A stretch of 64,000 bases of DNA from Pseudomaricurvus alkylphenolicus (GTDB taxonomy: Bacteria > Pseudomonadota > Gammaproteobacteria > Pseudomonadales > Cellvibrionaceae), in the NCBI RefSeq assembly GCF_011683955.1, contig NZ_JAAQPI010000017.1, positions 1-64,000 of the forward strand, read 5' to 3'. This document shows positions 1 through 64,000 of the stretch, in pieces. Each line of letters opens with the position of its first letter. Position 1 is the stretch's first letter. The translations under genes were made by a program, and so were the position numbers. Under the pieces are notes generated by a model. The model was not told where the DNA came from, searched no databases, and saw only the letters and a list, made by a program, of their open reading frames with translations.

Positions 1-1
1 G

Positions 2-88
2 TCTGGAGAGGCTAGGAAGTGGGATTACATCAAAGAGGTCGAACTAAACCCGGATAACTCGGACCATGAGTGTGAGAAAGCAGCGTAA
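2..88 (+). CDS. C-terminal end of an unidentified protein, cut by window edge
   Basis: One frame is open from base 2 to a TAA ending at base 88, giving about 28 acidic and polar residues that finish in ...HECEKAA. The start lies left of the window. The codons look protein-like, but 28 residues are too few to identify a family. It lies inside the element bounded on the right by the tRNA-Pro attachment site, so it is probably element cargo. It could be a chance open frame. Confidence 0.35.
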   Translation, partial: SGEARKWDYIKEVELNPDNSDHECEKAA

Positions 89-184
89 AAAATGAACTAA
101 TGGTGACATCTGTCTTGAAAAACGCCGCACGGTATCGACAGTTTTGCTAAAAAGATGATCGGCGTTTCGGTAAAGGCAGATTAC

Positions 185-1087
185 TCAGTTAATTGCATTG
201 TCGGCCAGTTCTTTTCTGATTTTCGAGACCAGCGCAGTAAAGGATCTGCGTTTCAAACTTTGCTCGACACCGTAAGTACTGACCCAATCAATTGCGTCCG
301 CGTCTACCGCGAGAAGAATATTGTCTGTATCGTAGATGTTCTCTTCACTGTCGCATTCCGCTCTGATTATCTTCCATAGATCTTGGCTGGAAGCATTTGG
401 ATGGTCCAATAGCACCCGTGTAATCAGTTCTTTCAGTTGGTGATTGCGAGTGGCTTTCCCCCGAGATGCGACTTTCTTCACTTCCTTTAGCAAAGGGCTT
501 TGAATTTTCCTGATTTCGGATGCTGGTATTCGGAGATCTTTTAATTTCCAACTGGCGTAAAAATTCCAGCTATAGGTCAGTGGTGCGGCGTTGAGGGCTT
601 TCAGCGGAGCTAAAGGATCGTAATCCGGTTCTTTTGTTACTTCAAAGGCCGCGCGCAATCCCTGCTTAAAATCCTGGGTTTTATGGGGCATCAATACTGT
701 GTGGTTACCAGACGCAAATGCCTCGTCTATCGATAAGGGTTCCCAGTCGTCTAGAGGGCCAAAGTCTTCAAAAGGGCAGTTGCCAGAAAAGTGAGATATC
801 GATGAAAGGTCTAACGGCTGGTAGAAATAAATTTGATCGGCCCTTCGATTCAGCACCAGAGCTTTCAGAAGCTGTGGACTGGCGGCTACAGGGCCTTGAT
901 AGTAGAAATGGCAGTGTCCAACTTTCTTTCCATTTTTGGTAGTTGAATAAACTAGGAACGGCGTTTTACGACAAATGAGAACGCCGGTCAGGTTCCCTTG
1001 CTCTATTTCGTAGAATACATCTGAGCGAGTGTTGTTGAGTTTCTGTACGGCTTCATCCAGCGTATACCAAGGTCCTTCCAAGGGCAT
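185..1087 (-). CDS. Unknown 300-residue protein beside the integrase
   Basis: I do not recognise this family. The first 35 residues (WYTLDEAVQKL, then YEIEQGNLTG) resemble the small winged helix-turn-helix of excisionase/MerR-like proteins. The rest is a soluble, aromatic-rich region followed by a basic stretch (residues about 195-225, KKVASRGKATRNHQLKEL). No membrane segment or signal peptide is visible. The start lies 10 bases after the integrase stop and on the same strand, so the two genes are probably one transcript. The position and the HTH-like start suggest a DNA-binding or regulatory role in the mobile element, but this is inference only. Confidence 0.7.
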   Translation of the reverse strand: MPLEGPWYTLDEAVQKLNNTRSDVFYEIEQGNLTGVLICRKTPFLVYSTTKNGKKVGHCHFYYQGPVAASPQLLKALVLNRRADQIYFYQPLDLSSISHFSGNCPFEDFGPLDDWEPLSIDEAFASGNHTVLMPHKTQDFKQGLRAAFEVTKEPDYDPLAPLKALNAAPLTYSWNFYASWKLKDLRIPASEIRKIQSPLLKEVKKVASRGKATRNHQLKELITRVLLDHPNASSQDLWKIIRAECDSEENIYDTDNILLAVDADAIDWVSTYGVEQSLKRRSFTALVSKIRKELADNAIN

Positions 1088-1097
1088 TCCATCATCC

Positions 1098-2345
1098 TTA
1101 TCCGATCAACGCCACAGCCTCTGCTTTATGGTCCGGCGCCAAATGGGCGTAGCGCAATGTTGTATTCAAATCAGCATGTCCGCACAGCTCCCGAACGGTA
1201 TTTAGGGGTACACCGTTCATCACCAGCTTTGATGCAAAATCATGACGCATATCATGCCAGCGGAAGTTGGAAATATCAGCCTTTTTCAGCAGGTTGCGCC
1301 ACGCGGTGTTGACGTTATCCAGGCGGCTGCCGTCATCGGCGGGGAATACAAGACCGGATTTATTGGGAGCCTGCTTCTTCCAGTGCTCAATGGCCGTCAG
1401 GGCGGTCTGATTCAGGGGAATATGCCGGGTTTTGCCGGATTTGGCGTTTTCAGCCCGGACCGTGAGGATTTGTCTTTCGGTGTCGATATCCCGCCACTCC
1501 AGGTCAAACAGCTCACCCTGCCGGGCTCCGGTCTTCAATGACAGGGTTACCAGTGGCGTCAGGCGGTCACCGTAGGCCTTGCCCTCCAGGCATGGCATCA
1601 GCTCATAGCCTCGAACCCGTCGATGCTCATTGGCCCGGCCCCGAGCGGCGATCATTTCTTCGTCACGCTCTCTCAGGGCCGCCATCAGGCGATCTGCCTC
1701 CTCCTGGTTCAAGAATCGGGCTTGCTTGTTGGAGTCCTCTGGCAGAGATTTGAGGCGCTGTAGGGGATGTTCATCGATCACTTCCCACTCCACGGCCTTG
1801 GTCAGAATGGCACGCAGGGAATTAACGCGGCGGTTAATGGTGGCTGGCTTCAGCTTTCGGCCCTCCAGCTGCTCTGTGCGCCACTTTTCGATGGCGGACA
1901 GGCTGATTTCCGCCATGGGGGTATTTTTGAGGTGCTTAAAGCTGTATTCGATATTGTTGAGTGTTTCTTGACCAGATTTGAGGGTGGCCAGTGCCCAGTC
2001 TTTGTAGTGCTTGTCGATAAAGGTTTCCAGGGTGCTTTCCCGGACTGCCTTGGCGCGGGCCTTGTCTGCCTGTTTCTCCCCCTGGGGATCGTTCCCTTTG
2101 CCAACATCACCGGCGTAGCCCTTGGCTTCGTCGCGGGCCTGGGCGACGGTCTTGGAAGGGGATAGCTGGCCGATCTTAATCCGCTTGCGGTTTCCAGCCT
2201 TGGTCCGATAGGAGAAGTAGAAGGTCATTCTACCAGTGGGCTGCACCCGCAACAGAAAACCCTTGATCTCGGTATCCATGACCTCGTAGGCCTTGGCTTC
2301 AGGCTTGAGTGCTTTGACGCTGGTATTGCTGATTTTGGCTTTCAT
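1098..2345 (-). CDS. Tyrosine recombinase/integrase, P4-type with DUF4102 N-terminus
   Basis: This is a site-specific recombinase that inserts and excises its element at a tRNA gene. Residues 1-85 form the DUF4102 arm-type DNA-binding domain common in P4-like integrases. Residues about 105-195 are the SAM-like core-binding domain. The catalytic domain has R275 (TGARQGE), K305 (SGKTRH), H364 and R367 (WHDMRHDF), H390 (LCGHAD) and nucleophile Y399 (TLRYAHL), so all active-site residues are present. The length of 415 residues is normal. The gene reads away from the attachment site about 200 bases upstream of its start, which is the usual layout. It appears intact and potentially active. Confidence 0.96.
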   Translation of the reverse strand: MKAKISNTSVKALKPEAKAYEVMDTEIKGFLLRVQPTGRMTFYFSYRTKAGNRKRIKIGQLSPSKTVAQARDEAKGYAGDVGKGNDPQGEKQADKARAKAVRESTLETFIDKHYKDWALATLKSGQETLNNIEYSFKHLKNTPMAEISLSAIEKWRTEQLEGRKLKPATINRRVNSLRAILTKAVEWEVIDEHPLQRLKSLPEDSNKQARFLNQEEADRLMAALRERDEEMIAARGRANEHRRVRGYELMPCLEGKAYGDRLTPLVTLSLKTGARQGELFDLEWRDIDTERQILTVRAENAKSGKTRHIPLNQTALTAIEHWKKQAPNKSGLVFPADDGSRLDNVNTAWRNLLKKADISNFRWHDMRHDFASKLVMNGVPLNTVRELCGHADLNTTLRYAHLAPDHKAEAVALIG

Positions 2346-2550
2346 CGTTGGTCCCTCAATTTCAGGGCATTTTAGGGCTCTCTAAAATTTAAGTCCATAT
2401 TAAGTCCAAATTGAAAGAATTGAGAGGAAAGGCAAAAAATCTCAGTGAACAACAATGAATTTATAAGCTGTTGATAAATATAGAGTAATTTGTGTTTGGT
2501 GGTGTGGGCTTGTTCATGGCGATTCACTGAAAATGGCCATTTTGAGGCAC

Positions 2551-2594
2551 TGGGGGTGTGGTGGTCGTCGGTTCAAATCCGGCCACTCCGACCA
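2551..2594 (+). other. Attachment site: 3' half of a tRNA-Pro(GGG) gene
   Basis: From U33 onward the sequence fits a tRNA. GGG lies at the anticodon position, and a 5-base variable loop follows. The T-arm has stem GTCGG/CCGGC around TTCAAAT. The acceptor strand CACTCCG, discriminator A and encoded CCA complete it. The acceptor would pair with CGGAGTG, the 5' end typical of proteobacterial tRNA-Pro, but that half is absent here, and the anticodon stem 5' side pairs poorly. This is the duplicated end left when a tyrosine integrase recombines near the anticodon loop. The intact tRNA should lie at the other end of the element, left of the window. Confidence 0.85.
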
Positions 2595-2736
2595 TTTCTT
2601 TTTTGACTTTCCCCTATTTCCAGTTGGGCAGCTGTGGGGCAGAGTTCTTAATGTCAGGGCAGTGTGAAGCCCTAAAGGTCAAATCATATGCCAGGTGCAT
2701 TCCGAAGCGCTGAGGGCGCAATTGATCCGTTAGGCT

Positions 2737-2826
2737 GGCCGTATATAACCTTTTACTGCTAAAGATAGTGTTAAGTTTTCTTTGCTCATATAGCGGTCTG
2801 CTAAACCAATGGTTTACTATACGGCC
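2737..2826. repeat. Inverted-repeat unit of about 90 bp
   Basis: The left end (GGCCGTATATAACC) and right end (GGTTTACTATACGGCC) are near-complementary, with 9 bases identical at the outer ends. An inner palindrome, TAAACCAATGGTTTA, lies next to the right end. The unit sits just outside the attachment site and before a small gene. It may be a short mobile (MITE-like) relic or simply a promoter-region hairpin. No target-site duplication is evident. Confidence 0.45.
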
Positions 2827-2862
2827 ACATGCAGGACTGTTTATATACATTGAGGCTAGATA

Positions 2863-3108
2863 ATGAGCAAGCATGGGCTACAGATCACTGCTGAAGAGTA
2901 CAAGGCCATCTGTGATGAAGTAATGCAGGGGGTGGCTCGCAGTAGTTCCGAACTGGAGCCTATGAGCAACGGTTATGACAAGCGGTCTCGCAAGTTCTTT
3001 GGTGGGCTCAACGCTCGTGTTCAACGCGGTGAGGAGCTGACAGAGATCATTGAGGGGGCCGATAGGCTCATGAACATGGCGTGGGGTACTGAATCCGCCA
3101 AACGTTAA
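2863..3108 (+). CDS. Unknown 81-residue protein
   Basis: This is a small soluble, charged protein with no signal peptide or membrane segment. The start ATG follows a GAGG motif 7-8 bases upstream. The sequence (ITAEEYKAICDEV near the start, RRVQRGEE-like basic/acidic helices in the middle) looks helical. I do not recognise a family. It precedes another unknown gene on the same strand by 51 bases and may be co-transcribed with it. Both lie just outside the integrated element's att site. Confidence 0.55.
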   Translation: MSKHGLQITAEEYKAICDEVMQGVARSSSELEPMSNGYDKRSRKFFGGLNARVQRGEELTEIIEGADRLMNMAWGTESAKR

Positions 3109-3159
3109 CCTGCACCACTGGGAGGCAGGGTGCCGCCCTTCGTCACAAGGATTTAGTGA

Positions 3160-3693
3160 ATGCCACTCAACCCTTCCTTTTCTTCCCCTGAAGCGCTGAA
3201 AGACCTTAATGAAATCCTGACGCCTTATTTGTCGGCACTGGAAAACTACAATATCAAACTGGATTCAGATGGGCAAAACGATCTGACCAGGGGGATTATC
3301 CACGTCTACAGCGATTACATCGCACAATACAACGCCGTTCAAGTTAACGGGCACGACCCTATCAAGATTTTAGCGTGGGCACCGTACATACTGTGCCGGC
3401 CAGGCGGACTGAGCGAGCATGAAATGCAGTGCGCTTTCAGTGTGTCTGCGCATCTGTTGTGTAAACATCTCAAGGCCAGAGGCGTCTCGATCAGTGAAGT
3501 CTGGTTGAGTAAGGTTTTGCGAGTAGCAAAGAATGGTTTGGATGAAGACTTGGAGCCAGTGTCGATAGGACAGATCGGTTACTACGCTGTGTTTAAAACC
3601 GCCGATAATACCGCGCCATGCAGCCCATGGTGGAAAAAGGCACTGACTGCGGCCCGGTGGGTTGTGAAAGGTAAGACGGGTGGTGTGGGGTAA
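3160..3693 (+). CDS. Unknown 177-residue protein
   Basis: A helical soluble protein with no recognisable motif. It is preceded by AAGGA about 9 bases before the ATG, and a small GC hairpin lies in the 51-base gap after the previous gene. The C-terminus is basic and Trp-rich (PWWKKALTAARWVVKGK), which could contact a membrane or nucleic acid. The position between an element end and a protease operon suggests accessory DNA. No function can be assigned. Confidence 0.6.
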   Translation: MPLNPSFSSPEALKDLNEILTPYLSALENYNIKLDSDGQNDLTRGIIHVYSDYIAQYNAVQVNGHDPIKILAWAPYILCRPGGLSEHEMQCAFSVSAHLLCKHLKARGVSISEVWLSKVLRVAKNGLDEDLEPVSIGQIGYYAVFKTADNTAPCSPWWKKALTAARWVVKGKTGGVG

Positions 3694-3775
3694 AGATAGA
3701 AATAAATCGCTATTCTTTATTCGGAATTAAGTCTTTCGAACAGAAGCAATCTATGGTCCGATCTGGGCAAACCCA

Positions 3776-3800
3776 AGCCGTCAGGTACAACCCGACGGCT
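3776..3800 (-). terminator. Hairpin terminator after the metalloprotease gene
   Basis: AGCCGTC and GACGGCT form a perfect 7-bp stem around an 11-base loop, 12 bases after the leftward protease gene ends. A short T-rich stretch follows in the leftward direction. The T run is weak, so this is a probable rather than certain intrinsic terminator. Confidence 0.55.
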
Positions 3801-3811
3801 CAGCTCCAAAA

Positions 3812-6646
3812 TCAACGCACTATCTGCAAACAATCAGTACAGACAGCACTGCTGCCATCGGGATTGGTCACCACAACATCCCAGGTGCGAGCCTTGTTCG
3901 GTCCACCATTGCCGATACTGATGTCCAGACTAATATTTTCATCATCCAGAACTTGAACATTGCTGGCAACCGGGGCTGGCCCCGAACCGTTGGCAAATGT
4001 GATCTGTGCGTCTGCATCAAAACCGGCACCGCTGATGGTAAAGCTGGCGCCCTGCCTTAACTCAGACAGAGAGATTGAACCGGGAGTCATGCTGTCGACT
4101 GCCAGTACCGCCGCATTGGGATCGACAATAATCAGATTAATAAAGTCACTGCCAATATTGCCCGCCGAGTCGGTGGTCTGCGCAGTAATGGTATGCGCTC
4201 CGGCCGAGAGGTTGGAAAGCAGCAGGTTAGGGCCGCTGCCCAGATTTCCGTCGTTATCGGAATGCCAGCCGATAGCGTTGGTGACAACCTGATCGTCATC
4301 TTCAGGATCAGTGGCGTTGGCCGCAAAGGCAATCTCGCTTCCAAGATTGTGCTGACTTCCCTCGCCGGGGCTGAGGATGCTAACGACGGGCATCTGATCG
4401 CCGGGTTCACCACTGGACGTGATATCGAGGTAGAAAACGTCCAGGGCTGTACTCTGGCCGTTGCCTGTGGTGCGGTCAGTATCGGTTACACGGATATCAA
4501 CATTGCCGCTAGTGCCGGAGGGTAAGGGCAACGTCAGCGTTTGACGTCCGGTTCCGTTCTCCAGTGTAGCCAGAGTGTTAAAACTGCCACCGTTAATGGC
4601 GTAGGCGATTTCAAAGTTGTCGCCTTCGCTGTTAGCCTCCGCTTCGGCGTCAAGGGTCAGTGTGACAGCAGCCGATGCATTAACACCGCTTAGATGCCAG
4701 TAGTGTTCCAGGCGACTGACACGATTTCGCGGCTTACCGCCCTGATGTTGTTCGACCAATCGTTGGTATCCAGAGGCCACGGTGGTGTCCAGGTAAGATC
4801 CGATTTCCGTGGTGCCGCTGACCGAGGTTTCACCACCGGCGTGGACTCGACTGGGGGCAACAATGGATACTGTGGATGTCTCATTCGAGTCGTTGCTGCC
4901 CGCACTATTATAGGCCTGCAGGTAGTAGCGATAATCGCCGGAAGCAAGATTGTTATCGGCGTAGGTGGTGCCGTTGCGAGGCACGTTGGCGATTTGAAGG
5001 TAAGCGCCGTTATTCATCGAGCGATAGACTCGATAACCGGATTCATCCGATTCAGGTGTTGAGGCGGGATCGCTCCAGTCTAATTGGATGCTTGTTTCCC
5101 CGGACAGTTGTGCAGCCAAATCCGTTGGTGCGGTCGGTGGTTCTGTTGAGGTCAGTTCCTGAGGGACAGTGCCGGTAATAAAGTACTGCCCCAAGCTGCC
5201 GTAGTTGCTGTAACCAGTGGTCGCCGGGTCACCTGCGCCCACACCTTCGATGGCCAGGAAATATTGTCCGGCAGCCACCCAAGTGGAAATCTGTGCGTAG
5301 GTGTCTCCTGCGATATCGCTGCGAATAATTTCGAAGCCATTGGCATCGTAGAGGATGGCTTGCGCGTCCAGGTTCATGCCCCGGCGACTTTGCGACGTGT
5401 ATGAACTTATCCACGCCGGGGTGACGGCAATGTCCATTTGGCCTTCACCGACGTTCAGGGAAAACAGATCAATATCGTTACGGTCTTCAATGATGCCTTT
5501 GTTAGCCGGGTTGAGGTTGCCGGGGTCGGATACCGGATTAGTGGCCAGAAGGTCTGTACCGTTGCTGATCTGCAGCACCGTGGCGTTACCAAAGTTGACG
5601 TCCTCATGGTCGTCAATGCGATAGCCTAAATGCCCGGCGATAATTTGCAGGTCATCCTGGGTGTTGCTGGCATCGGCGTATTCTCCCTTGCTCCACTGAC
5701 TGACTTGTGCGTAGTAGCCGACCCCCATAATGGGTCCCCAATCGGTATTTCCGCTGCCGTGTCCGCCATAGTAGGAACTGGTTGAGGTGCCATCATGACC
5801 GAGAGCCAGATTGTGGCCGAGTTCGTGAGAGGCTGCTTCTGAAATGTTGTGCGGGCCGCCGACACCGTCAAGGAATACAAGTGCGGGTTGATAAAAGGGA
5901 TAATTACTGCGTCCCCAGACGTTGACGTAGGCGACGCCGCCGCAGCCACAACTGTAGATCTCCTGGCCGTTGGCATCGGCCTTGCGGGTAACCAGTATAT
6001 GCCCGACATCGGGGCCAAAATTAGCGGGTTCTTGCGTGGTTACGTTTATATCGTAGGGAGCAAAATCTTCGGCGACTCGCTTCCAGGTTTCTGCGATATC
6101 GTTCAGTTCACTTTGGCTGAATGATGCTTCGTTGCCGTCAGTGTCGTAGGGACGCATATAAAAAGTATCCACGCCCTGATTGTTGTTCCAGATAGTCCCG
6201 GTTACGTTATGGCCGTCCATGTCCAGATAAACGGTGCGCGATGCGCCGGCTTTGCTATTTAAGCTGAACGCTTCAACTTCCGAAATATTACTGGCTTCAG
6301 GGGTCGAGCTTTCCCCCGTCGAGGTATTTTGTTCAACATCCTGAGCATCGTGAATCGGGTCTTCAAAGAAGATGCCACCGCCGGAGTCGGCACGAAGAAA
6401 CGGCAGGTCCAAATTGGTAAAGTGAAAGTTTTGCAGCCATTCCAATGCGCGTTTTTGCGCTGCCGTCGGCAGTTCGTTTAACTGGGCTCGAAAAATTCCC
6501 GGGGGAATCTGCTCCAGAGTTTCAGGCATGCCCTGACCAAATTCACGATGTTCCATCGCTGCTGAATTTTGAGCGAGGCTGCTGGAGGAGGCGACCGTCA
6601 ATATTGCTGCGAGGCCGATTGTTTTGATTGCTGGAGAATTGCCCAT
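3812..6646 (-). CDS. Secreted metzincin (reprolysin-like) zinc metalloprotease, multidomain
   Basis: This is an exported zinc protease of 944 residues. A signal peptide ends near SSSLAQ (residue 26). A prodomain-like region follows to about 130. The catalytic domain carries the metzincin zinc site HELGHNLALGHD (H274, E275, H278, H284) and a Met-turn around GPIMGVGYY (M307). Beyond about residue 340 come a beta-sandwich domain, a fibronectin type III domain (about 500-590), a carbohydrate- or jelly-roll-like region (about 600-740), an Ig/PKD-like domain beginning PVVSILSP, and a terminal IPT/TIG-like fold with a CTDC disulphide candidate near the C-terminus. It probably degrades extracellular protein. 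It is monocistronic, and its promoter and leader are duplicated upstream of the next gene. Confidence 0.93.
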   Translation of the reverse strand: MGNSPAIKTIGLAAILTVASSSSLAQNSAAMEHREFGQGMPETLEQIPPGIFRAQLNELPTAAQKRALEWLQNFHFTNLDLPFLRADSGGGIFFEDPIHDAQDVEQNTSTGESSTPEASNISEVEAFSLNSKAGASRTVYLDMDGHNVTGTIWNNNQGVDTFYMRPYDTDGNEASFSQSELNDIAETWKRVAEDFAPYDINVTTQEPANFGPDVGHILVTRKADANGQEIYSCGCGGVAYVNVWGRSNYPFYQPALVFLDGVGGPHNISEAASHELGHNLALGHDGTSTSSYYGGHGSGNTDWGPIMGVGYYAQVSQWSKGEYADASNTQDDLQIIAGHLGYRIDDHEDVNFGNATVLQISNGTDLLATNPVSDPGNLNPANKGIIEDRNDIDLFSLNVGEGQMDIAVTPAWISSYTSQSRRGMNLDAQAILYDANGFEIIRSDIAGDTYAQISTWVAAGQYFLAIEGVGAGDPATTGYSNYGSLGQYFITGTVPQELTSTEPPTAPTDLAAQLSGETSIQLDWSDPASTPESDESGYRVYRSMNNGAYLQIANVPRNGTTYADNNLASGDYRYYLQAYNSAGSNDSNETSTVSIVAPSRVHAGGETSVSGTTEIGSYLDTTVASGYQRLVEQHQGGKPRNRVSRLEHYWHLSGVNASAAVTLTLDAEAEANSEGDNFEIAYAINGGSFNTLATLENGTGRQTLTLPLPSGTSGNVDIRVTDTDRTTGNGQSTALDVFYLDITSSGEPGDQMPVVSILSPGEGSQHNLGSEIAFAANATDPEDDDQVVTNAIGWHSDNDGNLGSGPNLLLSNLSAGAHTITAQTTDSAGNIGSDFINLIIVDPNAAVLAVDSMTPGSISLSELRQGASFTISGAGFDADAQITFANGSGPAPVASNVQVLDDENISLDISIGNGGPNKARTWDVVVTNPDGSSAVCTDCLQIVR

Positions 6647-6677
6647 GCTGCACCCATCAAAAATGTGTTGAACAAAA

Positions 6678-6752
6678 ATGCTATCACGGGGCAGTGGCTA
6701 AAATTATTGAACTGACTCACACTGAAAACGCGACCAATGCGCATTTCTGAAA
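6678..6752 (-). promoter_or_regulatory. Metalloprotease promoter and conserved upstream block
   Basis: Read leftward, an extended -10 (TGATAGCAT) lies 32 bases from the start codon, and a conserved 45-base block containing CAGTGTGAGTCAGTTCAATA lies upstream. The same block occurs at 7289-7333 with 39 of 45 bases matching and exactly the same distances to the -10 and the start codon. The conservation suggests a shared activator site in addition to the core promoter. The regulator is unknown. Confidence 0.6.
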
Positions 6753-6903
6753 CCTTGTCACCCAGGTCATTTTGCTAAATAAATGCAGGAATAATGAGAA
6801 GCCCTGACAGTGACTTCCGGATCATTAATGATAGCGGCGTTTTATTTGCGTCAAGTGCTGAGTCGATGGACGACTTCGCGGGTGAGGCAGTGGCAGAGCG
6901 GTG

Positions 6904-7230
6904 TTAGCGCTCTGCCAGGTAAACGAAATCCGAATTGGCTTGGGCGTCTGCCAGGTCCGCAGCGCTGGGTTCTACAATGATAAAGCTGAAAGTGTCTTCA
7001 GTCGTTTTTTTCGCGGCGTTTGCAGCCTTAATGGTATGAACCCCTGCCTCAAGGTTGGCAGAAACCTGCAAGAGGATGTCGTCGGCCATCCGCGTATTTT
7101 CGGCGGGCTGTCGTTTACCTTCCGGCTCGACCAATGGTCCCGTTTCGGAACTTTGTGCCCAGCCATTTGCAACGACTCCGGCAAAGAAAACGAACCCGAT
7201 CGTGTGTTTGATTACTCGTAACCTATCCAT
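6904..7230 (-). CDS. Small secreted protein, collapsed paralogue of the neighbouring metalloprotease
   Basis: A 108-residue protein with a signal peptide ending at about ANGWAQ. The N-terminal IKHTIG...AQSS resembles the protease's IKTIG...AQNS. The C-terminal segment AGVHTIKAA...FSFIIVEPSAADLA resembles the protease's Ig/PKD-like strand AGAHTITAQ...INLIIVDPNAAVLA. The catalytic and middle domains are missing. Its promoter and 32-base leader are copies of the protease's. I infer a tandem duplication followed by a large internal deletion. It may be a decaying relic or a small co-secreted partner or inhibitor-like protein. Confidence 0.6.
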   Translation of the reverse strand: MDRLRVIKHTIGFVFFAGVVANGWAQSSETGPLVEPEGKRQPAENTRMADDILLQVSANLEAGVHTIKAANAAKKTTEDTFSFIIVEPSAADLADAQANSDFVYLAER

Positions 7231-7261
7231 GTCGCCACCCGTGCATTTTTTCAGTGCGAGA

Positions 7262-7336
7262 ATGCTAGCACGGGTGTTTACGCAAATTTATTGAACTGAT
7301 TCACACTGAAAAAGCAACCATTGCTCATTCCTGTCA
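7262..7336 (-). promoter_or_regulatory. Second copy of the protease promoter block
   Basis: The leftward extended -10 (TGCTAGCAT) and the upstream block (CAGTGTGAATCAGTTCAATA) match the protease promoter at identical spacing. The -10 lies 32 bases from the start codon, and the conserved block starts 27 bases further upstream. Confidence 0.6.
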
Positions 7337-7383
7337 GCTTGGCATGAGCTTCATCTTTTTTACTGAATGATCACAGAAAAAAG

Positions 7384-7965
7384 TTAACTGCGTTGATCGT
7401 TGATGTCAGCAAAAGGAAAGGCGTCGAGAAAGGGTTCGAGCGCTTTCAGGGCTTCTTCCTGTCTTGAGTACTGTGGACTCTTTACGGTGATGAATGAGCC
7501 GTCATCCAAGGTAATGGTGATTTGGCCCTGTGGGTCCGCAGATGCCTTTAAACCTTGTACCCGAAAACGCCTGCCCTGTTGCATCAGTCCCATTTTCGCC
7601 AAGCCTCCCAAGGCGCCAGCGAATGCACCTCCGGATCCTTTGCTGCCAATCAGTGTGACGGTCAAGGTCTTGCCATCCTTACTGTACTCGCCAATGATGC
7701 TGCCCATACCCAGTGCATTTTCCTGTCGCACGTCTGTGCGCTGCCAGCCGGCAACGTTGGCGCTGAAGAAACTCGCGACAGACCCCTGCAGGCTGCTTTC
7801 CAGTGCCTCGACACACCAGCGGGCTTCTTCCAGGGCTTCTTTGAATTTCTCTTTATCCACCAGTCGCATGATGCCTTCGCAGCTGGTTTTCGGGCTTTCA
7901 GCTTCGATGGCTTCAATGCAGGCGCTAAGACTGAGGATCAGAATGGCGGCGATTATACGGGTCAT
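7384..7965 (-). CDS. Unknown lipoprotein under probable Fur control
   Basis: The 193-residue product has a lipoprotein signal with lipobox LSAC (cysteine near residue 16), so it should be lipid-anchored in the envelope. The middle is glycine-rich (GSKGSGGAFAGALGGLAKMG), and two predicted beta-rich segments follow (RFRVQGLKA, ITITLDDGSFITV). I do not recognise the family. A strong Fur-box palindrome lies about 40 bases upstream, so it is probably iron-repressed. No iron-uptake gene is adjacent. Confidence 0.75.
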   Translation of the reverse strand: MTRIIAAILILSLSACIEAIEAESPKTSCEGIMRLVDKEKFKEALEEARWCVEALESSLQGSVASFFSANVAGWQRTDVRQENALGMGSIIGEYSKDGKTLTVTLIGSKGSGGAFAGALGGLAKMGLMQQGRRFRVQGLKASADPQGQITITLDDGSFITVKSPQYSRQEEALKALEPFLDAFPFADINDQRS

Positions 7966-8006
7966 GATTTTCTCCTTGACTGGCCTGAATTGACCAGCTC
8001 TATAAT

Positions 8007-8025
8007 GATAATGACAGTCATTATC
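8007..8025. promoter_or_regulatory. Fur box
   Basis: GATAATGACAGTCATTATC is a perfect 9-1-9 palindrome that matches 16 of the 19 bases of the classical GATAATGATAATCATTATC Fur box. On the leftward strand it overlaps a -10-like CATTAT/TATAGA, so Fur-Fe(II) would block transcription of the lipoprotein gene ending at 7965. The rightward glycosyltransferase gene starts 213 bases away and is less likely to be the target. Confidence 0.8.
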
Positions 8026-8238
8026 ACTTGTGGTCTGAAAACTCTATCAATGAAAGAATAGACGCCCGCAAGCATTTATGCGGAGATTCCCCCTGGCTGG
8101 TCCAACCGGCCCCATCAATGCTATAGTGCGCCGCTTGTCGAATACCCTATTTGTCCGGGCCTCTGCCCGAGGTTGGTAACCCATGTCCTGTCATGCCAGG
8201 GCTGTAGTGAATGAAGTTGGAAAGGATTCTACCTGCCC

Positions 8239-9600
8239 ATGCGATTCCTGATCGAATGCACCCATACCTTTTTTAATCCTGCTCATAACACCGGGATTCA
8301 GCGCGTGGTGCGCAATATTGTCGAGCACCTGCCCGAAGCCACCGAGGAGGTCGAGTTCAGACCTGTGGTGCTGAAGGAGGGCGAGTTGTATGGGGTCAAG
8401 GATCTGCCGGACGTAGATGAAGAACCCCAATACTCTGATGTGCCTCCCTGGCCCTATCGTGTATTGGAGCGCGTTGAGCAGCGTCACGCCGGACTCAGTC
8501 GCCGTTATCAACGCATCAATGAGCGACCATCCTTTCAGCGTTCCAAGAATGCCCGGCGGGCCTTGTTTGTGGTGGTCAAGGCGCTGGACCTCGGCCTGCG
8601 AGCGCTGAAGAAGGGATTGCGAACCATCGGTGATCGGGTGGAAGACCAGCGCCTGGAACGCCTGGAGTTGTCAGAGAATGATCACCTGATTCTTATCGAC
8701 GCATCCTGGAACTACAGTCAGGCACCGCAGGCGTTTGAGGCGATAAATGCCAGTGGCGCGAAGATTTACGGTGCCGTTCACGATATTATTCCGCTCACCA
8801 ATCCCGAATTTTTTCACGGCAAACTTGTGGATGATTTCTCCAAGTGGTTTGAAGCCGTCGCTCAGCTGGCGGCCGGATACATTTGCGTCTCCAGAACGAC
8901 CATGGAACGCACCCGTAATAAAGTTAATGCTCTGGTGGGTTCTCAGGCGGGAGAGCGCAAGGTCTATGACTATTTTTATTCGGGCAGCGACTTCAGTCGT
9001 CAAACTCAGAGGGGCAGCGTTCGCCCGCAATTGATGGATATCTTCGCCAGCGATGAACCCGTCTATTTAATGGTGGGCACCATCGAACCGCGCAAAAACC
9101 ACCGCTACGTGCTCGATGCTTTCGACCAGCTCTGGCAGCAGGGTGTCAGAGCACGCCTGTTGATTATCGGTGGTCAGGGCTGGAAATGCGACGATCTGGT
9201 GGACAGGGTTTTGCAACACCAACACCATGGTCAGGCCCTGGTGATGGTGAACGACGCCACCGATGCCGAATTGAACCATTGTTATCAACGCGCCAATCGA
9301 TTGATACTGGCCTCGCACGATGAAGGATTCGGCCTGCCTATTATTGAGTCCATGAACAATAATCTGCCAGTGATCTGCAGCGATATCGACATCTTCCGGG
9401 AGGTGGGCGGTCAGTATTGCGACTATTTCGATCTCTCTGATTGCGGATCCTTGGCGGCGCAGGTGAAAGCGCAGCTCGGTGATACAAACGAGGTGGCAGC
9501 GCTGGAAGGCTGGCGTTGGGACAACTGGCGCGAGGCAACCCGGCGATTCTGCGATAACCTGGTGGATCTGGCACGCCGCTCTGAAGCAAGCCGTGGGTAA
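8239..9600 (+). CDS. Family 4 glycosyltransferase (GT-B)
   Basis: This enzyme transfers a sugar from a nucleotide donor, probably in polysaccharide or glycan assembly in the cytoplasm. The C-terminal half is a GT4 Rossmann domain with the donor-site start VGTIEPRKNHRYVLDAF and the E-x7-E-type motif DEGFGLPIIE. The N-terminal half (NTGIQRVVRNIVEHL) matches mannosyl- and other hexosyltransferases of O-antigen type. Length is 453 residues. AAGGA lies about 12 bases before the ATG, and a small CGGGC/GCCCG hairpin sits in the leader. The next gene starts 4 bases after the stop, so the two form an operon. Confidence 0.9.
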   Translation: MRFLIECTHTFFNPAHNTGIQRVVRNIVEHLPEATEEVEFRPVVLKEGELYGVKDLPDVDEEPQYSDVPPWPYRVLERVEQRHAGLSRRYQRINERPSFQRSKNARRALFVVVKALDLGLRALKKGLRTIGDRVEDQRLERLELSENDHLILIDASWNYSQAPQAFEAINASGAKIYGAVHDIIPLTNPEFFHGKLVDDFSKWFEAVAQLAAGYICVSRTTMERTRNKVNALVGSQAGERKVYDYFYSGSDFSRQTQRGSVRPQLMDIFASDEPVYLMVGTIEPRKNHRYVLDAFDQLWQQGVRARLLIIGGQGWKCDDLVDRVLQHQHHGQALVMVNDATDAELNHCYQRANRLILASHDEGFGLPIIESMNNNLPVICSDIDIFREVGGQYCDYFDLSDCGSLAAQVKAQLGDTNEVAALEGWRWDNWREATRRFCDNLVDLARRSEASRG

Positions 9601-9604
9601 CTCC

Positions 9605-12427
9605 ATGAGATTTTTTGCTCTGGCCTGGCTTTTTCTGTTTGGCCTTGAACTCGCCATGCGTGCACTGTTGATGCACGAGACCGGCAGCAAGCTCTACGCT
9701 CTGCACCAGATGCTGCCGGCGATTGCCGCGGATGCCCTGGTGGCCATGGGCTTTGCTCTGATTGTCCGTGGTGCCAGGTTCTTTTCTTTAAGTGTGGATG
9801 TGGTTCTGCTGGCGGCGCTTTGGGCCTTAATGCACTGGCCAAATATGGAGAGCATTGTTGCGCTTGGCCAACCGGTGGATCTGGCGGATATCGCTTACGT
9901 TAAAGATGCCGATTTTTTGCAGGGGTCGTTACAGGCCTTCAGCTTTCCTTTGTTTTACCCGCTGTCCTTGGCGCTGGCACTGATCGCATTGCTCTGTTTA
10001 AACCGGCACCCGGTCAGCTCCCCCAAAGCCCGGGCTATCAGTATCGGGGCTGGCTTACTGGTGTTGGCGGTGGGTGGTTATACCAGCGTCGATGAGTTTT
10101 CTGACTGGCGTACCACACATCCCCTTTTTCTTACGCTTGGAACAGCAATTTCCGAAGAATACGGTTTGGAACCCGACAGTCTGGAAGCTGTAGAGCCAGC
10201 GCCACCGGTGCTGCGACCTTTGTTGAAGCAGGAAAGGTCGCAGGCCCGGGATGGTGAACCTCTTCAGGAACGTCGCCACAATGTTCTGCTGATTGCGCTT
10301 GAAGGCATTCCCGGTGCTTACGTTCGGTCCGTCAGAGAGTACTTTGGCCTGCCACAGGGCAGCGATCAGTCTATCGATGCATTTCAAATGCCGGGTTTGA
10401 GTAACATCGCGGAACAGGGACAGGTTACCCCCAACTTCGTGGCGCATACCCGCCAGACGATTCGAGGCCTGTATAGCCTGCTGTGTGGCGATTACCCGAA
10501 GTTGACGGCCCGCTCCACGACGCCCAAAACCATGGAGTACCTGCAGCTGCCACCGGCAAACAGGCCAGCCTGCCTTCCAACTATCCTGGCGGACAGGGGA
10601 TATCAAACTCTGTATTTGCAATCAGCACCTCTGGCGTTTATGAGCAAAGACAGGTTTATGCCCGCTGCCGGATTTGTTGAGGTTCACGGCAGTGAGTGGT
10701 TTGAGCAGCAGGACAGTCTGAACGGCTGGGGCGCCAGTGACGACAACCTGTTTCGCAAAAGTTTGCAGCGTTTGCAACAGGCCAACGAGGCCGAACAGCC
10801 CTGGTTTGCGACGCTCTTGACGGTGGGTACCCATCATCCCTACGACGTGACCGATGAAGAGGCCGCCAGATACCCAAGCCGCAAATTGGCAGCCGTCGCC
10901 AAATTGGATGCAGCACTGCAGGAGTTTATGGAGGGGTTGAAGGCTTCCGGTTTGCTGAACGATACACTCGTTATTATTACCGCCGATGAATCCCACGATA
11001 TTCCCAATCAGCGTCACGGCGCCAACTGGGGCCTAAACATTGCATTGGCACCCGAGTTACAGCCCGGTATCAAAGAGGGGATCTTTGGCCAGCTTGATAT
11101 GGCGGTTTCGATTCTGGATTATCTTGGCGTACCGGACCGAGAGGGTTGGCTGCAGGGGGAAAGCTTCTTTCAGAACGAGTATGTTCCTCAAAGTCGCCCG
11201 ATGCTTTTTTCACGGGGCCAACTGTTCGCCTATCTGGGGGATGGAAAAACTCTGGGTTGCGTGAGTGCCAAGCGTTGTCGTCAATACCAGGCGCATAATG
11301 GCAAGTTGTTTGCGGAAAGCTACGAAGAGGGCAGCACCTTCGAGTCCGACAGTGCGAGGCCAGAGTGGCTCCTTGCCCGGTCCGCAAACCAGCGTCTGCG
11401 CAACGGCATTTCTAACCCTAACCAAGTGGTTTTTCTTCAACAGCAGCAAACAACGGTTGGAAAGCATCCAACCTACATCTCTGCAGGGCAGTATATTGAT
11501 ATTCCTGCCGGGCAAAAAGTGAGTGTGCAATTGGATCTGAGCGTGCCAGAGGGTTCCGCCGCGGCATCTCCGACTCTGGAGATCAGAGCGCGAGGCGAAC
11601 AGCCAGTGGACTTACCGGTGAAGCTGCCAATTATGCAGCCGGGCGAGCGATTGCAGGTGACCTTGAGTTTTTCTTCCGGCGAGTTTTTGCTCAATGCTTT
11701 TGAGGCCAACCTCCGGGGAAGAACGAAATCCGCCAGCGGGGCGACCATCAATGTCACGGACTATCGCGCAGCTTGGCGCGAAGGTGGCAGCGGAGCCGGT
11801 CGGGGGATTAACGATATTGAAGTGCAGCAATTCAGTCTTACCGACAACAAGGGCGAACAGCACCAGAGTGCTTTATTTCAAGACCATTACTTTATAGCAA
11901 AGGTCCTGGATGCGGACTCCATTGTGTATACAGACAGCGAGCACCTCGACAGCGACGGCTACTTGATACAGGGCTGGTCGCACCCCGAGAAGTGGGGCAC
12001 TTGGAGCCAGGGTGAAGAGTCCGTGGTGGGATTCCATCTTAACGACAGTCCGCCCATCGGACTGGACGAGTTTGTGCTGGATCTGGATCTCCAGGCGTTT
12101 GTGACCCCGGAAAAAAACCAGAGTTTTCAATTGTCGCTCAACGGGTTGCCACTGGGAGAACAGACCATTACCTGGCCGGCCCGAAATCGCCATCTGAAAC
12201 TGCAGGTACCCGCCAATGCTTTGCGTGAGGGGCTGAATACTCTGGCGTTCCACATTGACAACCCTCGCTCCCCGAAAGAGTTGGGTGTCAGTAATGATGC
12301 CCGCCCCATCGCGGTGGGGCTGCGGAAGTTAGCTATCCGTTACCCATCCTCCATACGTTGTTTATTGTCCCGGGTAGGCGAGTTCCTGTCCGCCGATAGC
12401 GATCCCTCTGAGCACTGCTTGCTGTAG
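9605..12427 (+). CDS. LTA-synthase/OpgB-like membrane sulfatase-fold enzyme with C-terminal beta domains
   Basis: About 940 residues from the ATG at 9605, the best start because it follows the upstream stop and opens a hydrophobic helix (RFFALAWLFLFGLELAM). An in-frame extension runs back to 9479 inside the glycosyltransferase. Several N-terminal membrane helices (to about residue 165) precede an extracytoplasmic alkaline-phosphatase-fold domain. That domain shows LLIALEGIPG, HTRQTIRGLYSLLCGDYP (candidate catalytic Thr), TVGTHHPYDV and ADESHDIP in place of the usual DH motif. The last third is beta-rich and probably binds glycan. By family it would move phosphoglycerol or a similar phospho-group onto a periplasmic glycan. 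The substrate is unknown. Confidence 0.85.
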   Translation: MRFFALAWLFLFGLELAMRALLMHETGSKLYALHQMLPAIAADALVAMGFALIVRGARFFSLSVDVVLLAALWALMHWPNMESIVALGQPVDLADIAYVKDADFLQGSLQAFSFPLFYPLSLALALIALLCLNRHPVSSPKARAISIGAGLLVLAVGGYTSVDEFSDWRTTHPLFLTLGTAISEEYGLEPDSLEAVEPAPPVLRPLLKQERSQARDGEPLQERRHNVLLIALEGIPGAYVRSVREYFGLPQGSDQSIDAFQMPGLSNIAEQGQVTPNFVAHTRQTIRGLYSLLCGDYPKLTARSTTPKTMEYLQLPPANRPACLPTILADRGYQTLYLQSAPLAFMSKDRFMPAAGFVEVHGSEWFEQQDSLNGWGASDDNLFRKSLQRLQQANEAEQPWFATLLTVGTHHPYDVTDEEAARYPSRKLAAVAKLDAALQEFMEGLKASGLLNDTLVIITADESHDIPNQRHGANWGLNIALAPELQPGIKEGIFGQLDMAVSILDYLGVPDREGWLQGESFFQNEYVPQSRPMLFSRGQLFAYLGDGKTLGCVSAKRCRQYQAHNGKLFAESYEEGSTFESDSARPEWLLARSANQRLRNGISNPNQVVFLQQQQTTVGKHPTYISAGQYIDIPAGQKVSVQLDLSVPEGSAAASPTLEIRARGEQPVDLPVKLPIMQPGERLQVTLSFSSGEFLLNAFEANLRGRTKSASGATINVTDYRAAWREGGSGAGRGINDIEVQQFSLTDNKGEQHQSALFQDHYFIAKVLDADSIVYTDSEHLDSDGYLIQGWSHPEKWGTWSQGEESVVGFHLNDSPPIGLDEFVLDLDLQAFVTPEKNQSFQLSLNGLPLGEQTITWPARNRHLKLQVPANALREGLNTLAFHIDNPRSPKELGVSNDARPIAVGLRKLAIRYPSSIRCLLSRVGEFLSADSDPSEHCLL

Positions 12428-12492
12428 ATTGTCACAGAAACTTCACAAATCCTGTTCTATCCTCAAGGGAGTGAACAGGAGGAAGTGTCGTC

Positions 12493-13872
12493 ATGCTGGA
12501 TCCCCGCCAAGTCAAAACCGTTGCTGATGCCCGTCAGATTGTTGAACATCGGGGGCTTCACCACATTAAGGTCGGTCTTTTCGACAACGATGGTATATTG
12601 CGCGGCAAATACATGAGCCGCGACAAATTCCTCAGTTCACTGGAAAAGGGTTTCGCATTCTGCGATGTGGTGTTGGGCTGGGACAGCAATGATCAGCTCT
12701 ACGAAAACGTCGATGTCAATTATACCGGCTGGCATACAGGATATCCGGACGCACCGGTCAGAATCCTGCCGCAAACCTGCCGCGACCTGACCTTCGAGCC
12801 GGGTATGCTGCTGTTTCTGTGCGAGTTTGATGATAAAGCCGCTGAGATCTGTCCGCGCAATCTTCTAGCACGCATACTGCAGCGTGCGCAGGGGCTGGGC
12901 CTGGAGGCCAGGGCAGCGTTTGAATATGAGTTTTTTCTCTTTAACGAAACACCCCATTCCGTACGTGCCAAGGGTTACCGCAATCTGGAGCCCCTGACCC
13001 CCGGTTTTTTCGGCTATTCCATGCTGCGCAACACCGTCCATGCCGAGTTGTACCACGACCTGCTTCAAACCTGCGAGCAAATGGATTTCCCGTTGGAGGG
13101 GTTGCATACAGAAACCGGGCCCGGTGTACTGGAGGCTGCCATATCCGTCACAAGCGCGGGTGAGGCGGCCGACCGTGCGGCGCTGTTTAAAACCTTTACC
13201 AAAGTCTGGGCGCAGCGGCACGAGATGATGGCGACCTTTATGGCCAAGTGGTGCAACGATTATCCGGGGCAGTCCGGGCATATTCATATGTCGCTCAATC
13301 ATCTGGATGATGGCCGCTCGGCATTCTTTGATGCAGACGCTGATATGAATATGAGCCCAATGCAAAGGCATTTTGTCGCCGGGCAGCAGGCACTGATGCC
13401 GGAGCTAAGTGCCATGCTTGCGCAAACGGTGAATGCCTATTCTCGGTTGGTGCCGGGGTTTTGGGCGCCTACGGATGCCACCTGGGGCAACGAAAATCGC
13501 ACCACGGCACTGCGGGTCATCTCCGGATCTGAAAAATCCCAGCGGGTGGAATTCCGTTTGGGATCAGCGGATGCCAATCCCTATATTGCACTCGCGGCGG
13601 CATTGGGTGCGGGCCTCTACGGGATTGAAAACAAGCTGGAGCCCGAACCCATGGTGCGTGGCAACGCTTATGAACAAAGGCATGCGGAGCAATTGGCATT
13701 GCCACAATCGTTGGGGCAGGCAGCTGGGATACTGCGCCGATCGGCAGCGGCGGAGCAACTGTTTGGCCGTGCGTTCGTGGATCACTACGCCGCCAGTCGC
13801 GAGTGGGAGGAGCGGGAGTTCCGCAAGCATATTACGGACTGGGAGCTGCAGCGCTATTTTGAAATTATCTAG
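12493..13872 (+). CDS. Glutamine-synthetase-family ligase (PuuA-like)
   Basis: This is an ATP-dependent ligase that activates glutamate gamma-carboxylate and joins it to an amine. Metal and substrate residues of the GS fold are visible: FEYEFFLF, ETGPGVLEAAI, GHIHMSL, the ATP/glutamate-site NRTTALRV, and VEFRLGSADANPYIAL. At 459 residues, and with a GKYMS start motif (residues 36-40), it resembles gamma-glutamylpolyamine synthetases rather than the nitrogen-assimilating GlnA. It lacks the adenylylation-type C-terminus. AGGAGGAAG precedes the ATG. An alcohol dehydrogenase gene follows after 10 bases, so amine or amino-alcohol catabolism is the likely context. Confidence 0.88.
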   Translation: MLDPRQVKTVADARQIVEHRGLHHIKVGLFDNDGILRGKYMSRDKFLSSLEKGFAFCDVVLGWDSNDQLYENVDVNYTGWHTGYPDAPVRILPQTCRDLTFEPGMLLFLCEFDDKAAEICPRNLLARILQRAQGLGLEARAAFEYEFFLFNETPHSVRAKGYRNLEPLTPGFFGYSMLRNTVHAELYHDLLQTCEQMDFPLEGLHTETGPGVLEAAISVTSAGEAADRAALFKTFTKVWAQRHEMMATFMAKWCNDYPGQSGHIHMSLNHLDDGRSAFFDADADMNMSPMQRHFVAGQQALMPELSAMLAQTVNAYSRLVPGFWAPTDATWGNENRTTALRVISGSEKSQRVEFRLGSADANPYIALAAALGAGLYGIENKLEPEPMVRGNAYEQRHAEQLALPQSLGQAAGILRRSAAAEQLFGRAFVDHYAASREWEEREFRKHITDWELQRYFEII

Positions 13873-13882
13873 AGAAGGGGCC

Positions 13883-15034
13883 ATGACAAAACATCACACC
13901 AATTGGAATTACCCCACTGATATTCGACTGGGAGCGGGGCGCGTACAAGAGCTGGCGCAACACTGCCGTAATCTGGGAGTAACATCTCCGCTGCTGGTAA
14001 CAGACCCGGGATTGGCGGCTTTGCCTATGGTCAGCAAGATAGAACAGGCCTTGCGCGGCGCCGGCCTGGCTTCTGGTTTGTTTACGGAGGTACAGGGTAA
14101 CCCCACTGGAGAAAATGTCGCGGCCGGTGTCGAGGCTTATCGCCTGGGACAGCATGATGGCGTTATTGCCTTGGGTGGGGGCTCGGCCCTGGATGCGGGC
14201 AAGGCGGTGGCCCTGATGGCGGGTCAGAACCGCCCGCTGTGGGACTTTGAAGACCGGGATGACAATTGGACCCGCGTCAATGCTGACGCCGTCGCCAAGG
14301 TAATCGCAGTGCCAACCACGGCGGGTACCGGCTCTGAGGTCGGGCGTGCCGCTGTGATCACGGATACCGAAGCGCAGCTCAAAAAGATCATCTTTCATCC
14401 CAAGATGTTACCGACAATGGTCATTCTCGATCCAGAGTTAACGGTTAATTTGCCGCCGCCATTAACGGCAGCTACGGGGATGGATGCCCTGTCTCATAAC
14501 CTGGAGGCATTCTGCGCGCCCGCCTATCATCCTATGGCAGCGGGTATCGCAGTTGAGGGTATCCGGCTGGTAAAAAACTGGCTTCCCACTGCCTACCATA
14601 ATGGCGGGGATCTGGAGGCGCGAGCTCATATGTTGGTGGCGTCGAGCATGGGGGCTACCGCTTTTCAGAAGGGGCTGGGGGGCATGCACGCTCTGGCCCA
14701 CTCACTGGGGGCACTCTACAACGCCCATCACGGCCTGCTCAATGCAATTCTGATGCCCTACGTGCTGCAGACCAATCGCAGTGTAATTGAGGATCGAATC
14801 AATGCGCTGGCGGCTTATCTTGGTTTAACAGGTTTTGATGGGTTTTATGACTGGGTGCTGCAGCTGCGCGCAGAGCTGAATATTCCCAATACTCTGGCCG
14901 ATATTGGGATTGATACTTCGCAAGCTGAACGAATTGGGGCCATGGCCTATCGAGATCCTTCTGCGGAGGGAAATCCCCACCCATTGTCAGAGTCACAATA
15001 TGAAATTCTCTTTTGTGATGCAGTTGGCACTTGA
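13883..15034 (+). CDS. Iron-containing alcohol dehydrogenase
   Basis: This is an NAD(P)-dependent group III dehydrogenase that oxidises an alcohol or reduces an aldehyde. Seen: GGGSALDAGKAVAL for the cofactor, TTAGTGSEV, and the metal-binding motifs MDALSHNLEAFCAPAYHP and GGMHALAHSLGALYNAHHG. The length of 383 residues is typical. The true start is the ATG at 13883 with AGAAGGGG upstream. A longer frame reaching back to 13433 is the out-of-frame shadow of the ligase gene. It is coupled to the ligase, so the substrate may be an amino alcohol or a gamma-glutamylated aldehyde/alcohol. That pairing is inference. Confidence 0.92.
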   Translation: MTKHHTNWNYPTDIRLGAGRVQELAQHCRNLGVTSPLLVTDPGLAALPMVSKIEQALRGAGLASGLFTEVQGNPTGENVAAGVEAYRLGQHDGVIALGGGSALDAGKAVALMAGQNRPLWDFEDRDDNWTRVNADAVAKVIAVPTTAGTGSEVGRAAVITDTEAQLKKIIFHPKMLPTMVILDPELTVNLPPPLTAATGMDALSHNLEAFCAPAYHPMAAGIAVEGIRLVKNWLPTAYHNGGDLEARAHMLVASSMGATAFQKGLGGMHALAHSLGALYNAHHGLLNAILMPYVLQTNRSVIEDRINALAAYLGLTGFDGFYDWVLQLRAELNIPNTLADIGIDTSQAERIGAMAYRDPSAEGNPHPLSESQYEILFCDAVGT

Positions 15035-15156
15035 TAACGGTGTAAGCGACGGATTAACGGCTATACTGATTGCGGAGGGCGACACCGGTGGGAATACCGG
15101 TTATGATGGGTTGTGCGCTTTTTGACCATCTCGGATAAGATGACCGAACAATAACA

Positions 15157-15942
15157 ATGAGTCAGGAACATCACGGAAAACAATCTACCCACCTGCTGGC
15201 GCTGCCTGCGTTGGCACTGTCCTGCCTGATTGGTTCAAGCCCGTCGCTGGCTCAAGTCCAGGAATGGACCTTTGAAATCCAACCCTACGTCATGAATACG
15301 TCCCTGGAGGGAGATGCCGGAGTGGGCCACGTGGATGGCGATGATTTGACCTCGGAGTCCACCGACATACTCGAAGCACTAAAATCCGGTGGTATGTTGC
15401 ACGCCGAGGCGATTCATGAAAGTGGCTGGGGTGTGGCGCTGGATTATGGCTTTATGGATCTGAATAATGGCGTATCCAGCTCCGCTGAGGGTGTTCGTGA
15501 TGTCAAACTGCGTCAAGGAGTGCTCCAGGCGGATGTAATGTTCCGTACCATGATCGGCAACAGTACGCTCGACTATCTCGGCGGCATCCGTTGGTGGGAC
15601 AGCAGTCTGGAACTGGAAAAGACCTCTGAGGATGGCAGTATCGAGTCCGATGTCAGTGAGGAGTGGCTGGACCTCTATGTTGGCGCTCGCTGGATCAAAC
15701 CCATTGGCCAGGATTGGCATTTCCTGCTGCGTGGTGATCTGGGTGGCTTTGGCCTGGATGCCGAAATGACCTCCAGCTTCTCCACAGGTATCCAGTACCA
15801 GCTTAATGAAAAGCTTTCTCTCGACCTGCTCTATAAAGGCACCTGGGTAGAGTATGAGAAGGAGAGCTCCAACAAAGAAGAGCGCTACCAGTACGATGCC
15901 GTCACCCATGGTCCGGTGATGGGCGTTAAATTCAAATTTTAG
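15157..15942 (+). CDS. Outer-membrane beta-barrel protein, unknown role
   Basis: A signal peptide (LALPALALSCLIGSSPSLAQ) precedes about 225 residues of alternating amphipathic strands (FEIQPYVMNTSLEG, WGVALDYGFMDL, LDLYVGARW, KLSLDLLYKGTWVEYE). The chain ends in ...GVKFKF, a terminal phenylalanine as in barrels recognised by BAM. The size fits a small 8-10-stranded barrel. I do not recognise a specific family. It stands alone between the dehydrogenase and the helicase. Confidence 0.75.
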   Translation: MSQEHHGKQSTHLLALPALALSCLIGSSPSLAQVQEWTFEIQPYVMNTSLEGDAGVGHVDGDDLTSESTDILEALKSGGMLHAEAIHESGWGVALDYGFMDLNNGVSSSAEGVRDVKLRQGVLQADVMFRTMIGNSTLDYLGGIRWWDSSLELEKTSEDGSIESDVSEEWLDLYVGARWIKPIGQDWHFLLRGDLGGFGLDAEMTSSFSTGIQYQLNEKLSLDLLYKGTWVEYEKESSNKEERYQYDAVTHGPVMGVKFKF

Positions 15943-16050
15943 TCTTCCTTGTAGTACACTAGCGCGTCGTTTCGCTGCTAAAACCTGCTAATTATCAATG
16001 ACTTATTTTGGCCTTCTTGTGTTCCCGGCGAATTCCGGGGAATCTGCCCT

Positions 16051-19000
16051 GTGAGTGGGCTGGACATTGCTGCACTGCTTGGCGCGGATGTCGCTTGTTC
16101 CGGTCAGGCGCTGGTCGATGCCGGGCAGGTACTGGAAACCCGTGAGCCTCAGCCTGGTGCTGTAATTACGGGGGTGGTCGAGGATCAGGGCCGTCAACGG
16201 GTGTATATTCAGCTCTCGGATGGCGAGATTGATGGCGAGTGCAGCTGCGATGTGGGTGAAAATTGCGCCCATGTTGCGGCGGTTTTGCTGGCCAGACAAG
16301 CTCCACCGGGATCAGCGGCAGCACCGGAACCGACAATATCCACGGCGGCGTCGCCGTCTGTTCGAACCTCTCCCTCCCAGACCTCTTCAGCGATGGGCGC
16401 GCAACAGATCCTGCTGTACTCATTCAAGCTCAGTTCACTCACTCGGAGTGCCATTGCCCGTGAGGCGACCGCCAGTCTGCAGGTTTGGGTACAGCAGCCC
16501 TCAGGACAGCGCAGCGCTTTTGAATTCAATACCATTCGCGGTGGCCACTATCCTCGTTATGTTCAGGACATTGACCGGACGATCCTTCGTCGTTTGATGG
16601 CGGAAGGGGCACGCCAGCCGTTGGAGCTGACCGGGACGACAGGATTTGAGCTGTTAAACAGCTGCCTGGCGACGGGGCGTACGCAATTGCAGTCTGCCGA
16701 AGGCCGCGAGCTGCCCGCGTCGGTGATGGAAGCAAGAGATCCTCGAGATCCCCTCTGGCAGCTCCTGGCCGATGGCTCTCAGCAGCTGGCATTGGATGAT
16801 TCGCGATCAGTCATTGCCAATCTGGTGCCACCATTATTGGTTGATACTGGCTCAGGTCACTGTTGTGTCGCTGAGTCCTTGTCGGATTCACTGTTGGCTC
16901 TGGCCACTCGTGAACCAATTACTCCTGAGCAGGCGGTTGGTTTGCCCGCGGGCCCATTACCGAAACCGCTGCCGCTAGAGCCGACCCTGACTGAGCGGAA
17001 ATCGTTGAGTCCGGTGTTGCGTCTGCATGGCTACCGACATTCTGCAGATGAAGACGTAAAGGCGGTGGCAAATCTTGACTGGTGCTACAACGGTTATGTC
17101 ATCGACACCGACCAGTTGCCCGCCACACAGAATTGGGTCCGATTTGTGGGAGAGGATCAACAGATTCACCAGGTAGCACGGGATTTGGAGGCCGAGAAGA
17201 CTTGGCGTGACCAGCTCAAGGACTTTCAGGTCAATCCCCGTGGATTAAGTCTGCCGGGGCAGAGGGCCTGGCTGACGTTTGTGATGTTGGGGCAGGAGTC
17301 ATTGCAACGGGCCGGTTGGCAAATCGACATTGATGACAGTTTTCCCTACAAAATGGCCGAGGCCAGAGATTGGTACGGCAATCTGATGTCAAAACCCCTG
17401 GCTCAGGGCAGCGAAGATCATCAGGATTGGTTTAATCTGGAGCTGGGCGTCATTGTTGATGGCGAGCCCGTTAATATATTGCCTTTGCTGATTGAACAGT
17501 TTCGGCATTTTTCATTCAGCGCCTCCCGTGAGGGTCGCTCCCAACAAAACCTGGAAGCGCAACAGGCCAGTGAACAGCAAGTTAATGAGCAATTGATGCT
17601 GTTTTTGGGTGACGGCCGATACCTGCCAATTCCCCTGCAGCGTGTGCAAAACATTCTGCATACCCTGGTGGAATTGTACGATCAGGAAAGCGAAGAGTTG
17701 AGTCTTCCCGCTGAGCAAACCGCATTGCTGGCGAAGCTTGGCCAGGTATTTGAAGAGGATGAGCTGCAATGGTCGGCCGATGATGCACTGGAGGCATTGG
17801 CGCATCGTCTGGCTGTTTTTGAGGGTATTGAGCCCATGCTGCCGCCGCCTGACTTTAAAGCGGAACTCAGGCCCTATCAGCAGGAAGGGTTGGGCTGGTT
17901 GCAATTTCTGCGGGAGTTTCATGCCGGCGGGATTCTTGCTGACGATATGGGGTTGGGCAAAACAGTGCAAACCCTGGCGCATTTGGCTACAGAAAAAGCC
18001 GCAGGGCGTCTGGCGCAACCCTGTCTGATTGTGGCGCCCACCAGTCTGATGGGCAATTGGCGCCAAGAGGCACGTAAGTTTGCTCCAGACCTAAAGGTGC
18101 TTACGCTGCACGGTGCCAAACGCAAAGCCAGCTTTATCGATATTCCCACCGCCGATATTGTGCTCACGACCTATGCGCTGTTGCACTTTGATGCGGAACA
18201 ACTGCTGCAGCAAGAGTATGAGTTTCTGATTCTGGATGAGGCACAGACGATCAAGAATCCGCGCGCAAAAGCGTCACAAATTGTGCGCCAAATCGATGCC
18301 CAGCATCGGCTCTGCCTGACGGGTACGCCGATGGAGAATCATCTAACGGATCTTTGGTCGTTGTTTGACTTTCTGCAACCGGGGTTGTTGGGCAAGGAAC
18401 GTCACTTCTTACAACAATACCGTCAGCCGATCGAGCGCGATGGCAATGAAGAGCGCGCGTTGCAATTATCTCAGCGCATCGCGCCTTTTATATTGCGTCG
18501 AACCAAATCGCTGGTGGCATCCGACTTGCCTCCCAAAACGGAAATTGTGCGGTCCATACCACTGGAGCAAAAACAACGAGATCTTTACGACAGTATACGC
18601 CTGACCATGCACAAGCAAATTCGCAAGGCAGTCGAGGATCAGGGCTTTGCGCGCAGCCACATCGCTGTGCTTGATGCGCTGTTAAAGTTGCGACAGGCCT
18701 GTTGCGATCCACGGCTGCTGGATTTGGATGCGGCCAGAGAGGTTGAGGAATCCGCCAAGTTTGATGCCCTGATGCAAATGCTGCCGGAGCTGGTGGAAGA
18801 GGGGCGTCGCATATTGGTGTTTTCGCAGTTTACCTCCATGCTGGCATTGATTGAACAGGCCGTGCAGGCACTGGAAATACCCTGTCTTAAGCTAACCGGG
18901 CAAAGTCAGAATCGCGCGGAGATGGTAGAAAAATTCCAAAGCGGCGACATTCCGGTGTTTCTTATCAGCCTGAAAGCGGGTGGAACCGGCCTGAATCTGA

Positions 19001-19296
19001 CGGCGGCGGACACAGTGATTCATTACGATCCCTGGTGGAATCCCGCAGCGGAAAATCAGGCGACGGATCGCGCCTATCGCATCGGCCAGGACAAACCGGT
19101 ATTCGTTTATAAGCTGATTACTGAAGGCACGGTGGAAGAAAAAATTCTGCAATTGCAGCATCGCAAGCGCGAGTTGGCCGATGGGCTCTATAGCGCCAAG
19201 GCGGGTTCGCCCACGCAATTAACTCAGGACGATCTGAATATCCTGCTGCAGCCCATTGACGAAACTCCAACAGACAATACACAAAGCCATGACTGA
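16051..19296 (+). CDS. SNF2-family helicase with SWIM zinc finger
   Basis: This is a double-stranded DNA or RNA-polymerase-acting translocase of the HepA/RapA-like Swi2/Snf2 class, 1081 residues. The N-terminus has a SWIM finger ([19 protein letters not shown], CxCxnCxH). After a poorly conserved middle come the two RecA lobes: Walker A DDMGLGKT with K637, DEAQ at about 729, [10 protein letters not shown], then [22 protein letters not shown] and the arginine-finger motif [11 protein letters not shown]. The start is a GTG without a clear Shine-Dalgarno, but no better codon is in frame. It overlaps the next gene by 8 bases, which points to translational coupling. Confidence 0.93.
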   Translation: [1081 protein letters not shown]

Positions 19297-20506
19297 ATCT
19301 ATCGATAACCAACTACAGACACAAATCGACGGGCAACTGATGGAGCAGGGTGCCTTTACGCCGCTGGATTTACTGCTAAGCAGTGGCCGCTTGACCTATA
19401 TCGACTATGAGCAATGGCGCCAGGGCAATCAGCCCTATCTGGATGAAACGCTGCTGGGAAGTCCCAAGCGCATTCGTCAGCAATTGGATGCTGCTGTCGC
19501 TTATGCCAAGCAAATCGGACTGGTGGAGGATGAGCAGGAGTTTACCTGCTGGGACAATACCGGTTCCAAGCTCCGGCTGAGTGCCGACGATGAAATGCAC
19601 CACCTGCTGAGCCTGCGATTTGTCAGTGTACAAAACGAGCCACAGATGGATATGTTTTTTGATAATCCGGTGGTGGTGCTGGTTAATGATATCGTCGCTG
19701 CGCTGGTGAGCCGTTCATTGGCTGATGCCGAACGCGCACTGGACAATTTATACCAGCAATCTCCCAATCATGCCGACCTGGCAATGTTTGACCAGATGGT
19801 GTCTGCACTGGGGCGTTCTCAGGGGCCCTGTGGCGACACCCAGGCTGAATTGTCGAGCGTTCAGGAGTTAAGTGGCCATGCCAAACGTTTGTTGAGTGCG
19901 CAGTATCGGGAGTATCTGATTCCACTTTGGCGCTATCTGGCCAAGGCGTTGGAGGGGGTGGCATTTGATCCTGAGCAGCCGCAGCATCACAGCAGTTATG
20001 TATTGGCTCGAGCGGAGGATTGGCCGGGGGTCAGTCATGCAGTGAACCAATCGCCGCTGTGGCAGCAGCAACCGGTGTTGTGCCTGCGTCTGGCGGAAAG
20101 CGGTTTGCGTCGCCAGCAACGTATCGAAGCCATTACGGCCTGGTGTTATCTGTGCTGGCTGCATCCACAGGTAGCTGAGGAGAGTCTCAACGAGGGCGGG
20201 CAGGGGGATCGCAATGTGAGTGATCTGTGGCACCGGTTTCTGGATCTGGAGGACACGCTGGAGCTGGATGAGCCGCTCGAAATCGGGGTTTTTCCTGCCT
20301 GGTTGTTGCTGGCGGAGCCAGGGCTTGCTCAGTCTCTGCCTGAGAAACTGCCATTGCGGGAGGATCGGGCGGCTCAGTTATTTGGTGTCTGTCATCGTCT
20401 GGTGAAGGCGCGTCTGGCGGCTGATGGTGACCGGGAGATGGGGCTAAGGGGAGAGCTGCAGCAGTTGGAGCCTGCTTTGGTGGATTTTCTCAAGTCTCGG
20501 GTTTGA
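19289..20506 (+). CDS. Unknown protein coupled to the SNF2 helicase
   Basis: About 405 residues from the ATG at 19289, which overlaps the helicase stop (a TTG 33 bases upstream is less likely). The protein is acidic, helical and soluble, without signal peptide or recognisable motif. Repeated helix pairs (DAERALDNLYQQSP, CLRLAESGLRRQQRIEA) suggest TPR-like stretches. The coupling implies it acts with the helicase, but no family is recognised. Confidence 0.75.
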   Translation: MTESIDNQLQTQIDGQLMEQGAFTPLDLLLSSGRLTYIDYEQWRQGNQPYLDETLLGSPKRIRQQLDAAVAYAKQIGLVEDEQEFTCWDNTGSKLRLSADDEMHHLLSLRFVSVQNEPQMDMFFDNPVVVLVNDIVAALVSRSLADAERALDNLYQQSPNHADLAMFDQMVSALGRSQGPCGDTQAELSSVQELSGHAKRLLSAQYREYLIPLWRYLAKALEGVAFDPEQPQHHSSYVLARAEDWPGVSHAVNQSPLWQQQPVLCLRLAESGLRRQQRIEAITAWCYLCWLHPQVAEESLNEGGQGDRNVSDLWHRFLDLEDTLELDEPLEIGVFPAWLLLAEPGLAQSLPEKLPLREDRAAQLFGVCHRLVKARLAADGDREMGLRGELQQLEPALVDFLKSRV

Positions 20507-20554
20507 TGAGTGGTGTGGTCTATTATTGCATTAGGTGATGGTTGAGCACTGACG

Positions 20555-21421
20555 ATGAGTAATACGGTCCTGATAGTCATAGCTTTTAATCTGGCGCTGT
20601 TGTTGTTGGCCTCCTGGGGTTTTTTCCTGTATGTGGTGCGCGGTTTAAAGCGGGAGAATCGGCATAAGAGTGCGGCGTTGGATCGTTCGCTGAAGGGGTT
20701 TGCCGAGCTGAAGGTGATGTTGGAGAAGTTGCAGTTCAGTGTGGAGGCGTCGGCTTCTGCGCAGGCGTCGGTGGTTGCGACGATGGGCGCGGAGGCTGGT
20801 ACGCCGCCATTGGGTGCAGGTCAGGGCGGTGGCACTGGTGTGAATGTTGCTGAGGTTCAGCATTATCGGGAGCAGGTGCAGGAGTTGTCTTCGCGGTTGG
20901 CACAGCGGGATTTGGGTTTTGAACAGTTGGAGGCAGAGAAACGCGATCTGAAGTTGCAGGTGAAAGCGAATCAGATGGCGGCGGATCAGCTAAAGCGGGT
21001 GCAGCAGGAGAATGCCAAGCTGAGGGCGACACTGGCGGATTATATCGCCAAGAATAAGGCCAGTGACGCCTTGGTGAAGGAGCTTGAACGGAAGTTGGCT
21101 GAGGTCCAATCAATGGCGGATGAGACGCGCCGGAAGCTGGAAGAGGTGCGCAAGCAGCCGCCATTTGAGATGGATAATGTGCAGCTTGAGGAGTTGAAGG
21201 ATACCTTGCAGAGGGCGCTCCGGGAGAAGCAGTTTATTGAGGAGCAGTATCTGGAGTTGCTGGATAAGGTGGAGGAGTCTGAGGAGATTGCTCGCGAATT
21301 GCAGAAAGCGCGGCAGGAGTGTGAGCAATTGGAACAGTCTTATATGCAGTTGATTCAGCAGTTTGAGGGTGGGGGTGATGATGCTGAGGATGATTTTAAG
21401 CTTGAGGAGATTGATGAGTAG
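20555..21421 (+). CDS. Membrane-anchored coiled-coil protein
   Basis: The 288-residue protein has one N-terminal membrane helix (VLIVIAFNLALLLLASWGFF, residues 5-25). A short linker rich in Gly/Ala (about 70-95) and a long heptad-repeat coiled coil (about 100-275, runs of Q, E, L, K) follow, with an acidic end (GGGDDAEDDFKLEEIDE). The topology is probably inside-facing, with the coil in the cytoplasm. No family name is justified. It could be a scaffold for envelope or division components. It follows the helicase pair by 48 bases. Confidence 0.8.
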   Translation: MSNTVLIVIAFNLALLLLASWGFFLYVVRGLKRENRHKSAALDRSLKGFAELKVMLEKLQFSVEASASAQASVVATMGAEAGTPPLGAGQGGGTGVNVAEVQHYREQVQELSSRLAQRDLGFEQLEAEKRDLKLQVKANQMAADQLKRVQQENAKLRATLADYIAKNKASDALVKELERKLAEVQSMADETRRKLEEVRKQPPFEMDNVQLEELKDTLQRALREKQFIEEQYLELLDKVEESEEIARELQKARQECEQLEQSYMQLIQQFEGGGDDAEDDFKLEEIDE

Positions 21422-21516
21422 TCGGAGCTGTCTCCTAGTTGGATAGCTTTGGAGCCAACCTGGTGGATATGTGCCACAAACGCTCGTTCGATAATGTCTG
21501 CAACGACCGCACGAAT

Positions 21517-21694
21517 GTAGGTCAGGTTAGCGCCGCTACGCGGTGCGTAACCTGACGATCCGCTGAAGGTTTAAATTGGCGGCGGCCATTTATAAAACGC
21601 CTGTTGCAACAACATCCCAGGATGTTAAAAACCGGGCAGCGCCAACGAACATCAGTGGAGCCGGCGGATTACGGCTTCGCCTAATCCGCCCTAC
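21517..21694. repeat. BIME: two REP hairpins in inverted orientation
   Basis: The first REP is GTAG followed by a hairpin (21521-21556; arms GTCAGGTTA and TAACCTGAC with inner GC-rich pairing). The second is a hairpin (21663-21690; GGCGGATTA and TAATCCGCC) followed by CTAC, i.e. GTAG on the other strand. GTAG at the hairpin foot is the mark recognised by REP-associated Y1 transposases (RAYT). The pair fills most of the gene-free gap 21422-21762 between the coiled-coil gene and pspF. No other feature is seen in that gap. Confidence 0.75.
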
Positions 21695-21762
21695 GTATGA
21701 ACAACACACGGACGATGCCATCGAGGCATGCCTGTTTCTGATGTTCGATCTTTTTGGTTTCT

Positions 21763-22770
21763 TTAGGCGCTAAGCTTAAACTTTCTGTAAAGCCCGCGTA
21801 ATTGGTCATAGCTTAAGCCTAGCGACTTAGCTGTATTTCCCTGGTGAAATTGATTGTCTTCCAGTGCCTTGGTTAGTAGTTGGCGCTGATAGTTTTCTAC
21901 TGCTTCCTGGAACGTTTCCTGCGTTTTTTCTTTTGTGGTTTTTTCTGTTTGATCTTTGGGTTCTGATGCGGCCTTGGGTTGCTTTTCTGTTTCGACTGTA
22001 GTGTCCGGCCCAAACGGATCAACCACAATTATATCAATGGGATCATGAGGATTATCCCAACGATACACGGAGCGTTCGACGGCGTTTTTGAGCTCACGCA
22101 CGTTGCCGGGCCAGGTGTGGGTTTCGAGGGTTTGTAGGGCGTGGTCACTAAAACCCGGGAAGAGGGGCCAGCCCAGTTCGTGGCTGATACGCACGGCGAA
22201 GTGGTCGGCCAGTTCGGTGATGTCACCCAGGCGTTGTCGCAGTGGGGGCAGTCGAATGACGTCGAAGGCGAGTCGGTCGAGCAGGTCTTCGCGAAATTTT
22301 TCTTGTTTGGCGAGCGCTTTGAGGTCTCCGTTAGTGGCGCCGACGATGCGAACGTCGGTGGTGAGTGTCTGGCGACCGCCGAGTCTTTCGAATTCTCCGT
22401 ATTCAATCACACGCAGGATTTTTTCTTGGACTCGCAAGTTCATGGTGGCGAGTTCGTCCAGCAACAAGGTGCCGCCCTGTGCCCGTTCGAAGCGGCCAAT
22501 GTGGGTGCGGTTGGCGCCGGTGAAGGCACCCGCTTCGTGGCCGAAGAGTTCGGATTCCAGCAGTTCGTCGCTGAAGCTGGCGCAGTTGACCTTGATCAGG
22601 GGGTGGTCCCAGCGGCCGGAGAGGAAGTGCAGGCGCTCGGCAATGAGTTCTTTGCCGGTGCCCCGCTCTCCCAGTACCAGTACAGGTCGATTGATGGCGG
22701 CCAGCCGGGAAACCTGATCGAGGCTTTCGAGCCAGGCGCCGGAGCTGCCGATAATGCGTTGCTCTGCCAT
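21763..22770 (-). CDS. pspF: PspF, sigma-54 enhancer-binding activator of the psp operon
   Basis: This AAA+ activator opens sigma-54 promoters in response to envelope stress and is held inactive by PspA. The 335-residue protein has no N-terminal receiver domain, as expected for PspF. It shows Walker A GERGTGKE (34-41), the sigma-54-contacting GAFTGA loop (81-86), Walker B TLLLDE (101-106), and a C-terminal Fis-type helix-turn-helix (TAKSLGLSYDQLRGLYRKF). A charged Glu/Lys/Thr linker before the HTH is longer than in E. coli. It is divergent from the psp operon, the standard arrangement. Confidence 0.93.
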   Translation of the reverse strand: MAEQRIIGSSGAWLESLDQVSRLAAINRPVLVLGERGTGKELIAERLHFLSGRWDHPLIKVNCASFSDELLESELFGHEAGAFTGANRTHIGRFERAQGGTLLLDELATMNLRVQEKILRVIEYGEFERLGGRQTLTTDVRIVGATNGDLKALAKQEKFREDLLDRLAFDVIRLPPLRQRLGDITELADHFAVRISHELGWPLFPGFSDHALQTLETHTWPGNVRELKNAVERSVYRWDNPHDPIDIIVVDPFGPDTTVETEKQPKAASEPKDQTEKTTKEKTQETFQEAVENYQRQLLTKALEDNQFHQGNTAKSLGLSYDQLRGLYRKFKLSA

Positions 22771-22894
22771 AATTTGGTAATTTTAGCCTTACGATTGGTT
22801 GAATTTACCATTTATAGGTTAATTTAACTATATAGTCTTCAGGGTAAATCAGAGATTTTTTCTAAATTTTATGAAAATCAATGACTTAACTAAG

Positions 22895-22910
22895 TTGGCA
22901 CAATCTCTGT
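22895..22910 (+). promoter_or_regulatory. Candidate sigma-54 promoter of the psp operon
   Basis: TTGGCACAATCTCTGT has a perfect -24 element (TTGGCAC). Correct spacing leads to a -12 reading CTGT instead of TTGC. The position, about 75 bases before the first operon ORF and downstream of divergent pspF, supports the call despite the weak -12. AT-rich DNA upstream (22790-22890) could hold PspF and IHF sites. Confidence 0.6.
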
Positions 22911-22985
22911 AATGTACTTGGCAAGCACCCACAGTCTTGTGGGATTCCGTAACCCGGTGGTTTTGAGATTCAGGGAGATAGCAGC

Positions 22986-23141
22986 ATGGAGACAGGACGT
23001 TGGATTGCCCGTTTATTAAGTTGGGGAGCGCTGCTGATGACTCATACCCTGGTGTTGTTGCTGATTCTGTTGGCGGTTTTTTTGGATCGGTTGACGGTCG
23101 GAATTTTGCCGCAGTTGTTGGATTTGTGGGTGCTGTTTTAA
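22986..23141 (+). CDS. 51-residue membrane protein, first gene of the psp operon
   Basis: The ATG follows GGGAGATAGCAGC, with a good Shine-Dalgarno about 9 bases away. The peptide begins METGRWIARLLSWG, then has one long hydrophobic helix (LMTHTLVLLLILLAVFL) and a second hydrophobic C-terminal stretch ending DLWVLF. It lies after the sigma-54 promoter and 39 bases before pspA, so PspF should induce it with the operon. I do not recognise it as PspB, C, D or G. Its size and place suggest a small inner-membrane stress protein. Confidence 0.7.
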   Translation: METGRWIARLLSWGALLMTHTLVLLLILLAVFLDRLTVGILPQLLDLWVLF

Positions 23142-23180
23142 TCAACGGATCGGGTTCAGGCCCGCCAAGGAGTTTGATCG

Positions 23181-23897
23181 ATGAGTATTTTTTCACGCAT
23201 GGCTGACATCATTAATTCCAACATCAACGCGATGCTGGACAGTGCGGAAGATCCGCAGAAGATGATTCGCCTGATTGTTCAGGAGATGGAAGAGACTCTG
23301 GTAGAGGTGCGCAGTTCTTCCGCGCGGGTGATTGCGGATCGCAAAACAGCCCAGCGCCGCCTGGAGCAGGTGATGGCCGACGGTGATGACTGGGAGGCCA
23401 AGGCCAAGTTGGCGATCAGCAAGGGGCGTGAGGATCTGGCCCGCGCGGCACTGGCAGAGAAGCAGATTATGACTGAAGAAGCCGAGGCTGTGCAGCAGGA
23501 GTTAGCGGCCCTGGATGAGCATCTGGATCACTTGAATGAGGAGATCGCTCAGTTGCAACAGAAGCTCAATGATGCCAAGGCCAAGCAGAAGGCGATGTTG
23601 ATGCGGGCGAAAACGGTGAATGACCGCATCAAGGTCAAACGTCAGATGCACCGCGATGCCTTGGACGAGGCATTTATGAAGTTTGAAAAGTTCGAGCGCC
23701 GGGTCGATAATCTGGAGGGTCAGTTGGAGGCCATGGATCTGGGGCGTGAGTCTAAACCGGACTTGGCATCGGAGATCGAAGAGCTGGCCAATCAGGACAA
23801 GATCGACGCTGAAATGGCGCGCCTGAAAGCGGAAATGAGTGGTGGAAATGGGGGTAGTGACACTCCCAGCGCGCAGAGCGACAAGGAATCGTCTTAA
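23181..23897 (+). CDS. pspA: Phage shock protein A
   Basis: This is a peripheral inner-membrane ESCRT-III-fold protein. It stabilises stressed membranes and represses PspF. Of its 238 residues, the N-terminal amphipathic helix (MSIFSRMADIINSNINAML) and long coiled coil (about 25-185) are typical. The Ala/Glu-rich middle and the conserved PQKMIRLIVQEME are visible. The C-terminus (about 205-238) is longer and more Gly/Ser-rich than in E. coli. AAGGAG precedes the ATG. Confidence 0.96.
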   Translation: MSIFSRMADIINSNINAMLDSAEDPQKMIRLIVQEMEETLVEVRSSSARVIADRKTAQRRLEQVMADGDDWEAKAKLAISKGREDLARAALAEKQIMTEEAEAVQQELAALDEHLDHLNEEIAQLQQKLNDAKAKQKAMLMRAKTVNDRIKVKRQMHRDALDEAFMKFEKFERRVDNLEGQLEAMDLGRESKPDLASEIEELANQDKIDAEMARLKAEMSGGNGGSDTPSAQSDKESS

Positions 23898-23921
23898 TAC
23901 CGCCTGTTATAGGAACCCGTT

Positions 23922-24200
23922 ATGTACAACTTTATGTTTGTGCCCACCATTCTGTTTCTTACTATTGTGGCACCGCTCTGGATCATCATGCACTACCAGA
24001 GTAAGAAGCGTTCCAGTAAAGCTCTCAGTGATGAGGAGCGCCAGACGATTGAAGATATGCTGGAAACCGTGGATCGTATGGCGGAGCGCATAGAAACACT
24101 GGAGTCTATTTTGGATGACAGTCACCCCCGTTGGCGCCAGCAACATTCAGCGCGCAGTGAGGACAAAGTCAGTCCTCTCAAGCGTACTGGCGGGCAATAG
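23922..24200 (+). CDS. pspB: Phage shock protein B
   Basis: A small inner-membrane protein that, with PspC, senses membrane stress and binds PspA to free PspF. One N-terminal membrane helix (FMFVPTILFLTIVAPLWIIMH) is followed by a cytoplasmic coiled coil with a leucine-zipper pattern (IEDMLETVDRMAERIETLESIL). At 92 residues it is slightly longer than E. coli PspB because of a basic tail. It lies 24 bases after pspA. Confidence 0.93.
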   Translation: MYNFMFVPTILFLTIVAPLWIIMHYQSKKRSSKALSDEERQTIEDMLETVDRMAERIETLESILDDSHPRWRQQHSARSEDKVSPLKRTGGQ

Positions 24201-24221
24201 CGAAACGATCAAGGAGTCCTG

Positions 24222-24686
24222 ATGATGAGAAGACATCGAAGAAGGCGCACGTGTAGAAAACACCATATCGAAAGTCGTCGTCGCGACGGCTGGGGGATGA
24301 ACCTCTACCGCAATAAAAGTGAAGGCAAGATCGCCGGTGTTTGTGCAGGTCTGGCCGATCACTTTGATTTTGACCCCTGGGTGGTGCGTCTGTTTTTTAT
24401 CGCCGGTTTTGTATTTTTGAATGGCCTGGCTATCTTCGCCTATGTGGCGGGCTGGATGCTGATGGCCCCAGCCAGTGACAATGCCGTCGAATCCGTCGAG
24501 TATGATGAGCGGCGCCACAGCTACCGTCGCAAAAACATGTTTCGGCACAGCGCCAGCCCCTCAAGGCGCCTGCAGGAAGCCCAGCGACGCCTGAACGGTG
24601 TTATGAGAAGGGTGGAAGATATGGAGGCCTATGTGACTTCCCGCCAATATGAACTCAATCGAGAGTTTTCCAATATGGAGCGCTAG
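24222..24686 (+). CDS. pspC: Phage shock protein C
   Basis: This is the membrane partner of PspB. The PspC domain starts at LYRNKSEGKIAGVCAGLADHF. Membrane helices follow (VVRLFFIAGFVFLNGLAIFAYVAGW overall, split by polar residues). A cytoplasmic or periplasmic helical tail follows (QEAQRRLNGVMRRVEDMEAYV). The first 25 residues from the ATG at 24222 are very Arg-rich and unusual. The ATG at 24298 (MNLYRNK) would give a more typical start, but an AAGGAG lies 6-7 bases before the upstream ATGs, so I keep 24222. Confidence 0.9.
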   Translation: MMRRHRRRRTCRKHHIESRRRDGWGMNLYRNKSEGKIAGVCAGLADHFDFDPWVVRLFFIAGFVFLNGLAIFAYVAGWMLMAPASDNAVESVEYDERRHSYRRKNMFRHSASPSRRLQEAQRRLNGVMRRVEDMEAYVTSRQYELNREFSNMER

Positions 24687-24761
24687 CGCTCCAAATCCCA
24701 TGTGGCCTCACCATAGTGGCCTCAACAGTACCCTCAATTATCTGTAACACCCCACATCGTC

Positions 24762-24781
24762 GCCCCTGCAAAGGCAGGGGC
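24762..24781. terminator. GC hairpin between pspC and the convergent SRAP gene
   Basis: GCCCCTGC and GCAGGGGC form a perfect 8-bp stem with a 4-base loop. There is no long T tract, so it may act as a bidirectional transcript-end stabiliser rather than a strong intrinsic terminator. Confidence 0.5.
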
Positions 24782-24792
24782 CCTGCAGGCAC

Positions 24793-25485
24793 TTACTCCG
24801 AAATTTCCCAGCTGTCACCAACCGCCTCAGGCAGTGTTTTGTCTCGGCTGTTGCTATAGCGCTTGTTTATCGGCCGTGCCCGTAACGCGTAGGGCAGGTG
24901 TGATGCCAGCAAGGGTTTAAGCTCATCGGTAGACGCTTCGGGATTCAGCCATTGCTTCATTTCGTCACCCCCTAACATCACCGGCATACGCTTGTGGATG
25001 TCGCGCATGGCGGGAGTTGCTTCGGTGGTAACGATGGTGCAGGACAGCAATTCATCGTTCCAGCAGTCCCATAATCCGGCAAATACCAGCGGCTGCTTTG
25101 GTGCAAACACCTCAATGGGCTGCTTGCCGCCTTCCTGCTGGCGCCATTCCACAAACGAGGTGGCGGGAATCAAGCAGCGTTTGTGCCGGAAGGGGCCTTT
25201 ATAGGCGCGGCTGGTATGCAGGGTTTCCGCCCGGGCGTTAAACATGGCAAAGCGGGTATCCGGCCCACTTGACCAACTTGGGGTAAGCCACCAGCGTGCC
25301 ATATGGCACTGTCGTTTACCGGTCTGGCCGTACAGACCGACTTCATCCTGTCGTGGCTCGATGATCATGGCCACCGCTTCAGTGGGGGCAATGTTCACAC
25401 GATCACCCAGCTGCGCATCGACCCCGAGATCTTCCAGCAGTTCATCCACACCGGGGGTGGCAAGTAAATTAAAGCGGCCGCACAT
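24793..25485 (-). CDS. SRAP/YedK-family protein, abasic-site DNA-protein crosslinker
   Basis: Members (YedK, HMCES) form a thiazolidine crosslink between their N-terminal cysteine and abasic sites in single-stranded DNA. The start MCGRFN at 25485 puts the catalytic Cys at position 2. The upstream in-frame ATG would hide it and is rejected. Also seen: FNARAETLHTS, CLIPATSFVEWR with the conserved Glu, and HKRMPVML with the conserved His. The 230-residue length is normal. It stands alone and converges on pspC. Confidence 0.93.
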   Translation of the reverse strand: MCGRFNLLATPGVDELLEDLGVDAQLGDRVNIAPTEAVAMIIEPRQDEVGLYGQTGKRQCHMARWWLTPSWSSGPDTRFAMFNARAETLHTSRAYKGPFRHKRCLIPATSFVEWRQQEGGKQPIEVFAPKQPLVFAGLWDCWNDELLSCTIVTTEATPAMRDIHKRMPVMLGGDEMKQWLNPEASTDELKPLLASHLPYALRARPINKRYSNSRDKTLPEAVGDSWEISE

Positions 25486-25606
25486 ACCGTACTCCTTCAA
25501 GGGGATATTGCAATTCTAGAGGTTTTAGGCAATTGTTTCACTGCTATACTCGTTTTTGGTACAACGTCTCTATTGAGCCCAAAAAGGGCGCATGGAAGGA
25601 GTGCAT

Positions 25607-26089
25607 ATGAAGATCAAGGTGGACCGCCAGGATAAAGCCATACTGGCTCTGCTGCAGGCCGATGCCAGTTTATCTGTGGCGGAGGTGGCGGAGAAGGTGG
25701 GCGTATCCAAGTCCGCCTGCTGGCGTCGTATGCAAAAGCTGGAGGAGGCCGGGGTCATCCGCGAGCGGGTCACTCTGCTCAATCAGGATAAGGTGAATCT
25801 TCCGCTCACCGTCTATGTTTCCGTTCGCACCAATCAGCACAACGACCGCTGGGCCGAGCGCTTTCGGGAGGTGGTTGAAGGCGTGCCGGAGGTGCTTGAG
25901 GTGTACCGCATGAGTGGTGATCTGGATTATCTGATCAAGGCGGTGGTCACGGATATGCCAGGGTATGATCGGCTTTATAAGGAGTTAATCAAGGCGGATT
26001 TGTTTGATGTGAGTTCCAGCTTTGTGATGGAATCCATGAAGCAAACGACCCAATTGCCACTCCGATACCTGCAGGAAAAGACCCAATGA
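25607..26089 (+). CDS. Lrp/AsnC-family transcription regulator
   Basis: An amino-acid-responsive DNA-binding protein of about 160 residues. The N-terminal HTH covers DASLSVAEVAEKVGVSKSACWRRMQKLEEAG, shown here only to mark the domain as two stretches: DASLSVAEVAEKVGV then SKSACWRRMQKL. The C-terminal RAM domain includes VYRMSGDLDYLIKAVV, the conserved effector-pocket region. The start at 25607 is chosen because AAGGAG (25596-25601) lies 5 bases before it. The ATG at 25592 would contain that ribosome site. The target is unknown, as the neighbours do not suggest an amino-acid pathway. Confidence 0.92.
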   Translation: MKIKVDRQDKAILALLQADASLSVAEVAEKVGVSKSACWRRMQKLEEAGVIRERVTLLNQDKVNLPLTVYVSVRTNQHNDRWAERFREVVEGVPEVLEVYRMSGDLDYLIKAVVTDMPGYDRLYKELIKADLFDVSSSFVMESMKQTTQLPLRYLQEKTQ

Positions 26090-26280
26090 CCTATAGTTGA
26101 GAGGTGGGGCAGGCGACCCGAACCCCCGCCAGCACTGGCTTGGCGAGCAGAGGGTTGGGTTTGGATGGTCTTTGGGTAACATTGATATTGTATTGCTTCT
26201 TATTTAGGGGCTGTAAAGCGAGGGCCTGCTTGGGTTATGGTTCGAAATAACGATTGGGATGTCAGGACAGGAAAAACGGC

Positions 26281-27042
26281 ATGATGGAACCCCTTTTCGA
26301 TGTGGGTCAGTGCACGGACAAAGGTAACTGTCGACCACAGAATGAGGACAGTTGTGGGGGAGACGCGCAGCTGGGGCTGTGGTTGGTTGCCGACGGCATG
26401 GGCGGGCACGAACACGGCGAGGTCGCCAGTCAGCTGGCTGTCGAGCACATCGCAGAGCAGGTGCGCCTCGGCAAGTCGCTTGAGGACAGCATTCGCTACA
26501 GTCACCAAATCATTCAGAATGTCAGCCACAGTAAGGGTTCCAGTCGCCCTATGGGAACGACCATAGTCGCCGTGCTGTTCGAAGACAGTCGCTACCAGAT
26601 CGCCTGGGTGGGAGACAGTCGGGCTTACCTTGCCGACCAGCATTTGTGTCAGCTAACCCGGGACCATTCACTGGTACAGCGCCTGCTGGACAGCGGCGTT
26701 GTCACCGAGGAGGAAGCCAAAAATCACCCCAATCGCAATGTCATTACTCAGTCCTTGGGGTCAACCGAAATGAAGTCGCTGGTGGTGGATACCGTCAACG
26801 GTGATTTAAAGGCCGGTCAAAAGCTGTTGCTCTGCAGCGACGGGCTCAATGGCGAACTCTCCGATGAGCGTATTTACGAACTGATGAATACGCCGGACAC
26901 TGCCCAGGATCTTTCGGAGCGCCTGGTGCAGGCCGCCAAGGACGCCGGTGGTCACGACAACATCAGCGCAATAGTGATCAGTTATCCTTCAGAGTCCCTA
27001 AACGCGGACGAGACCATGGTCATCAAGCGGGCGGGTGCATAA
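26281..27042 (+). CDS. PP2C-type protein phosphatase
   Basis: This is a metal-dependent Ser/Thr phosphatase of 253 residues. The PPM motifs are visible: RPQNEDS, VADGMGGHEHGEVAS, RPMGTTIVAVLF, WVGDSRAYL, RDHSLVQRLL, LCSDGLNGELSDE and GGHDNISAIVI. The start is the tandem ATG at 26281, because the longer frame opens with TTG. It is followed by a cyclase-FHA gene and a Ser/Thr kinase on the same strand, so it most likely dephosphorylates that kinase or its targets. Stp/PppA-like in organisation. Confidence 0.93.
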   Translation: MMEPLFDVGQCTDKGNCRPQNEDSCGGDAQLGLWLVADGMGGHEHGEVASQLAVEHIAEQVRLGKSLEDSIRYSHQIIQNVSHSKGSSRPMGTTIVAVLFEDSRYQIAWVGDSRAYLADQHLCQLTRDHSLVQRLLDSGVVTEEEAKNHPNRNVITQSLGSTEMKSLVVDTVNGDLKAGQKLLLCSDGLNGELSDERIYELMNTPDTAQDLSERLVQAAKDAGGHDNISAIVISYPSESLNADETMVIKRAGA

Positions 27043-27087
27043 TGGAAAAAACAATTGCAGGAATGAAACAGGACCGGGGTGCCGGCC

Positions 27088-27981
27088 ATGAATAATTACG
27101 CCATCTTGTTTGCAGATATCGCTGGCAGCTCCGCCTTGTATAAAAGAGTTGGCGATGAACTTGCCCTGAAAATGGTGGATGACTGCCTGGCAGGAATTTC
27201 AGAAATGGTAGTGCAATTTCAGGGTACGGTGGTCAAGACGATCGGCGATGAAGTGATGTGCTTCTTCGAAGACCCGGAAAACGCCGTTCGCTGCGCGCGC
27301 AGTGTGCAGCGGGATCTGCATCAAAAAGCCAAAACTGACTCCAGTACGCTTTCAGTAAAAGTGGGTATTCACTACGGTCAAGCCATGCTCAAGGATGGGG
27401 ATATCTTTGGGGATGCGGTGAATACCGCCGCCCGCATGAATCCGGTGGCCAATGCGGAACAGATCATCACCACCCAAGAAACTATCGACGCCCTCTCCGA
27501 GGAGCTTAAATCCCATACCCGGCCCTTTGATACCATCAAAATCAAGGGGTTTACTCAGGATTCTGTGCTCTACATCGTCGAATGGGCTGACGAAGAATTC
27601 GGTGATGCCACCGTGCTCTCCACAGGTTGCGCAGCCAATCCCAAGGCGGGACTTGCCAGCATTTATCTCAAGTGGGGAGACTACCGGACCCAGATTCACT
27701 CAGACCGATCCTCGTTTGTTATCGGCCGCGATCCGGCTCAATGCGATTTGTCAGTTACCTCAAAACGTGCTTCGCGCAAGCACGTATGGATTGAGTTCCG
27801 CCGCGGCAAGTTCGTGTTGATTGATCACAGTACCAATGGCACTTGGATTCAGACTCAGGATGGCAAGCAGGTATACCTGCGGCGCGAGGAATTACCACTG
27901 TGGGGCAGTGGGCTGATCAGCCTGGGGCAACCCATCGACAATAATCAAGAAGACTGTATACGTTTCGTTACCGAGGATTAA
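27088..27981 (+). CDS. Class III nucleotide cyclase fused to an FHA domain
   Basis: The N-terminal half is a guanylate/adenylate cyclase homology domain. Metal-site residues are visible in LFADIAGSS (D10) and TIGDEVMCFF (D54), and the loop GDIFGDAVNTAARM is present. The C-terminal half (about 190-285) is an FHA phosphothreonine-binding domain (FVIGRDPAQCDL, SRKHVWIEF, STNGTWI). A GTG 9 bases upstream is an alternative start. The kinase gene begins 6 bases after the stop, so the FHA domain probably docks on that autophosphorylated kinase. Whether it makes cAMP, cGMP or neither cannot be decided by eye. Confidence 0.9.
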   Translation: MNNYAILFADIAGSSALYKRVGDELALKMVDDCLAGISEMVVQFQGTVVKTIGDEVMCFFEDPENAVRCARSVQRDLHQKAKTDSSTLSVKVGIHYGQAMLKDGDIFGDAVNTAARMNPVANAEQIITTQETIDALSEELKSHTRPFDTIKIKGFTQDSVLYIVEWADEEFGDATVLSTGCAANPKAGLASIYLKWGDYRTQIHSDRSSFVIGRDPAQCDLSVTSKRASRKHVWIEFRRGKFVLIDHSTNGTWIQTQDGKQVYLRREELPLWGSGLISLGQPIDNNQEDCIRFVTED

Positions 27982-27987
27982 CTGGCC

Positions 27988-29517
27988 ATGGAAATCCCCG
28001 GCTATGAAATCAAGCGCAAGCTCGGTCAGGGTGGTATGGCCGCCGTCTACCTGGCACGCCATATTAGTTTAGAGCGGGATGTCGCTATTAAGGTCATGGC
28101 CAGTTCCCTGGCCGCCGACCCGAGTTTTACCGAGCGCTTCCTGCGCGAAGCCAGAATCGTTGCTCAGCTGAATCATCCTGGTGTGGTCGCCGTTTACGAT
28201 GTGGGGGTGCATGAGAATCATCACTATATTTCCATGGAGTACCACAGCGGTGGTGATCTCAAGCAGCGTCTGAGAGCAGGGCTGACGCTGGACGAAAGTA
28301 TCGACATCATGACCCAGGTGGCTGATGCCTTGAATTTTGCCCACGACAAGGGCTATATCCACCGGGATGTGAAGCCGGACAATATTCTGTTTAGCGAAAC
28401 CGGTCGGCCAGTGCTCACGGATTTTGGCATTGCCAAGGCGACTAATACCGATGTGCAGATGACTCAGGCGGGTACGTTGATGGGTACGCCCCGTTATATG
28501 AGTCCAGAGCAAGCCAAGGGAAAGCCGTCGGACCTGCGCAGCGATATCTACAGCCTGGGCATTATTTTCTTTGAAATGATTACCGGACGCGTTCCTTTCA
28601 ATGCCGACCAGGCCATAGCCATCACCATTCAGCATATTACGGATCCCGTGCCCCGCATCGATCCTCCGATGGATGTCTACCAGTCTGTGATCGATCAGGT
28701 ACTGGCCAAGGAGGCGGATGATCGTTTTCAAAGTGCCAATGAATTTGCCCAGGCCATTGTCGCCACACCTAAACCCCAGTTGGATGCCGGCGCAACCGTG
28801 GTTGCCCTGGAATCTTCCTGGCAGGACTCTAATGCGGAAACCGTTTTGGCCGGTGCGGGTAGCGGTACCGGTGAGCCGGCCTGGAAGCGTTGGACACCAG
28901 CGGCTGCGGCCGCGGTTGTTGTGTTGGCGGGTGCGGGATATTGGTTGTCACGGGATGCCGGGGTTGCTCCCGAGCCACCAGTGCCGGCATTAACGCAAAC
29001 CACGAGGCCTGCAACGACGAGCTCAGCGCCAGAGCCCACCCCAACGCAACCTCCGGCTGAATCGATTAAACCGGAACCCGTCAGTGTCGATCAGCCCGTG
29101 GTCGCCGCTACAACAAAAGTGGAATCTCCGACTTCGGAGCCCGCTTCACCGGCACCGGCCCGGGCTGAACCAGAGCCAGCGCCAAAGCCTGCCCTGGTCG
29201 TTGTTGAAAAGCCTAAACCGCAGCCTCAACCGGTCAAGCGCACCAGTATTCAGGACTTGCAGATCAAAATTCTACTGGCCTCCGCTGAAAGGCTGGTCCA
29301 ACAGGGCGTGTTGCTGAATTCCACGGAGGAAAACGCGGTCACCAAATACCAGAAAATCCTGGCTATCGACCCCCGCCATAAACAGGCGCGGAGAGGTCTG
29401 CAAAAGGTGGTGAACACGCTGGACCAGCAGTTGTCCAATAATGAGCTGGAAGCATCGGCGCGGCAGCATGTGAACTCGGTGTTGAGCGATCTGCGCAACG
29501 AGTACACATTTTTGTGA
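27988..29517 (+). CDS. Membrane Ser/Thr protein kinase, PknB/PpkA type
   Basis: This is a eukaryotic-like kinase of 509 residues. The N-terminal cytoplasmic domain has Gly-loop GQGGMAAV, K35, E54, HRDVKPDN (H125-D127), DFG (145-147) and TPRYMSPEQ, so it should be active. A Thr-rich activation loop (TQAGTLMGT) is a likely autophosphorylation site. One membrane helix spans about 304-320. A Pro/Ala/Glu-rich linker and a helical C-terminal domain (about 415-509) lie outside the membrane. That domain has a TPR-like repeat (KYQKILAIDPRHKQARRGL). It belongs to the PP2C-cyclase/FHA-kinase cluster. Confidence 0.94.
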   Translation: MEIPGYEIKRKLGQGGMAAVYLARHISLERDVAIKVMASSLAADPSFTERFLREARIVAQLNHPGVVAVYDVGVHENHHYISMEYHSGGDLKQRLRAGLTLDESIDIMTQVADALNFAHDKGYIHRDVKPDNILFSETGRPVLTDFGIAKATNTDVQMTQAGTLMGTPRYMSPEQAKGKPSDLRSDIYSLGIIFFEMITGRVPFNADQAIAITIQHITDPVPRIDPPMDVYQSVIDQVLAKEADDRFQSANEFAQAIVATPKPQLDAGATVVALESSWQDSNAETVLAGAGSGTGEPAWKRWTPAAAAAVVVLAGAGYWLSRDAGVAPEPPVPALTQTTRPATTSSAPEPTPTQPPAESIKPEPVSVDQPVVAATTKVESPTSEPASPAPARAEPEPAPKPALVVVEKPKPQPQPVKRTSIQDLQIKILLASAERLVQQGVLLNSTEENAVTKYQKILAIDPRHKQARRGLQKVVNTLDQQLSNNELEASARQHVNSVLSDLRNEYTFL

Positions 29518-29650
29518 TGCCTGGCAATAAACATCAGTATTGAGGTCAATTTTGTGTGCCATTGACCGATATTTTTCAAACAGAACCATTACAATAGCTT
29601 GATGAATTGGGGAAAACCGTTCTACCTGAATGAGGAGGGGGCGAAGGGAT

Positions 29651-31624
29651 ATGACAAAACTAAGCAGACTGGTGTTGGTGATGTGCCTGGCGGGGTGTGC
29701 CGCTCCAGGGCCAAAATACACACTTGATGACATCGCCAATGCACAGTCAGCCGGCAGGCTGGAGGGGCTTTACGAGACCATCAGCCAGACAGTCGCCCAG
29801 GGTAAGGGTGGTCAGGAACTGAGCAGTTTGCTGACGGAAGCCGGTCGTCGCCTGGCAGACGATCAAATCAAGCGGTTTAGCACTGATCTTAAGCAACAGC
29901 GGGCCGAGCGAGGCGCCATTGCCCTGAGTGCCCTGCCTTCTATCGACAGCATTAAAGCCAAATTGCAGCGCTGGAATCCCAGCAGCGCCGCCCAGCTGGA
30001 TAAACTGCTGGCCCGAGAGATCCAGCACACCCGTGATTTTGTGGCCCGCAACCGCGCCACTCTCGACGGCATCAAGTTGCAGGAGCCGCTAAAGGCTATC
30101 GCACTGGCCAGGGACAACGTTTATTTTACCGGCAGCGCGGACGACAAAAGCCTGTTGCAGACGCTGTCTGACCAGTTGGTGGAATACTTCTATTCACGCG
30201 GTGGTCAGAAACTGTTGTCTGGCGATTTCGCCTCCGCACTGGAAGATTATAAGATTGCCGCGGACATTCGCCCGGACTATAAGGATGTGGCTGACCAGGT
30301 AAACCGTATCAATGCTGCGGTATTCTCCCAGCAATTTGTCGGATTGCTGGAGCAGGGCAAAGCGGACGACGCTCACGCGATGTTCCTCAAGGCCTCTGAC
30401 GATCCCTCCTTTGAGCAGATCAAACAGGAGTTGGGATCCACCGTCGGTATCATGCGGGATTTCTTTTCCCAGATGGCCGAGGAATCGAGCGAACACAAAG
30501 AGTACTACACAGCCTATCTGCGCTTCCGCCAAGCCGATGAAATTATGCGTCTGATGGAAATGCAGCATGAGCCGCCAACCAAGCAGAAGCGCGAGTTTAT
30601 TAACTTTCTTCTCAAATTGGCGGAAAAGGTCCGTAAGGATGGACGACCGGGCGTTGCTCTGGGACTGGCCAAAGTGGTTGAAGAGTTGTCGCCCATTCCG
30701 GAAGAGCGAGCTCGTGAAACCAAATCAAGCCGCCAGGTTCGCCGCGTGCTGCGTCAGGCCCGAGAAGAAGTGGAGACTGTCGCGGTCAAGGGTATTTCCA
30801 CCTCCACCTTCGCTCATTCGGCGGGTCAGGGCAACCTGGGTAATGCCATTGCTTCTCGTATCACCAAATACCTGTTCAACGAGATCCCCAACGATGTTCG
30901 TATCGTAGAACGGGAGCAGCTGGAAACCCTGTTGAGAGAGAAAAAGCTCAAGCAGCAATCGGCTCAGCAACGTCTGGCAACCACCGATTACTTTATCGAG
31001 GGCAGCATTCTTGAGGCCAAGGTGGACAGCTCGGTAAAAGACGGCTCCAAAACCATGCGTGTGGTCACGGGCCATAACGACACGCCTAACCCTGAACACG
31101 AAAAATGGTCCAAACGCAAGAACGGTCCTGAACCAGCGCGTTTTATCAAAACGCCAATTACCGAAACTGTCACGGTGAATATCCAAAGCCACCGCAAAGT
31201 GGGGCTGGTATCAGCTTCTTTTCGCCTGATTGCCGCAGAAAGTGCCAAGGTGGTCTACACGGACACCGTGAGCGAAGACGTTGTTCACAACGATCAAAGC
31301 TCAGAAGGTATTCAGATTGGTGAGTTTGTGGCGGAGCATAAGTTCTCTGAGCTGCCGTCCGATGTTGAGATCCTGAACGGCCTCAGTGTCTCGGTGTCCG
31401 ACGAAATCGGTGCCAAGCTGGTCGAAGCGCTTAAGGATTCCGAGTCGGCTTACGCCAAAGAAGCTGAGGCGTTGATGCAGGAAGGCAACATTGTGGATTC
31501 TGCTGAATTCTATGCCTATGCGCTGGTCATGCTGGAAAGCAAGAAGAAAGATGCCGAACAGGTACTGACCAAACTGAAGGACGCGTCTGTACAGGGCGTA
31601 AGCGAAATAGCGGATACCCTGTAA
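29651..31624 (+). CDS. CsgG-like lipoprotein with helical repeats
   Basis: A 657-residue envelope lipoprotein. The signal peptide ends in lipobox LAGC, with Cys near residue 16. The middle (about 30-360) is helical and TPR-like (SGDFASALEDYKIAADIRPDY). Residues about 375-590 carry a CsgG/curli-export-type domain (KGISTSTFAH, VRIVEREQLETLLREKK, YFIEGSILEAKV). The C-terminus has more helical repeats (SAEFYAYALVML). The start at 29651 follows GAGGAGGGG. The 133-base gap to the kinase leaves room for its own promoter, yet the position suggests the kinase's periplasmic domain or signalling output involves this protein. Confidence 0.82.
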   Translation: MTKLSRLVLVMCLAGCAAPGPKYTLDDIANAQSAGRLEGLYETISQTVAQGKGGQELSSLLTEAGRRLADDQIKRFSTDLKQQRAERGAIALSALPSIDSIKAKLQRWNPSSAAQLDKLLAREIQHTRDFVARNRATLDGIKLQEPLKAIALARDNVYFTGSADDKSLLQTLSDQLVEYFYSRGGQKLLSGDFASALEDYKIAADIRPDYKDVADQVNRINAAVFSQQFVGLLEQGKADDAHAMFLKASDDPSFEQIKQELGSTVGIMRDFFSQMAEESSEHKEYYTAYLRFRQADEIMRLMEMQHEPPTKQKREFINFLLKLAEKVRKDGRPGVALGLAKVVEELSPIPEERARETKSSRQVRRVLRQAREEVETVAVKGISTSTFAHSAGQGNLGNAIASRITKYLFNEIPNDVRIVEREQLETLLREKKLKQQSAQQRLATTDYFIEGSILEAKVDSSVKDGSKTMRVVTGHNDTPNPEHEKWSKRKNGPEPARFIKTPITETVTVNIQSHRKVGLVSASFRLIAAESAKVVYTDTVSEDVVHNDQSSEGIQIGEFVAEHKFSELPSDVEILNGLSVSVSDEIGAKLVEALKDSESAYAKEAEALMQEGNIVDSAEFYAYALVMLESKKKDAEQVLTKLKDASVQGVSEIADTL

Positions 31625-31634
31625 CAGGGTATCC
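31612..31634. terminator. Bidirectional hairpin overlapping the CsgG-like gene stop
   Basis: GGATACCCT and AGGGTATCC form a perfect 9-bp stem with a 5-base loop that includes the TAA stop. It separates this gene from the convergent CBS gene. There is no strong T tract on either side. Confidence 0.55.
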
Positions 31635-31647
31635 CATTCGCATAACC

Positions 31648-32070
31648 TTACTGAGTCAACAACAGAGTCAGCACCGCCAGCATGTCGGTGCTGCTCAGAA
31701 TACCCACCACTTCGTCGTTATCCAACACGGGCAGCGCCCCAACCTTGAGCTCCTTCAATAGCAGTGCCGCCTTTAGCAGGGTGGTGTCTGGTGCGATGGA
31801 TGTGACCTCTGTGCAGTAGACTTCGCTGATAGGCAGGTGGCTTTCCAGCGCGCGGGTTCCGCGTTCATAGTTATCGCTGAGTCTGGAAAGGCCTGCGGCG
31901 TAGATATCTCGTTGGGTGACAATGCCGACCAGCTTTTTGTCGCGGTCAACAACAGGAATACTGCGAACACCGCGCTCTTCCATCAGCTTGCGGGCACGGG
32001 CGACGGAGTCACTCGCCGTCAACAGCACCACGTCCTTGGTCATATAGTCCTTCACCAGCATTTTTTTCAC
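31648..32070 (-). CDS. CBS-pair protein
   Basis: The 140-residue cytoplasmic protein consists of two CBS motifs (residues about 8-60 and 78-135) that bind adenosine nucleotides. Seen: VKDYMTKDVVLLTASDSV, RSIPVVDRDKKLVGIVTQRDI, LKVGALPVLDNDEVVGILSST. The first CBS region closely fits the tandem CBS regulators that stand alone. Its partner is unknown. It converges on the signalling cluster. Confidence 0.9.
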   Translation of the reverse strand: MKKMLVKDYMTKDVVLLTASDSVARARKLMEERGVRSIPVVDRDKKLVGIVTQRDIYAAGLSRLSDNYERGTRALESHLPISEVYCTEVTSIAPDTTLLKAALLLKELKVGALPVLDNDEVVGILSSTDMLAVLTLLLTQ

Positions 32071-32244
32071 GATAATCTCCCTAGTTGATGTTCGCCTAAT
32101 GTCTGTATTATAGCCGCGTGCCGAACGGGTATCGCACTCCCGGCGATGGCGCCGGCATGACCTGGATCAAAGCGGAGCCAATCAGGGCGGTTTATCGGCC
32201 CCAGGAGCAATTGCTTAAGCTGCCAGGGTGCTCAACCGAGCTTC

Positions 32245-32721
32245 CTATGAGTGTTGCTCATCGTCCTGCAGAGCGCCAGCGTGCTGGTGCAGCCGGTCGA
32301 TCAAATCGCTGAACTGGCGTCGCTCTTCATCGTTAAAGCAGCACAGCAGTTTTTCCTCGTATTCGTAGGAGGTGGGCACCACATCGTTATAGACAGATTT
32401 GCCGGTGGGGGACAGTTGCAGCATCGAACGCCGGCGGTCTTCCGGGTCGAATTCCCGCTCGATCAATTTACGTTGTAGTAGCTTGCTTACTGCGCGGCTG
32501 ATAATGGATTTCTCGATATGGGTCTTTAACGAAACCTCGTCAGCAGAAATACCGGGATACTCGCCCAATACCGCCATGATGCGCCACTCGGTAATCGAAA
32601 TGGCGAATTTGTCCTTGTAGGTGTCGGCGATTATGCCTGAGACGGTGTTGGACAGAATTGAGAGCCGGTACGGAAAGAACCGCTCCAGGGTGAGTACACG
32701 GCTGAGATCTGAATCGGTCAT
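32245..32721 (-). CDS. MarR-family transcription regulator
   Basis: A 158-residue winged-helix repressor, probably a dimer responding to an aromatic or acyl ligand. The wHTH core is visible (ISITEWRIMAVLGEYPGIS, then VSLKTHIEKSIISRAVSKL, with the wing DPEDRRRSMLQLS). It is divergent from a CoA transferase/racemase gene. Two palindromes lie between the two genes, so it most likely controls that gene and itself. Confidence 0.93.
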   Translation of the reverse strand: MTDSDLSRVLTLERFFPYRLSILSNTVSGIIADTYKDKFAISITEWRIMAVLGEYPGISADEVSLKTHIEKSIISRAVSKLLQRKLIEREFDPEDRRRSMLQLSPTGKSVYNDVVPTSYEYEEKLLCCFNDEERRQFSDLIDRLHQHAGALQDDEQHS

Positions 32722-32798
32722 AAATCCAGGTTTCCTTAAAATGTCTTCAATTTATTCAATATTCGCTTGTTTTCTTGCCATATAGAGTGAGGCAGGTT

Positions 32799-32836
32799 GG
32801 TTGCTAATGCAACCATAAGTGGTTGTCGCTGCAACT
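32799..32836. promoter_or_regulatory. Two palindromic operators for the MarR regulator
   Basis: GGTTGCTAATGCAACC (32799-32814) is a perfect 6-4-6 palindrome. GGTTGTCGCTGCAACT (32821-32836) is a second, weaker copy whose centre lies 22 bp away, on the same helix face. Both share GGTTG...CAAC, a form typical of MarR dimer sites. They sit between the divergent marR-like and CoA-transferase genes. Confidence 0.7.
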
Positions 32837-32950
32837 ATGTATGATGATTTGTTGTTTAATGACAATTTTGCCGACCGCTGAGGTCATTGTTTGCCTGGTG
32901 GGAGTGCCGCAGAATGACTCTCAACAGATATCAAGATGAGGAAACGAGCG

Positions 32951-34108
32951 GTGAGTGGACCTTTAGCAGGCATCAAAGTGATTGAAATCGCTGGCATCGG
33001 CCCCGGTCCCTGCGCCGGCATGATGCTGGCCGATATGGGCGCCGAGGTGATTCTGGTGGACCGTAAGGTGGCCAATGCCAACGCAGCCCAAATTACCGGT
33101 GAGGGTGATGCCAGCCAGGTGACCTTCTTTAATCGCGGCAAGAAGTCGATCGCGGTGGATTTGAAGAGCCCCGAAGGTGTTGAGCTGGTGCTCAAGCTGG
33201 TCGAAGGGGCAGATGTGTTGATCGAAGGCTTTCGTCCTGGGGTGATGGAACGCTTGGGCCTGGGGCCAGAGGTGTGTCTGCAGCGCAACGCCCGTCTGGT
33301 GTACGGCCGTATGACGGGCTGGGGGCAAACCGGGCCACTGTCACATGCCGCTGGCCACGATCCCAATTACATTGGTGTGTCGGGTGCGTTGTACTACGGT
33401 GGCCGCAAAGAACAGCCCCCTATCGCACCTTTGACTTTGGTGGGTGATCTCGGTGGCGGTACTATGGTGCTGGCCTGGGGCATTCTCTGCGCCGTGATTA
33501 ATGCTCAGAAAACCGGCGAAGGCCAGGTGGTGGATGCCGCCATTACCGATGGTTCTGCCTACATTTCCTCCCTACTGATGATGATGCGCAACACCGGCCA
33601 GATTCAGGATCGCCTGGAGACCGGTTGGGCAGACGGTGCCGCGCCCTGGAGCGATACCTACACCTGTGCCGACGGCAAGTTTGTGACGGTTTGTGCGCTG
33701 GAGCCTCAATTCTACGCAGAGATGCTGCAGCGTCTGGATCTGGCCGAGAATCCGTTGTTTGCCAACCAATGGGATATCAAATCCTGGCCCGAAGGCAAAC
33801 GCGTAATGAAAGACATTTTCGCCAGCAAGACTCGCGACGAATGGTGTGAGCTGCTGGAAGGCACGGACGTCTGTTTTGGTCCGGTATTGGATTTCACTGA
33901 AGCGCAACAACACCCCCACAATGTTGCCCGCAAGACCTTCCTGAATGTTAACGGTATTCCTCAGCCGGCGCCGGCGCCCAAGCTGAGTAACTACCAGCCC
34001 GAGGTCGGACCTTGCCCGCGTTTGGGTGAACATACGGATGAAGTTTTGCAAGCAGCCGGATTGCCGGACGGTGCAATGGCGGAACTCAAGTCTAAGGGTA
34101 TCGTTTGA
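32951..34108 (+). CDS. Family III CoA transferase / alpha-methylacyl-CoA racemase
   Basis: An enzyme of about 385 residues that either epimerises 2-methylacyl-CoAs or moves CoA between acids. The sequence fits the racemase (AMACR/Mcr) branch: GIGPGPCAGMMLADMGAEVI, FNRGKKSIAVDLKSPEG, GWGQTGP, AGHDPNYIG with the catalytic His, and AAITDGSAY with the catalytic Asp. The GTG at 32951 is preferred over the ATG at 32936, because GAGGAAAC just upstream of it is a ribosome site. A role in branched-chain, isoprenoid or sterol side-chain breakdown is likely by family. Confidence 0.9.
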   Translation: MSGPLAGIKVIEIAGIGPGPCAGMMLADMGAEVILVDRKVANANAAQITGEGDASQVTFFNRGKKSIAVDLKSPEGVELVLKLVEGADVLIEGFRPGVMERLGLGPEVCLQRNARLVYGRMTGWGQTGPLSHAAGHDPNYIGVSGALYYGGRKEQPPIAPLTLVGDLGGGTMVLAWGILCAVINAQKTGEGQVVDAAITDGSAYISSLLMMMRNTGQIQDRLETGWADGAAPWSDTYTCADGKFVTVCALEPQFYAEMLQRLDLAENPLFANQWDIKSWPEGKRVMKDIFASKTRDEWCELLEGTDVCFGPVLDFTEAQQHPHNVARKTFLNVNGIPQPAPAPKLSNYQPEVGPCPRLGEHTDEVLQAAGLPDGAMAELKSKGIV

Positions 34109-34130
34109 GAATGCGAGAGGTTTGAGTCTG

Positions 34131-34166
34131 GATGACGGGGCGCCAGTGAGCGCCCCGTCATCTTTT
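34131..34166. terminator. Bidirectional intrinsic terminator
   Basis: GATGACGGGGCGC and GCGCCCCGTCATC form a perfect 13-bp stem with a 6-base loop, followed by TTTT. It sits between the convergent CoA-transferase and ferredoxin-reductase genes and should end both transcripts. Confidence 0.9.
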
Positions 34167-34172
34167 GGAACG

Positions 34173-35396
34173 TTATCCGGCTAACAGTTCTTTGGGCGCA
34201 ATGCTCTCGTCGGCCAGTTTGGCGGGATCGACGGAGATATTCTCGGCGATCAGCTTCTTGCTCACCATAAACTCCTGTGGACGGTTTACACAGTCGGCTG
34301 AAATCAGCTTGCCTTCCTTCAGGTAGAAGGCCACAAAGCTGCGGCTGCCGTCTTTGTCGCCGCGAATAATCACTTCGTCGTAGCCCTGGCTGAGTCCGGC
34401 GATCTGCAATTTCAGGTCGTACTGGTCGGACCAGAACCAAGGCAGGCTGCTATAGACCTTTTCATTGCCACAGATACTGGCGGCGGCACTCTTGGCCTGA
34501 TCGGTGGCGTTGGGTACCGATTCCAGCCGCAGGCGGATATCGTAGAGGGCATTGGGGTGATTGGTGACATCACCGGCGGCGACAATGTCAGGGTCATTGG
34601 TGCGGGCGTACTGGTCAACCACCACGCCGTTTTCCACTTCCAGGCCAGCGGCTTCGGCAAGCTCAACGTTGGGCACGATACCGACACCAATCACCACCAG
34701 GTCGGCATCAAAATGGGTACCATCGGCACAGGTGACACGCTGTACCTTGCCATCGCCTTCAAAGCCGGCAACTGCCACACCGGTTTTGATGGAGACGCCT
34801 TCGTCGCTGTGGACGCGGGTGTAAAACTCAGACAGCTCCGGAGCGGTTACGCGGGCCAGCACCCGGGGTGCCATTTCCAGCACGGTGACGTTCATGCCCT
34901 GTTTTTTCAGAGAGGCTGCGGTTTCCAGGCCGATATAGCCGCCACCGACAATCACAGCGTTAGCGCCTTCGGCTACGTCTTCTTTGATCTTCTCCACATC
35001 ACTGATGTCACGCAGGTAGTGGATGCCGCCCAGTTCCACGCCCGGCAGGGATACCGTGCGCACCCGAGAGCCCGTGCACAGGGCGAGCTTGTCATAGCTC
35101 ATGACTTCGCCGTTATCCAGCGTCAGGGTCTTGTGGGAGCGGTCGATACTTTCAACCCGAACGCCCAGTTTGAACTCGATGTCGTTCTTCTCATAGATTG
35201 CCTGGTTGCGGATCAGGAGCTTCTCAGGAGTGGTGTCGCCGGCCAGGAAGGCTTTGGAAAGGGGGGGACGATGATAGGGCAGGTAGGGCTCGTCACCCAG
35301 AACAATGATTTTGCCATCCCATCCTTCCTGACGCAGGGAAGGGGCCAGTTGTGCCGCCGCGTGGCTGGCACCGATAATAATGCAGGTCTTGGACAT
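34173..35396 (-). CDS. FAD-dependent ferredoxin/rubredoxin reductase
   Basis: This flavoprotein passes electrons from NAD(P)H to a ferredoxin or rubredoxin that feeds an oxygenase. Of its 407 residues, the FAD site is at the N-terminus (IIIGASHAAAQLAPSLR), followed by YHRPPLSK. The NAD(P) site is VIVGGGYIGLETAASLK. The second FAD motif is IVAAGDVTNHP. The C-terminal reductase domain has WFWSDQYDLKLQIAG. It matches the BphA4/PdR class. The start at 35396 (MSKTCII) is preferred over the ATG 9 bases upstream. The partner oxygenase is not in the window. The divergent AraC gene is the likely regulator. Confidence 0.93.
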   Translation of the reverse strand: MSKTCIIIGASHAAAQLAPSLRQEGWDGKIIVLGDEPYLPYHRPPLSKAFLAGDTTPEKLLIRNQAIYEKNDIEFKLGVRVESIDRSHKTLTLDNGEVMSYDKLALCTGSRVRTVSLPGVELGGIHYLRDISDVEKIKEDVAEGANAVIVGGGYIGLETAASLKKQGMNVTVLEMAPRVLARVTAPELSEFYTRVHSDEGVSIKTGVAVAGFEGDGKVQRVTCADGTHFDADLVVIGVGIVPNVELAEAAGLEVENGVVVDQYARTNDPDIVAAGDVTNHPNALYDIRLRLESVPNATDQAKSAAASICGNEKVYSSLPWFWSDQYDLKLQIAGLSQGYDEVIIRGDKDGSRSFVAFYLKEGKLISADCVNRPQEFMVSKKLIAENISVDPAKLADESIAPKELLAG

Positions 35397-35465
35397 GAAT
35401 ACCACTCATCGAAACTTTGTTTAAGGTGGCGACTAGCTTAATGCCCGACCGTTAAAACATGGCTA

Positions 35466-35522
35466 TCATTTTCGTCCACATGATTAGTATTTTCGGCCAA
35501 TTAAGGCTATCATTTTGGGCCA
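35466..35522. promoter_or_regulatory. Three direct repeats, probable AraC-type operator
   Basis: TCATTTTCGTCCA (35466), GTATTTTCGGCCA (35487) and TCATTTTGGGCCA (35510) are 13-base direct repeats spaced 21 and 23 bp, about two helix turns. AraC-family proteins bind tandem direct repeats of this kind. They lie between the divergent reductase and AraC genes. The third overlaps a possible TTG start of the regulator, which suggests autoregulation. Confidence 0.65.
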
Positions 35523-35541
35523 AACGTTTGATGTGGATCAA

Positions 35542-36573
35542 ATGCAGCACTTTACCGACAGTCAACACATCTATGTGGATGCCCGTCTCAGGCGCCTGGA
35601 GCAGGTGCTGAAGGAAGAGTGCCCCTACGTGGATCGAGAGGCCCTGGGACACTGGTGCGGCTTTAATCGCCCCTGGTGGGTGGAGAACGCGGGGCTCACC
35701 CAGGAAGACTACCTGCGGCTGCTGCGCCAGCTGCATACCAATGAGGTCCCCAATATCGCCCTCAGGGTGGCCAGCCGCACGCAACTGCAGGATTCCGGCA
35801 TTGTCGGCTATGCGATGATGTCCAGCGCCACTCTGGATAATGGCCTGCGGATTGCGGGCCACCTGCTGGAGCGCAGTTTTCCCTATATTCACATTGGCCT
35901 AGAAACCGACAGTGAACACGCGCGCCTGGTGTGTCAGGTAACGGCGGCCGGTTCCAATTACTTTCAATTGCTGGTGGAAGAATGGCTGATCGCCATGTGG
36001 GGGTACATTCGGGCGCTGTTGCCCGAAGGTGTGGCCGCTTGTGCGAGCTACGCCACCCTCAACTACGGAAAGCCGACCTATCACGGCCAGTATCAGCAAC
36101 TACTGGGCTGTCGGGTCAGCTTTGATCAGCCCAGGGCGATTCTGGCCATTCCCAGGCAGTGGTTGTATATCGGTGTGCAGGGCAGCAGCCCTCAGGCCCA
36201 AACTCTGTATGACCTGCAAATCCGCCGTTTGATGCGGGACCACGAACACAGTGGTGACATCGTCAGCCGGGTGAAACGCCTGCTGCTGGAAAGGCCAGTG
36301 GAGTGTGGCTACAGCCTGGAAAAAACCGCGCCGCTGTTGTCGCTGTCGGCTCGAACCTTACGTCGGCATCTGGCGGACGCGGGCACCAGCTTTCGGCAGG
36401 TCTGCCTGGATGTGCGCATGGATCTGGCTCGGGACTATCTGCTCAGCAGCTCCATGACAGTGCAGGAAATCGCCTACCAGTTGGGTTATTCCCAGCCCAA
36501 CAACTTTTATCGTGCATTCAAGGCAGTGTACGGTGAGCCGCCGGAACAGTATCGTCAGGGAATGAATCACTGA
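35542..36573 (+). CDS. AraC-family regulator with arabinose-binding-like N-terminus
   Basis: About 343 residues. The N-terminal two thirds resemble the ligand-sensing domain of OruR/ArgR-type AraC proteins (LRVASRTQLQDSGIVGYAMM, LDNGLRIAGHLL). The C-terminal HTH_18 has SLSARTLRRHLADAGTSFRQ and the second helix pair VQEIAYQLGYSQPNNFYRAF with the conserved end YGEPPEQYRQ. The start is uncertain: ATG 35542 has no good ribosome site, whereas TTG 35515 is preceded by AAGG. It probably activates the divergent reductase gene. Confidence 0.9.
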   Translation: MQHFTDSQHIYVDARLRRLEQVLKEECPYVDREALGHWCGFNRPWWVENAGLTQEDYLRLLRQLHTNEVPNIALRVASRTQLQDSGIVGYAMMSSATLDNGLRIAGHLLERSFPYIHIGLETDSEHARLVCQVTAAGSNYFQLLVEEWLIAMWGYIRALLPEGVAACASYATLNYGKPTYHGQYQQLLGCRVSFDQPRAILAIPRQWLYIGVQGSSPQAQTLYDLQIRRLMRDHEHSGDIVSRVKRLLLERPVECGYSLEKTAPLLSLSARTLRRHLADAGTSFRQVCLDVRMDLARDYLLSSSMTVQEIAYQLGYSQPNNFYRAFKAVYGEPPEQYRQGMNH

Positions 36574-36589
36574 CGCTGTGTTGGCCGCG

Positions 36590-37798
36590 TTAAAAATACC
36601 AGGCCAGTTGTGCCGTGGCGGTGAGTTCGTGTTGCCGCCACATCCGCGGTGCCGTTTGGTAGCCGCCGTACTCGCTGCCGGTCGGCCCCATAGGCAAGCT
36701 AATGGATAATAACAGTTGCAGATTTTGGGAAAGATCGTGTTGACTGGTGACTTGCAGCAGTGCCGATTGATCGCCGAGGTTGTTCAGCAGTGTCGGTGTT
36801 AGCAGCCACAGTGGGGTGATCTCGATAGTGGCAGACAGCGCCAGATAGTTACGCCCGAGGGTGAATAATTCCCCCCGCTGCAGACGCTCCACCAGCGCGG
36901 GCGACAGATCCGAGTCCTGATAGCGCTCACCGGTTTGACCGATCCCGTTGTAATAATATTCCGCCAGCGCACTGACGTTGTGACCCTGCCAAATCCAGGA
37001 GTAAGCGAGATTGGTCACCAGGCTCCAGCGCCAATCGCCCTCCACGTGCGTGGCGCTGATGTCTCCACGCCACAATGCTTCCCCCAAGGGAGTGGTAAAC
37101 CCCGCTCCCACCAGTTCATCGTTGTAGTGGCGGGCGAGCAACAGGTCGTATTCCCTTTCGCCGGCAAAACCGTGGTATTTCAGTGCTACAGACTCACTCT
37201 GGAATACCCACACCGCCTGCAGGTCGTCGCCGTTTTCGCGCAAATATTGCCCGTAGGCCATATCGTCACCGTTCTTATATTCTTTGTCGACAGTGGTGGG
37301 GGCAAAGGGATTAAACACGTCCAGGGGATGGTACACCAGGCCATTACCCCAGCTGATGGCCTGGCGGCCGAGGCGCATTACACGCTGGTCATCACTGTAT
37401 CCGAGGTAGGCGCGATCGAGTTTTTGCAGTGCGCGGTGGTCTTCGCTGTCGTCCAGAATATGCGTCAGGTCCCACCGACGTTGTTGATCGTCATCGACCT
37501 CACCGCGGCGTTGCAAGTGGTCGCCATGTTGGCTTTGCAGTTGATAATCGAGCCGCCAGTCCCAGTGTTCACCGGAATCGCCGACAAACGCTCTGAGACT
37601 GGCGATATGGTCTGTGAGGTGAGGTTGCAAGTGCAAGGCGTCAACGCTGTCATCGGCAAATCGCGTGTGCTGGATTCGATATTTGATGTGACCACCGGCT
37701 TCCATCGCCGCAGTATTCTGAGTCACCAGAAACCCGCCTATACAACAAAAGCACAGAAGCCACCGGCTTGATGCCACGCCGCCAAGACAAGGCATCAA
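36590..37798 (-). CDS. Outer-membrane beta-barrel protein of an ABC export operon
   Basis: The 402-residue product starts with a cysteine-rich signal sequence (LLCFCCIGGFLVTQNTAA). Many amphipathic strands follow (WDWRLDYQLQSQHGD, RVMRLGRQAISWGNGLVY, LLLSISLPMG), and the chain ends in AQLAWYF with a C-terminal Phe. The LGRQAISWGNGL motif resembles DUF1302/porin-like barrels that partner with lipid exporters. Its start overlaps the stop of the ATPase gene by 4 bases (ATGA), so it is the last gene of the five-gene operon 41840-36590. It is probably the outer-membrane end of that pathway. Confidence 0.8.
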   Translation of the reverse strand: MMPCLGGVASSRWLLCFCCIGGFLVTQNTAAMEAGGHIKYRIQHTRFADDSVDALHLQPHLTDHIASLRAFVGDSGEHWDWRLDYQLQSQHGDHLQRRGEVDDDQQRRWDLTHILDDSEDHRALQKLDRAYLGYSDDQRVMRLGRQAISWGNGLVYHPLDVFNPFAPTTVDKEYKNGDDMAYGQYLRENGDDLQAVWVFQSESVALKYHGFAGEREYDLLLARHYNDELVGAGFTTPLGEALWRGDISATHVEGDWRWSLVTNLAYSWIWQGHNVSALAEYYYNGIGQTGERYQDSDLSPALVERLQRGELFTLGRNYLALSATIEITPLWLLTPTLLNNLGDQSALLQVTSQHDLSQNLQLLLSISLPMGPTGSEYGGYQTAPRMWRQHELTATAQLAWYF

Positions 37799-38532
37799 AG
37801 CGCCTGTTCCTGAGGCGCAACACCCTCGGATTGCAGTGCTATTTTTCCCGGTTGGGTTTCGTCGCTGACGATGCGCCCATCCTGCATGCGAATCAGGCGG
37901 CGACAGTAACTCATGACCCGTTGGTCGTGAGTGGCAATGACAAAAGTAATGCCCCGTTTTTGATTGAGCTGTTGAAATAAATCCATTAACTGCGAGGCGC
38001 TGTTGGAATCCAGGTTGGCGGTGGGTTCGTCTGCCAACACCAACACGGGGTTGCTGACAATGGCGCGGGCGACCGCCACCCGCTGCTGCTGACCGCCGGA
38101 AAGTTGAGCGGGCCTTCTTTGCTCCAAACCGGCCAATCCCACTTCCGCCAGAATCGTATCCGACCGCTGGCGCCGTTCCGCCTTGTCGATGCCCTGTAAC
38201 TGCATCACAAACTCGACGTTTTCCCGCGCGCTCAATACCGGCACCAGATTAAAGGCCTGGAAAACAAAGCCTATTTTCTGCAGGCGCAGATGAGCCAATT
38301 GCTTTTTCGACAATTGATCAATACGTTGATCGCCAATGGTGATTTCACCCTGGTCGGGTGTATCCAAACCTCCCAGCGCGTTCAGTAAGGTCGTCTTGCC
38401 AGAACCGGAGGGCCCGGACAGACACACAAATTCGCCGGGCTCGATGCTCAGGTCGACGTGATCGAGCCCTTTGATCAGGCTGCCGCCCTGCTCGAATGTC
38501 TTGCACAACTGTTGACAGAGAATGGAAGTCAT
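37795..38532 (-). CDS. LolD/MacB-type ABC ATPase
   Basis: The 245-residue ATP-binding subunit has Walker A GPSGSGKTT, a Q-loop in KIGFVFQAFNLVPVLSARENV (split here as KIGFVFQAFNLVPVL), signature LSGGQQQRVAVARA, Walker B VLVLADEPTANLD and the H-loop VIATHD. The sequence LGGLDTPDQGEI is typical of the LolD/FtsE/MacB subgroup, which powers mechanotransmission rather than classic import. It works with the two permeases encoded just upstream. Confidence 0.95.
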   Translation of the reverse strand: MTSILCQQLCKTFEQGGSLIKGLDHVDLSIEPGEFVCLSGPSGSGKTTLLNALGGLDTPDQGEITIGDQRIDQLSKKQLAHLRLQKIGFVFQAFNLVPVLSARENVEFVMQLQGIDKAERRQRSDTILAEVGLAGLEQRRPAQLSGGQQQRVAVARAIVSNPVLVLADEPTANLDSNSASQLMDLFQQLNQKRGITFVIATHDQRVMSYCRRLIRMQDGRIVSDETQPGKIALQSEGVAPQEQAL

Positions 38533-38541
38533 TGGCGTGTC

Positions 38542-39762
38542 TCAAGTGTGATTCATGGTGGTGATCGGGTCGAGTCGCGATGCTTGCCAGGCGGGCAGGG
38601 CGCAGGCAACAATGCCCAACACCAGCACTACCCCATTGGCTCGAATCACATCGAGCGTATGGAGTGCCGGTTTTAAAACACTGCCGGCGCCCATCAATGC
38701 CATGCCCTCGGCGACGCCGGAAATATCCAGGCCGTCCTTTATGCTGTGCAGGCTAAGCAGCACCAGTGCATTGCCGACGAGCAGTCCAATCAGCAGCAAC
38801 ATCATGGCTTCCAGCAGAATCTGCACGCAGATGCTGGCGGGTGTCATACCCAGCGCTTGCATCAGTCCGATTTCGCGGGTGCGCTCGAAGATGGCCATGA
38901 CCAGGGTATTGACCAGTCCGAACGACAGGGCAAGAAAAATAACAACAATAAATACCATGGAAAAGCCGTCAAAGGTTTCCACTGATGTCCCCAAAAACCG
39001 GTCCAGTTCGTACCAGGGCAGCACTTCCAAATGGGGTGCCGACTGCGCCAACCGTTCAACCGTCGGTTGCAACAAGCGTTGTTCCTCAGTCAGTATCACC
39101 AGCTCGCTGATTTTTTGATCCATACGCAGCATTTTCTGGAGAGTGGCACGGCCGGCGTAAACCTGATTCTCCTCTGTGGCTGACAGCTCTGATTCAAATA
39201 TGCCCACCACCCGAAAGCCGCGGTCGACGACGTTGTTGTCCGGATCCTGGCTCATCAACACCACGCGCTTGCCCAGTCGGGTTTCCAATCGCTCCGCCAG
39301 TTTTGCTCCCATAATCAAGCCGCGATCTGACTCGGTCTCCAGCGAGCGGCCGTCTTTCAGCAGGTTGCCATCCAGAGGCAGTGGTTCAGCGGGGTCGACA
39401 CCAATCAGGTTAACGCCTCGACTGGCCCGTTCACTGGCGATGACTGCGGGCACACGAACGCGCGCGCTCCAACTCTTAATGTCCGCCTGGTTGAGTTGCT
39501 CAAGCAGTTCATCACCGGGGGGGGCGAAGCGATTGACAATACTGGGGTCGGCCCGGTATTCGGGGTGATGCAACTGAATATGACCGGGCAGATTATTGAC
39601 CCCCTGGGTGATCATGTCGGCCATCATGCCACGCAACATTGCGGTCATAAAAATCATGGCCCAGACGCCGAGTGCAATGGCACTGGTCATGATCAGGGTG
39701 CGTCGGTAATTGCGCCAGAGGTTACGCCATGCAAGAGTGGAAAGTGTTTGCAGCTGTTTCAT
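38542..39762 (-). CDS. FtsX/MacB-type ABC permease, second of the pair
   Basis: The 406-residue inner-membrane protein has one N-terminal helix (TLIMTSAIALGVWAMIFMTAML overall, broken by polar residues), a periplasmic MacB-like domain (about 45-255), and three C-terminal helices. ERTREIGLMQALGMTP is the conserved cytoplasmic coupling loop. It is 16 bases from the first permease gene and is homologous to it, like LolC and LolE. It ends 9 bases before the ATPase start. Confidence 0.93.
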   Translation of the reverse strand: MKQLQTLSTLAWRNLWRNYRRTLIMTSAIALGVWAMIFMTAMLRGMMADMITQGVNNLPGHIQLHHPEYRADPSIVNRFAPPGDELLEQLNQADIKSWSARVRVPAVIASERASRGVNLIGVDPAEPLPLDGNLLKDGRSLETESDRGLIMGAKLAERLETRLGKRVVLMSQDPDNNVVDRGFRVVGIFESELSATEENQVYAGRATLQKMLRMDQKISELVILTEEQRLLQPTVERLAQSAPHLEVLPWYELDRFLGTSVETFDGFSMVFIVVIFLALSFGLVNTLVMAIFERTREIGLMQALGMTPASICVQILLEAMMLLLIGLLVGNALVLLSLHSIKDGLDISGVAEGMALMGAGSVLKPALHTLDVIRANGVVLVLGIVACALPAWQASRLDPITTMNHT

Positions 39763-39777
39763 AGTGGCTGGCTCATC

Positions 39778-41034
39778 TCAGGCCGCTCGCATTGCCGCGA
39801 CCGGTTCCAGGCGCTGCAATCGCAATGCCGGATAAAGGCTTGCCAACAGACTGCCCACCAGAATCACTGCAGGGCCCAGGGTCAAGGGTAACATCGACAG
39901 CTCCGGATAGATCCGCGCCGGCATGTTAAAGCGGCTGTGCATCTCTTCCATACCTGGAAAACTGATGCCCACCTGGCTGATGGCATAGACGATGATGGCC
40001 CCCAGCAGCACGCCCAGTGCAAATCCCAATGACGCCATTAACAAGGTTTCCAGCATCACCAGGCGACCCAGCTGGCCGGGGCTGATCCCGAGTGCGGAGA
40101 GAATACCGAATTCCCGCGTACGCTCCAGCACCGACATCAGCTGGGTATTGAGCACGCTAAAGGCCACCAGCAAGGTGAGAATACTGTACAGAAACAGGGA
40201 GCTGGCGATATCGGATTGAATCGCCTGGCGCACGCCAGGCAGCAATTCATCCCAGTGTCGCGGCTGCCACACAGGTGCGAAAGATTGCTTAACATGGCTT
40301 GCTCGCCATTGCCGCAGCCGCTCCTGCAGCGCATCCGCATTGGCAGCGGAACTGCCCTGAATGACAATGCTGTGAACCTGTTGCTCCATGGTGAACAGTG
40401 TCTGGAAGTCGTCCAGCGGAATCTGAGCCATGGCGCGATCAATGTCACTGACGCCAGAGTCAAAAATACCTGTCACAATGGCAATGCCGGCGGCGAAGGA
40501 GCCGTCGCGGCCACTGCCCAATAACGTCAGCTCATCACCCAGCTCGACCTTGAGATTGTCCGCGATCTTGCGACCAATCACAATTTCAATGGTTTCTGTA
40601 GGTGCGGAGGGCAGGTATTTGCCGGACTTCACCAGCCCCGGCAGGCTGGAAACCATGGGTTCACGACCGGGCTCAACCCCCACCACCTGAATGCCAAAAG
40701 AACGTTCCTCGCTGGATACCAGAGCGAATCCCATACCGCGGCTGGCCAGAGCCCAGTTCTCGCCAAGTTCTTGTTGCAATTGCGTTTGCAGTTTGGCGGC
40801 GTCATCAATGCTGTAGTGGAGTTTGGGCGAATCGAGATACTTTGGGTGCTGTATTTGCAGGTGACCTGTAAACAGTTTGAGTGAATTTTCGATCATCAGG
40901 CCATAGGTGCCAAACTGAAGCGCAATCGAGAAAATCAGTAATACATTGCAAAACACCATGGCACTGACGGTTAGCCAGGTGCGGCGGCGATGCCTCCAGA
41001 GATTGCGCCATGCCAGGGTCAGGGTAATGTTCAT
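39778..41034 (-). CDS. FtsX/MacB-type ABC permease, first of the pair
   Basis: The 418-residue protein has the same layout: N-terminal helix (LTVSAMVFCNVLLIFSIAL), periplasmic domain (about 45-270), and three C-terminal helices with coupling loop ERTREFGILSALGISP. It starts 14 bases after the LolA-like gene. A pair of distinct permeases with one ATPase matches LolCDE organisation. However, the partner genes differ, so this is a paralogous system rather than the essential lipoprotein sorter. Confidence 0.93.
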   Translation of the reverse strand: MNITLTLAWRNLWRHRRRTWLTVSAMVFCNVLLIFSIALQFGTYGLMIENSLKLFTGHLQIQHPKYLDSPKLHYSIDDAAKLQTQLQQELGENWALASRGMGFALVSSEERSFGIQVVGVEPGREPMVSSLPGLVKSGKYLPSAPTETIEIVIGRKIADNLKVELGDELTLLGSGRDGSFAAGIAIVTGIFDSGVSDIDRAMAQIPLDDFQTLFTMEQQVHSIVIQGSSAANADALQERLRQWRASHVKQSFAPVWQPRHWDELLPGVRQAIQSDIASSLFLYSILTLLVAFSVLNTQLMSVLERTREFGILSALGISPGQLGRLVMLETLLMASLGFALGVLLGAIIVYAISQVGISFPGMEEMHSRFNMPARIYPELSMLPLTLGPAVILVGSLLASLYPALRLQRLEPVAAMRAA

Positions 41035-41048
41035 GGCGGCGGACCGGC

Positions 41049-41840
41049 CTAGCGTTGGCGCGGGTTGCGCAGGTTGGAGAGGGTAAACAGGTTGTTGCCC
41101 AGCTCCACATCAAAGTCGATGTCGCGGATCAGCATTTCTGTCCATTCATCGGGGTAATCGCGTTTTTGCATGCGCATACGTGTGGCTACGGGGCGCCCGT
41201 CCAGTTCGCGAATTTCCAGGGTGGTCATGGTCTTCACCAGCTCGCCGTCCTGGTCCCAGAACTGTTCTTCCAGCATAACGTAATCGTCACGAATCAGCAG
41301 GACTTCTTTGCCCCAGACTACAGCGGCCTCCTCGTGGGGGATGGCGGTGATGACATAGACCTTGTGGCCATCTCGTTCCTCCACGGCGGTCAGCTGATGC
41401 TCGTACTGGTCGAGAATATCGGTGGATTTGCTGATGTCCTTGTTGGAGAAATCAGACCCCATCCAGCTTTGGTTCATCATGGAAGAGGGGATCTTGATGA
41501 TGCGGTTGATCTTGGGGGAGTAGGTCCACATCTGCTGGTCATTAAGCAGTGTGCCGTTGCCGGCGTCTTTCTTCGGCTCCAGCACCCGTACCAGAGATAA
41601 CTTCTCGCCCCGGGTCCAGGATTGCATGGTCATGGTGCGCCGCCAGTCCGGGCGCTTGATGATCATACTCATGGTGGCCTGCGAGGTCTGGCCGCGCCAA
41701 TGGTCCATGGCGGCCTGCAGCAGCGCACGTGCATCGAGCGGCGTCTGTGTCGCGTAGGTGTGTGGTGTCAGCGCCACCAGCGCCAGCAGGCAGATCCGCC
41801 CCATCAACGCCGCGAATGCTGGTAACCTCGGTATGCCCAT
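41049..41840 (-). CDS. LolA-like periplasmic carrier protein
   Basis: A 263-residue exported protein. The signal peptide runs to about residue 30 (CLLALVALTPHTYA). The mature part matches the outer-membrane lipoprotein-sorting protein family with a half-barrel fold that binds lipid or acyl chains (MSMIIKRPDWRRTMTMQSW, MWTYSPKINRIIKIPSSMM, LLIRDDYVMLEEQFWDQDG). It is the first gene of the ABC operon. By analogy with LolA or DUF1329 proteins it could shuttle a lipid or lipoprotein from the permeases to the barrel protein. Confidence 0.88.
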   Translation of the reverse strand: MGIPRLPAFAALMGRICLLALVALTPHTYATQTPLDARALLQAAMDHWRGQTSQATMSMIIKRPDWRRTMTMQSWTRGEKLSLVRVLEPKKDAGNGTLLNDQQMWTYSPKINRIIKIPSSMMNQSWMGSDFSNKDISKSTDILDQYEHQLTAVEERDGHKVYVITAIPHEEAAVVWGKEVLLIRDDYVMLEEQFWDQDGELVKTMTTLEIRELDGRPVATRMRMQKRDYPDEWTEMLIRDIDFDVELGNNLFTLSNLRNPRQR

Positions 41841-41916
41841 AGTATCTTCCCTGTCTGAGTTGAATCGATTATGCCCCCTGTATCAGGGGTCGACAATCCC
41901 CGCGGAGGAATAGGTT

Positions 41917-42717
41917 GTGCCAGATCAAAATCTCACCGTAAGCATCGTGCAGCAGAGCCTGGCCTGGCAGGCACCGCAGGAAAATCGCGGGCGCTTCGAG
42001 CAATGGTTACAGCCCTGGCAGGGGAAGACCGATCTGGTGGTATTGCCCGAGATGTTCACCGCCGGTTTCAGCATGGACGCCCGCAAGGTGGCCGAACCGC
42101 CCGCAGGGGAGACCCTGCAGTGGATGTCCGGTCTGGCCGCCGAACTGGGTGCCGTGGTGACGGGCAGCTATGCGGTGGCCACGGACGAAGGTCCGGTAAA
42201 CCGACTGATCTGGATGCGGCCTGACGGCACCTACCAACACTACGACAAACGCCATCTGTTTCGGATGGCCGGTGAACACAAGAAGTATCGCGCGGGTTCT
42301 GAGCGGATAGTCGTGGAGCTGAACGGTTGGAAGGTATGCCCTATGGTGTGCTATGACCTGCGTTTTCCGGTCTGGTGCCGTAATCGCAGCACTGAACTGG
42401 GGCTGGACTACGATCTACTGCTGTTTGTGGCCAACTGGCCGGCCAAGCGCTCCTATCACTGGAGCCAGTTACTGCGCGCCAGAGCGATTGAAAACCTTGC
42501 CTGCGTCGTGGGGGTGAATCGGATTGGTGAAGACGGCAATGGACATCTCTACAGCGGCGACAGCGCCATTATCGATGTTCGCGGTCAGGCATTGGCAGAT
42601 CCCGGTTCAGAGGCCGGTGTCTTTACTGTGACCTTGGAGGCCGACGAGCTGAACAGCTATCGAGAGAGCTTTCCGGCCTGGCTCGATAGTGACGACTTTG
42701 AGCTACTTGAAGACTGA
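41917..42717 (+). CDS. Carbon-nitrogen hydrolase, omega-amidase (YafV/Nit2-like)
   Basis: A nitrilase-fold amidase of 266 residues. It probably hydrolyses alpha-ketoglutaramate or alpha-ketosuccinamate produced by glutamine or methionine-salvage transaminases. The catalytic triad is visible: Glu in VLPEMFTAGF, Lys in HYDKRHLFRMAGEH, Cys in CPMVCYDLRFPVWCRN. The GTG start at 41917 is preceded by GGAGGAA. It is divergent from the LolA-like gene and monocistronic. Confidence 0.93.
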   Translation: MPDQNLTVSIVQQSLAWQAPQENRGRFEQWLQPWQGKTDLVVLPEMFTAGFSMDARKVAEPPAGETLQWMSGLAAELGAVVTGSYAVATDEGPVNRLIWMRPDGTYQHYDKRHLFRMAGEHKKYRAGSERIVVELNGWKVCPMVCYDLRFPVWCRNRSTELGLDYDLLLFVANWPAKRSYHWSQLLRARAIENLACVVGVNRIGEDGNGHLYSGDSAIIDVRGQALADPGSEAGVFTVTLEADELNSYRESFPAWLDSDDFELLED

Positions 42718-42757
42718 AGTACGCGGCTCGGGAAGCTTGTTGTTGGACAGACGCCAG

Positions 42758-45202
42758 CTACGCGGTTTCCTGCTGTAGAACGGAATCCAGCAATCCCTGA
42801 TGTTGCTCCAACAGTTGCTCTATGGGCATGGGGCGACCCAGCATATACCCCTGCAGGTAACGGCAGCCCTGGTCCACTAAAAACTGCTTCTGCAGGTGCG
42901 TTTCGATGCCCTCGGCAATCACTTCAAGCCCAAGTTTGTGCGCCATGGCAATAATCGCAGAGGCGATCTCTGTGGCACTGTGGTCGTTGGGAATATCAAT
43001 AATAAAGGATCGATCAATCTTGATGGCGTGAATAGGGAATTGCTTAAGGTAAGATAGCGAAGAGTAGCCCGTGCCAAAGTCGTCGATGCTCAGGCGGCAG
43101 CCCAATTCCTTGATCGCCTGCATGGTTTTGATGGCGCTGTTAACATCATCGATTACAACAGATTCAGTGATTTCGAATTCGATCATGGATGGCGGAATCG
43201 AATAGTCCTTCAGCGCCGATTCGATTTCCTGTAGCAGCTTTTGGGAATAGAACTGGCGCGCGGACAGATTGATCGCCACGCCTTGAATGCCGGCTCGCTG
43301 CAGCTCATCCATGTGTTTGTCCATTAACTGACACGCGGTTCGCAGTACCCAACTGCTGAGCGGAATAATCAGGCCGGTTTCTTCCGCCACAGGAATAAAC
43401 CGGGCGGGAGAAATAAAACCCTCTTCCTCGTCGTACCAACGCAATAGCGCTTCGCACCAAAAGAAGCTCTGTCGCTGGGCATCATACTGAGGCTGCAGGT
43501 GCAGAGTCAGAGACTCCTGTGCAATGGCTTTACGCAGCTTGCCTTCCAGGCGCAACTTGTCCTTGACTTCAATATCCAACTGCTCGGAAAAGTAAGAAGC
43601 CTGGTTGCGACCGTTGGATTTTGCGTTATAGAGCGCTATGTCTGCGTTGCGCAACAGGTCTTCAGCGCTACTGGCATCTTCCGGGTAGCGGGCAATACCC
43701 AATGAGGCGCCAATTTCAATCAGCTGTTCGGAAATTTCCAGCGGCTCGCGAATAGATTCCATAATCCGCTGGGCCGCCTGATCGATACGGGTCACCGGAT
43801 GGGGGTTGTTGAGCAGGATGGTAAATTCATCGCCGCCCATGCGAGACACCACGTCTTCTTTGAAGACCACATCGCGCAGGCGTTCGCTGATGCGTACCAG
43901 AAGCTGGTCACCGGCATCGTGGCCGAGAGAATCATTCACACGTTTGAAGTTGTCCAGATCAAGCATGATCACGGCCAGTGGCGAGCGGGTTTTTTCTGAG
44001 GCCGCCAACTGAAAATCCAGGTGATCGCGGAAGAAACGACGGTTGGGCAATTGTGTCAGTGGGTCATAGAATGCCAGCTTTTCAAGTTCCAGCTGGGCCA
44101 TCTTCAGTTCCGAGACATCCAGCACCGAACCGATGTATCCGTCGATCAGCGGTTGCTCTTTTTCGCTGCTTTCCAGATTCAGTGGTGCCACATATTCCAT
44201 CAGCACCTGCTGCTCCTTGTCGCCGGGCGAGCTGTAGTGATACTCCACCACTTCGGTGCGTTGCATTTGCAGCACGCTTTGCAGCACCGTGTTGTAGATG
44301 TCCCGCTCCGCTTGAGGAATATTGTTCAGGTATTCGTCAAAATTCATGTCCAGGGACTGCCCGGTAATCTGTCCCCAGCGTTCGTTGGCGTAGATCAGAC
44401 GCTGTTCGCGATCGCGGAAATAAATACCAATGGGGGCGTGGGCGGCGAGGGTACGGAAGCGTTTCTCCGACGCCGACAGCGCCTGGTTGTCCAGTGCGAG
44501 GTTGTCCAGCATTTGGTTAAACACACTCACCAGATCACCGATTTCATCGTTATTGAGGCGCGGGGCGCGCAGCGGGGAATAGCTGTTTTGGGAAATCTGG
44601 CGGGCGGTATCGTAGAGGGCGTCCAGCGGCTTAAGTGTTTTTGACAGCATGCGATTGGCCAGCCAATAGGCCAAAATGCCCGCCAGCACAAACGCCGCCA
44701 GAATCACAATCACCAGGGCATTTCTCGCTCCCATCAATCGTTCAAGGCTGGCCCGCAGCGACAGGAACCCCATATGCTCGTCGCCATCGCGTACCTGTAG
44801 ATAGAGCTCAACGCCGTTGTCTGAGAACTGTGCCTCGCGCGCGTGGGTGTAGGGGGCTTGTTCGGCGCAGGTGGCGGATTGTCCGATATCAAGCCGCTGG
44901 TACTGGCTGAACAACTGGCCACTGGCGTCGTACAGGCAGATACTCTCGATAGTGGGTTCGTATTGGGCGGAGGCCAGGTTGGTGGCGGCGGCCTGAGGGT
45001 CGTTGAAGACCAGCGCTGCGATGGATCGGTTGCCGATAATATCAGCAGTCGCATTGAGGTTGCTGACCATCTGATTGCGCAGCTGCTGTTGTTCAAACAA
45101 CAGGGTGCTGACACCCATCAACAATAGGGCGATCGACAGGGCAATGATCAGGATGCGTACCAGCTGGCCGCGAAACGAACGGCGTTTTTGCAGTTCCGTC
45201 AC
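42758..45202 (-). CDS. Membrane CHASE8-HAMP-PAS-GGDEF-EAL c-di-GMP enzyme
   Basis: An inner-membrane enzyme of 814 residues that should make and/or degrade cyclic di-GMP. It has membrane helices at 14-33 and 161-182 around a periplasmic CHASE8-type sensor (about 35-155), then HAMP (183-237), PAS (245-365), GGDEF (375-540) and EAL (550-805). The GGDEF motif (456-460) is intact. The RxxD inhibitory site is FKED (447-450), so product feedback is probably lost. EAL residues are intact (CEALLRW, INLSARQF, EITES, SIDDFGTGYSSL, AEGIET). It overlaps the YfiR gene by 4 bases, giving a YfiN-like unit that also carries EAL. Confidence 0.95.
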   Translation of the reverse strand: MTELQKRRSFRGQLVRILIIALSIALLLMGVSTLLFEQQQLRNQMVSNLNATADIIGNRSIAALVFNDPQAAATNLASAQYEPTIESICLYDASGQLFSQYQRLDIGQSATCAEQAPYTHAREAQFSDNGVELYLQVRDGDEHMGFLSLRASLERLMGARNALVIVILAAFVLAGILAYWLANRMLSKTLKPLDALYDTARQISQNSYSPLRAPRLNNDEIGDLVSVFNQMLDNLALDNQALSASEKRFRTLAAHAPIGIYFRDREQRLIYANERWGQITGQSLDMNFDEYLNNIPQAERDIYNTVLQSVLQMQRTEVVEYHYSSPGDKEQQVLMEYVAPLNLESSEKEQPLIDGYIGSVLDVSELKMAQLELEKLAFYDPLTQLPNRRFFRDHLDFQLAASEKTRSPLAVIMLDLDNFKRVNDSLGHDAGDQLLVRISERLRDVVFKEDVVSRMGGDEFTILLNNPHPVTRIDQAAQRIMESIREPLEISEQLIEIGASLGIARYPEDASSAEDLLRNADIALYNAKSNGRNQASYFSEQLDIEVKDKLRLEGKLRKAIAQESLTLHLQPQYDAQRQSFFWCEALLRWYDEEEGFISPARFIPVAEETGLIIPLSSWVLRTACQLMDKHMDELQRAGIQGVAINLSARQFYSQKLLQEIESALKDYSIPPSMIEFEITESVVIDDVNSAIKTMQAIKELGCRLSIDDFGTGYSSLSYLKQFPIHAIKIDRSFIIDIPNDHSATEIASAIIAMAHKLGLEVIAEGIETHLQKQFLVDQGCRYLQGYMLGRPMPIEQLLEQHQGLLDSVLQQETA

Positions 45203-45774
45203 TGGCGCGCTCCTTCAACCTTGGCGGCCAGTTCCAGCAGCGAGGAGCTGAAGGTGATGCCGCTGGAGTTGGCCTGTTTCAAGTCCACTTCGAAGCCGAT
45301 GCGATTCTGACGCCGCACCAGAGTGATGGCAGCCTCGTGGTGGGCGCTTTTGCAGCCGTCGCAGATGGTCAGAGCGGTTTTCAGAAAGTCTTCGCTGCCG
45401 GTCGGTCGGGCGTCTGGCCCGTAGATGACCACGTGGCAGGGATTGGCAGCGTTCTGTTGATCTGCGCTCAGATCATTGACGGTGGCGGACTTACCTTTGA
45501 CCTGAACTTTTTTTACGGCTTGCTTGAGAGGATGTGCGGACTCGGGCTCTCCCATCGTGCACAGAGAGATGTCCGGCTGGCGGTCGACTGCCTGGCTCCA
45601 GCCGGTATAGCGCAGAATGCCCAATACCACCGCCGCACGCAGGCTGGCTTCGTCGGTATGGCGGTCAGTGGCATTACCCGGGGTGGGGGCGAGCGAGGCT
45701 GTCAGCGTTGCCACCAGCAACGCTGCAATTGCGCCTATTCGAGAGCCTGGTCCCTGTGGCACTGTGGTAAACAT
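45199..45774 (-). CDS. YfiR-family periplasmic regulator (DUF4154)
   Basis: The 191-residue exported protein has a signal peptide (AIAALLVATLTASLAPTPGNA overall, cleaved after NA). The mature domain matches YfiR: VVLGILRYTGWSQ, ISLCTMGEPESAH, CHVVIYGP, and the last block IGFEVDLKQANSSGITFSSS. In Pseudomonas, YfiR binds and restrains the diguanylate cyclase YfiN in the periplasm. Here it is sandwiched between a TonB receptor and the GGDEF/EAL gene with overlapping ends, so it should control that enzyme. Cysteines are present (CTMG, NPCH, ICDGC), which would allow redox sensing as in YfiR. Confidence 0.92.
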   Translation of the reverse strand: MFTTVPQGPGSRIGAIAALLVATLTASLAPTPGNATDRHTDEASLRAAVVLGILRYTGWSQAVDRQPDISLCTMGEPESAHPLKQAVKKVQVKGKSATVNDLSADQQNAANPCHVVIYGPDARPTGSEDFLKTALTICDGCKSAHHEAAITLVRRQNRIGFEVDLKQANSSGITFSSSLLELAAKVEGARQ

Positions 45775-47861
45775 TACCCACCCCAGTCAAAACGAAGGCC
45801 CAAGATAACACTGCGCCCTCGTGCTGGTAAACCATCGTCGATTCCCGTCTGGGGCGACCAGGTGTTGTAGTGTTTGTCGAACAGGTTGTTCACGTCCACT
45901 GTGATGGCCAGATGCGCTTGTAACTGGTAGCGCAAAGCCAGGTTCCAGTGCCAGTAGGGGTCCAGGAATGTAGCTGGAGTGGTGGCATCGGCGGGTCGGG
46001 AGAGGACCTCGTGGTGGAAGAAGCCGCTGAGGTTGGCATTCCAGGCTCCCCGCTGGTAGTTGCCTACCAGAAATGCCGTGGTTTCGGCGGTCTGCTCGTT
46101 ATCCAGTGGCGTAAAAAGATGGCTGACACCGGCTTTGAACAACCAGGCGTTGGCGGGGGTAATGGTGACTTCGAGCTCGGCTCCATTGGTGCTGTCGTCT
46201 CCGGTGTTTTGTGGTTGCGTCGCGGTAATGCCGGTAACGACATCTTCCACCACCACCTGCCGAATTATGTCCCGGTATTGATTCCGGTAAAGCGTTACGC
46301 TGGTATTCACCCGGGACCACTGCCGGGCCCAGCTCAGCTCAAAGGTGTCGACGGTTTCGGGATCCAGATCAGGGTTGGAAATGCCGCCAGAGGCGATGCC
46401 TGCTCTGGTTTCAAGAAATGAGGGGGCGCGGAATGCTCCGCCGTAGAGCAGCTTCCAGGTGTCAGAGCGGTTGGGTTGCCACACCAGGCCACCTCGAAGG
46501 CTGGTGTGGGAGCCAAAGTCATCATAGTGGTCGTGGCGCAGGCCGGATACCAGCTGCCAGTTCTCGTTTATACGCCATTCGTCCTGCAGATAGAGCCCCC
46601 AATTGTCCCGCTCCTGTGCGGTCAGCAGGTCGGCGCGCATACCACCCAAATAAAACCCCTCCTGTATGGGGTTGCTGGAGGGGGCTGGTTCGAGGCGACC
46701 GGTAGTGCGCAACAGCTCGATATCGATACTGGACTGAAAAGGGTTGAGCCCGACGGATTCTTCGCGCGCCTCTAATCCCAGCAGCAGCTGGTGGTCTTCT
46801 CCCACCGGCCAGAGGACATCAAGACCGATCCGATCATGCTCCACGGTTCTCACATTGCCACCCAGCATCAGCTGGGTGGAACCGTTGGTCCAGTACAGGC
46901 CCGAGGCCTGGTCAATGGGCGGCTCCGGACTTTCGGGGAATAAGCCCAGCAATGAATCCTGGTCGCCCTCTGAAGTTTCCGCATGCCAGTGAAGGGTGGC
47001 AGCACCCCACTGATGTTCATAAGAGAGTCTCAGGCTGCGGTTTTCCACCTTAAAGCGCTGGTCTCCGTTAGCCATGGCTCCGACAACAATAAAATCTTCA
47101 TAGCGTCGTTTACTTTGACGGTAGTTAAGGTCGAATCCCCGGCCTCGCAGGCGCACCTGCCAGTCCTCAAGTCGTTTGCTGTCGCTGGTGGGCTCAAATG
47201 TGCCAAAAAAAGAATAGAATGCGTCGTAGTCCTCGCCGTCGTCGCGGTAATAATCGGCAGACAGGTCAAGTTGCCAATCATCGCCCAGAGGCAGGGTAGT
47301 CTGTAATCTGACTTCTCGGGCCCCAAAATCGCCACCACCCAGCTCAACTTCATTGACGTCGGTATCGCTGATGATATTGATTACACCGGAAAAGGCATTG
47401 GCGCCATAGAGGGCAGAGCCCGGGCCCCGGATGATCTCCACCTGGGCGACATTGTGCAGTGAAATCTCCGGGCTCTGATTGAATGTGCCTCCCGCAACCG
47501 GATCGTTGATGCGTATGCCGTCGATCAGCACCAATACGTCCCGCGCCGCCCCCTGATTGCGCCGCCCGCGAAAACTGGCAGGATAACCGCGTCCGCCTTC
47601 ATCCGTTCTGGAAGTCTGCACGCCGGGCACAAAGTTGAGCAGCTGTTCAAGGCTATTAATTCCCATCGCCAGTATTTCTTCGCGGGTGTAAACCGTTACG
47701 CTGGAGGGTGAGACCTGAAGAGGACGATCGCTGTGAGTGGCGGCCTGCACCTTGATGGTCAGCAACTCTTGCAGCGATAGGCTGTAGAAATCTGTCATGT
47801 CATCGGCGTTGGCAGCGAGACACACGCTGGTGAGGGCATAAGGCAGGCAACGATGCATCAA
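45774..47861 (-). CDS. TonB-dependent outer-membrane receptor
   Basis: The 695-residue protein has a short signal peptide and a plug domain (about 40-165: VYTREEILAMGINSLEQLL, VLVLIDGIRINDP, IIRGPGSALYGANAFSGVIN). A 22-strand barrel follows to the end. The TonB-box region near SLQELLTIKVQA is weak. The ligand is unknown; colicin I/B12-type plug features place it among siderophore/cobalamin-like receptors only loosely. Its stop overlaps the YfiR start by one base. Receptor-YfiR-cyclase operons are known in marine gammaproteobacteria, where uptake or sensing may feed c-di-GMP signalling. Confidence 0.93.
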   Translation of the reverse strand: MMHRCLPYALTSVCLAANADDMTDFYSLSLQELLTIKVQAATHSDRPLQVSPSSVTVYTREEILAMGINSLEQLLNFVPGVQTSRTDEGGRGYPASFRGRRNQGAARDVLVLIDGIRINDPVAGGTFNQSPEISLHNVAQVEIIRGPGSALYGANAFSGVINIISDTDVNEVELGGGDFGAREVRLQTTLPLGDDWQLDLSADYYRDDGEDYDAFYSFFGTFEPTSDSKRLEDWQVRLRGRGFDLNYRQSKRRYEDFIVVGAMANGDQRFKVENRSLRLSYEHQWGAATLHWHAETSEGDQDSLLGLFPESPEPPIDQASGLYWTNGSTQLMLGGNVRTVEHDRIGLDVLWPVGEDHQLLLGLEAREESVGLNPFQSSIDIELLRTTGRLEPAPSSNPIQEGFYLGGMRADLLTAQERDNWGLYLQDEWRINENWQLVSGLRHDHYDDFGSHTSLRGGLVWQPNRSDTWKLLYGGAFRAPSFLETRAGIASGGISNPDLDPETVDTFELSWARQWSRVNTSVTLYRNQYRDIIRQVVVEDVVTGITATQPQNTGDDSTNGAELEVTITPANAWLFKAGVSHLFTPLDNEQTAETTAFLVGNYQRGAWNANLSGFFHHEVLSRPADATTPATFLDPYWHWNLALRYQLQAHLAITVDVNNLFDKHYNTWSPQTGIDDGLPARGRSVILGLRFDWGG

Positions 47862-47882
47862 TTAACCTTAAAAAGCGAAGCA

Positions 47883-47926
47883 GTAATCCGATGCCCAACC
47901 GGGATCGGTGATTACAGATCATTATA
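47883..47926 (-). promoter_or_regulatory. TonB receptor promoter -10 and 5' leader hairpin
   Basis: Read leftward, TATAAT (47921-47926) is a perfect -10 without a good -35. About 6-7 bases downstream a hairpin begins (arms 47904-47915 and 47883-47892; GTAATCACCGAT with ATCGGATTAC), and TTTTT follows 8 bases later. It may cap and stabilise the mRNA or act as a weak attenuator. It does not match a riboswitch I know. Confidence 0.45.
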
Positions 47927-48001
47927 GCGTCTGCGCTGACATCTCAATAATACGTTACTGCGCGGGTTTTGGATGTATGAAGATTTAATGACAAAAATGC
48001 C

Positions 48002-48029
48002 TTGACCTGCCGCGGGAAATCTCTAGAAT
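48002..48029 (+). promoter_or_regulatory. Sigma-70 promoter of the initiator tRNA
   Basis: TTGACC (-35) and TAGAAT (-10) are separated by 16 bases. A GC-rich discriminator (GCGCC) follows the -10, as usual for stringently controlled stable-RNA promoters. The tRNA begins about 41 bases after the -10. Confidence 0.85.
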
Positions 48030-48070
48030 GCGCCACCTCGATTGAGCGAGAGCGGCAGTCGAAACACTGA

Positions 48071-48147
48071 TGCGGGGTGGAGCAGTTTGGTAGCTCGTCG
48101 GGCTCATAACCCGAAGGCCGTTGGTTCAAATCCAGCCCCCGCTACCA
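48071..48147 (+). tRNA. Initiator tRNA-fMet (CAT)
   Basis: A 77-base tRNA with anticodon CAT. The anticodon stem has the three G-C pairs that mark initiators (TCGGGCTCATAACCCGA). Bases 1 and 72 are both T, so the first acceptor pair is unpaired, as required for formylation and exclusion from EF-Tu. D-arm, T-arm (GTTGG TTCAAAT CCAGC) and encoded CCA are complete. It is very close to the E. coli initiator. Confidence 0.98.
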
Positions 48148-48154
48148 CATTCTG

Positions 48155-48196
48155 AAACCCGAAGTCTGGTTCTCAAGAGAGCCGGCTTCGGGTTTT
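48155..48196 (+). terminator. Terminator after tRNA-fMet
   Basis: AAACCCGAAG pairs with CTTCGGGTTT (10 bp). Further inner pairing (CTGG..TCTC with GAGA..CCGG) and a run of Ts at the 3' foot complete the hairpin. It begins 8 bases after the tRNA. Confidence 0.85.
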
Positions 48197-48216
48197 GTCG
48201 TTTAGGGCCTCTACCC

Positions 48217-48257
48217 AGGGGGTTGGGTTTGAACCAACGGCTTATAAAAGAGCCGGG
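48217..48257 (-). repeat. Degenerate inverted copy of the tRNA-fMet 3' half
   Basis: Read on the minus strand this stretch gives GCCGTTGGTTCAAA then CCAACCCCC. It matches the T-arm and acceptor side of the tRNA about 100 bases away (22 of 26 aligned bases), preceded by GGCTC...ATAA like the anticodon region. Its T-stem GTTGG/CCAAC is fully Watson-Crick. No matching 5' half or CCA is present, so it is not a functional tRNA. It may be a relic of integration at this tRNA. Confidence 0.6.
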
Positions 48258-48424
48258 TTCAGTGATTGCATTGTAATCTCCAGCAAGTCGCGAAGCCCCC
48301 CGCAAGCATTGACTTTCCTGGCCTCCGAACGGCTTTTCCTATACTCTTGCCACCCTTGAATTACTGCCCCAGGAGGCATTCCCGGAGACCCATGAACCGG
48401 TCCGGGACACAGATAGAGACCCCT

Positions 48425-50624
<2,200 letters not shown>

Positions 50625-50760
50625 CAATAGTGCCTATAATGCGGCACCTTAAGCGGGCGGTGGCTATTGTAAATAGCCCTGTTCGCCCATACCTCTAAAC
50701 GGTACGGAAACTTCCAACAACAAGAATGCAAGGGCGCACCGCGCCAACCTGGATGCTCGA

Positions 50761-52632
50761 ATGCTGAATCGCTACCCCCTCTGGAAAAATCTGCTGGTAC
50801 TGTTTATCGCCGCGCTGGGTATGGTCTATGCGGCCCCCAATCTTTACGCCCCCGATCCCGCGGTACAGATCTCCGGCCAATCCGGTGCCACCGTTATTGA
50901 TGAACGCACGCTGTCGATGGCCACCAAGGCTCTCGACAACGCCGGTATTGACTATTTTGGAGAGCAGGCTGACGGCAAGAGCGCGCTCCTGCGTCTGTTT
51001 GATGCCGAGCAGCAGCTGGCCGCCAAACAGGCTCTGCAGCAGGCGTTGGGTTATAACTACGTGGTGGCGCTCAACCTGGCGCCGACCACGCCGGAATGGC
51101 TGCGCAACTTTGGCGCGGAGCCTATGAAGCTGGGGCTGGATCTGGCCGGTGGTGTGCACTTCCTGCTGGAGGTTGATACCAAATCCGCTGTGGCCAAGCG
51201 TCTGGAATCCAACGCCCAGGAGATCAAATCCAAATTGCGTAAAGCCAAGATTCGCTACTTGTCAGTGAATTTGGGTGATGACAATGTGGTTACTGCGGTG
51301 TTTAAGACGGCTGAACTGCGCGATTCGGCGAGTGCGGAGGTGCGCTCCGAGTACCCTGATCTGCAGCGCCAGAGTGTCGATGAAGGTGATCGTTTCCTGC
51401 TCACTCTGAGTATGTCAGAGCAATCTGTCCGGGAGATTGAGGACTACGCGGTCAGCCAGAACCTGACCACGCTGCGCAACCGGGTGAATGAGCTGGGTGT
51501 GTCTGAGCCTATCGTTCAGCGCCAGGGGCGCAACCGGGTGGTGGTGGAACTGCCGGGCGTGCAAGACACTGCAGAAGCCAAGCGTATTATTGGTAAGACG
51601 GCCAACCTGGAGTTCCGTCTGGAGGCCAAGCCCTCTGAACTGGTGACCCGCAAGGAATCCTTTGAATTTCGCAATGAGCTGGATCAGCGCCGCTGGGGCA
51701 ATGCCGATCTGGAGAAAAAGCTGATTATCTCTGGTGATCATGTCGCCAACGCACAGTCGAGCTTTGACAGTCAGACCAGTCAGCCGCAGGTGAATATTAC
51801 CCTGGACAGCTCCGGCGGCGCCAAGATGCACCGCTCGACCCGCAACAACGTAGGGCGTCGCATGGGGGTCCTGTTTATTGAGTACAAGACCCGTACGGAC
51901 TACGAAGTGGATGAGCAAGGTGAACAGCAGGCCATTCACACTCAGATCGTGGAAAAGAAGGTTATCAGTCTAGCGACTATTCAGAGCGCGCTGGGCGTGC
52001 AGTTCCGGATTACCGGTCTGGATAATACCGCCGAGGCTTCGGAGCTGGCGCTGTTACTGCGTGCCGGTGCGCTTGCGGCGCCGATGTATTTTGTTGAGGA
52101 ACGGACTATCGGGCCGTCTCTGGGGGCGGAAAATATCGCCGTAGGGGTCAAGTCGGTTCAGATCGGTTTGGGCCTGGTGCTGGTATTTATGCTGTTTTAT
52201 TACCGCGTATTCGGTATCGCTGCCAACATTGCCTTGGCGCTGAATATGGTGTTGCTGATCGCTTGCATGTCGATTCTTGGGGCCACCTTAACGCTGCCCG
52301 GTATCGCCGGTATCGTGTTGACGGTGGGTATGGCGGTGGATGCCAATGTGTTGATCTTCTCACGGGTTCGAGAAGAACTGGCCAATGGACTGCCCCCGCA
52401 GTCGGCCATTAATTCCGGCTTTGATCGCGCTTTTACGACGATTTTGGATGCCAACCTGACGACGCTGATAGTAGCGGTCATTCTTTACGCCATTGGTTCC
52501 GGGCCGGTCCAGGGTTTTGCTGTGACCTTGTCGATCGGTATCCTGACATCGATGTTTACCGCAATTGTGGGTACCCGTGCATTGGTGAACTGGATGTACG
52601 GCGGTCGCAATGTTCAAAAATTGTGGATTTGA
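50761..52632 (+). CDS. secD: Protein translocase subunit SecD
   Basis: SecD, with SecF, uses the proton gradient to pull exported proteins through SecYEG. It has one N-terminal helix, a large periplasmic P1 domain beginning with LGLDLAGGVHFLLEVD (about 120), the P4 domain (about 360-430), and five C-terminal helices with GMAVDANVLIFSRVREE. The 623-residue length is normal. It is preceded by 136 bases with a small GGCTATT/AATAGCC hairpin and a TATAAT. The usual yajC gene is not there. Confidence 0.97.
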   Translation: MLNRYPLWKNLLVLFIAALGMVYAAPNLYAPDPAVQISGQSGATVIDERTLSMATKALDNAGIDYFGEQADGKSALLRLFDAEQQLAAKQALQQALGYNYVVALNLAPTTPEWLRNFGAEPMKLGLDLAGGVHFLLEVDTKSAVAKRLESNAQEIKSKLRKAKIRYLSVNLGDDNVVTAVFKTAELRDSASAEVRSEYPDLQRQSVDEGDRFLLTLSMSEQSVREIEDYAVSQNLTTLRNRVNELGVSEPIVQRQGRNRVVVELPGVQDTAEAKRIIGKTANLEFRLEAKPSELVTRKESFEFRNELDQRRWGNADLEKKLIISGDHVANAQSSFDSQTSQPQVNITLDSSGGAKMHRSTRNNVGRRMGVLFIEYKTRTDYEVDEQGEQQAIHTQIVEKKVISLATIQSALGVQFRITGLDNTAEASELALLLRAGALAAPMYFVEERTIGPSLGAENIAVGVKSVQIGLGLVLVFMLFYYRVFGIAANIALALNMVLLIACMSILGATLTLPGIAGIVLTVGMAVDANVLIFSRVREELANGLPPQSAINSGFDRAFTTILDANLTTLIVAVILYAIGSGPVQGFAVTLSIGILTSMFTAIVGTRALVNWMYGGRNVQKLWI

Positions 52633-52656
52633 TGCAACAGCAGCTGGGAATTAGAT

Positions 52657-53577
52657 ATGTCTGACCTGAAGATTATTAATTTTATGGGGCAGCGCAAGAT
52701 TGCGGCGGCCCTGTCCGTCCTGCTGCTGTTGGGTTCGATCGTTTCGTTGACGATGAACGGTTTGCAGTTTGGTTTGGATTTTACCGGTGGTACTCAGATT
52801 GAGGTGGGATACGAGCAGCCGGCAAACCTGGAGCAGGTGCGCTCGCAGTTGCAAGCGGCGGGATTTGAGTCTGCGGTGGTGGTGCACTTCGGTGCCGAAA
52901 CGGATGTGTTGATTCGTTTGCAGCGGGGTTTCGAAGCCGGGCTGGGTGATGAGATTCTGGCGGCTTTGCAGCGCGACAGCGGGCACACCGTTGATCTGCG
53001 TCGTATTGAGTTTGTCGGTCCGCAGGTGGGCGAGGAGTTGCGTGACGATGGCGGCATCGGCATGTTGTTCGCGCTGGTGGTGGTGATGGTGTATGTGGCC
53101 ATGCGCTTTCAGTTTAAGTTTTCTGTGGGTGCTGTGGCGGCTCTGATTCACGATGTGTTGCTGGTACTGGGCGTGTTTTCGGTGCTGAAGCTGGATTTTG
53201 ACCTGACGGTGCTGGCGGCGGTATTGGCGGTGATCGGTTATTCGTTGAACGATACCATTGTGGTGTCGGACCGTATTCGTGAGAATTTCCGTAAGTTGCG
53301 TACTGAGACGCCGCTTGAGGTGATTAATTTTTCTCTGTCGCAGACATTGGGCCGTACGTTGATTACGTCTTTGACGACGATTTTGGTGTTGTTGGCGTTG
53401 TTCTTTTTCGGCGGTGAGATGATTCATGGTTTTGCCACGGCGTTGTTGATTGGTGTTCTGGTGGGTACCTATTCTTCGATTTATGTGGCCAGTAATGTGT
53501 TGCTGACTATGAATATCAGTAAGGAAGATTTGATGTTGCCCGTTAAGGAAGGGGCTGAGGTTGATGATGTACCCTGA
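52657..53577 (+). CDS. secF: Protein translocase subunit SecF
   Basis: The 306-residue partner of SecD. One N-terminal helix is followed by the periplasmic domain with LDFTGGTQIEVGYE and by five helices. These include DDGGIGMLFALVVVMVYVAM (start of helix 2) and the conserved SLNDTIVVSDRIRENF. It begins 24 bases after secD. Codon use shifts toward T/G in the second half, but the frame is intact. Confidence 0.97.
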   Translation: MSDLKIINFMGQRKIAAALSVLLLLGSIVSLTMNGLQFGLDFTGGTQIEVGYEQPANLEQVRSQLQAAGFESAVVVHFGAETDVLIRLQRGFEAGLGDEILAALQRDSGHTVDLRRIEFVGPQVGEELRDDGGIGMLFALVVVMVYVAMRFQFKFSVGAVAALIHDVLLVLGVFSVLKLDFDLTVLAAVLAVIGYSLNDTIVVSDRIRENFRKLRTETPLEVINFSLSQTLGRTLITSLTTILVLLALFFFGGEMIHGFATALLIGVLVGTYSSIYVASNVLLTMNISKEDLMLPVKEGAEVDDVP

Positions 53578-53659
53578 CGGTTTCTAATGTTTAATGGGGA
53601 GCCTTTTTGGTGTCTCAGCCGGTGCCATTTTTGCGAGGCTTCTGGTTAGGTGCCAAAAC

Positions 53660-53816
53660 GGGCGGCCGGGTGTTCACTTGAGGAGCGCGCGGTCGGCCCT
53701 CCAGGCTACCTTCAGTCACCATTGAGCCAAGCAAAAAACGCTTGTCTCAATAGCTCCTTCAGCGACCGCTTAAATGCTCCTCAAGCGCTCTTGTTTGCAG
53801 GGTCAGCCGGCCACCC
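53660..53816. other. 157-bp nested palindromic element, candidate structured RNA
   Basis: Four sets of complementary arms nest around one centre. These are GGGCGGCCGG/CCGGCCACCC (9 of 10), CTTGAGGAGC/GCTCCTCAAG (10 of 10), GCGGTCG/CGACCGC (7 of 7), and an inner hairpin ATTGAG..AAGC/GCTT..CTCAAT. The arms are separated by unequal unpaired stretches, as in a long imperfect RNA hairpin or a MITE. It lies 80 bases after secF and contains no credible gene. It matches no RNA family I can name. Confidence 0.55.
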
Positions 53817-53941
53817 TTGACGCCGAGGTATTCCATATTGGGTGCCTGATTGTTGTTGGATTTCTATTTTTTATTCTTTTTGCTCCGTTCTGGAGCGGCC
53901 TGAGTTGATCCGTTTGTTTGTCCTTCTGCGAAGTTTCTGGT

Positions 53942-53962
53942 TTTGCATGATTGTTGTGCAAA
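53942..53962. promoter_or_regulatory. NtrC-like palindrome upstream of the sigma-54 promoter
   Basis: TGCATGATTGTTGTGCA matches 13 of 17 bases of the NtrC site form TGCACCATATTGGTGCA and has perfect 6-base outer arms (TTTGCA/TGCAAA). It lies about 210 bp upstream of the -24 element, a normal enhancer distance. Nearby are TTGATC..GATCAA (54045-54065) and GATTCCGAATC (54073-54083), followed by a half-site GGTGCA. The rest of 53817-54168 shows nothing else. Confidence 0.4.
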
Positions 53963-54168
53963 GTTGGAGGCTCTGCGCTCGACCATGGTGCGGGCGTCTT
54001 GTTTCGTCATTTTATTGATTTGTAGGCTGTTGATTAAGAAGGGTTTGATCGGCTGAAAGGATCAATTTATCAGATTCCGAATCGGTGCAAAATTTCCCCT
54101 TATTTTTGGCGGTTGAACCGGAATGGGGCGATTTGTTGAGAGAAGGCCTCTGATTCACGGTTTTTTTC

Positions 54169-54184
54169 TGGCACAGCACTTGCT
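54169..54184 (+). promoter_or_regulatory. Sigma-54 promoter of the small RNA
   Basis: TGGCACAGCACTTGCT fits the sigma-54 consensus TGGCAC-N5-TTGCW at every conserved base, and the -24 GG and -12 GC are correctly spaced. A T run lies just upstream. Transcription should begin near 54195, with no ORF before the terminator at 54290. Confidence 0.85.
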
Positions 54185-54194
54185 CTGTATGTCT

Positions 54195-54290
54195 GTAACT
54201 AGCGAATTTCTCCGGCTGGCCATTGTGTATGGCGGGGTGGAGTTACCGGGTTCTCTCTGAGCTTGTGCCCTGCTCGCAGGGCAATTTTTT
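54195..54290 (+). ncRNA. Predicted sigma-54-dependent small RNA, about 96 nt
   Basis: From the predicted start, the RNA folds into a 5' hairpin (GTAAC/GTTAC, CTCC/GGAG, GCCAT/ATGGC around TGTGT). A single-stranded linker containing TCTCTCTGAGCTTGT follows. It ends in an intrinsic terminator (GCCCTG CTCG CAGGGC, then AATTTTTT). The linker and terminator recur 190 bases downstream with a compensatory change in the stem, so the structure is selected. No open frame with a ribosome site is inside. Function is unknown. The pyrimidine-rich linker is a plausible mRNA-pairing seed. Confidence 0.7.
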
Positions 54291-54427
54291 ATGTACAGGA
54301 TGTACGGTATATCGCGGGAGGCAGGACGCCGGAAGCGATCATGTACAGGATGTACGGTATATCGCGGGAGGCAGGACGCCGGGAGCGATCATGTACAGGA
54401 TGTACGGTATATCGCGGGAGGCAGGAT
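54291..54427 (+). repeat. Three tandem 50-bp repeats with AGGA hairpins
   Basis: Units start at 54291, 54341 and 54391. The first two are 50 bp and differ at one base; the third is complete for 37 bases and then diverges. Each unit can form GTAC-AGGAT-GTAC and GGC-AGGAC-GCC, with AGGA in the loop. The repeats begin directly after the small RNA's T run and end just before the duplicated tail. There are no spacers, so it is not a CRISPR. If transcribed by read-through, they would give six AGGA loops in a row. Confidence 0.85.
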
Positions 54428-54432
54428 CCAGG

Positions 54433-54612
54433 TTAAATAGAATCTCTCTGAGCTTGTGCCCCGTTCGCGGGGCCTTTTTTCGGCAGCAGTTGACGCATGG
54501 GGCAGCGTCGCTGGCGTTTTGGGGTCAGTTTTTCGCGTTGTTCCGGCCCCTGGTTTTTTGCCAGCATAATAAACAGGTCTTGCAGAGTCTTGATCAGGAC
54601 GCTTTGGGTCAT
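54433..54612 (-). CDS. Possible 59-residue basic protein
   Basis: The ATG at 54612 is preceded on the minus strand by GGAAGGAG at good spacing, the main reason to report it. The peptide starts MTQSVLIKTLQDLFIMLAKN and becomes strongly basic (KRQRRCPMRQLLPKKG). Its last third runs antisense through the second terminator copy, which weakens the case. No family is recognised. Confidence 0.4.
   Translation of the reverse strand: MTQSVLIKTLQDLFIMLAKNQGPEQREKLTPKRQRRCPMRQLLPKKGPANGAQAQRDSI
54443..54480 (+). terminator. Second copy of the small-RNA tail and terminator
   Basis: TCTCTCTGAGCTTGTGCCC is identical to 54252-54270. The hairpin is GCCCCG TTCG CGGGGC followed by CTTTTTT. Compared with the first copy, one T-A pair has become C-G on both sides and the loop is a UUCG tetraloop, making it a stronger terminator. 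Confidence 0.9.
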
Positions 54613-54943
54613 CGCTGTTACTCCTTCCGGTTGTCGCTCGACACGGCCCACAGGGCTGTTTTCCCCTTGTCGCTCTTTCGAGCTTAGACCATCTTTCTGC
54701 TCAGTTCTATATCGCCAATTCGGCCATTCTGCACTATGTTTTAACGGTGAAAATGGGATTGGACTGTTTTCTTTGTTTATCGCTTTGTCAATTTAGGGCA
54801 TGGTCTTGAGTATTGATTTGTTCTGGATCAAGTCGGGGAGAGGTCGTTGCGGTTTTTGAACAGTGTCCGGGTCATTGGTGGTGTTCGAAGATGAGTCGTT
54901 ATCGGCAGCCACAGGCAGCGGAGAAACTTGAGGCGTAAAGACG
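54613..54943. other. Gene-free stretch before the hybrid kinase
   Basis: About 330 bases without a convincing gene. They probably hold the kinase promoter and the minus-strand promoter of the small ORF. A 15-codon frame (54892-54939) starting ATGAGTCGT ends 4 bases before the kinase's TTG start and could couple translation. No clear hairpin terminator or known RNA is seen. Confidence 0.4.
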
Positions 54944-56914
54944 TTGCAGGACTTTAAAGAGTTCCAGAGTGTTGAGTTTCAGTGTTATCAGCGCTTGTTG
55001 AAGGCTGAGGGGTTTGGCTTTTGGGAGTGGGTGCCGGAAGAGGATGCAGTGCATCTGAGAGGGGGGTTCTGGCGAACTTTGGGGTACGAGTTGGGGGACT
55101 CGGAGTCTGTGGTTCGGGTGAGTCGACTGGGAGAAGTGATTCATTCGGAGGATTGGCATGGCTTTTTGAAAACCACCGCCCGTGTTCTTGGGCGCGGTCA
55201 TCGAATGCAGCAGCGGGTGAGGGTTCGTCATTCGCAAGGTGGTTATTTCTGGCTCTGTCTGGATGGGGAGATTACCCGGCGGCGTGATTTGCAGATCAGT
55301 TGTGTTTCGGGCATCGCGTTTGATGTTTCGAGTCAGCAGGAGTTGGAGCAGCGGCTGCAGAAGAGTGAGGAGCGTTTGATGCGTATTCTGGACTCTTCCA
55401 ATGACGGTATTTGGGAGTGGACGGAGGCGCTGGGAGGCTTTCATTTTTCGGACCGCTGTTGGCAGCAATTGGGTTACGACGGTCACGATGATGCCATGTT
55501 GATGGGCCGTAATCGGTTGGAGGTCTGGAGAGAGCTGATACACCCGGAGGATAGAGCGCGTTTTCATCAGCACTTGGTTGATCATTTGAAGGACGACAGC
55601 ACCTTTGATCTTGAGTATCGGGTGGCAACCAAGTCGGGTGGTTGGTGCTGGATTCGGGCTCGCGGCCAGTGTCATCGGGATGGGCAGGGTCGGGCGGTGA
55701 GTATGTCCGGCACCAATATGGATATCACTGAGCTGAAGCATACAGAGGAACGTCTGGTATTCGCGCGCGAGGAGGCGGTGGCGGCGAGTCAGGCCAAATC
55801 CCGGTTCTTGTCCAGCATGAGTCATGAACTGCGTACACCGTTAAACGCGATTTTGGGCTATTGCCAGGTGTTTGCGATGGACTCGGCGTTGTCTGAGCAA
55901 CAGCAGCAAAGCGCTCGGGAGATTCGCAAGGCGGGCAATCATTTGTTGCAGTTGATCAATGATGTGATGGATTTGTCCCGTATTGAAGCCGGGCAGATGT
56001 CGCTGTCGCAGGAACCTGTGTTGGTCAGTCGTCTGTTGGAGGAGTGTCTCACCTGGATCAAGCCGTTGGCGGATGTTCGCCGTATTCGCATCTTGCGCGA
56101 CTATGGTGTGCTGGGGGAGATCTATGTGCTGGCTGATGCAACACGTTTGAAACAGGTGTTGCTGAATCTGATCAGTAATGCGGTGAAGTACAATCGGGAG
56201 AGCGGGTTGGTTACCGCTCGCTTGCAGGCGTCGACCGGTGCATTACGCGTCGATATTGAAGACACTGGTCGCGGTATTGAGGAGGCTCGCCAGGCGGAAA
56301 TCTTTGAGCCCTTTAATCGTCTGGGCGCCGAGTCCAGTGCGATAGAGGGCACGGGTGTGGGGTTGTCGATCACTCGCCAGCTGGTCAATAGCATGGGGGG
56401 CGAGATGGGTTTTCGCAGCACGCCGGGCAAAGGCAGTTGCTTCTGGGTTACCTTTCCCAGTGCGGCTGATCAAGAGCCAGCCGTTGAGCAGAACCTGTCA
56501 GACGCTGAAATCGAGCAGCAGCCCGGTCTTGGGGATGCACCTCTGAGGGTGCTTTATATTGAGGATAATCCTTCTAACATCCGAGTGCTTAAGCAGATGT
56601 TGGAGGCCTGGCCTCAGGTGCGGCTGGAGGTTGCCGATGAACCTTTTTACGGATTGTATCTTGCCCGCACCAGCCGACCGGATGTGGTGCTGATGGATAT
56701 TAATCTGCCTCGAATGGATGGTTTTGAGACCTTGCTGTTTATGCAGCAGGATCCCTGTTTGCAGGGAATTCCGGTGGTGGCGTTATCGGCCAACGCGTTG
56801 CCACAGGATATCGAGAGAGGCAAGGCGGCGGGATTTTTTGAGTATCTGACCAAGCCGGTGGAGTTGCCACAGTTATTGGCGGTGTTGGCGCGCTTGAAGG
56901 TTGGAGGCCAATAA
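54944..56914 (+). CDS. Soluble hybrid sensor histidine kinase with two PAS domains
   Basis: A 656-residue cytoplasmic kinase with no membrane helix. Two PAS/PAC sensor domains (about 20-130 and 145-270) precede HisKA with FLSSMSHELRTPLNAILGY (phospho-acceptor His near 292). The HATPase has LKQVLLNLISNAVKYN, DTGRGIEE and EGTGVGLSITRQL. A C-terminal receiver follows (VLYIEDNPSN, phospho-Asp in VVLMDINLPRMDG, switch Lys in LTKPVELP). The start is a TTG with only a weak GAGG upstream, so translation may be low or coupled to a short upstream frame. There is no adjacent response regulator, so it probably relays to a distant partner. Confidence 0.93.
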   Translation: MQDFKEFQSVEFQCYQRLLKAEGFGFWEWVPEEDAVHLRGGFWRTLGYELGDSESVVRVSRLGEVIHSEDWHGFLKTTARVLGRGHRMQQRVRVRHSQGGYFWLCLDGEITRRRDLQISCVSGIAFDVSSQQELEQRLQKSEERLMRILDSSNDGIWEWTEALGGFHFSDRCWQQLGYDGHDDAMLMGRNRLEVWRELIHPEDRARFHQHLVDHLKDDSTFDLEYRVATKSGGWCWIRARGQCHRDGQGRAVSMSGTNMDITELKHTEERLVFAREEAVAASQAKSRFLSSMSHELRTPLNAILGYCQVFAMDSALSEQQQQSAREIRKAGNHLLQLINDVMDLSRIEAGQMSLSQEPVLVSRLLEECLTWIKPLADVRRIRILRDYGVLGEIYVLADATRLKQVLLNLISNAVKYNRESGLVTARLQASTGALRVDIEDTGRGIEEARQAEIFEPFNRLGAESSAIEGTGVGLSITRQLVNSMGGEMGFRSTPGKGSCFWVTFPSAADQEPAVEQNLSDAEIEQQPGLGDAPLRVLYIEDNPSNIRVLKQMLEAWPQVRLEVADEPFYGLYLARTSRPDVVLMDINLPRMDGFETLLFMQQDPCLQGIPVVALSANALPQDIERGKAAGFFEYLTKPVELPQLLAVLARLKVGGQ

Positions 56915-56926
56915 TCTGAGGGCTTG

Positions 56927-56957
56927 CCCTGGCCACACATCTGGGGCGCGGCCAGGG
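56927..56957. terminator. Hairpin between the kinase and suhB
   Basis: CCCTGGCC and GGCCAGGG form a perfect 8-bp stem with a 15-base loop in the 53-base gap between two convergent genes. No T tract is present. Confidence 0.5.
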
Positions 56958-56967
56958 TATTGGAGAA

Positions 56968-57771
56968 TCAGACGTTGCCCATATGTTTGCCGACAATCTG
57001 CAGCAACGGTTTAAACACCTTGGGCGGTGCGCAAACCACGTTGCCGCTGTTCATGCTGTCGTTACCGCCTTTGAAGTCACTGACCAGACCGCCTGCTTCT
57101 TTGACCAACAGGATGCCCGCGGCAATGTCCCAGGCCTGCAGGTTCATTTCCCAAAAACCGTCAAAGCGGCCGGCGGCCACGTAGGCCAGGTCCAGGGCGG
57201 CCGAGCCGGGGCGGCGGATACCGGCCGTTTGGCCGGCGATGTCCTGGAGGGCGGCCAGGTAAGGGGTGATGTTTTCAAAGGCGTAGCCGTTAAAGGGGAT
57301 GCCGGTGCCGATCAGGGCGCCATTCAGACCTTTGCGGCCGGAGACGCGAATACGGCGGCCGTTAAGGGCGGCGCCTTTACCGCGGCTGGCAGTGAATTCT
57401 TCGCGGGACATGGGGTTCAGGACCACGGCATGCTCGATCTGGCCTTTGTAGACGCAGGCAATGGATATGGCGAAGTGGGGGATGCCGTGGATAAAGTTGG
57501 TGGTGCCATCGAGGGGGTCGATGATCCACTCGTAATCGCTGTCAGGGTTGTTGCCTGAGCGGCCGCTTTCTTCACCCAGGATTTTGTGGTCCGGGTAGGC
57601 CTTGCGCAGGTGGTAGATAATTTCTTTCTCGGAGGCTTTGTCCACTTCTGTGACAAAGTCGTTGCGGCCTTTTTCTTCAAAAGCAACAACATCCACTCGT
57701 TCCAGGGCGCGCTCTATCAGCTCGCCAGCCTTGCGCGCGGCGCGCAGGGCGATATTCAGCATGGGTTCCAT
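56968..57771 (-). CDS. suhB: Inositol-1-monophosphatase SuhB
   Basis: A Mg-dependent phosphatase that in E. coli also joins rRNA antitermination complexes. The start at 57771 (MEPMLNIALRAARKAG) aligns with E. coli SuhB and gives the same 267 residues; the longer frame is a non-coding extension. Motifs seen: FVTEVDKASE, GEESG, WIIDPLDGTTNFIHG, and WDIAAGILLVKEAGG. It is divergent from trmJ, as in many gammaproteobacteria. Confidence 0.96.
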   Translation of the reverse strand: MEPMLNIALRAARKAGELIERALERVDVVAFEEKGRNDFVTEVDKASEKEIIYHLRKAYPDHKILGEESGRSGNNPDSDYEWIIDPLDGTTNFIHGIPHFAISIACVYKGQIEHAVVLNPMSREEFTASRGKGAALNGRRIRVSGRKGLNGALIGTGIPFNGYAFENITPYLAALQDIAGQTAGIRRPGSAALDLAYVAAGRFDGFWEMNLQAWDIAAGILLVKEAGGLVSDFKGGNDSMNSGNVVCAPPKVFKPLLQIVGKHMGNV

Positions 57772-58011
57772 GGGGCACCAACCGTGTAATGACAGCAAAA
57801 AAATGTAAAAGAGCAAATGCAATGGCGGCGGGTACACCCGTTTGGGCGGCGGCACCCGGCACTGCATCGAAAGGGGCGCGATTATAGCAGGCTTCAGGTG
57901 AGAAAGCACCGGCTGGCCGCTACTCCCGAGAGGTTCAATTTGCTACACTGCGCGGCTTTTAATCCCCGACCGTTATTTTATCCCAGCCCATTATTGTTTC
58001 TGAGAGTCCCC

Positions 58012-58842
58012 ATGACCGAGAGTACCGCCGACACGCCTACCCCTCTGGATAACGCCCTGCAAAAAATCCGCATCGTACTGGTCAATACCAGTCATCCGGG
58101 CAATATCGGCGGCGCTGCGAGAGCCATGAAAAATATGGGGCTGTCGCAGTTATACCTGGTGGCTCCGAGAGAATACCCCGCGGATAAGGCCGTCTGGCGT
58201 GCAGCCGGCGCTTTGGATGTGCTGGACTCGGCGGTTGTGGTGGAAACCCTTGATGAAGCCGTTGCTGACTGCGGTCTGGTGGTGGGCACCAGTGCTCGTG
58301 AGCGTCGTATTCCCTGGCCTCTGGTAACCCCCCGCGAGTGTGGTGACCGCGCCATTGCCGAGGCGGCTCACCACGAGATTGCCATTGTCTTTGGTCGTGA
58401 GGATCGGGGTCTGACCAACGAAGAGCTGCACAAGTGCAACTATCACGTCCACATTCCCGCCAATCCGGACTACAGCGCCCTGAACCTGGCCACGGCCGTG
58501 CAGGTGTTGTGCTATGAAATGCGTATGGCCTGGCTGACTGCTAAAGAAGGCAAGGCGCCCCACTTTGATGATTGGGATCAGCCACCTGCCAATAACAAGG
58601 CATTGGAGATGTATTACGAGCACCTCCAGCAAACCCTGGAGAAACTGGGTTTTCTGGAGCCGGGCAATCCCCGCCAGACCATGACCCGTCTGCGTCGTCT
58701 GTACAGCCGAATTCGCCTGGACGAAATGGAGTTAAGTATCCTTCGTGGAGTTCTGACGTCAGTACAGAATTTCATTTTCCATACAGATAAGAAGATAAAA
58801 TCACTAGAGGAAGGGCAATCCAAGCAAGACGCAGAAAAATAA
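58012..58842 (+). CDS. trmJ: tRNA (cytidine/uridine-2'-O-)-methyltransferase TrmJ
   Basis: A SPOUT-class enzyme that methylates the ribose of position 32 in tRNAs. The start at 58012 (MTESTADTP) follows GAGAG; the frame further upstream is noise. The 276-residue protein shows the knot motifs VLVNTSHPGNIGGAARAMKN, IVFGREDRGLTNEEL and NLATAVQVLCYEMR, and a helical C-terminal extension. It lies upstream of the iscR-suf run, the usual suhB-trmJ-iscR order. Confidence 0.96.
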   Translation: MTESTADTPTPLDNALQKIRIVLVNTSHPGNIGGAARAMKNMGLSQLYLVAPREYPADKAVWRAAGALDVLDSAVVVETLDEAVADCGLVVGTSARERRIPWPLVTPRECGDRAIAEAAHHEIAIVFGREDRGLTNEELHKCNYHVHIPANPDYSALNLATAVQVLCYEMRMAWLTAKEGKAPHFDDWDQPPANNKALEMYYEHLQQTLEKLGFLEPGNPRQTMTRLRRLYSRIRLDEMELSILRGVLTSVQNFIFHTDKKIKSLEEGQSKQDAEK

Positions 58843-58881
58843 TTCGGGCGCCGCTAATACCATAGTAAATTACTAGGTTAT

Positions 58882-58914
58882 ATACTTGACCAATCTAGTA
58901 GGTTTTTACATAAT
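58882..58914 (+). promoter_or_regulatory. iscR promoter with overlapping IscR type 1-like site
   Basis: TTGACC (58886-58891) and CATAAT (58909-58914) are spaced by 17 bp, a strong sigma-70 promoter. ATACTTGACCAATCTAGT overlaps the -35 and resembles the type 1 site bound by [2Fe-2S]-IscR. A second, partial copy lies just upstream (ATAGTAAATTACTAGGTTAT, 58862-58881). Negative autoregulation of the whole operon by Fe-S status is likely. Confidence 0.75.
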
Positions 58915-58949
58915 GCGCCCCTCGAAATAACTGCACGGAAAATAGGTGT

Positions 58950-59420
58950 ATGCGTCTTACAACGAAAGGCCGCTACGCGGTTACCGCCATGCTGGACCTG
59001 GCGCTGAATGCTGACAGAGGTCCTATCAGCCTGGCGGATATCTCCAAGCGCCAGGAAATCTCACTTTCCTACCTGGAGCAGTTGTTTTCCAAGCTCCGCC
59101 AGCAAACGCTGGTGACCAGTGTTCGTGGCCCCGGCGGCGGTTATAAGCTGGCCAGATCCTCCGAAGAGATCTGTGTGGCCGAGATTATCGATGCGGTCAA
59201 CGAATCCATCGACGCCACCAACTGCAATCGCACTGGCAATTGCCAGCATGGTCAGGTCTGCCTGACCCATTACCTGTGGTGCGATCTCAGCGATCAGATT
59301 CATGCCTTTCTCAGCGGTATTTCCCTGGCCAGTCTGGTGGCCCGCCAGGATGTTCGTGCAGTATCCGAGCGCCAGAATATCGAGCAGGGGCTGGAGTTGA
59401 TTGAGACGGGGGACGCGTGA
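58950..59420 (+). CDS. iscR: Fe-S cluster regulator IscR
   Basis: An Rrf2-family repressor/activator that senses Fe-S supply through its own [2Fe-2S] cluster. The wHTH is at 1-60 ([29 protein letters not shown]). The ligands C92, C98, C104 and H107 lie in [17 protein letters not shown] at the same numbers as in E. coli. The length of 156 residues is typical. It is the first gene of the run and overlaps iscS by 4 bases. Confidence 0.97.
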
Positions 59421-60562
59421 AGCCCATCTATCTGGATTACGCCGCCACCACTCCGGTGGATCCCGCTGTCGCCGAGGCCATGGGGCGCTGCCTGACCCTG
59501 GATGGTATTTTTGCCAATCCGGCGTCGCGTTCGCATTTATACGGCTGGCAGGCGGAAGAGCAGGTGGAGCTGGCGCGTCGCCAGGTGGCGGACCTGATTG
59601 GGTCAGACGCCCGCGAGGTGGTGTGGACCAGCGGTGCCACCGAGTCCAATAACCTCGCACTGAAAGGCATTTTTGAAGATCTTGATTTCCAGGGACACCT
59701 GATTACCTCGGTCAGCGAACACAAAGCGGTGATCGATCCGGCCAAGTGGCTGGAAGGCAAGGGCGTAGAAGTTACCTGGCTGACGCCTGACCACCGGGGT
59801 GTTGTCAGCGCCGAGCAGGTCAAAGGCGCTCTGCGAGAAGACACTCGCCTGGTCAGCCTGATGCATGTCAACAACGAGACCGGTTCGGTCAATCCGGTTG
59901 CGGAGATCGGCCGGCTGTGCCGGGACAACGATGTGCTGCTGCATGTGGATGCCGCTCAGTCCAGCGGCAAATTACCCATTGATGTTGAGGCGCTTCAGGT
60001 GGATATGCTGAGCATGTCCGCGCACAAATTTTATGGCCCCAAGGGCGTCGGTGCGCTCTATGTGAGGCGTCTGGTGCAGCGCCAACTGCAGCCGATTATT
60101 CACGGTGGTGGTCACGAACGGGGTATGCGTTCGGGCACCTTGCCAACCCATCAATTGGTGGGCATGGGTACGGCGGCTCAATTGTGTAGTGAACAAATGG
60201 CCGAAGAGGGACCGCGAATTGCCGCGCAGCGCGATCGACTCTGGCAGGGCATCTGCGAGTTGCAAGGCGTCAAGCTTAACGCTGACCCGCAAGCCGTCAG
60301 CCACGGGCATTTGAATGTCTGTTTCAGCGGTCTGGATGGCGAAGCCCTGCAGTTGTCCTTGCGCAACCTGGCGATCTCCTCGGGTTCCGCCTGCACCTCC
60401 GCCAGTGTTGAGCCCTCCTATGTGCTCAAAGCCATGGGTTTGAGTGACAACGACGCACACAGTTCCCTGAGGATCTCTCTGGGCCGCTTTACCACTGACG
60501 AAGACGTCGACCTGGCAATCGAGCATATCCGCCAGGTGGTGACACAACTGCAGGCGGGATAA
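59417..60562 (+). CDS. iscS: IscS-type cysteine desulfurase in the suf operon
   Basis: A PLP enzyme that strips sulfur from cysteine for cluster assembly. The GTG start overlaps the iscR stop. Seen: [28 protein letters not shown], the PLP-binding Lys in [17 protein letters not shown], and the persulfide-forming Cys in [16 protein letters not shown]. This loop is of the group I (IscS/NifS) type, not the short SufS type. At 381 residues it is slightly shorter than E. coli IscS. It feeds SufBCD here in place of SufS/SufE. Confidence 0.92.
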
Positions 60563-60666
60563 ATCCACCGCGGGCAAAAAAACGACAGACAAGGCGCCGC
60601 CCAAGAGCGCTGTAAAGAATTGAGTTGAGCGCGTCCCCGACGCGCCGTGATTAGCGAGTTATCATC

Positions 60667-62103
60667 ATGACAGAGCAGATCGACAAAGCGCTGCAAAGAG
60701 AGTACGAAGCGGGTTTCGTCTCCGACATTGAGTCCGATACGTTTGAACCGGGTCTCAATGAAGATATTATCCGCCGCATCTCCAGCATGAAGCAGGAGCC
60801 CGAGTGGATGCTCGAGTGGCGGCTCAAGGCCTTTCGCAATTGGCTTGAGATGGAAGAGCCGGACTGGGCCCACGTGGACTATCCGAAGATCGATTTTCAG
60901 GCCATCTCTTACTATTCTGCGCCGAAGAGTATGAAGGACAAACCCAAGTCTCTGGACGAGGTGGACCCCGAGCTGCTGAAGACCTACGAAAAGCTGGGCA
61001 TTCCCCTGCACGAGCAGATGATGCTGGCTGGAGTGGCGGTGGACGCGGTGTTCGACTCCGTCTCAGTGGTGACTACCTTCCGCGAAAAGCTGGAAGAAGC
61101 GGGTGTGATCTTTATGCCCATCAGCGAGGCGGTGCATAAGCACCCAGAGCTGGTGCAAAAGTATTTGGGCAGTGTTGTTCCGCAAAAGGACAACTACTAC
61201 GCGGCGCTGAACTGCGCAGTCTTTACCGACGGCTCTTTTGTCTATATCCCCAAGGGCACCAAATGCCCCATGGAGCTGTCCACTTACTTCCGCATTAACG
61301 AGCAGAATACCGGTCAGTTCGAGCGTACCTTGATTATTGCCGACGAGGGCAGCTACGTCAGTTATCTTGAAGGTTGTACGGCGCCCCAGCGGGATGAAAA
61401 CCAGCTGCATGCGGCGGTAGTTGAGCTGGTGGCGATGGATGATGCCGAAATCAAATACTCCACCGTGCAAAACTGGTATCCCGGCGACGAAGAAGGTCGT
61501 GGTGGCATCTACAACTTCGTCACCAAGCGCGGTCTCTGCCATACCAACGCCAAGATCTCCTGGACTCAGGTGGAAACCGGTTCCGCGGTAACCTGGAAGT
61601 ATCCCAGCTGTGTTCTCAAGGGTGATAACAGCGTCGGCGAGTTTTACTCCGTGGCGTTGACTCGCGGCTGTCAGCAGGCAGACACCGGCACCAAGATGAT
61701 TCACCTGGGCAAAAACACCCGTTCGACGATTATCTCCAAGGGTATCTCCGCTGGTCGCAGCAACAACAGCTATCGTGGCCTGGTGCGAATGAACAGCAGC
61801 GCCAAGGGCGCGCGCAACTTTACCCAATGTGACTCCCTGCTGATTGGCGACCAGTGTGGCGCCCACACCTTCCCCTATGTGGAAAGCCGCAACCCCAGCG
61901 CCATTGTCGAGCACGAAGCGACCACCTCCAAGGTGTCCGACGATCAGATGTTTTTATGTCAGCAGCGCGGCCTGGATCCGGAGAAAGCGGTGTCCATGAT
62001 CGTGAATGGCTTCTGCAAAGAAGTCTTCAAAGAATTGCCGATGGAATTTGCCGTGGAAGCGGGCAAGTTGCTGGAAATCAGTCTCGAAGGTTCAGTGGGT
62101 TAA
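60667..62103 (+). CDS. sufB: Fe-S scaffold subunit SufB
   Basis: SufB forms the SufBC2D scaffold where new Fe-S clusters are built. The 478-residue protein is intact without an intein. Seen: [40 protein letters not shown] region (cited as [12 protein letters not shown]), [35 protein letters not shown] with the conserved Cys, and [18 protein letters not shown]. It follows iscS by 104 bases and precedes sufC by 31. Confidence 0.97.
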
Positions 62104-62134
62104 TCCCAAAGTTTAGGTTGAGGAAACGTACACG

Positions 62135-62905
62135 ATGTTATCGATTAAAAACCTGCACGCCAGTGTGGAAGACAAGCAGATTCTCAAGGGCCTCGACTTG
62201 GAGATCAAACCCGGTGAAGTTCACGCCATCATGGGTCCTAATGGCGCCGGTAAAAGTACTATGGGTTATGTGCTGTCCGGTCGCGAAGGTTACAGTGTCG
62301 AAGAAGGGTCCGTGACCCTGGATGGTACCGACCTGCTGGAGCTGGAAGCGGAAGAGCGCGCCCGCGCCGGTCTGTTTCTGGCATTTCAATACCCGGTGGA
62401 AATCCCCGGTGTCAGCAATCTGGAATTCCTGAAAGCCGCCGTGGATGCACAGCGCGAAGCACGCGGCGAAGAGGCCGTCAGCTCCAAGGACTTTTTGAAA
62501 ATGGCCCGTGAAGCCTGCAAGCAGGTTCACCTACCCGCCGAATTTCTGAAACGCGGTGTCAACGAGGGTTTTTCCGGGGGAGAGAAAAAGCGCAACGAAA
62601 TCATGCAAATGCTGTTACTGCAACCCAAGCTGTGCATTCTCGATGAATCGGATTCCGGTCTCGACATTGACGCACTGCAGGTCGTCGCCGAAGGGGTAAA
62701 CAGCCAGCGTTCACCGGATCGCAGTTTTGTGGTGGTTACTCACTACCAGCGGCTGTTGGATTACATCAAACCCGACTACGTACACGTCTTGTCCGAGGGC
62801 AAGATTGTTAAGAGTGGCGATGCCTCGCTGGCCCAGGAGCTGGAAGATCAAGGCTACGCCTGGTTGAAAGAACAGCGTGCGGCTGACGCGGAGCAGAGTG
62901 CATGA
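62135..62905 (+). CDS. sufC: Fe-S assembly ATPase SufC
   Basis: An ABC-type ATPase that drives conformational change in SufBC2D. The 256-residue protein has Walker A GPNGAGKST, signature FSGGEKKRNEI, Walker B LCILDESDSGLD and H-loop VVTHYQRLLDYI, all standard for SufC. The stop overlaps the sufD start (ATGA). Confidence 0.97.
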   Translation: MLSIKNLHASVEDKQILKGLDLEIKPGEVHAIMGPNGAGKSTMGYVLSGREGYSVEEGSVTLDGTDLLELEAEERARAGLFLAFQYPVEIPGVSNLEFLKAAVDAQREARGEEAVSSKDFLKMAREACKQVHLPAEFLKRGVNEGFSGGEKKRNEIMQMLLLQPKLCILDESDSGLDIDALQVVAEGVNSQRSPDRSFVVVTHYQRLLDYIKPDYVHVLSEGKIVKSGDASLAQELEDQGYAWLKEQRAADAEQSA

Positions 62906-64000
62906 GTAGCTGGCTGCAGACAGCGGTCGAGCGGGCCGCAGACGTCAGTGACGGGTTGGCGCTCAAGCGCCAGGCTTCACTGGAATTATTGTGTGATGCC
63001 AAGTGGCCGACTCGCAAGACCGAAGCCTGGAAGTACGTACCCATTAATGTTTGGGAGCGGGCCGAACTGTCCGGTGCCACAAACGACACTGTCAGCGCTC
63101 CCGTTATCGATGGGTTGGACAGCCTGGATGTGGTGTTCGTTAACGGACAGCTTCAGAGCGTTGCCGCTGAATCTATTGAAGGCCTGACGCTGATATCGCT
63201 GTCGGACGCGGGTGCCCAGGCCGCTGATCTATTTGGCACAATCAAGCCCGATCGTCACCTGTTTGGCCTGGTGAATGATGTTCTGGCCACCGAGGGTGTC
63301 GTTATTGATGTCGCCGCAGGTGCAGAGATCGAAAAGCCGATTCGTATTGTCAATCTGCTGGGCGAGGGTGCCGAAGCGCATACCCGCGTGCTGGTCAGGC
63401 TTGGCGCTGGCGCCAAGGCAACTGTCATTGAACACTACAGTGGCAACAGCCTCAGCCGCAATACCGGTTTTGCAGAATACCAGGTCGGTGAGAAAGCCCA
63501 GTTGGAGCACTACCGTTTTGCTCTGCAAACCGGCGAAGCAATGAGCATTGGCGGTTGCCATGTCGAGTTGGCGGAGCATTCCGAACTGAACTCCACGCTG
63601 GTGGGTTTTGGCAGCGCCCTGTCGCGGATCGATGTGGATGTGACTCACGCCGGTTCCCATGCATTTGCCAAGATGAATGCAATCTACCTGCTGGATGGCA
63701 AAGAGCTGTTTGATCTGCACAGCACCATCGAACACGCGGTGCCCAACGGTACCACCGAGGAAAACGTGCGTGGCATTGTCGCGGACAATTCCCGCGCCGT
63801 CTTCAATGGTCGCATTCATATCCATCGCGATGCGCAAAAAACGCTGGCTGAGTTGAATAACCGCAACCTGTTGTTGTCCGATCGGGCCGAAATCAATACC
63901 AAGCCGGAGTTGGAAATCTATGCTGACGACGTGCGCTGTGCACACGGCGCCACGGTGGCAGAGATCGACCAAAAAGCGCTGTATTACATGCAGTCCCGCG
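62902..64000 (+). CDS. sufD: Fe-S scaffold subunit SufD, cut by the right edge
   Basis: Homologous to SufB and part of SufBC2D. The 366 residues visible include WPTRKTEAWKYVPI near the start, VEHYSGNSLSRNTG-like beta-helix turns (VIEHYSGNS), LFDLHSTIEHAVPNGTTEEN, FNGRIHIHRDAQKT, and DDVRCAHGATV with the conserved Cys/His near the end. About 60 residues should be missing. No frame break is seen. Confidence 0.96.
   Translation, partial: MSSWLQTAVERAADVSDGLALKRQASLELLCDAKWPTRKTEAWKYVPINVWERAELSGATNDTVSAPVIDGLDSLDVVFVNGQLQSVAAESIEGLTLISLSDAGAQAADLFGTIKPDRHLFGLVNDVLATEGVVIDVAAGAEIEKPIRIVNLLGEGAEAHTRVLVRLGAGAKATVIEHYSGNSLSRNTGFAEYQVGEKAQLEHYRFALQTGEAMSIGGCHVELAEHSELNSTLVGFGSALSRIDVDVTHAGSHAFAKMNAIYLLDGKELFDLHSTIEHAVPNGTTEENVRGIVADNSRAVFNGRIHIHRDAQKTLAELNNRNLLLSDRAEINTKPELEIYADDVRCAHGATVAEIDQKALYYMQSR

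Follow-up and report, generated by a model that had tools for sequence, protein, structure and literature searches.

Background

GlmY/GlmZ and Pxr are sigma-54-dependent small RNAs (sRNAs), and Rfam includes families for Qrr, CrcZ and GlmY/Z. In a different class of regulatory RNA, the repeats of CsrB carry a loop motif like CAGGAUG or CAGGACG. Among the described systems closest to our locus, NrsZ is encoded in the ntrC-PA5126 spacer and is at least 226 nt long, and CrcZ measures 407 nt, according to an excerpt of one report (PMC9308961). Another sRNA is derived from a 3'-UTR and released from the glutamine synthetase mRNA, as stated in part of its source (PMC9731577), and E. coli makes the sRNAs RrA, RrB and RrF by read-through between dual rRNA terminators, which an excerpt of the source describes as interacting with Hfq and CsrA (PMC8144298).

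The locus studied here lies in a 64-kb stretch of DNA, which was analysed whole (the window) and belongs to an 8.88-Mb genome, designated G000. It shares with NrsZ, CrcZ, Qrr, GlmY/GlmZ and Pxr an intergenic -24/-12 promoter, a short predicted non-coding RNA, hairpins and an intrinsic terminator. It differs in that it stands at another locus and matches no sRNA family of Rfam: at gathering score the window yielded a tRNA alone, in agreement with the original prediction that the RNA does not resemble Qrr, GlmY/Z or CrcZ. A permissive search gave sub-threshold hits to CsrB and sau-6072 in the gap that holds the locus. No report of the sRNA, or of a 50-nt element found beside it, was met in the open-access literature searched by words. 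On balance, the sequence comparisons lead us to favour, with some reserve, the view that 54169-54290 is a sigma-54-dependent small-RNA gene, probably of the Hfq type and confined as far as searched to a single genus. This preference builds on the observed promoter, predicted fold, conservation, duplication of the terminator module and presence of an rpoN gene.

A sigma-54 promoter downstream of secF

A gap of 1367 nt separates secF (52657-53577) from a PAS/hybrid histidine kinase gene (54944-56914; Pfam PAS_3, HisKA, HATPase_c and Response_reg). Within it, on the forward strand, the sigma-54 (-24/-12) promoter TGGCACAGCACTTGCT at 54169-54184 has the exact consensus TGGCAC-N5-TTGCT and is the sole exact match to TGGCACNNNNNTTGCW in the window, so the consensus promoter predicted at 54169 is indeed there. 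Because the nucleotide right after TGGCAC is A, G being favoured at that place, the site scores 11/12 on the longer 12-position consensus that we applied in the scans downstream of secF and upstream of thioesterase genes. Transcription is predicted to start at 54195, 10 bases after the promoter, which places a -24/-12 promoter at the correct distance for a sigma-54-dependent sRNA. A gene carrying the sigma-54 DNA-binding domain (rpoN) was found in all five genomes of the genus that are readable at this locus.

A chance resemblance, with no transcription unit at all, would draw on the fact that sigma-54-like sites do arise at random: a mean of 0.15 exact matches to TGGCACNNNNNTTGCW is expected per window, with at least one in 15 of 100 shuffles. 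However, the same promoter stands in the same place in 5/5 genus members, and we give this explanation hardly any credence. When the 1367-nt gap was shuffled 4000 times and read on both strands, a promoter alone arose six times and a promoter followed by a terminator at sRNA distance never did, bearing out the original expectation that this pairing is rare by chance.

An enhancer-binding protein acting some 85-100 bases upstream would activate the promoter. A candidate half-site for such an activator, GGTGC, lies on the forward strand at 54084-54088, 85 bases upstream of the promoter, and the same pentamer occurs on that strand at -85, -83, -97, -86 and -100 in G000, G001, G002, G004 and G005, respectively. 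On the opposite strand GGTGC is absent from all five, and a second GGTGC is present elsewhere in three of them. The pentamer was first spotted by eye and counted afterwards; having been noticed after the fact, it is only a lead. A dyad count for palindromic activator sites gave nothing common to the five genomes.

The predicted 96-nt RNA and its duplicated module

Placed by its distance from the promoter, the predicted small RNA extends over 54195-54290 on the forward strand. Its minimum free energy (MFE) is -38.9 kcal/mol (z -2.86), and an equally stable fold arose in 2 of 200 shuffles. The MFE and centroid structures both contain a 5' hairpin at 54210-54242, followed by a pyrimidine-rich stretch (54247-54265) and by terminator T1 (54266-54290), with a stem at 54266-54283 and six T at 54285-54290. 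The original prediction had named these three parts, with the pyrimidine-rich stretch as a linker, and all are recovered; in addition, the linker is predicted to form a small hairpin with the loop UCUCU. This hairpin contains the conserved pyrimidine motif TCTCTCTGAGCTTG (54252-54265, forward strand), which we defined from an alignment of nine copies in five genomes and a pattern search. RNA polymerase would start near 54195, and most transcripts would stop at T1, giving the 96-nt RNA.

The predicted absence of an open reading frame (ORF) between promoter and terminator holds as well, the longest closed frame within the 96 nt encoding 11 aa (GTG start). Frames from TTG 54223 and ATG 54229 meet no stop before the end of the terminator, continue into the repeats that follow and have no visible ribosome-binding site. 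A small coding protein was also sought across the genus, and no short ORF common to its members was seen.

Beyond the original prediction, the last 38 nt of the predicted RNA (TCTCTCTGAGCTTG plus the terminator) recur on the forward strand at 54443-54480, 87% identical to the first copy and with the stem of terminator T2 at 54458-54473; three 50-nt repeats lie between the copies. This second copy has a fold z of +0.16. Since motif and terminator are duplicated around the repeats, the locus can be described as promoter, hairpin, module 1, repeats and module 2.

Conservation within the genus

Our genus set consisted of six genomes, G000-G005, of which G000, G001, G002, G004 and G005 are readable at the locus; in G003, an 87%-complete assembly, the SecF query gave no match. 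The exact TGGCAC-N5-TTGCT follows secF, with CTCTCTGAGC and a terminator downstream, in all five readable genomes, and the motif pattern is accordingly present at the secF locus in five of the six. Among G000, G001 and G005, with 76-82% identity in SecF, little in the gap can be aligned apart from two islands, the promoter and the motif with its terminator. For G002 and G004 the mutual alignment extends across promoter, ORF and module array. Across nine module copies from the five genomes, 24 columns are invariant, and the terminator stem is paired in 9/9, one pair being changed on both sides.

Around these islands the layouts vary. In G005 the promoter is followed by a predicted RNA of ~93 nt with a hairpin, ACTCTCTGAGCTTG and a terminator, the hairpin having no sequence similarity to that of the window, and in G001 by ~230 nt with hairpins, the motif and a terminator, in which frames are only short or open-ended. 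There are two module copies at the locus in G000 and two in G005, and at least six each in G002 and G004, with six module matches in the array of G002 and nine in that of G004 over two contigs that both end inside the array; the period in the G002 and G004 arrays is 81-88 nt. The arrays (L014 1441-1978, L012 1-502 and L033 1425-1637) consist of units of a hairpin, CTCTCTGAGCTTG and a terminator, and contigs end in or near them. The units of the relatives often fold no better than ordinary sequence, which speaks against our reading: z across eight sRNA-like units, the window's included, ranges from -3.44 to +0.01. G002 has two more motif matches outside the secF locus, one of which (L056) was inspected and remained without explanation.

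A conserved promoter and terminator with variable flanks had been named beforehand as the test of the sRNA, and this is the pattern in 5/5 readable genomes. The genus relatives keep promoter and terminator while the surrounding DNA has changed, and the unit is therefore probably a real regulatory RNA. The original reading of a sigma-54-driven sRNA is supported in part, by the promoter and terminator; the sequence of what it described as the 5' hairpin differs among genus members, a thioesterase ORF occupies the unit in two of the five genomes, and the unit was found in one genus only among those searched.

The repeated terminators admit another reading, in which a strong terminator has been selected as a cassette that stops transcription from both the sigma-54 promoter and secF ahead of the next genes, the RNA itself being inert. 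The tandem module arrays of G002 and G004 fit this, as does a convergent gene downstream in G001 and G004, which we take to be suhB-like. Nevertheless, conservation is highest in a part that takes in the 10-14 nt preceding the stem, which termination does not need, and the array units carry upstream hairpins too. We consider such a cassette improbable, and the regulatory RNA remains our preferred reading of the conserved module.

Searches beyond the genus

By SecF similarity 80 loci were fetched, and 73 of them were scanned on the strand of secF, the most distant or second copies (L130-L136) being omitted; 3 of the 73 had less than 1300 nt. We counted the 73 as outside the genus because no SecF among them exceeds 75.4% identity to that of the window, against 80-86% in genus members, so this taxonomy is taken from SecF identity alone. 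None of these more distant loci has a sigma-54 site of at least 11/12 after secF. Sites of 10/12 occur in four (L085, L090, L107 and L111), and [CT]TCTCTGAGC is present in none of the 73. As a separate observation on this collection, the SecF matches of L105, L108, L112, L123-L125 and L128, Exilibacterium among them, span ~1150 nt rather than ~900, and in L108, L123 and L125 SecF has an extra ~80 residues in-frame after about residue 90-105.

The motif pattern matched 8 of 144 family genomes. Five of these belong to the genus set of six, and each of the remaining three has a single match; of these three, L041 was inspected and appears to be coding. With a model of the module (R2), weak matches are common, 150 of 390 genomes of the order having a match at E<=0.01. 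Strong matches (E<=1e-9) were confined to G000 and G004, the best outside being 5.5e-7; G001, G002 and G005 are missing from the R2 matches and apparently lie outside the 390-genome sample. All 18 outside R2 loci that were inspected are terminators without CTCTCTGAGC, one of them with a 10/12 sigma-54-like site. Apart from this, several genomes of another genus, g277 (loci L251, L253, L255, L258 and L262), share a conserved stretch resembling GTCACTCTCTAGTTT that precedes a terminator, and some of these stretches follow the apparent end of what is presumably a ppsA-type gene.

A thioesterase gene in the same unit

In G002 and G004 a 4HBT thioesterase ORF (~125 aa; Pfam 4HBT) lies between the promoter and the terminators and is followed by the tandem module array. 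The terminator module there follows a sigma-54-driven ORF, and an RNA could therefore be released from a 3' end, as in the case of the glutamine synthetase mRNA; the window differs in that no ORF lies between promoter and module. Relatives of this ORF were matched in 56 genomes, and of the 30 best loci, the two genus members included, 29 carry a sigma-54 promoter in the 300 nt upstream; outside the genus (L139-L166) 27 of 28 relatives do, at a distance of 83-186 nt from the start. A coding control of the same length had such a promoter in 0/30, and eight further, more distant thioesterase loci had none at 10/12 or better.

Since the promoter drives a thioesterase ORF in G002 and G004, the unit may originally have produced an mRNA. 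The unit after secF could be either an sRNA gene that gained a thioesterase in the G002/G004 line, or a thioesterase operon from which the ORF disappeared in the other genomes. Taken further, the second course would make the window's unit the leftover of a sigma-54 thioesterase operon, its 4HBT gene lost and its short RNA a functionless by-product, and this is the most serious rival to our reading, though we think it unlikely. The ORFs of G002 and G004 and the promoters of their relatives speak for it, as does the lack of any match to the protein at E<=1e-25 in G000 and G001. On the other hand, decay should blur promoter and motif alike, and three diverged genomes without the ORF retain the motif and an exact promoter, which would favour a function of the RNA. 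In G005, moreover, a thioesterase is encoded elsewhere without a sigma-54 promoter of at least 10/12, and the ORF-less sigma-54 unit after secF persists. Finally, the 144-genome family search did not find the CTCTCTGAGC-terminator pattern with thioesterases of other genera.

A dispersed palindromic element behind T1

Directly behind T1, at 54291-54440 on the forward strand, three 50-nt units of a palindromic element are arranged head to tail (matches to our model R1 at 54291, 54341 and 54391). The first two units each have two hairpin loops with GGA, CAGGAUG and CAGGACG, and the third is degenerate; several GGA motifs in hairpin loops, as in a CsrB-like sponge, are thus present. The two hairpins hold in ten units taken from four genomes, G000 included, with 99.1% of cells paired and 4 of 11 pairs changed on both sides. 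G000 has 21 units at 13 sites, and at 13/13 of these (loci L200-L220) the array begins directly behind the T-run of a terminator (4-7 T), judged by eye.

The element is not confined to the genus. R1 matched at E<=1e-4 in 54 of 274 genomes of the class, G000 included, up to 21 candidates being scored in each genome. By a simple count, 5 of 29 outside loci start behind a T-run, and in 11 of the 28 that were checked for frames the element lies within an open frame of at least 180 codons. At L245, L232 and L248, around position 1500, a related element stands in-frame in the genes for ClpB, MetH and valyl-tRNA synthetase of other class genomes as 17-20 extra residues; one of the four element-bearing frames tested had no family match. 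These insertions are comparable to those of the rickettsial palindromic elements. In the part of the source on REP and RPE palindromes (PMC3733652), those sequences are likewise dispersed palindromes that can stand in tandem and occur in-frame within genes, as the element does in other genomes; the present element differs from them as a ~50-nt two-hairpin unit with GGA loops that lies behind terminators in this genome and for which no GTAG or CGTC tag was established.

The GGA loops, the CsrB hit and a set of CsrA-family matches together make it possible to read the T1 read-through RNA as a Csr sponge: a sigma-54-driven transcript of ~286 nt would pass T1, end at T2 and titrate CsrA-family proteins through its GGA loops. 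CsrB (RF00018) is the best sub-threshold Rfam hit of the gap, with E 0.014 and 18.1 bits, but its cut-off is 71. G000 has four CsrA-family matches (C34:98614, C3:237905, C7:65565 and C7:113223) and no match to the CsrB family at E<=1, and the hairpins hold in related units, as described above. A precedent may be seen in the E. coli sRNAs between dual rRNA terminators: the window likewise has a GGA-loop stretch between two terminators, which would be reached by read-through if transcribed, whereas the promoter there, in the excerpt of the source (PMC8144298), is that of rRNA rather than a sigma-54 promoter, and the stretch in the window consists of a repeat dispersed over the genome. Against a sponge, the repeat is scattered over 13 sites and lies inside coding genes in other genomes, as expected of mobile DNA, and it is missing from the secF locus in the other four genus members (G001, G002, G004 and G005). 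Its dispersed, partly intragenic distribution fits mobile palindromes at least as well as a Csr sponge, and we regard the sponge as very unlikely.

More speculative still is a combined scheme, to which we attach very little weight. One promoter with partial termination would give two regulators, a 96-nt Hfq-type sRNA and a longer RNA that titrates CsrA; the element would belong to a mobile family found across the class, inserting directly behind intrinsic terminators and so making CsrA-binding RNA out of ordinary read-through, with a sister form inserting in-frame in genes. Why a GGA-loop palindrome follows terminators at 13/13 sites in G000 is a separate question that these data raise.

A putative Hfq-type module and its possible targets

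Returning to the 96-nt RNA as the preferred product, its conserved part is the 3' module of UCUCUCUGAGCUU, terminator hairpin and oligo-U, which is arranged like an Hfq-binding module and may bind Hfq. The Hfq module has been described as a hairpin preceded by a U-rich stretch with poly-U after it (PMC4509938, in part), and an excerpt on Hfq-binding sRNAs gives seven or more T (PMC5558911). The window's module shares the order of U/C-rich stretch, hairpin and oligo-U, but T1 and T2 have six T and the stretch before the stem is UC-rich, not U-rich. Through its UCUCU loop the RNA would pair with the ribosome-binding sites of target mRNAs, at purine-rich stretches resembling the Shine-Dalgarno sequence, and potentially repress them.

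We searched the five genomes for the complement of the motif, AAGCTCAGAGAG, as a 12-mer with at most one mismatch, the same pattern read backwards serving as control. Complement sites numbered 54 against 20 control sites in G000 (2 of the 54 being self sites), 12 against 9 in G001 (1 self), 29 against 11 in G002 (6 self), 39 against 12 in G004 (9 self) and 8 against 6 in G005 (2 self). Of the 122 sites outside the modules themselves, 120 were examined, two G002 sites being left out. Fourteen lie near a possible start codon, and none of the 14 is in related genes of two genomes. Related ORFs of different genomes formed seven pairs, of which two join G002 to G004, its close relative, and none has a site at both start codons. 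One pair of related genes in G000 and G002, which we take to be TonB-receptor-like and which are 34% identical, has the complement 72-74 nt before the first ATG (L313 and L394, positions 801-812 in the orientation of the site). We treat this shared upstream site as a lead and not as a target, and it may be due to chance in so large a family.

Conclusions

If the unit is real, it would be a lineage-specific addition to the short list of sigma-54-driven sRNAs. With one promoter serving a thioesterase gene in certain species but a unit with no ORF in the rest, and with a 3' module multiplied into tandem arrays, the genus would offer a natural series for how sRNA genes arise from, or become, the 3' ends of mRNAs.
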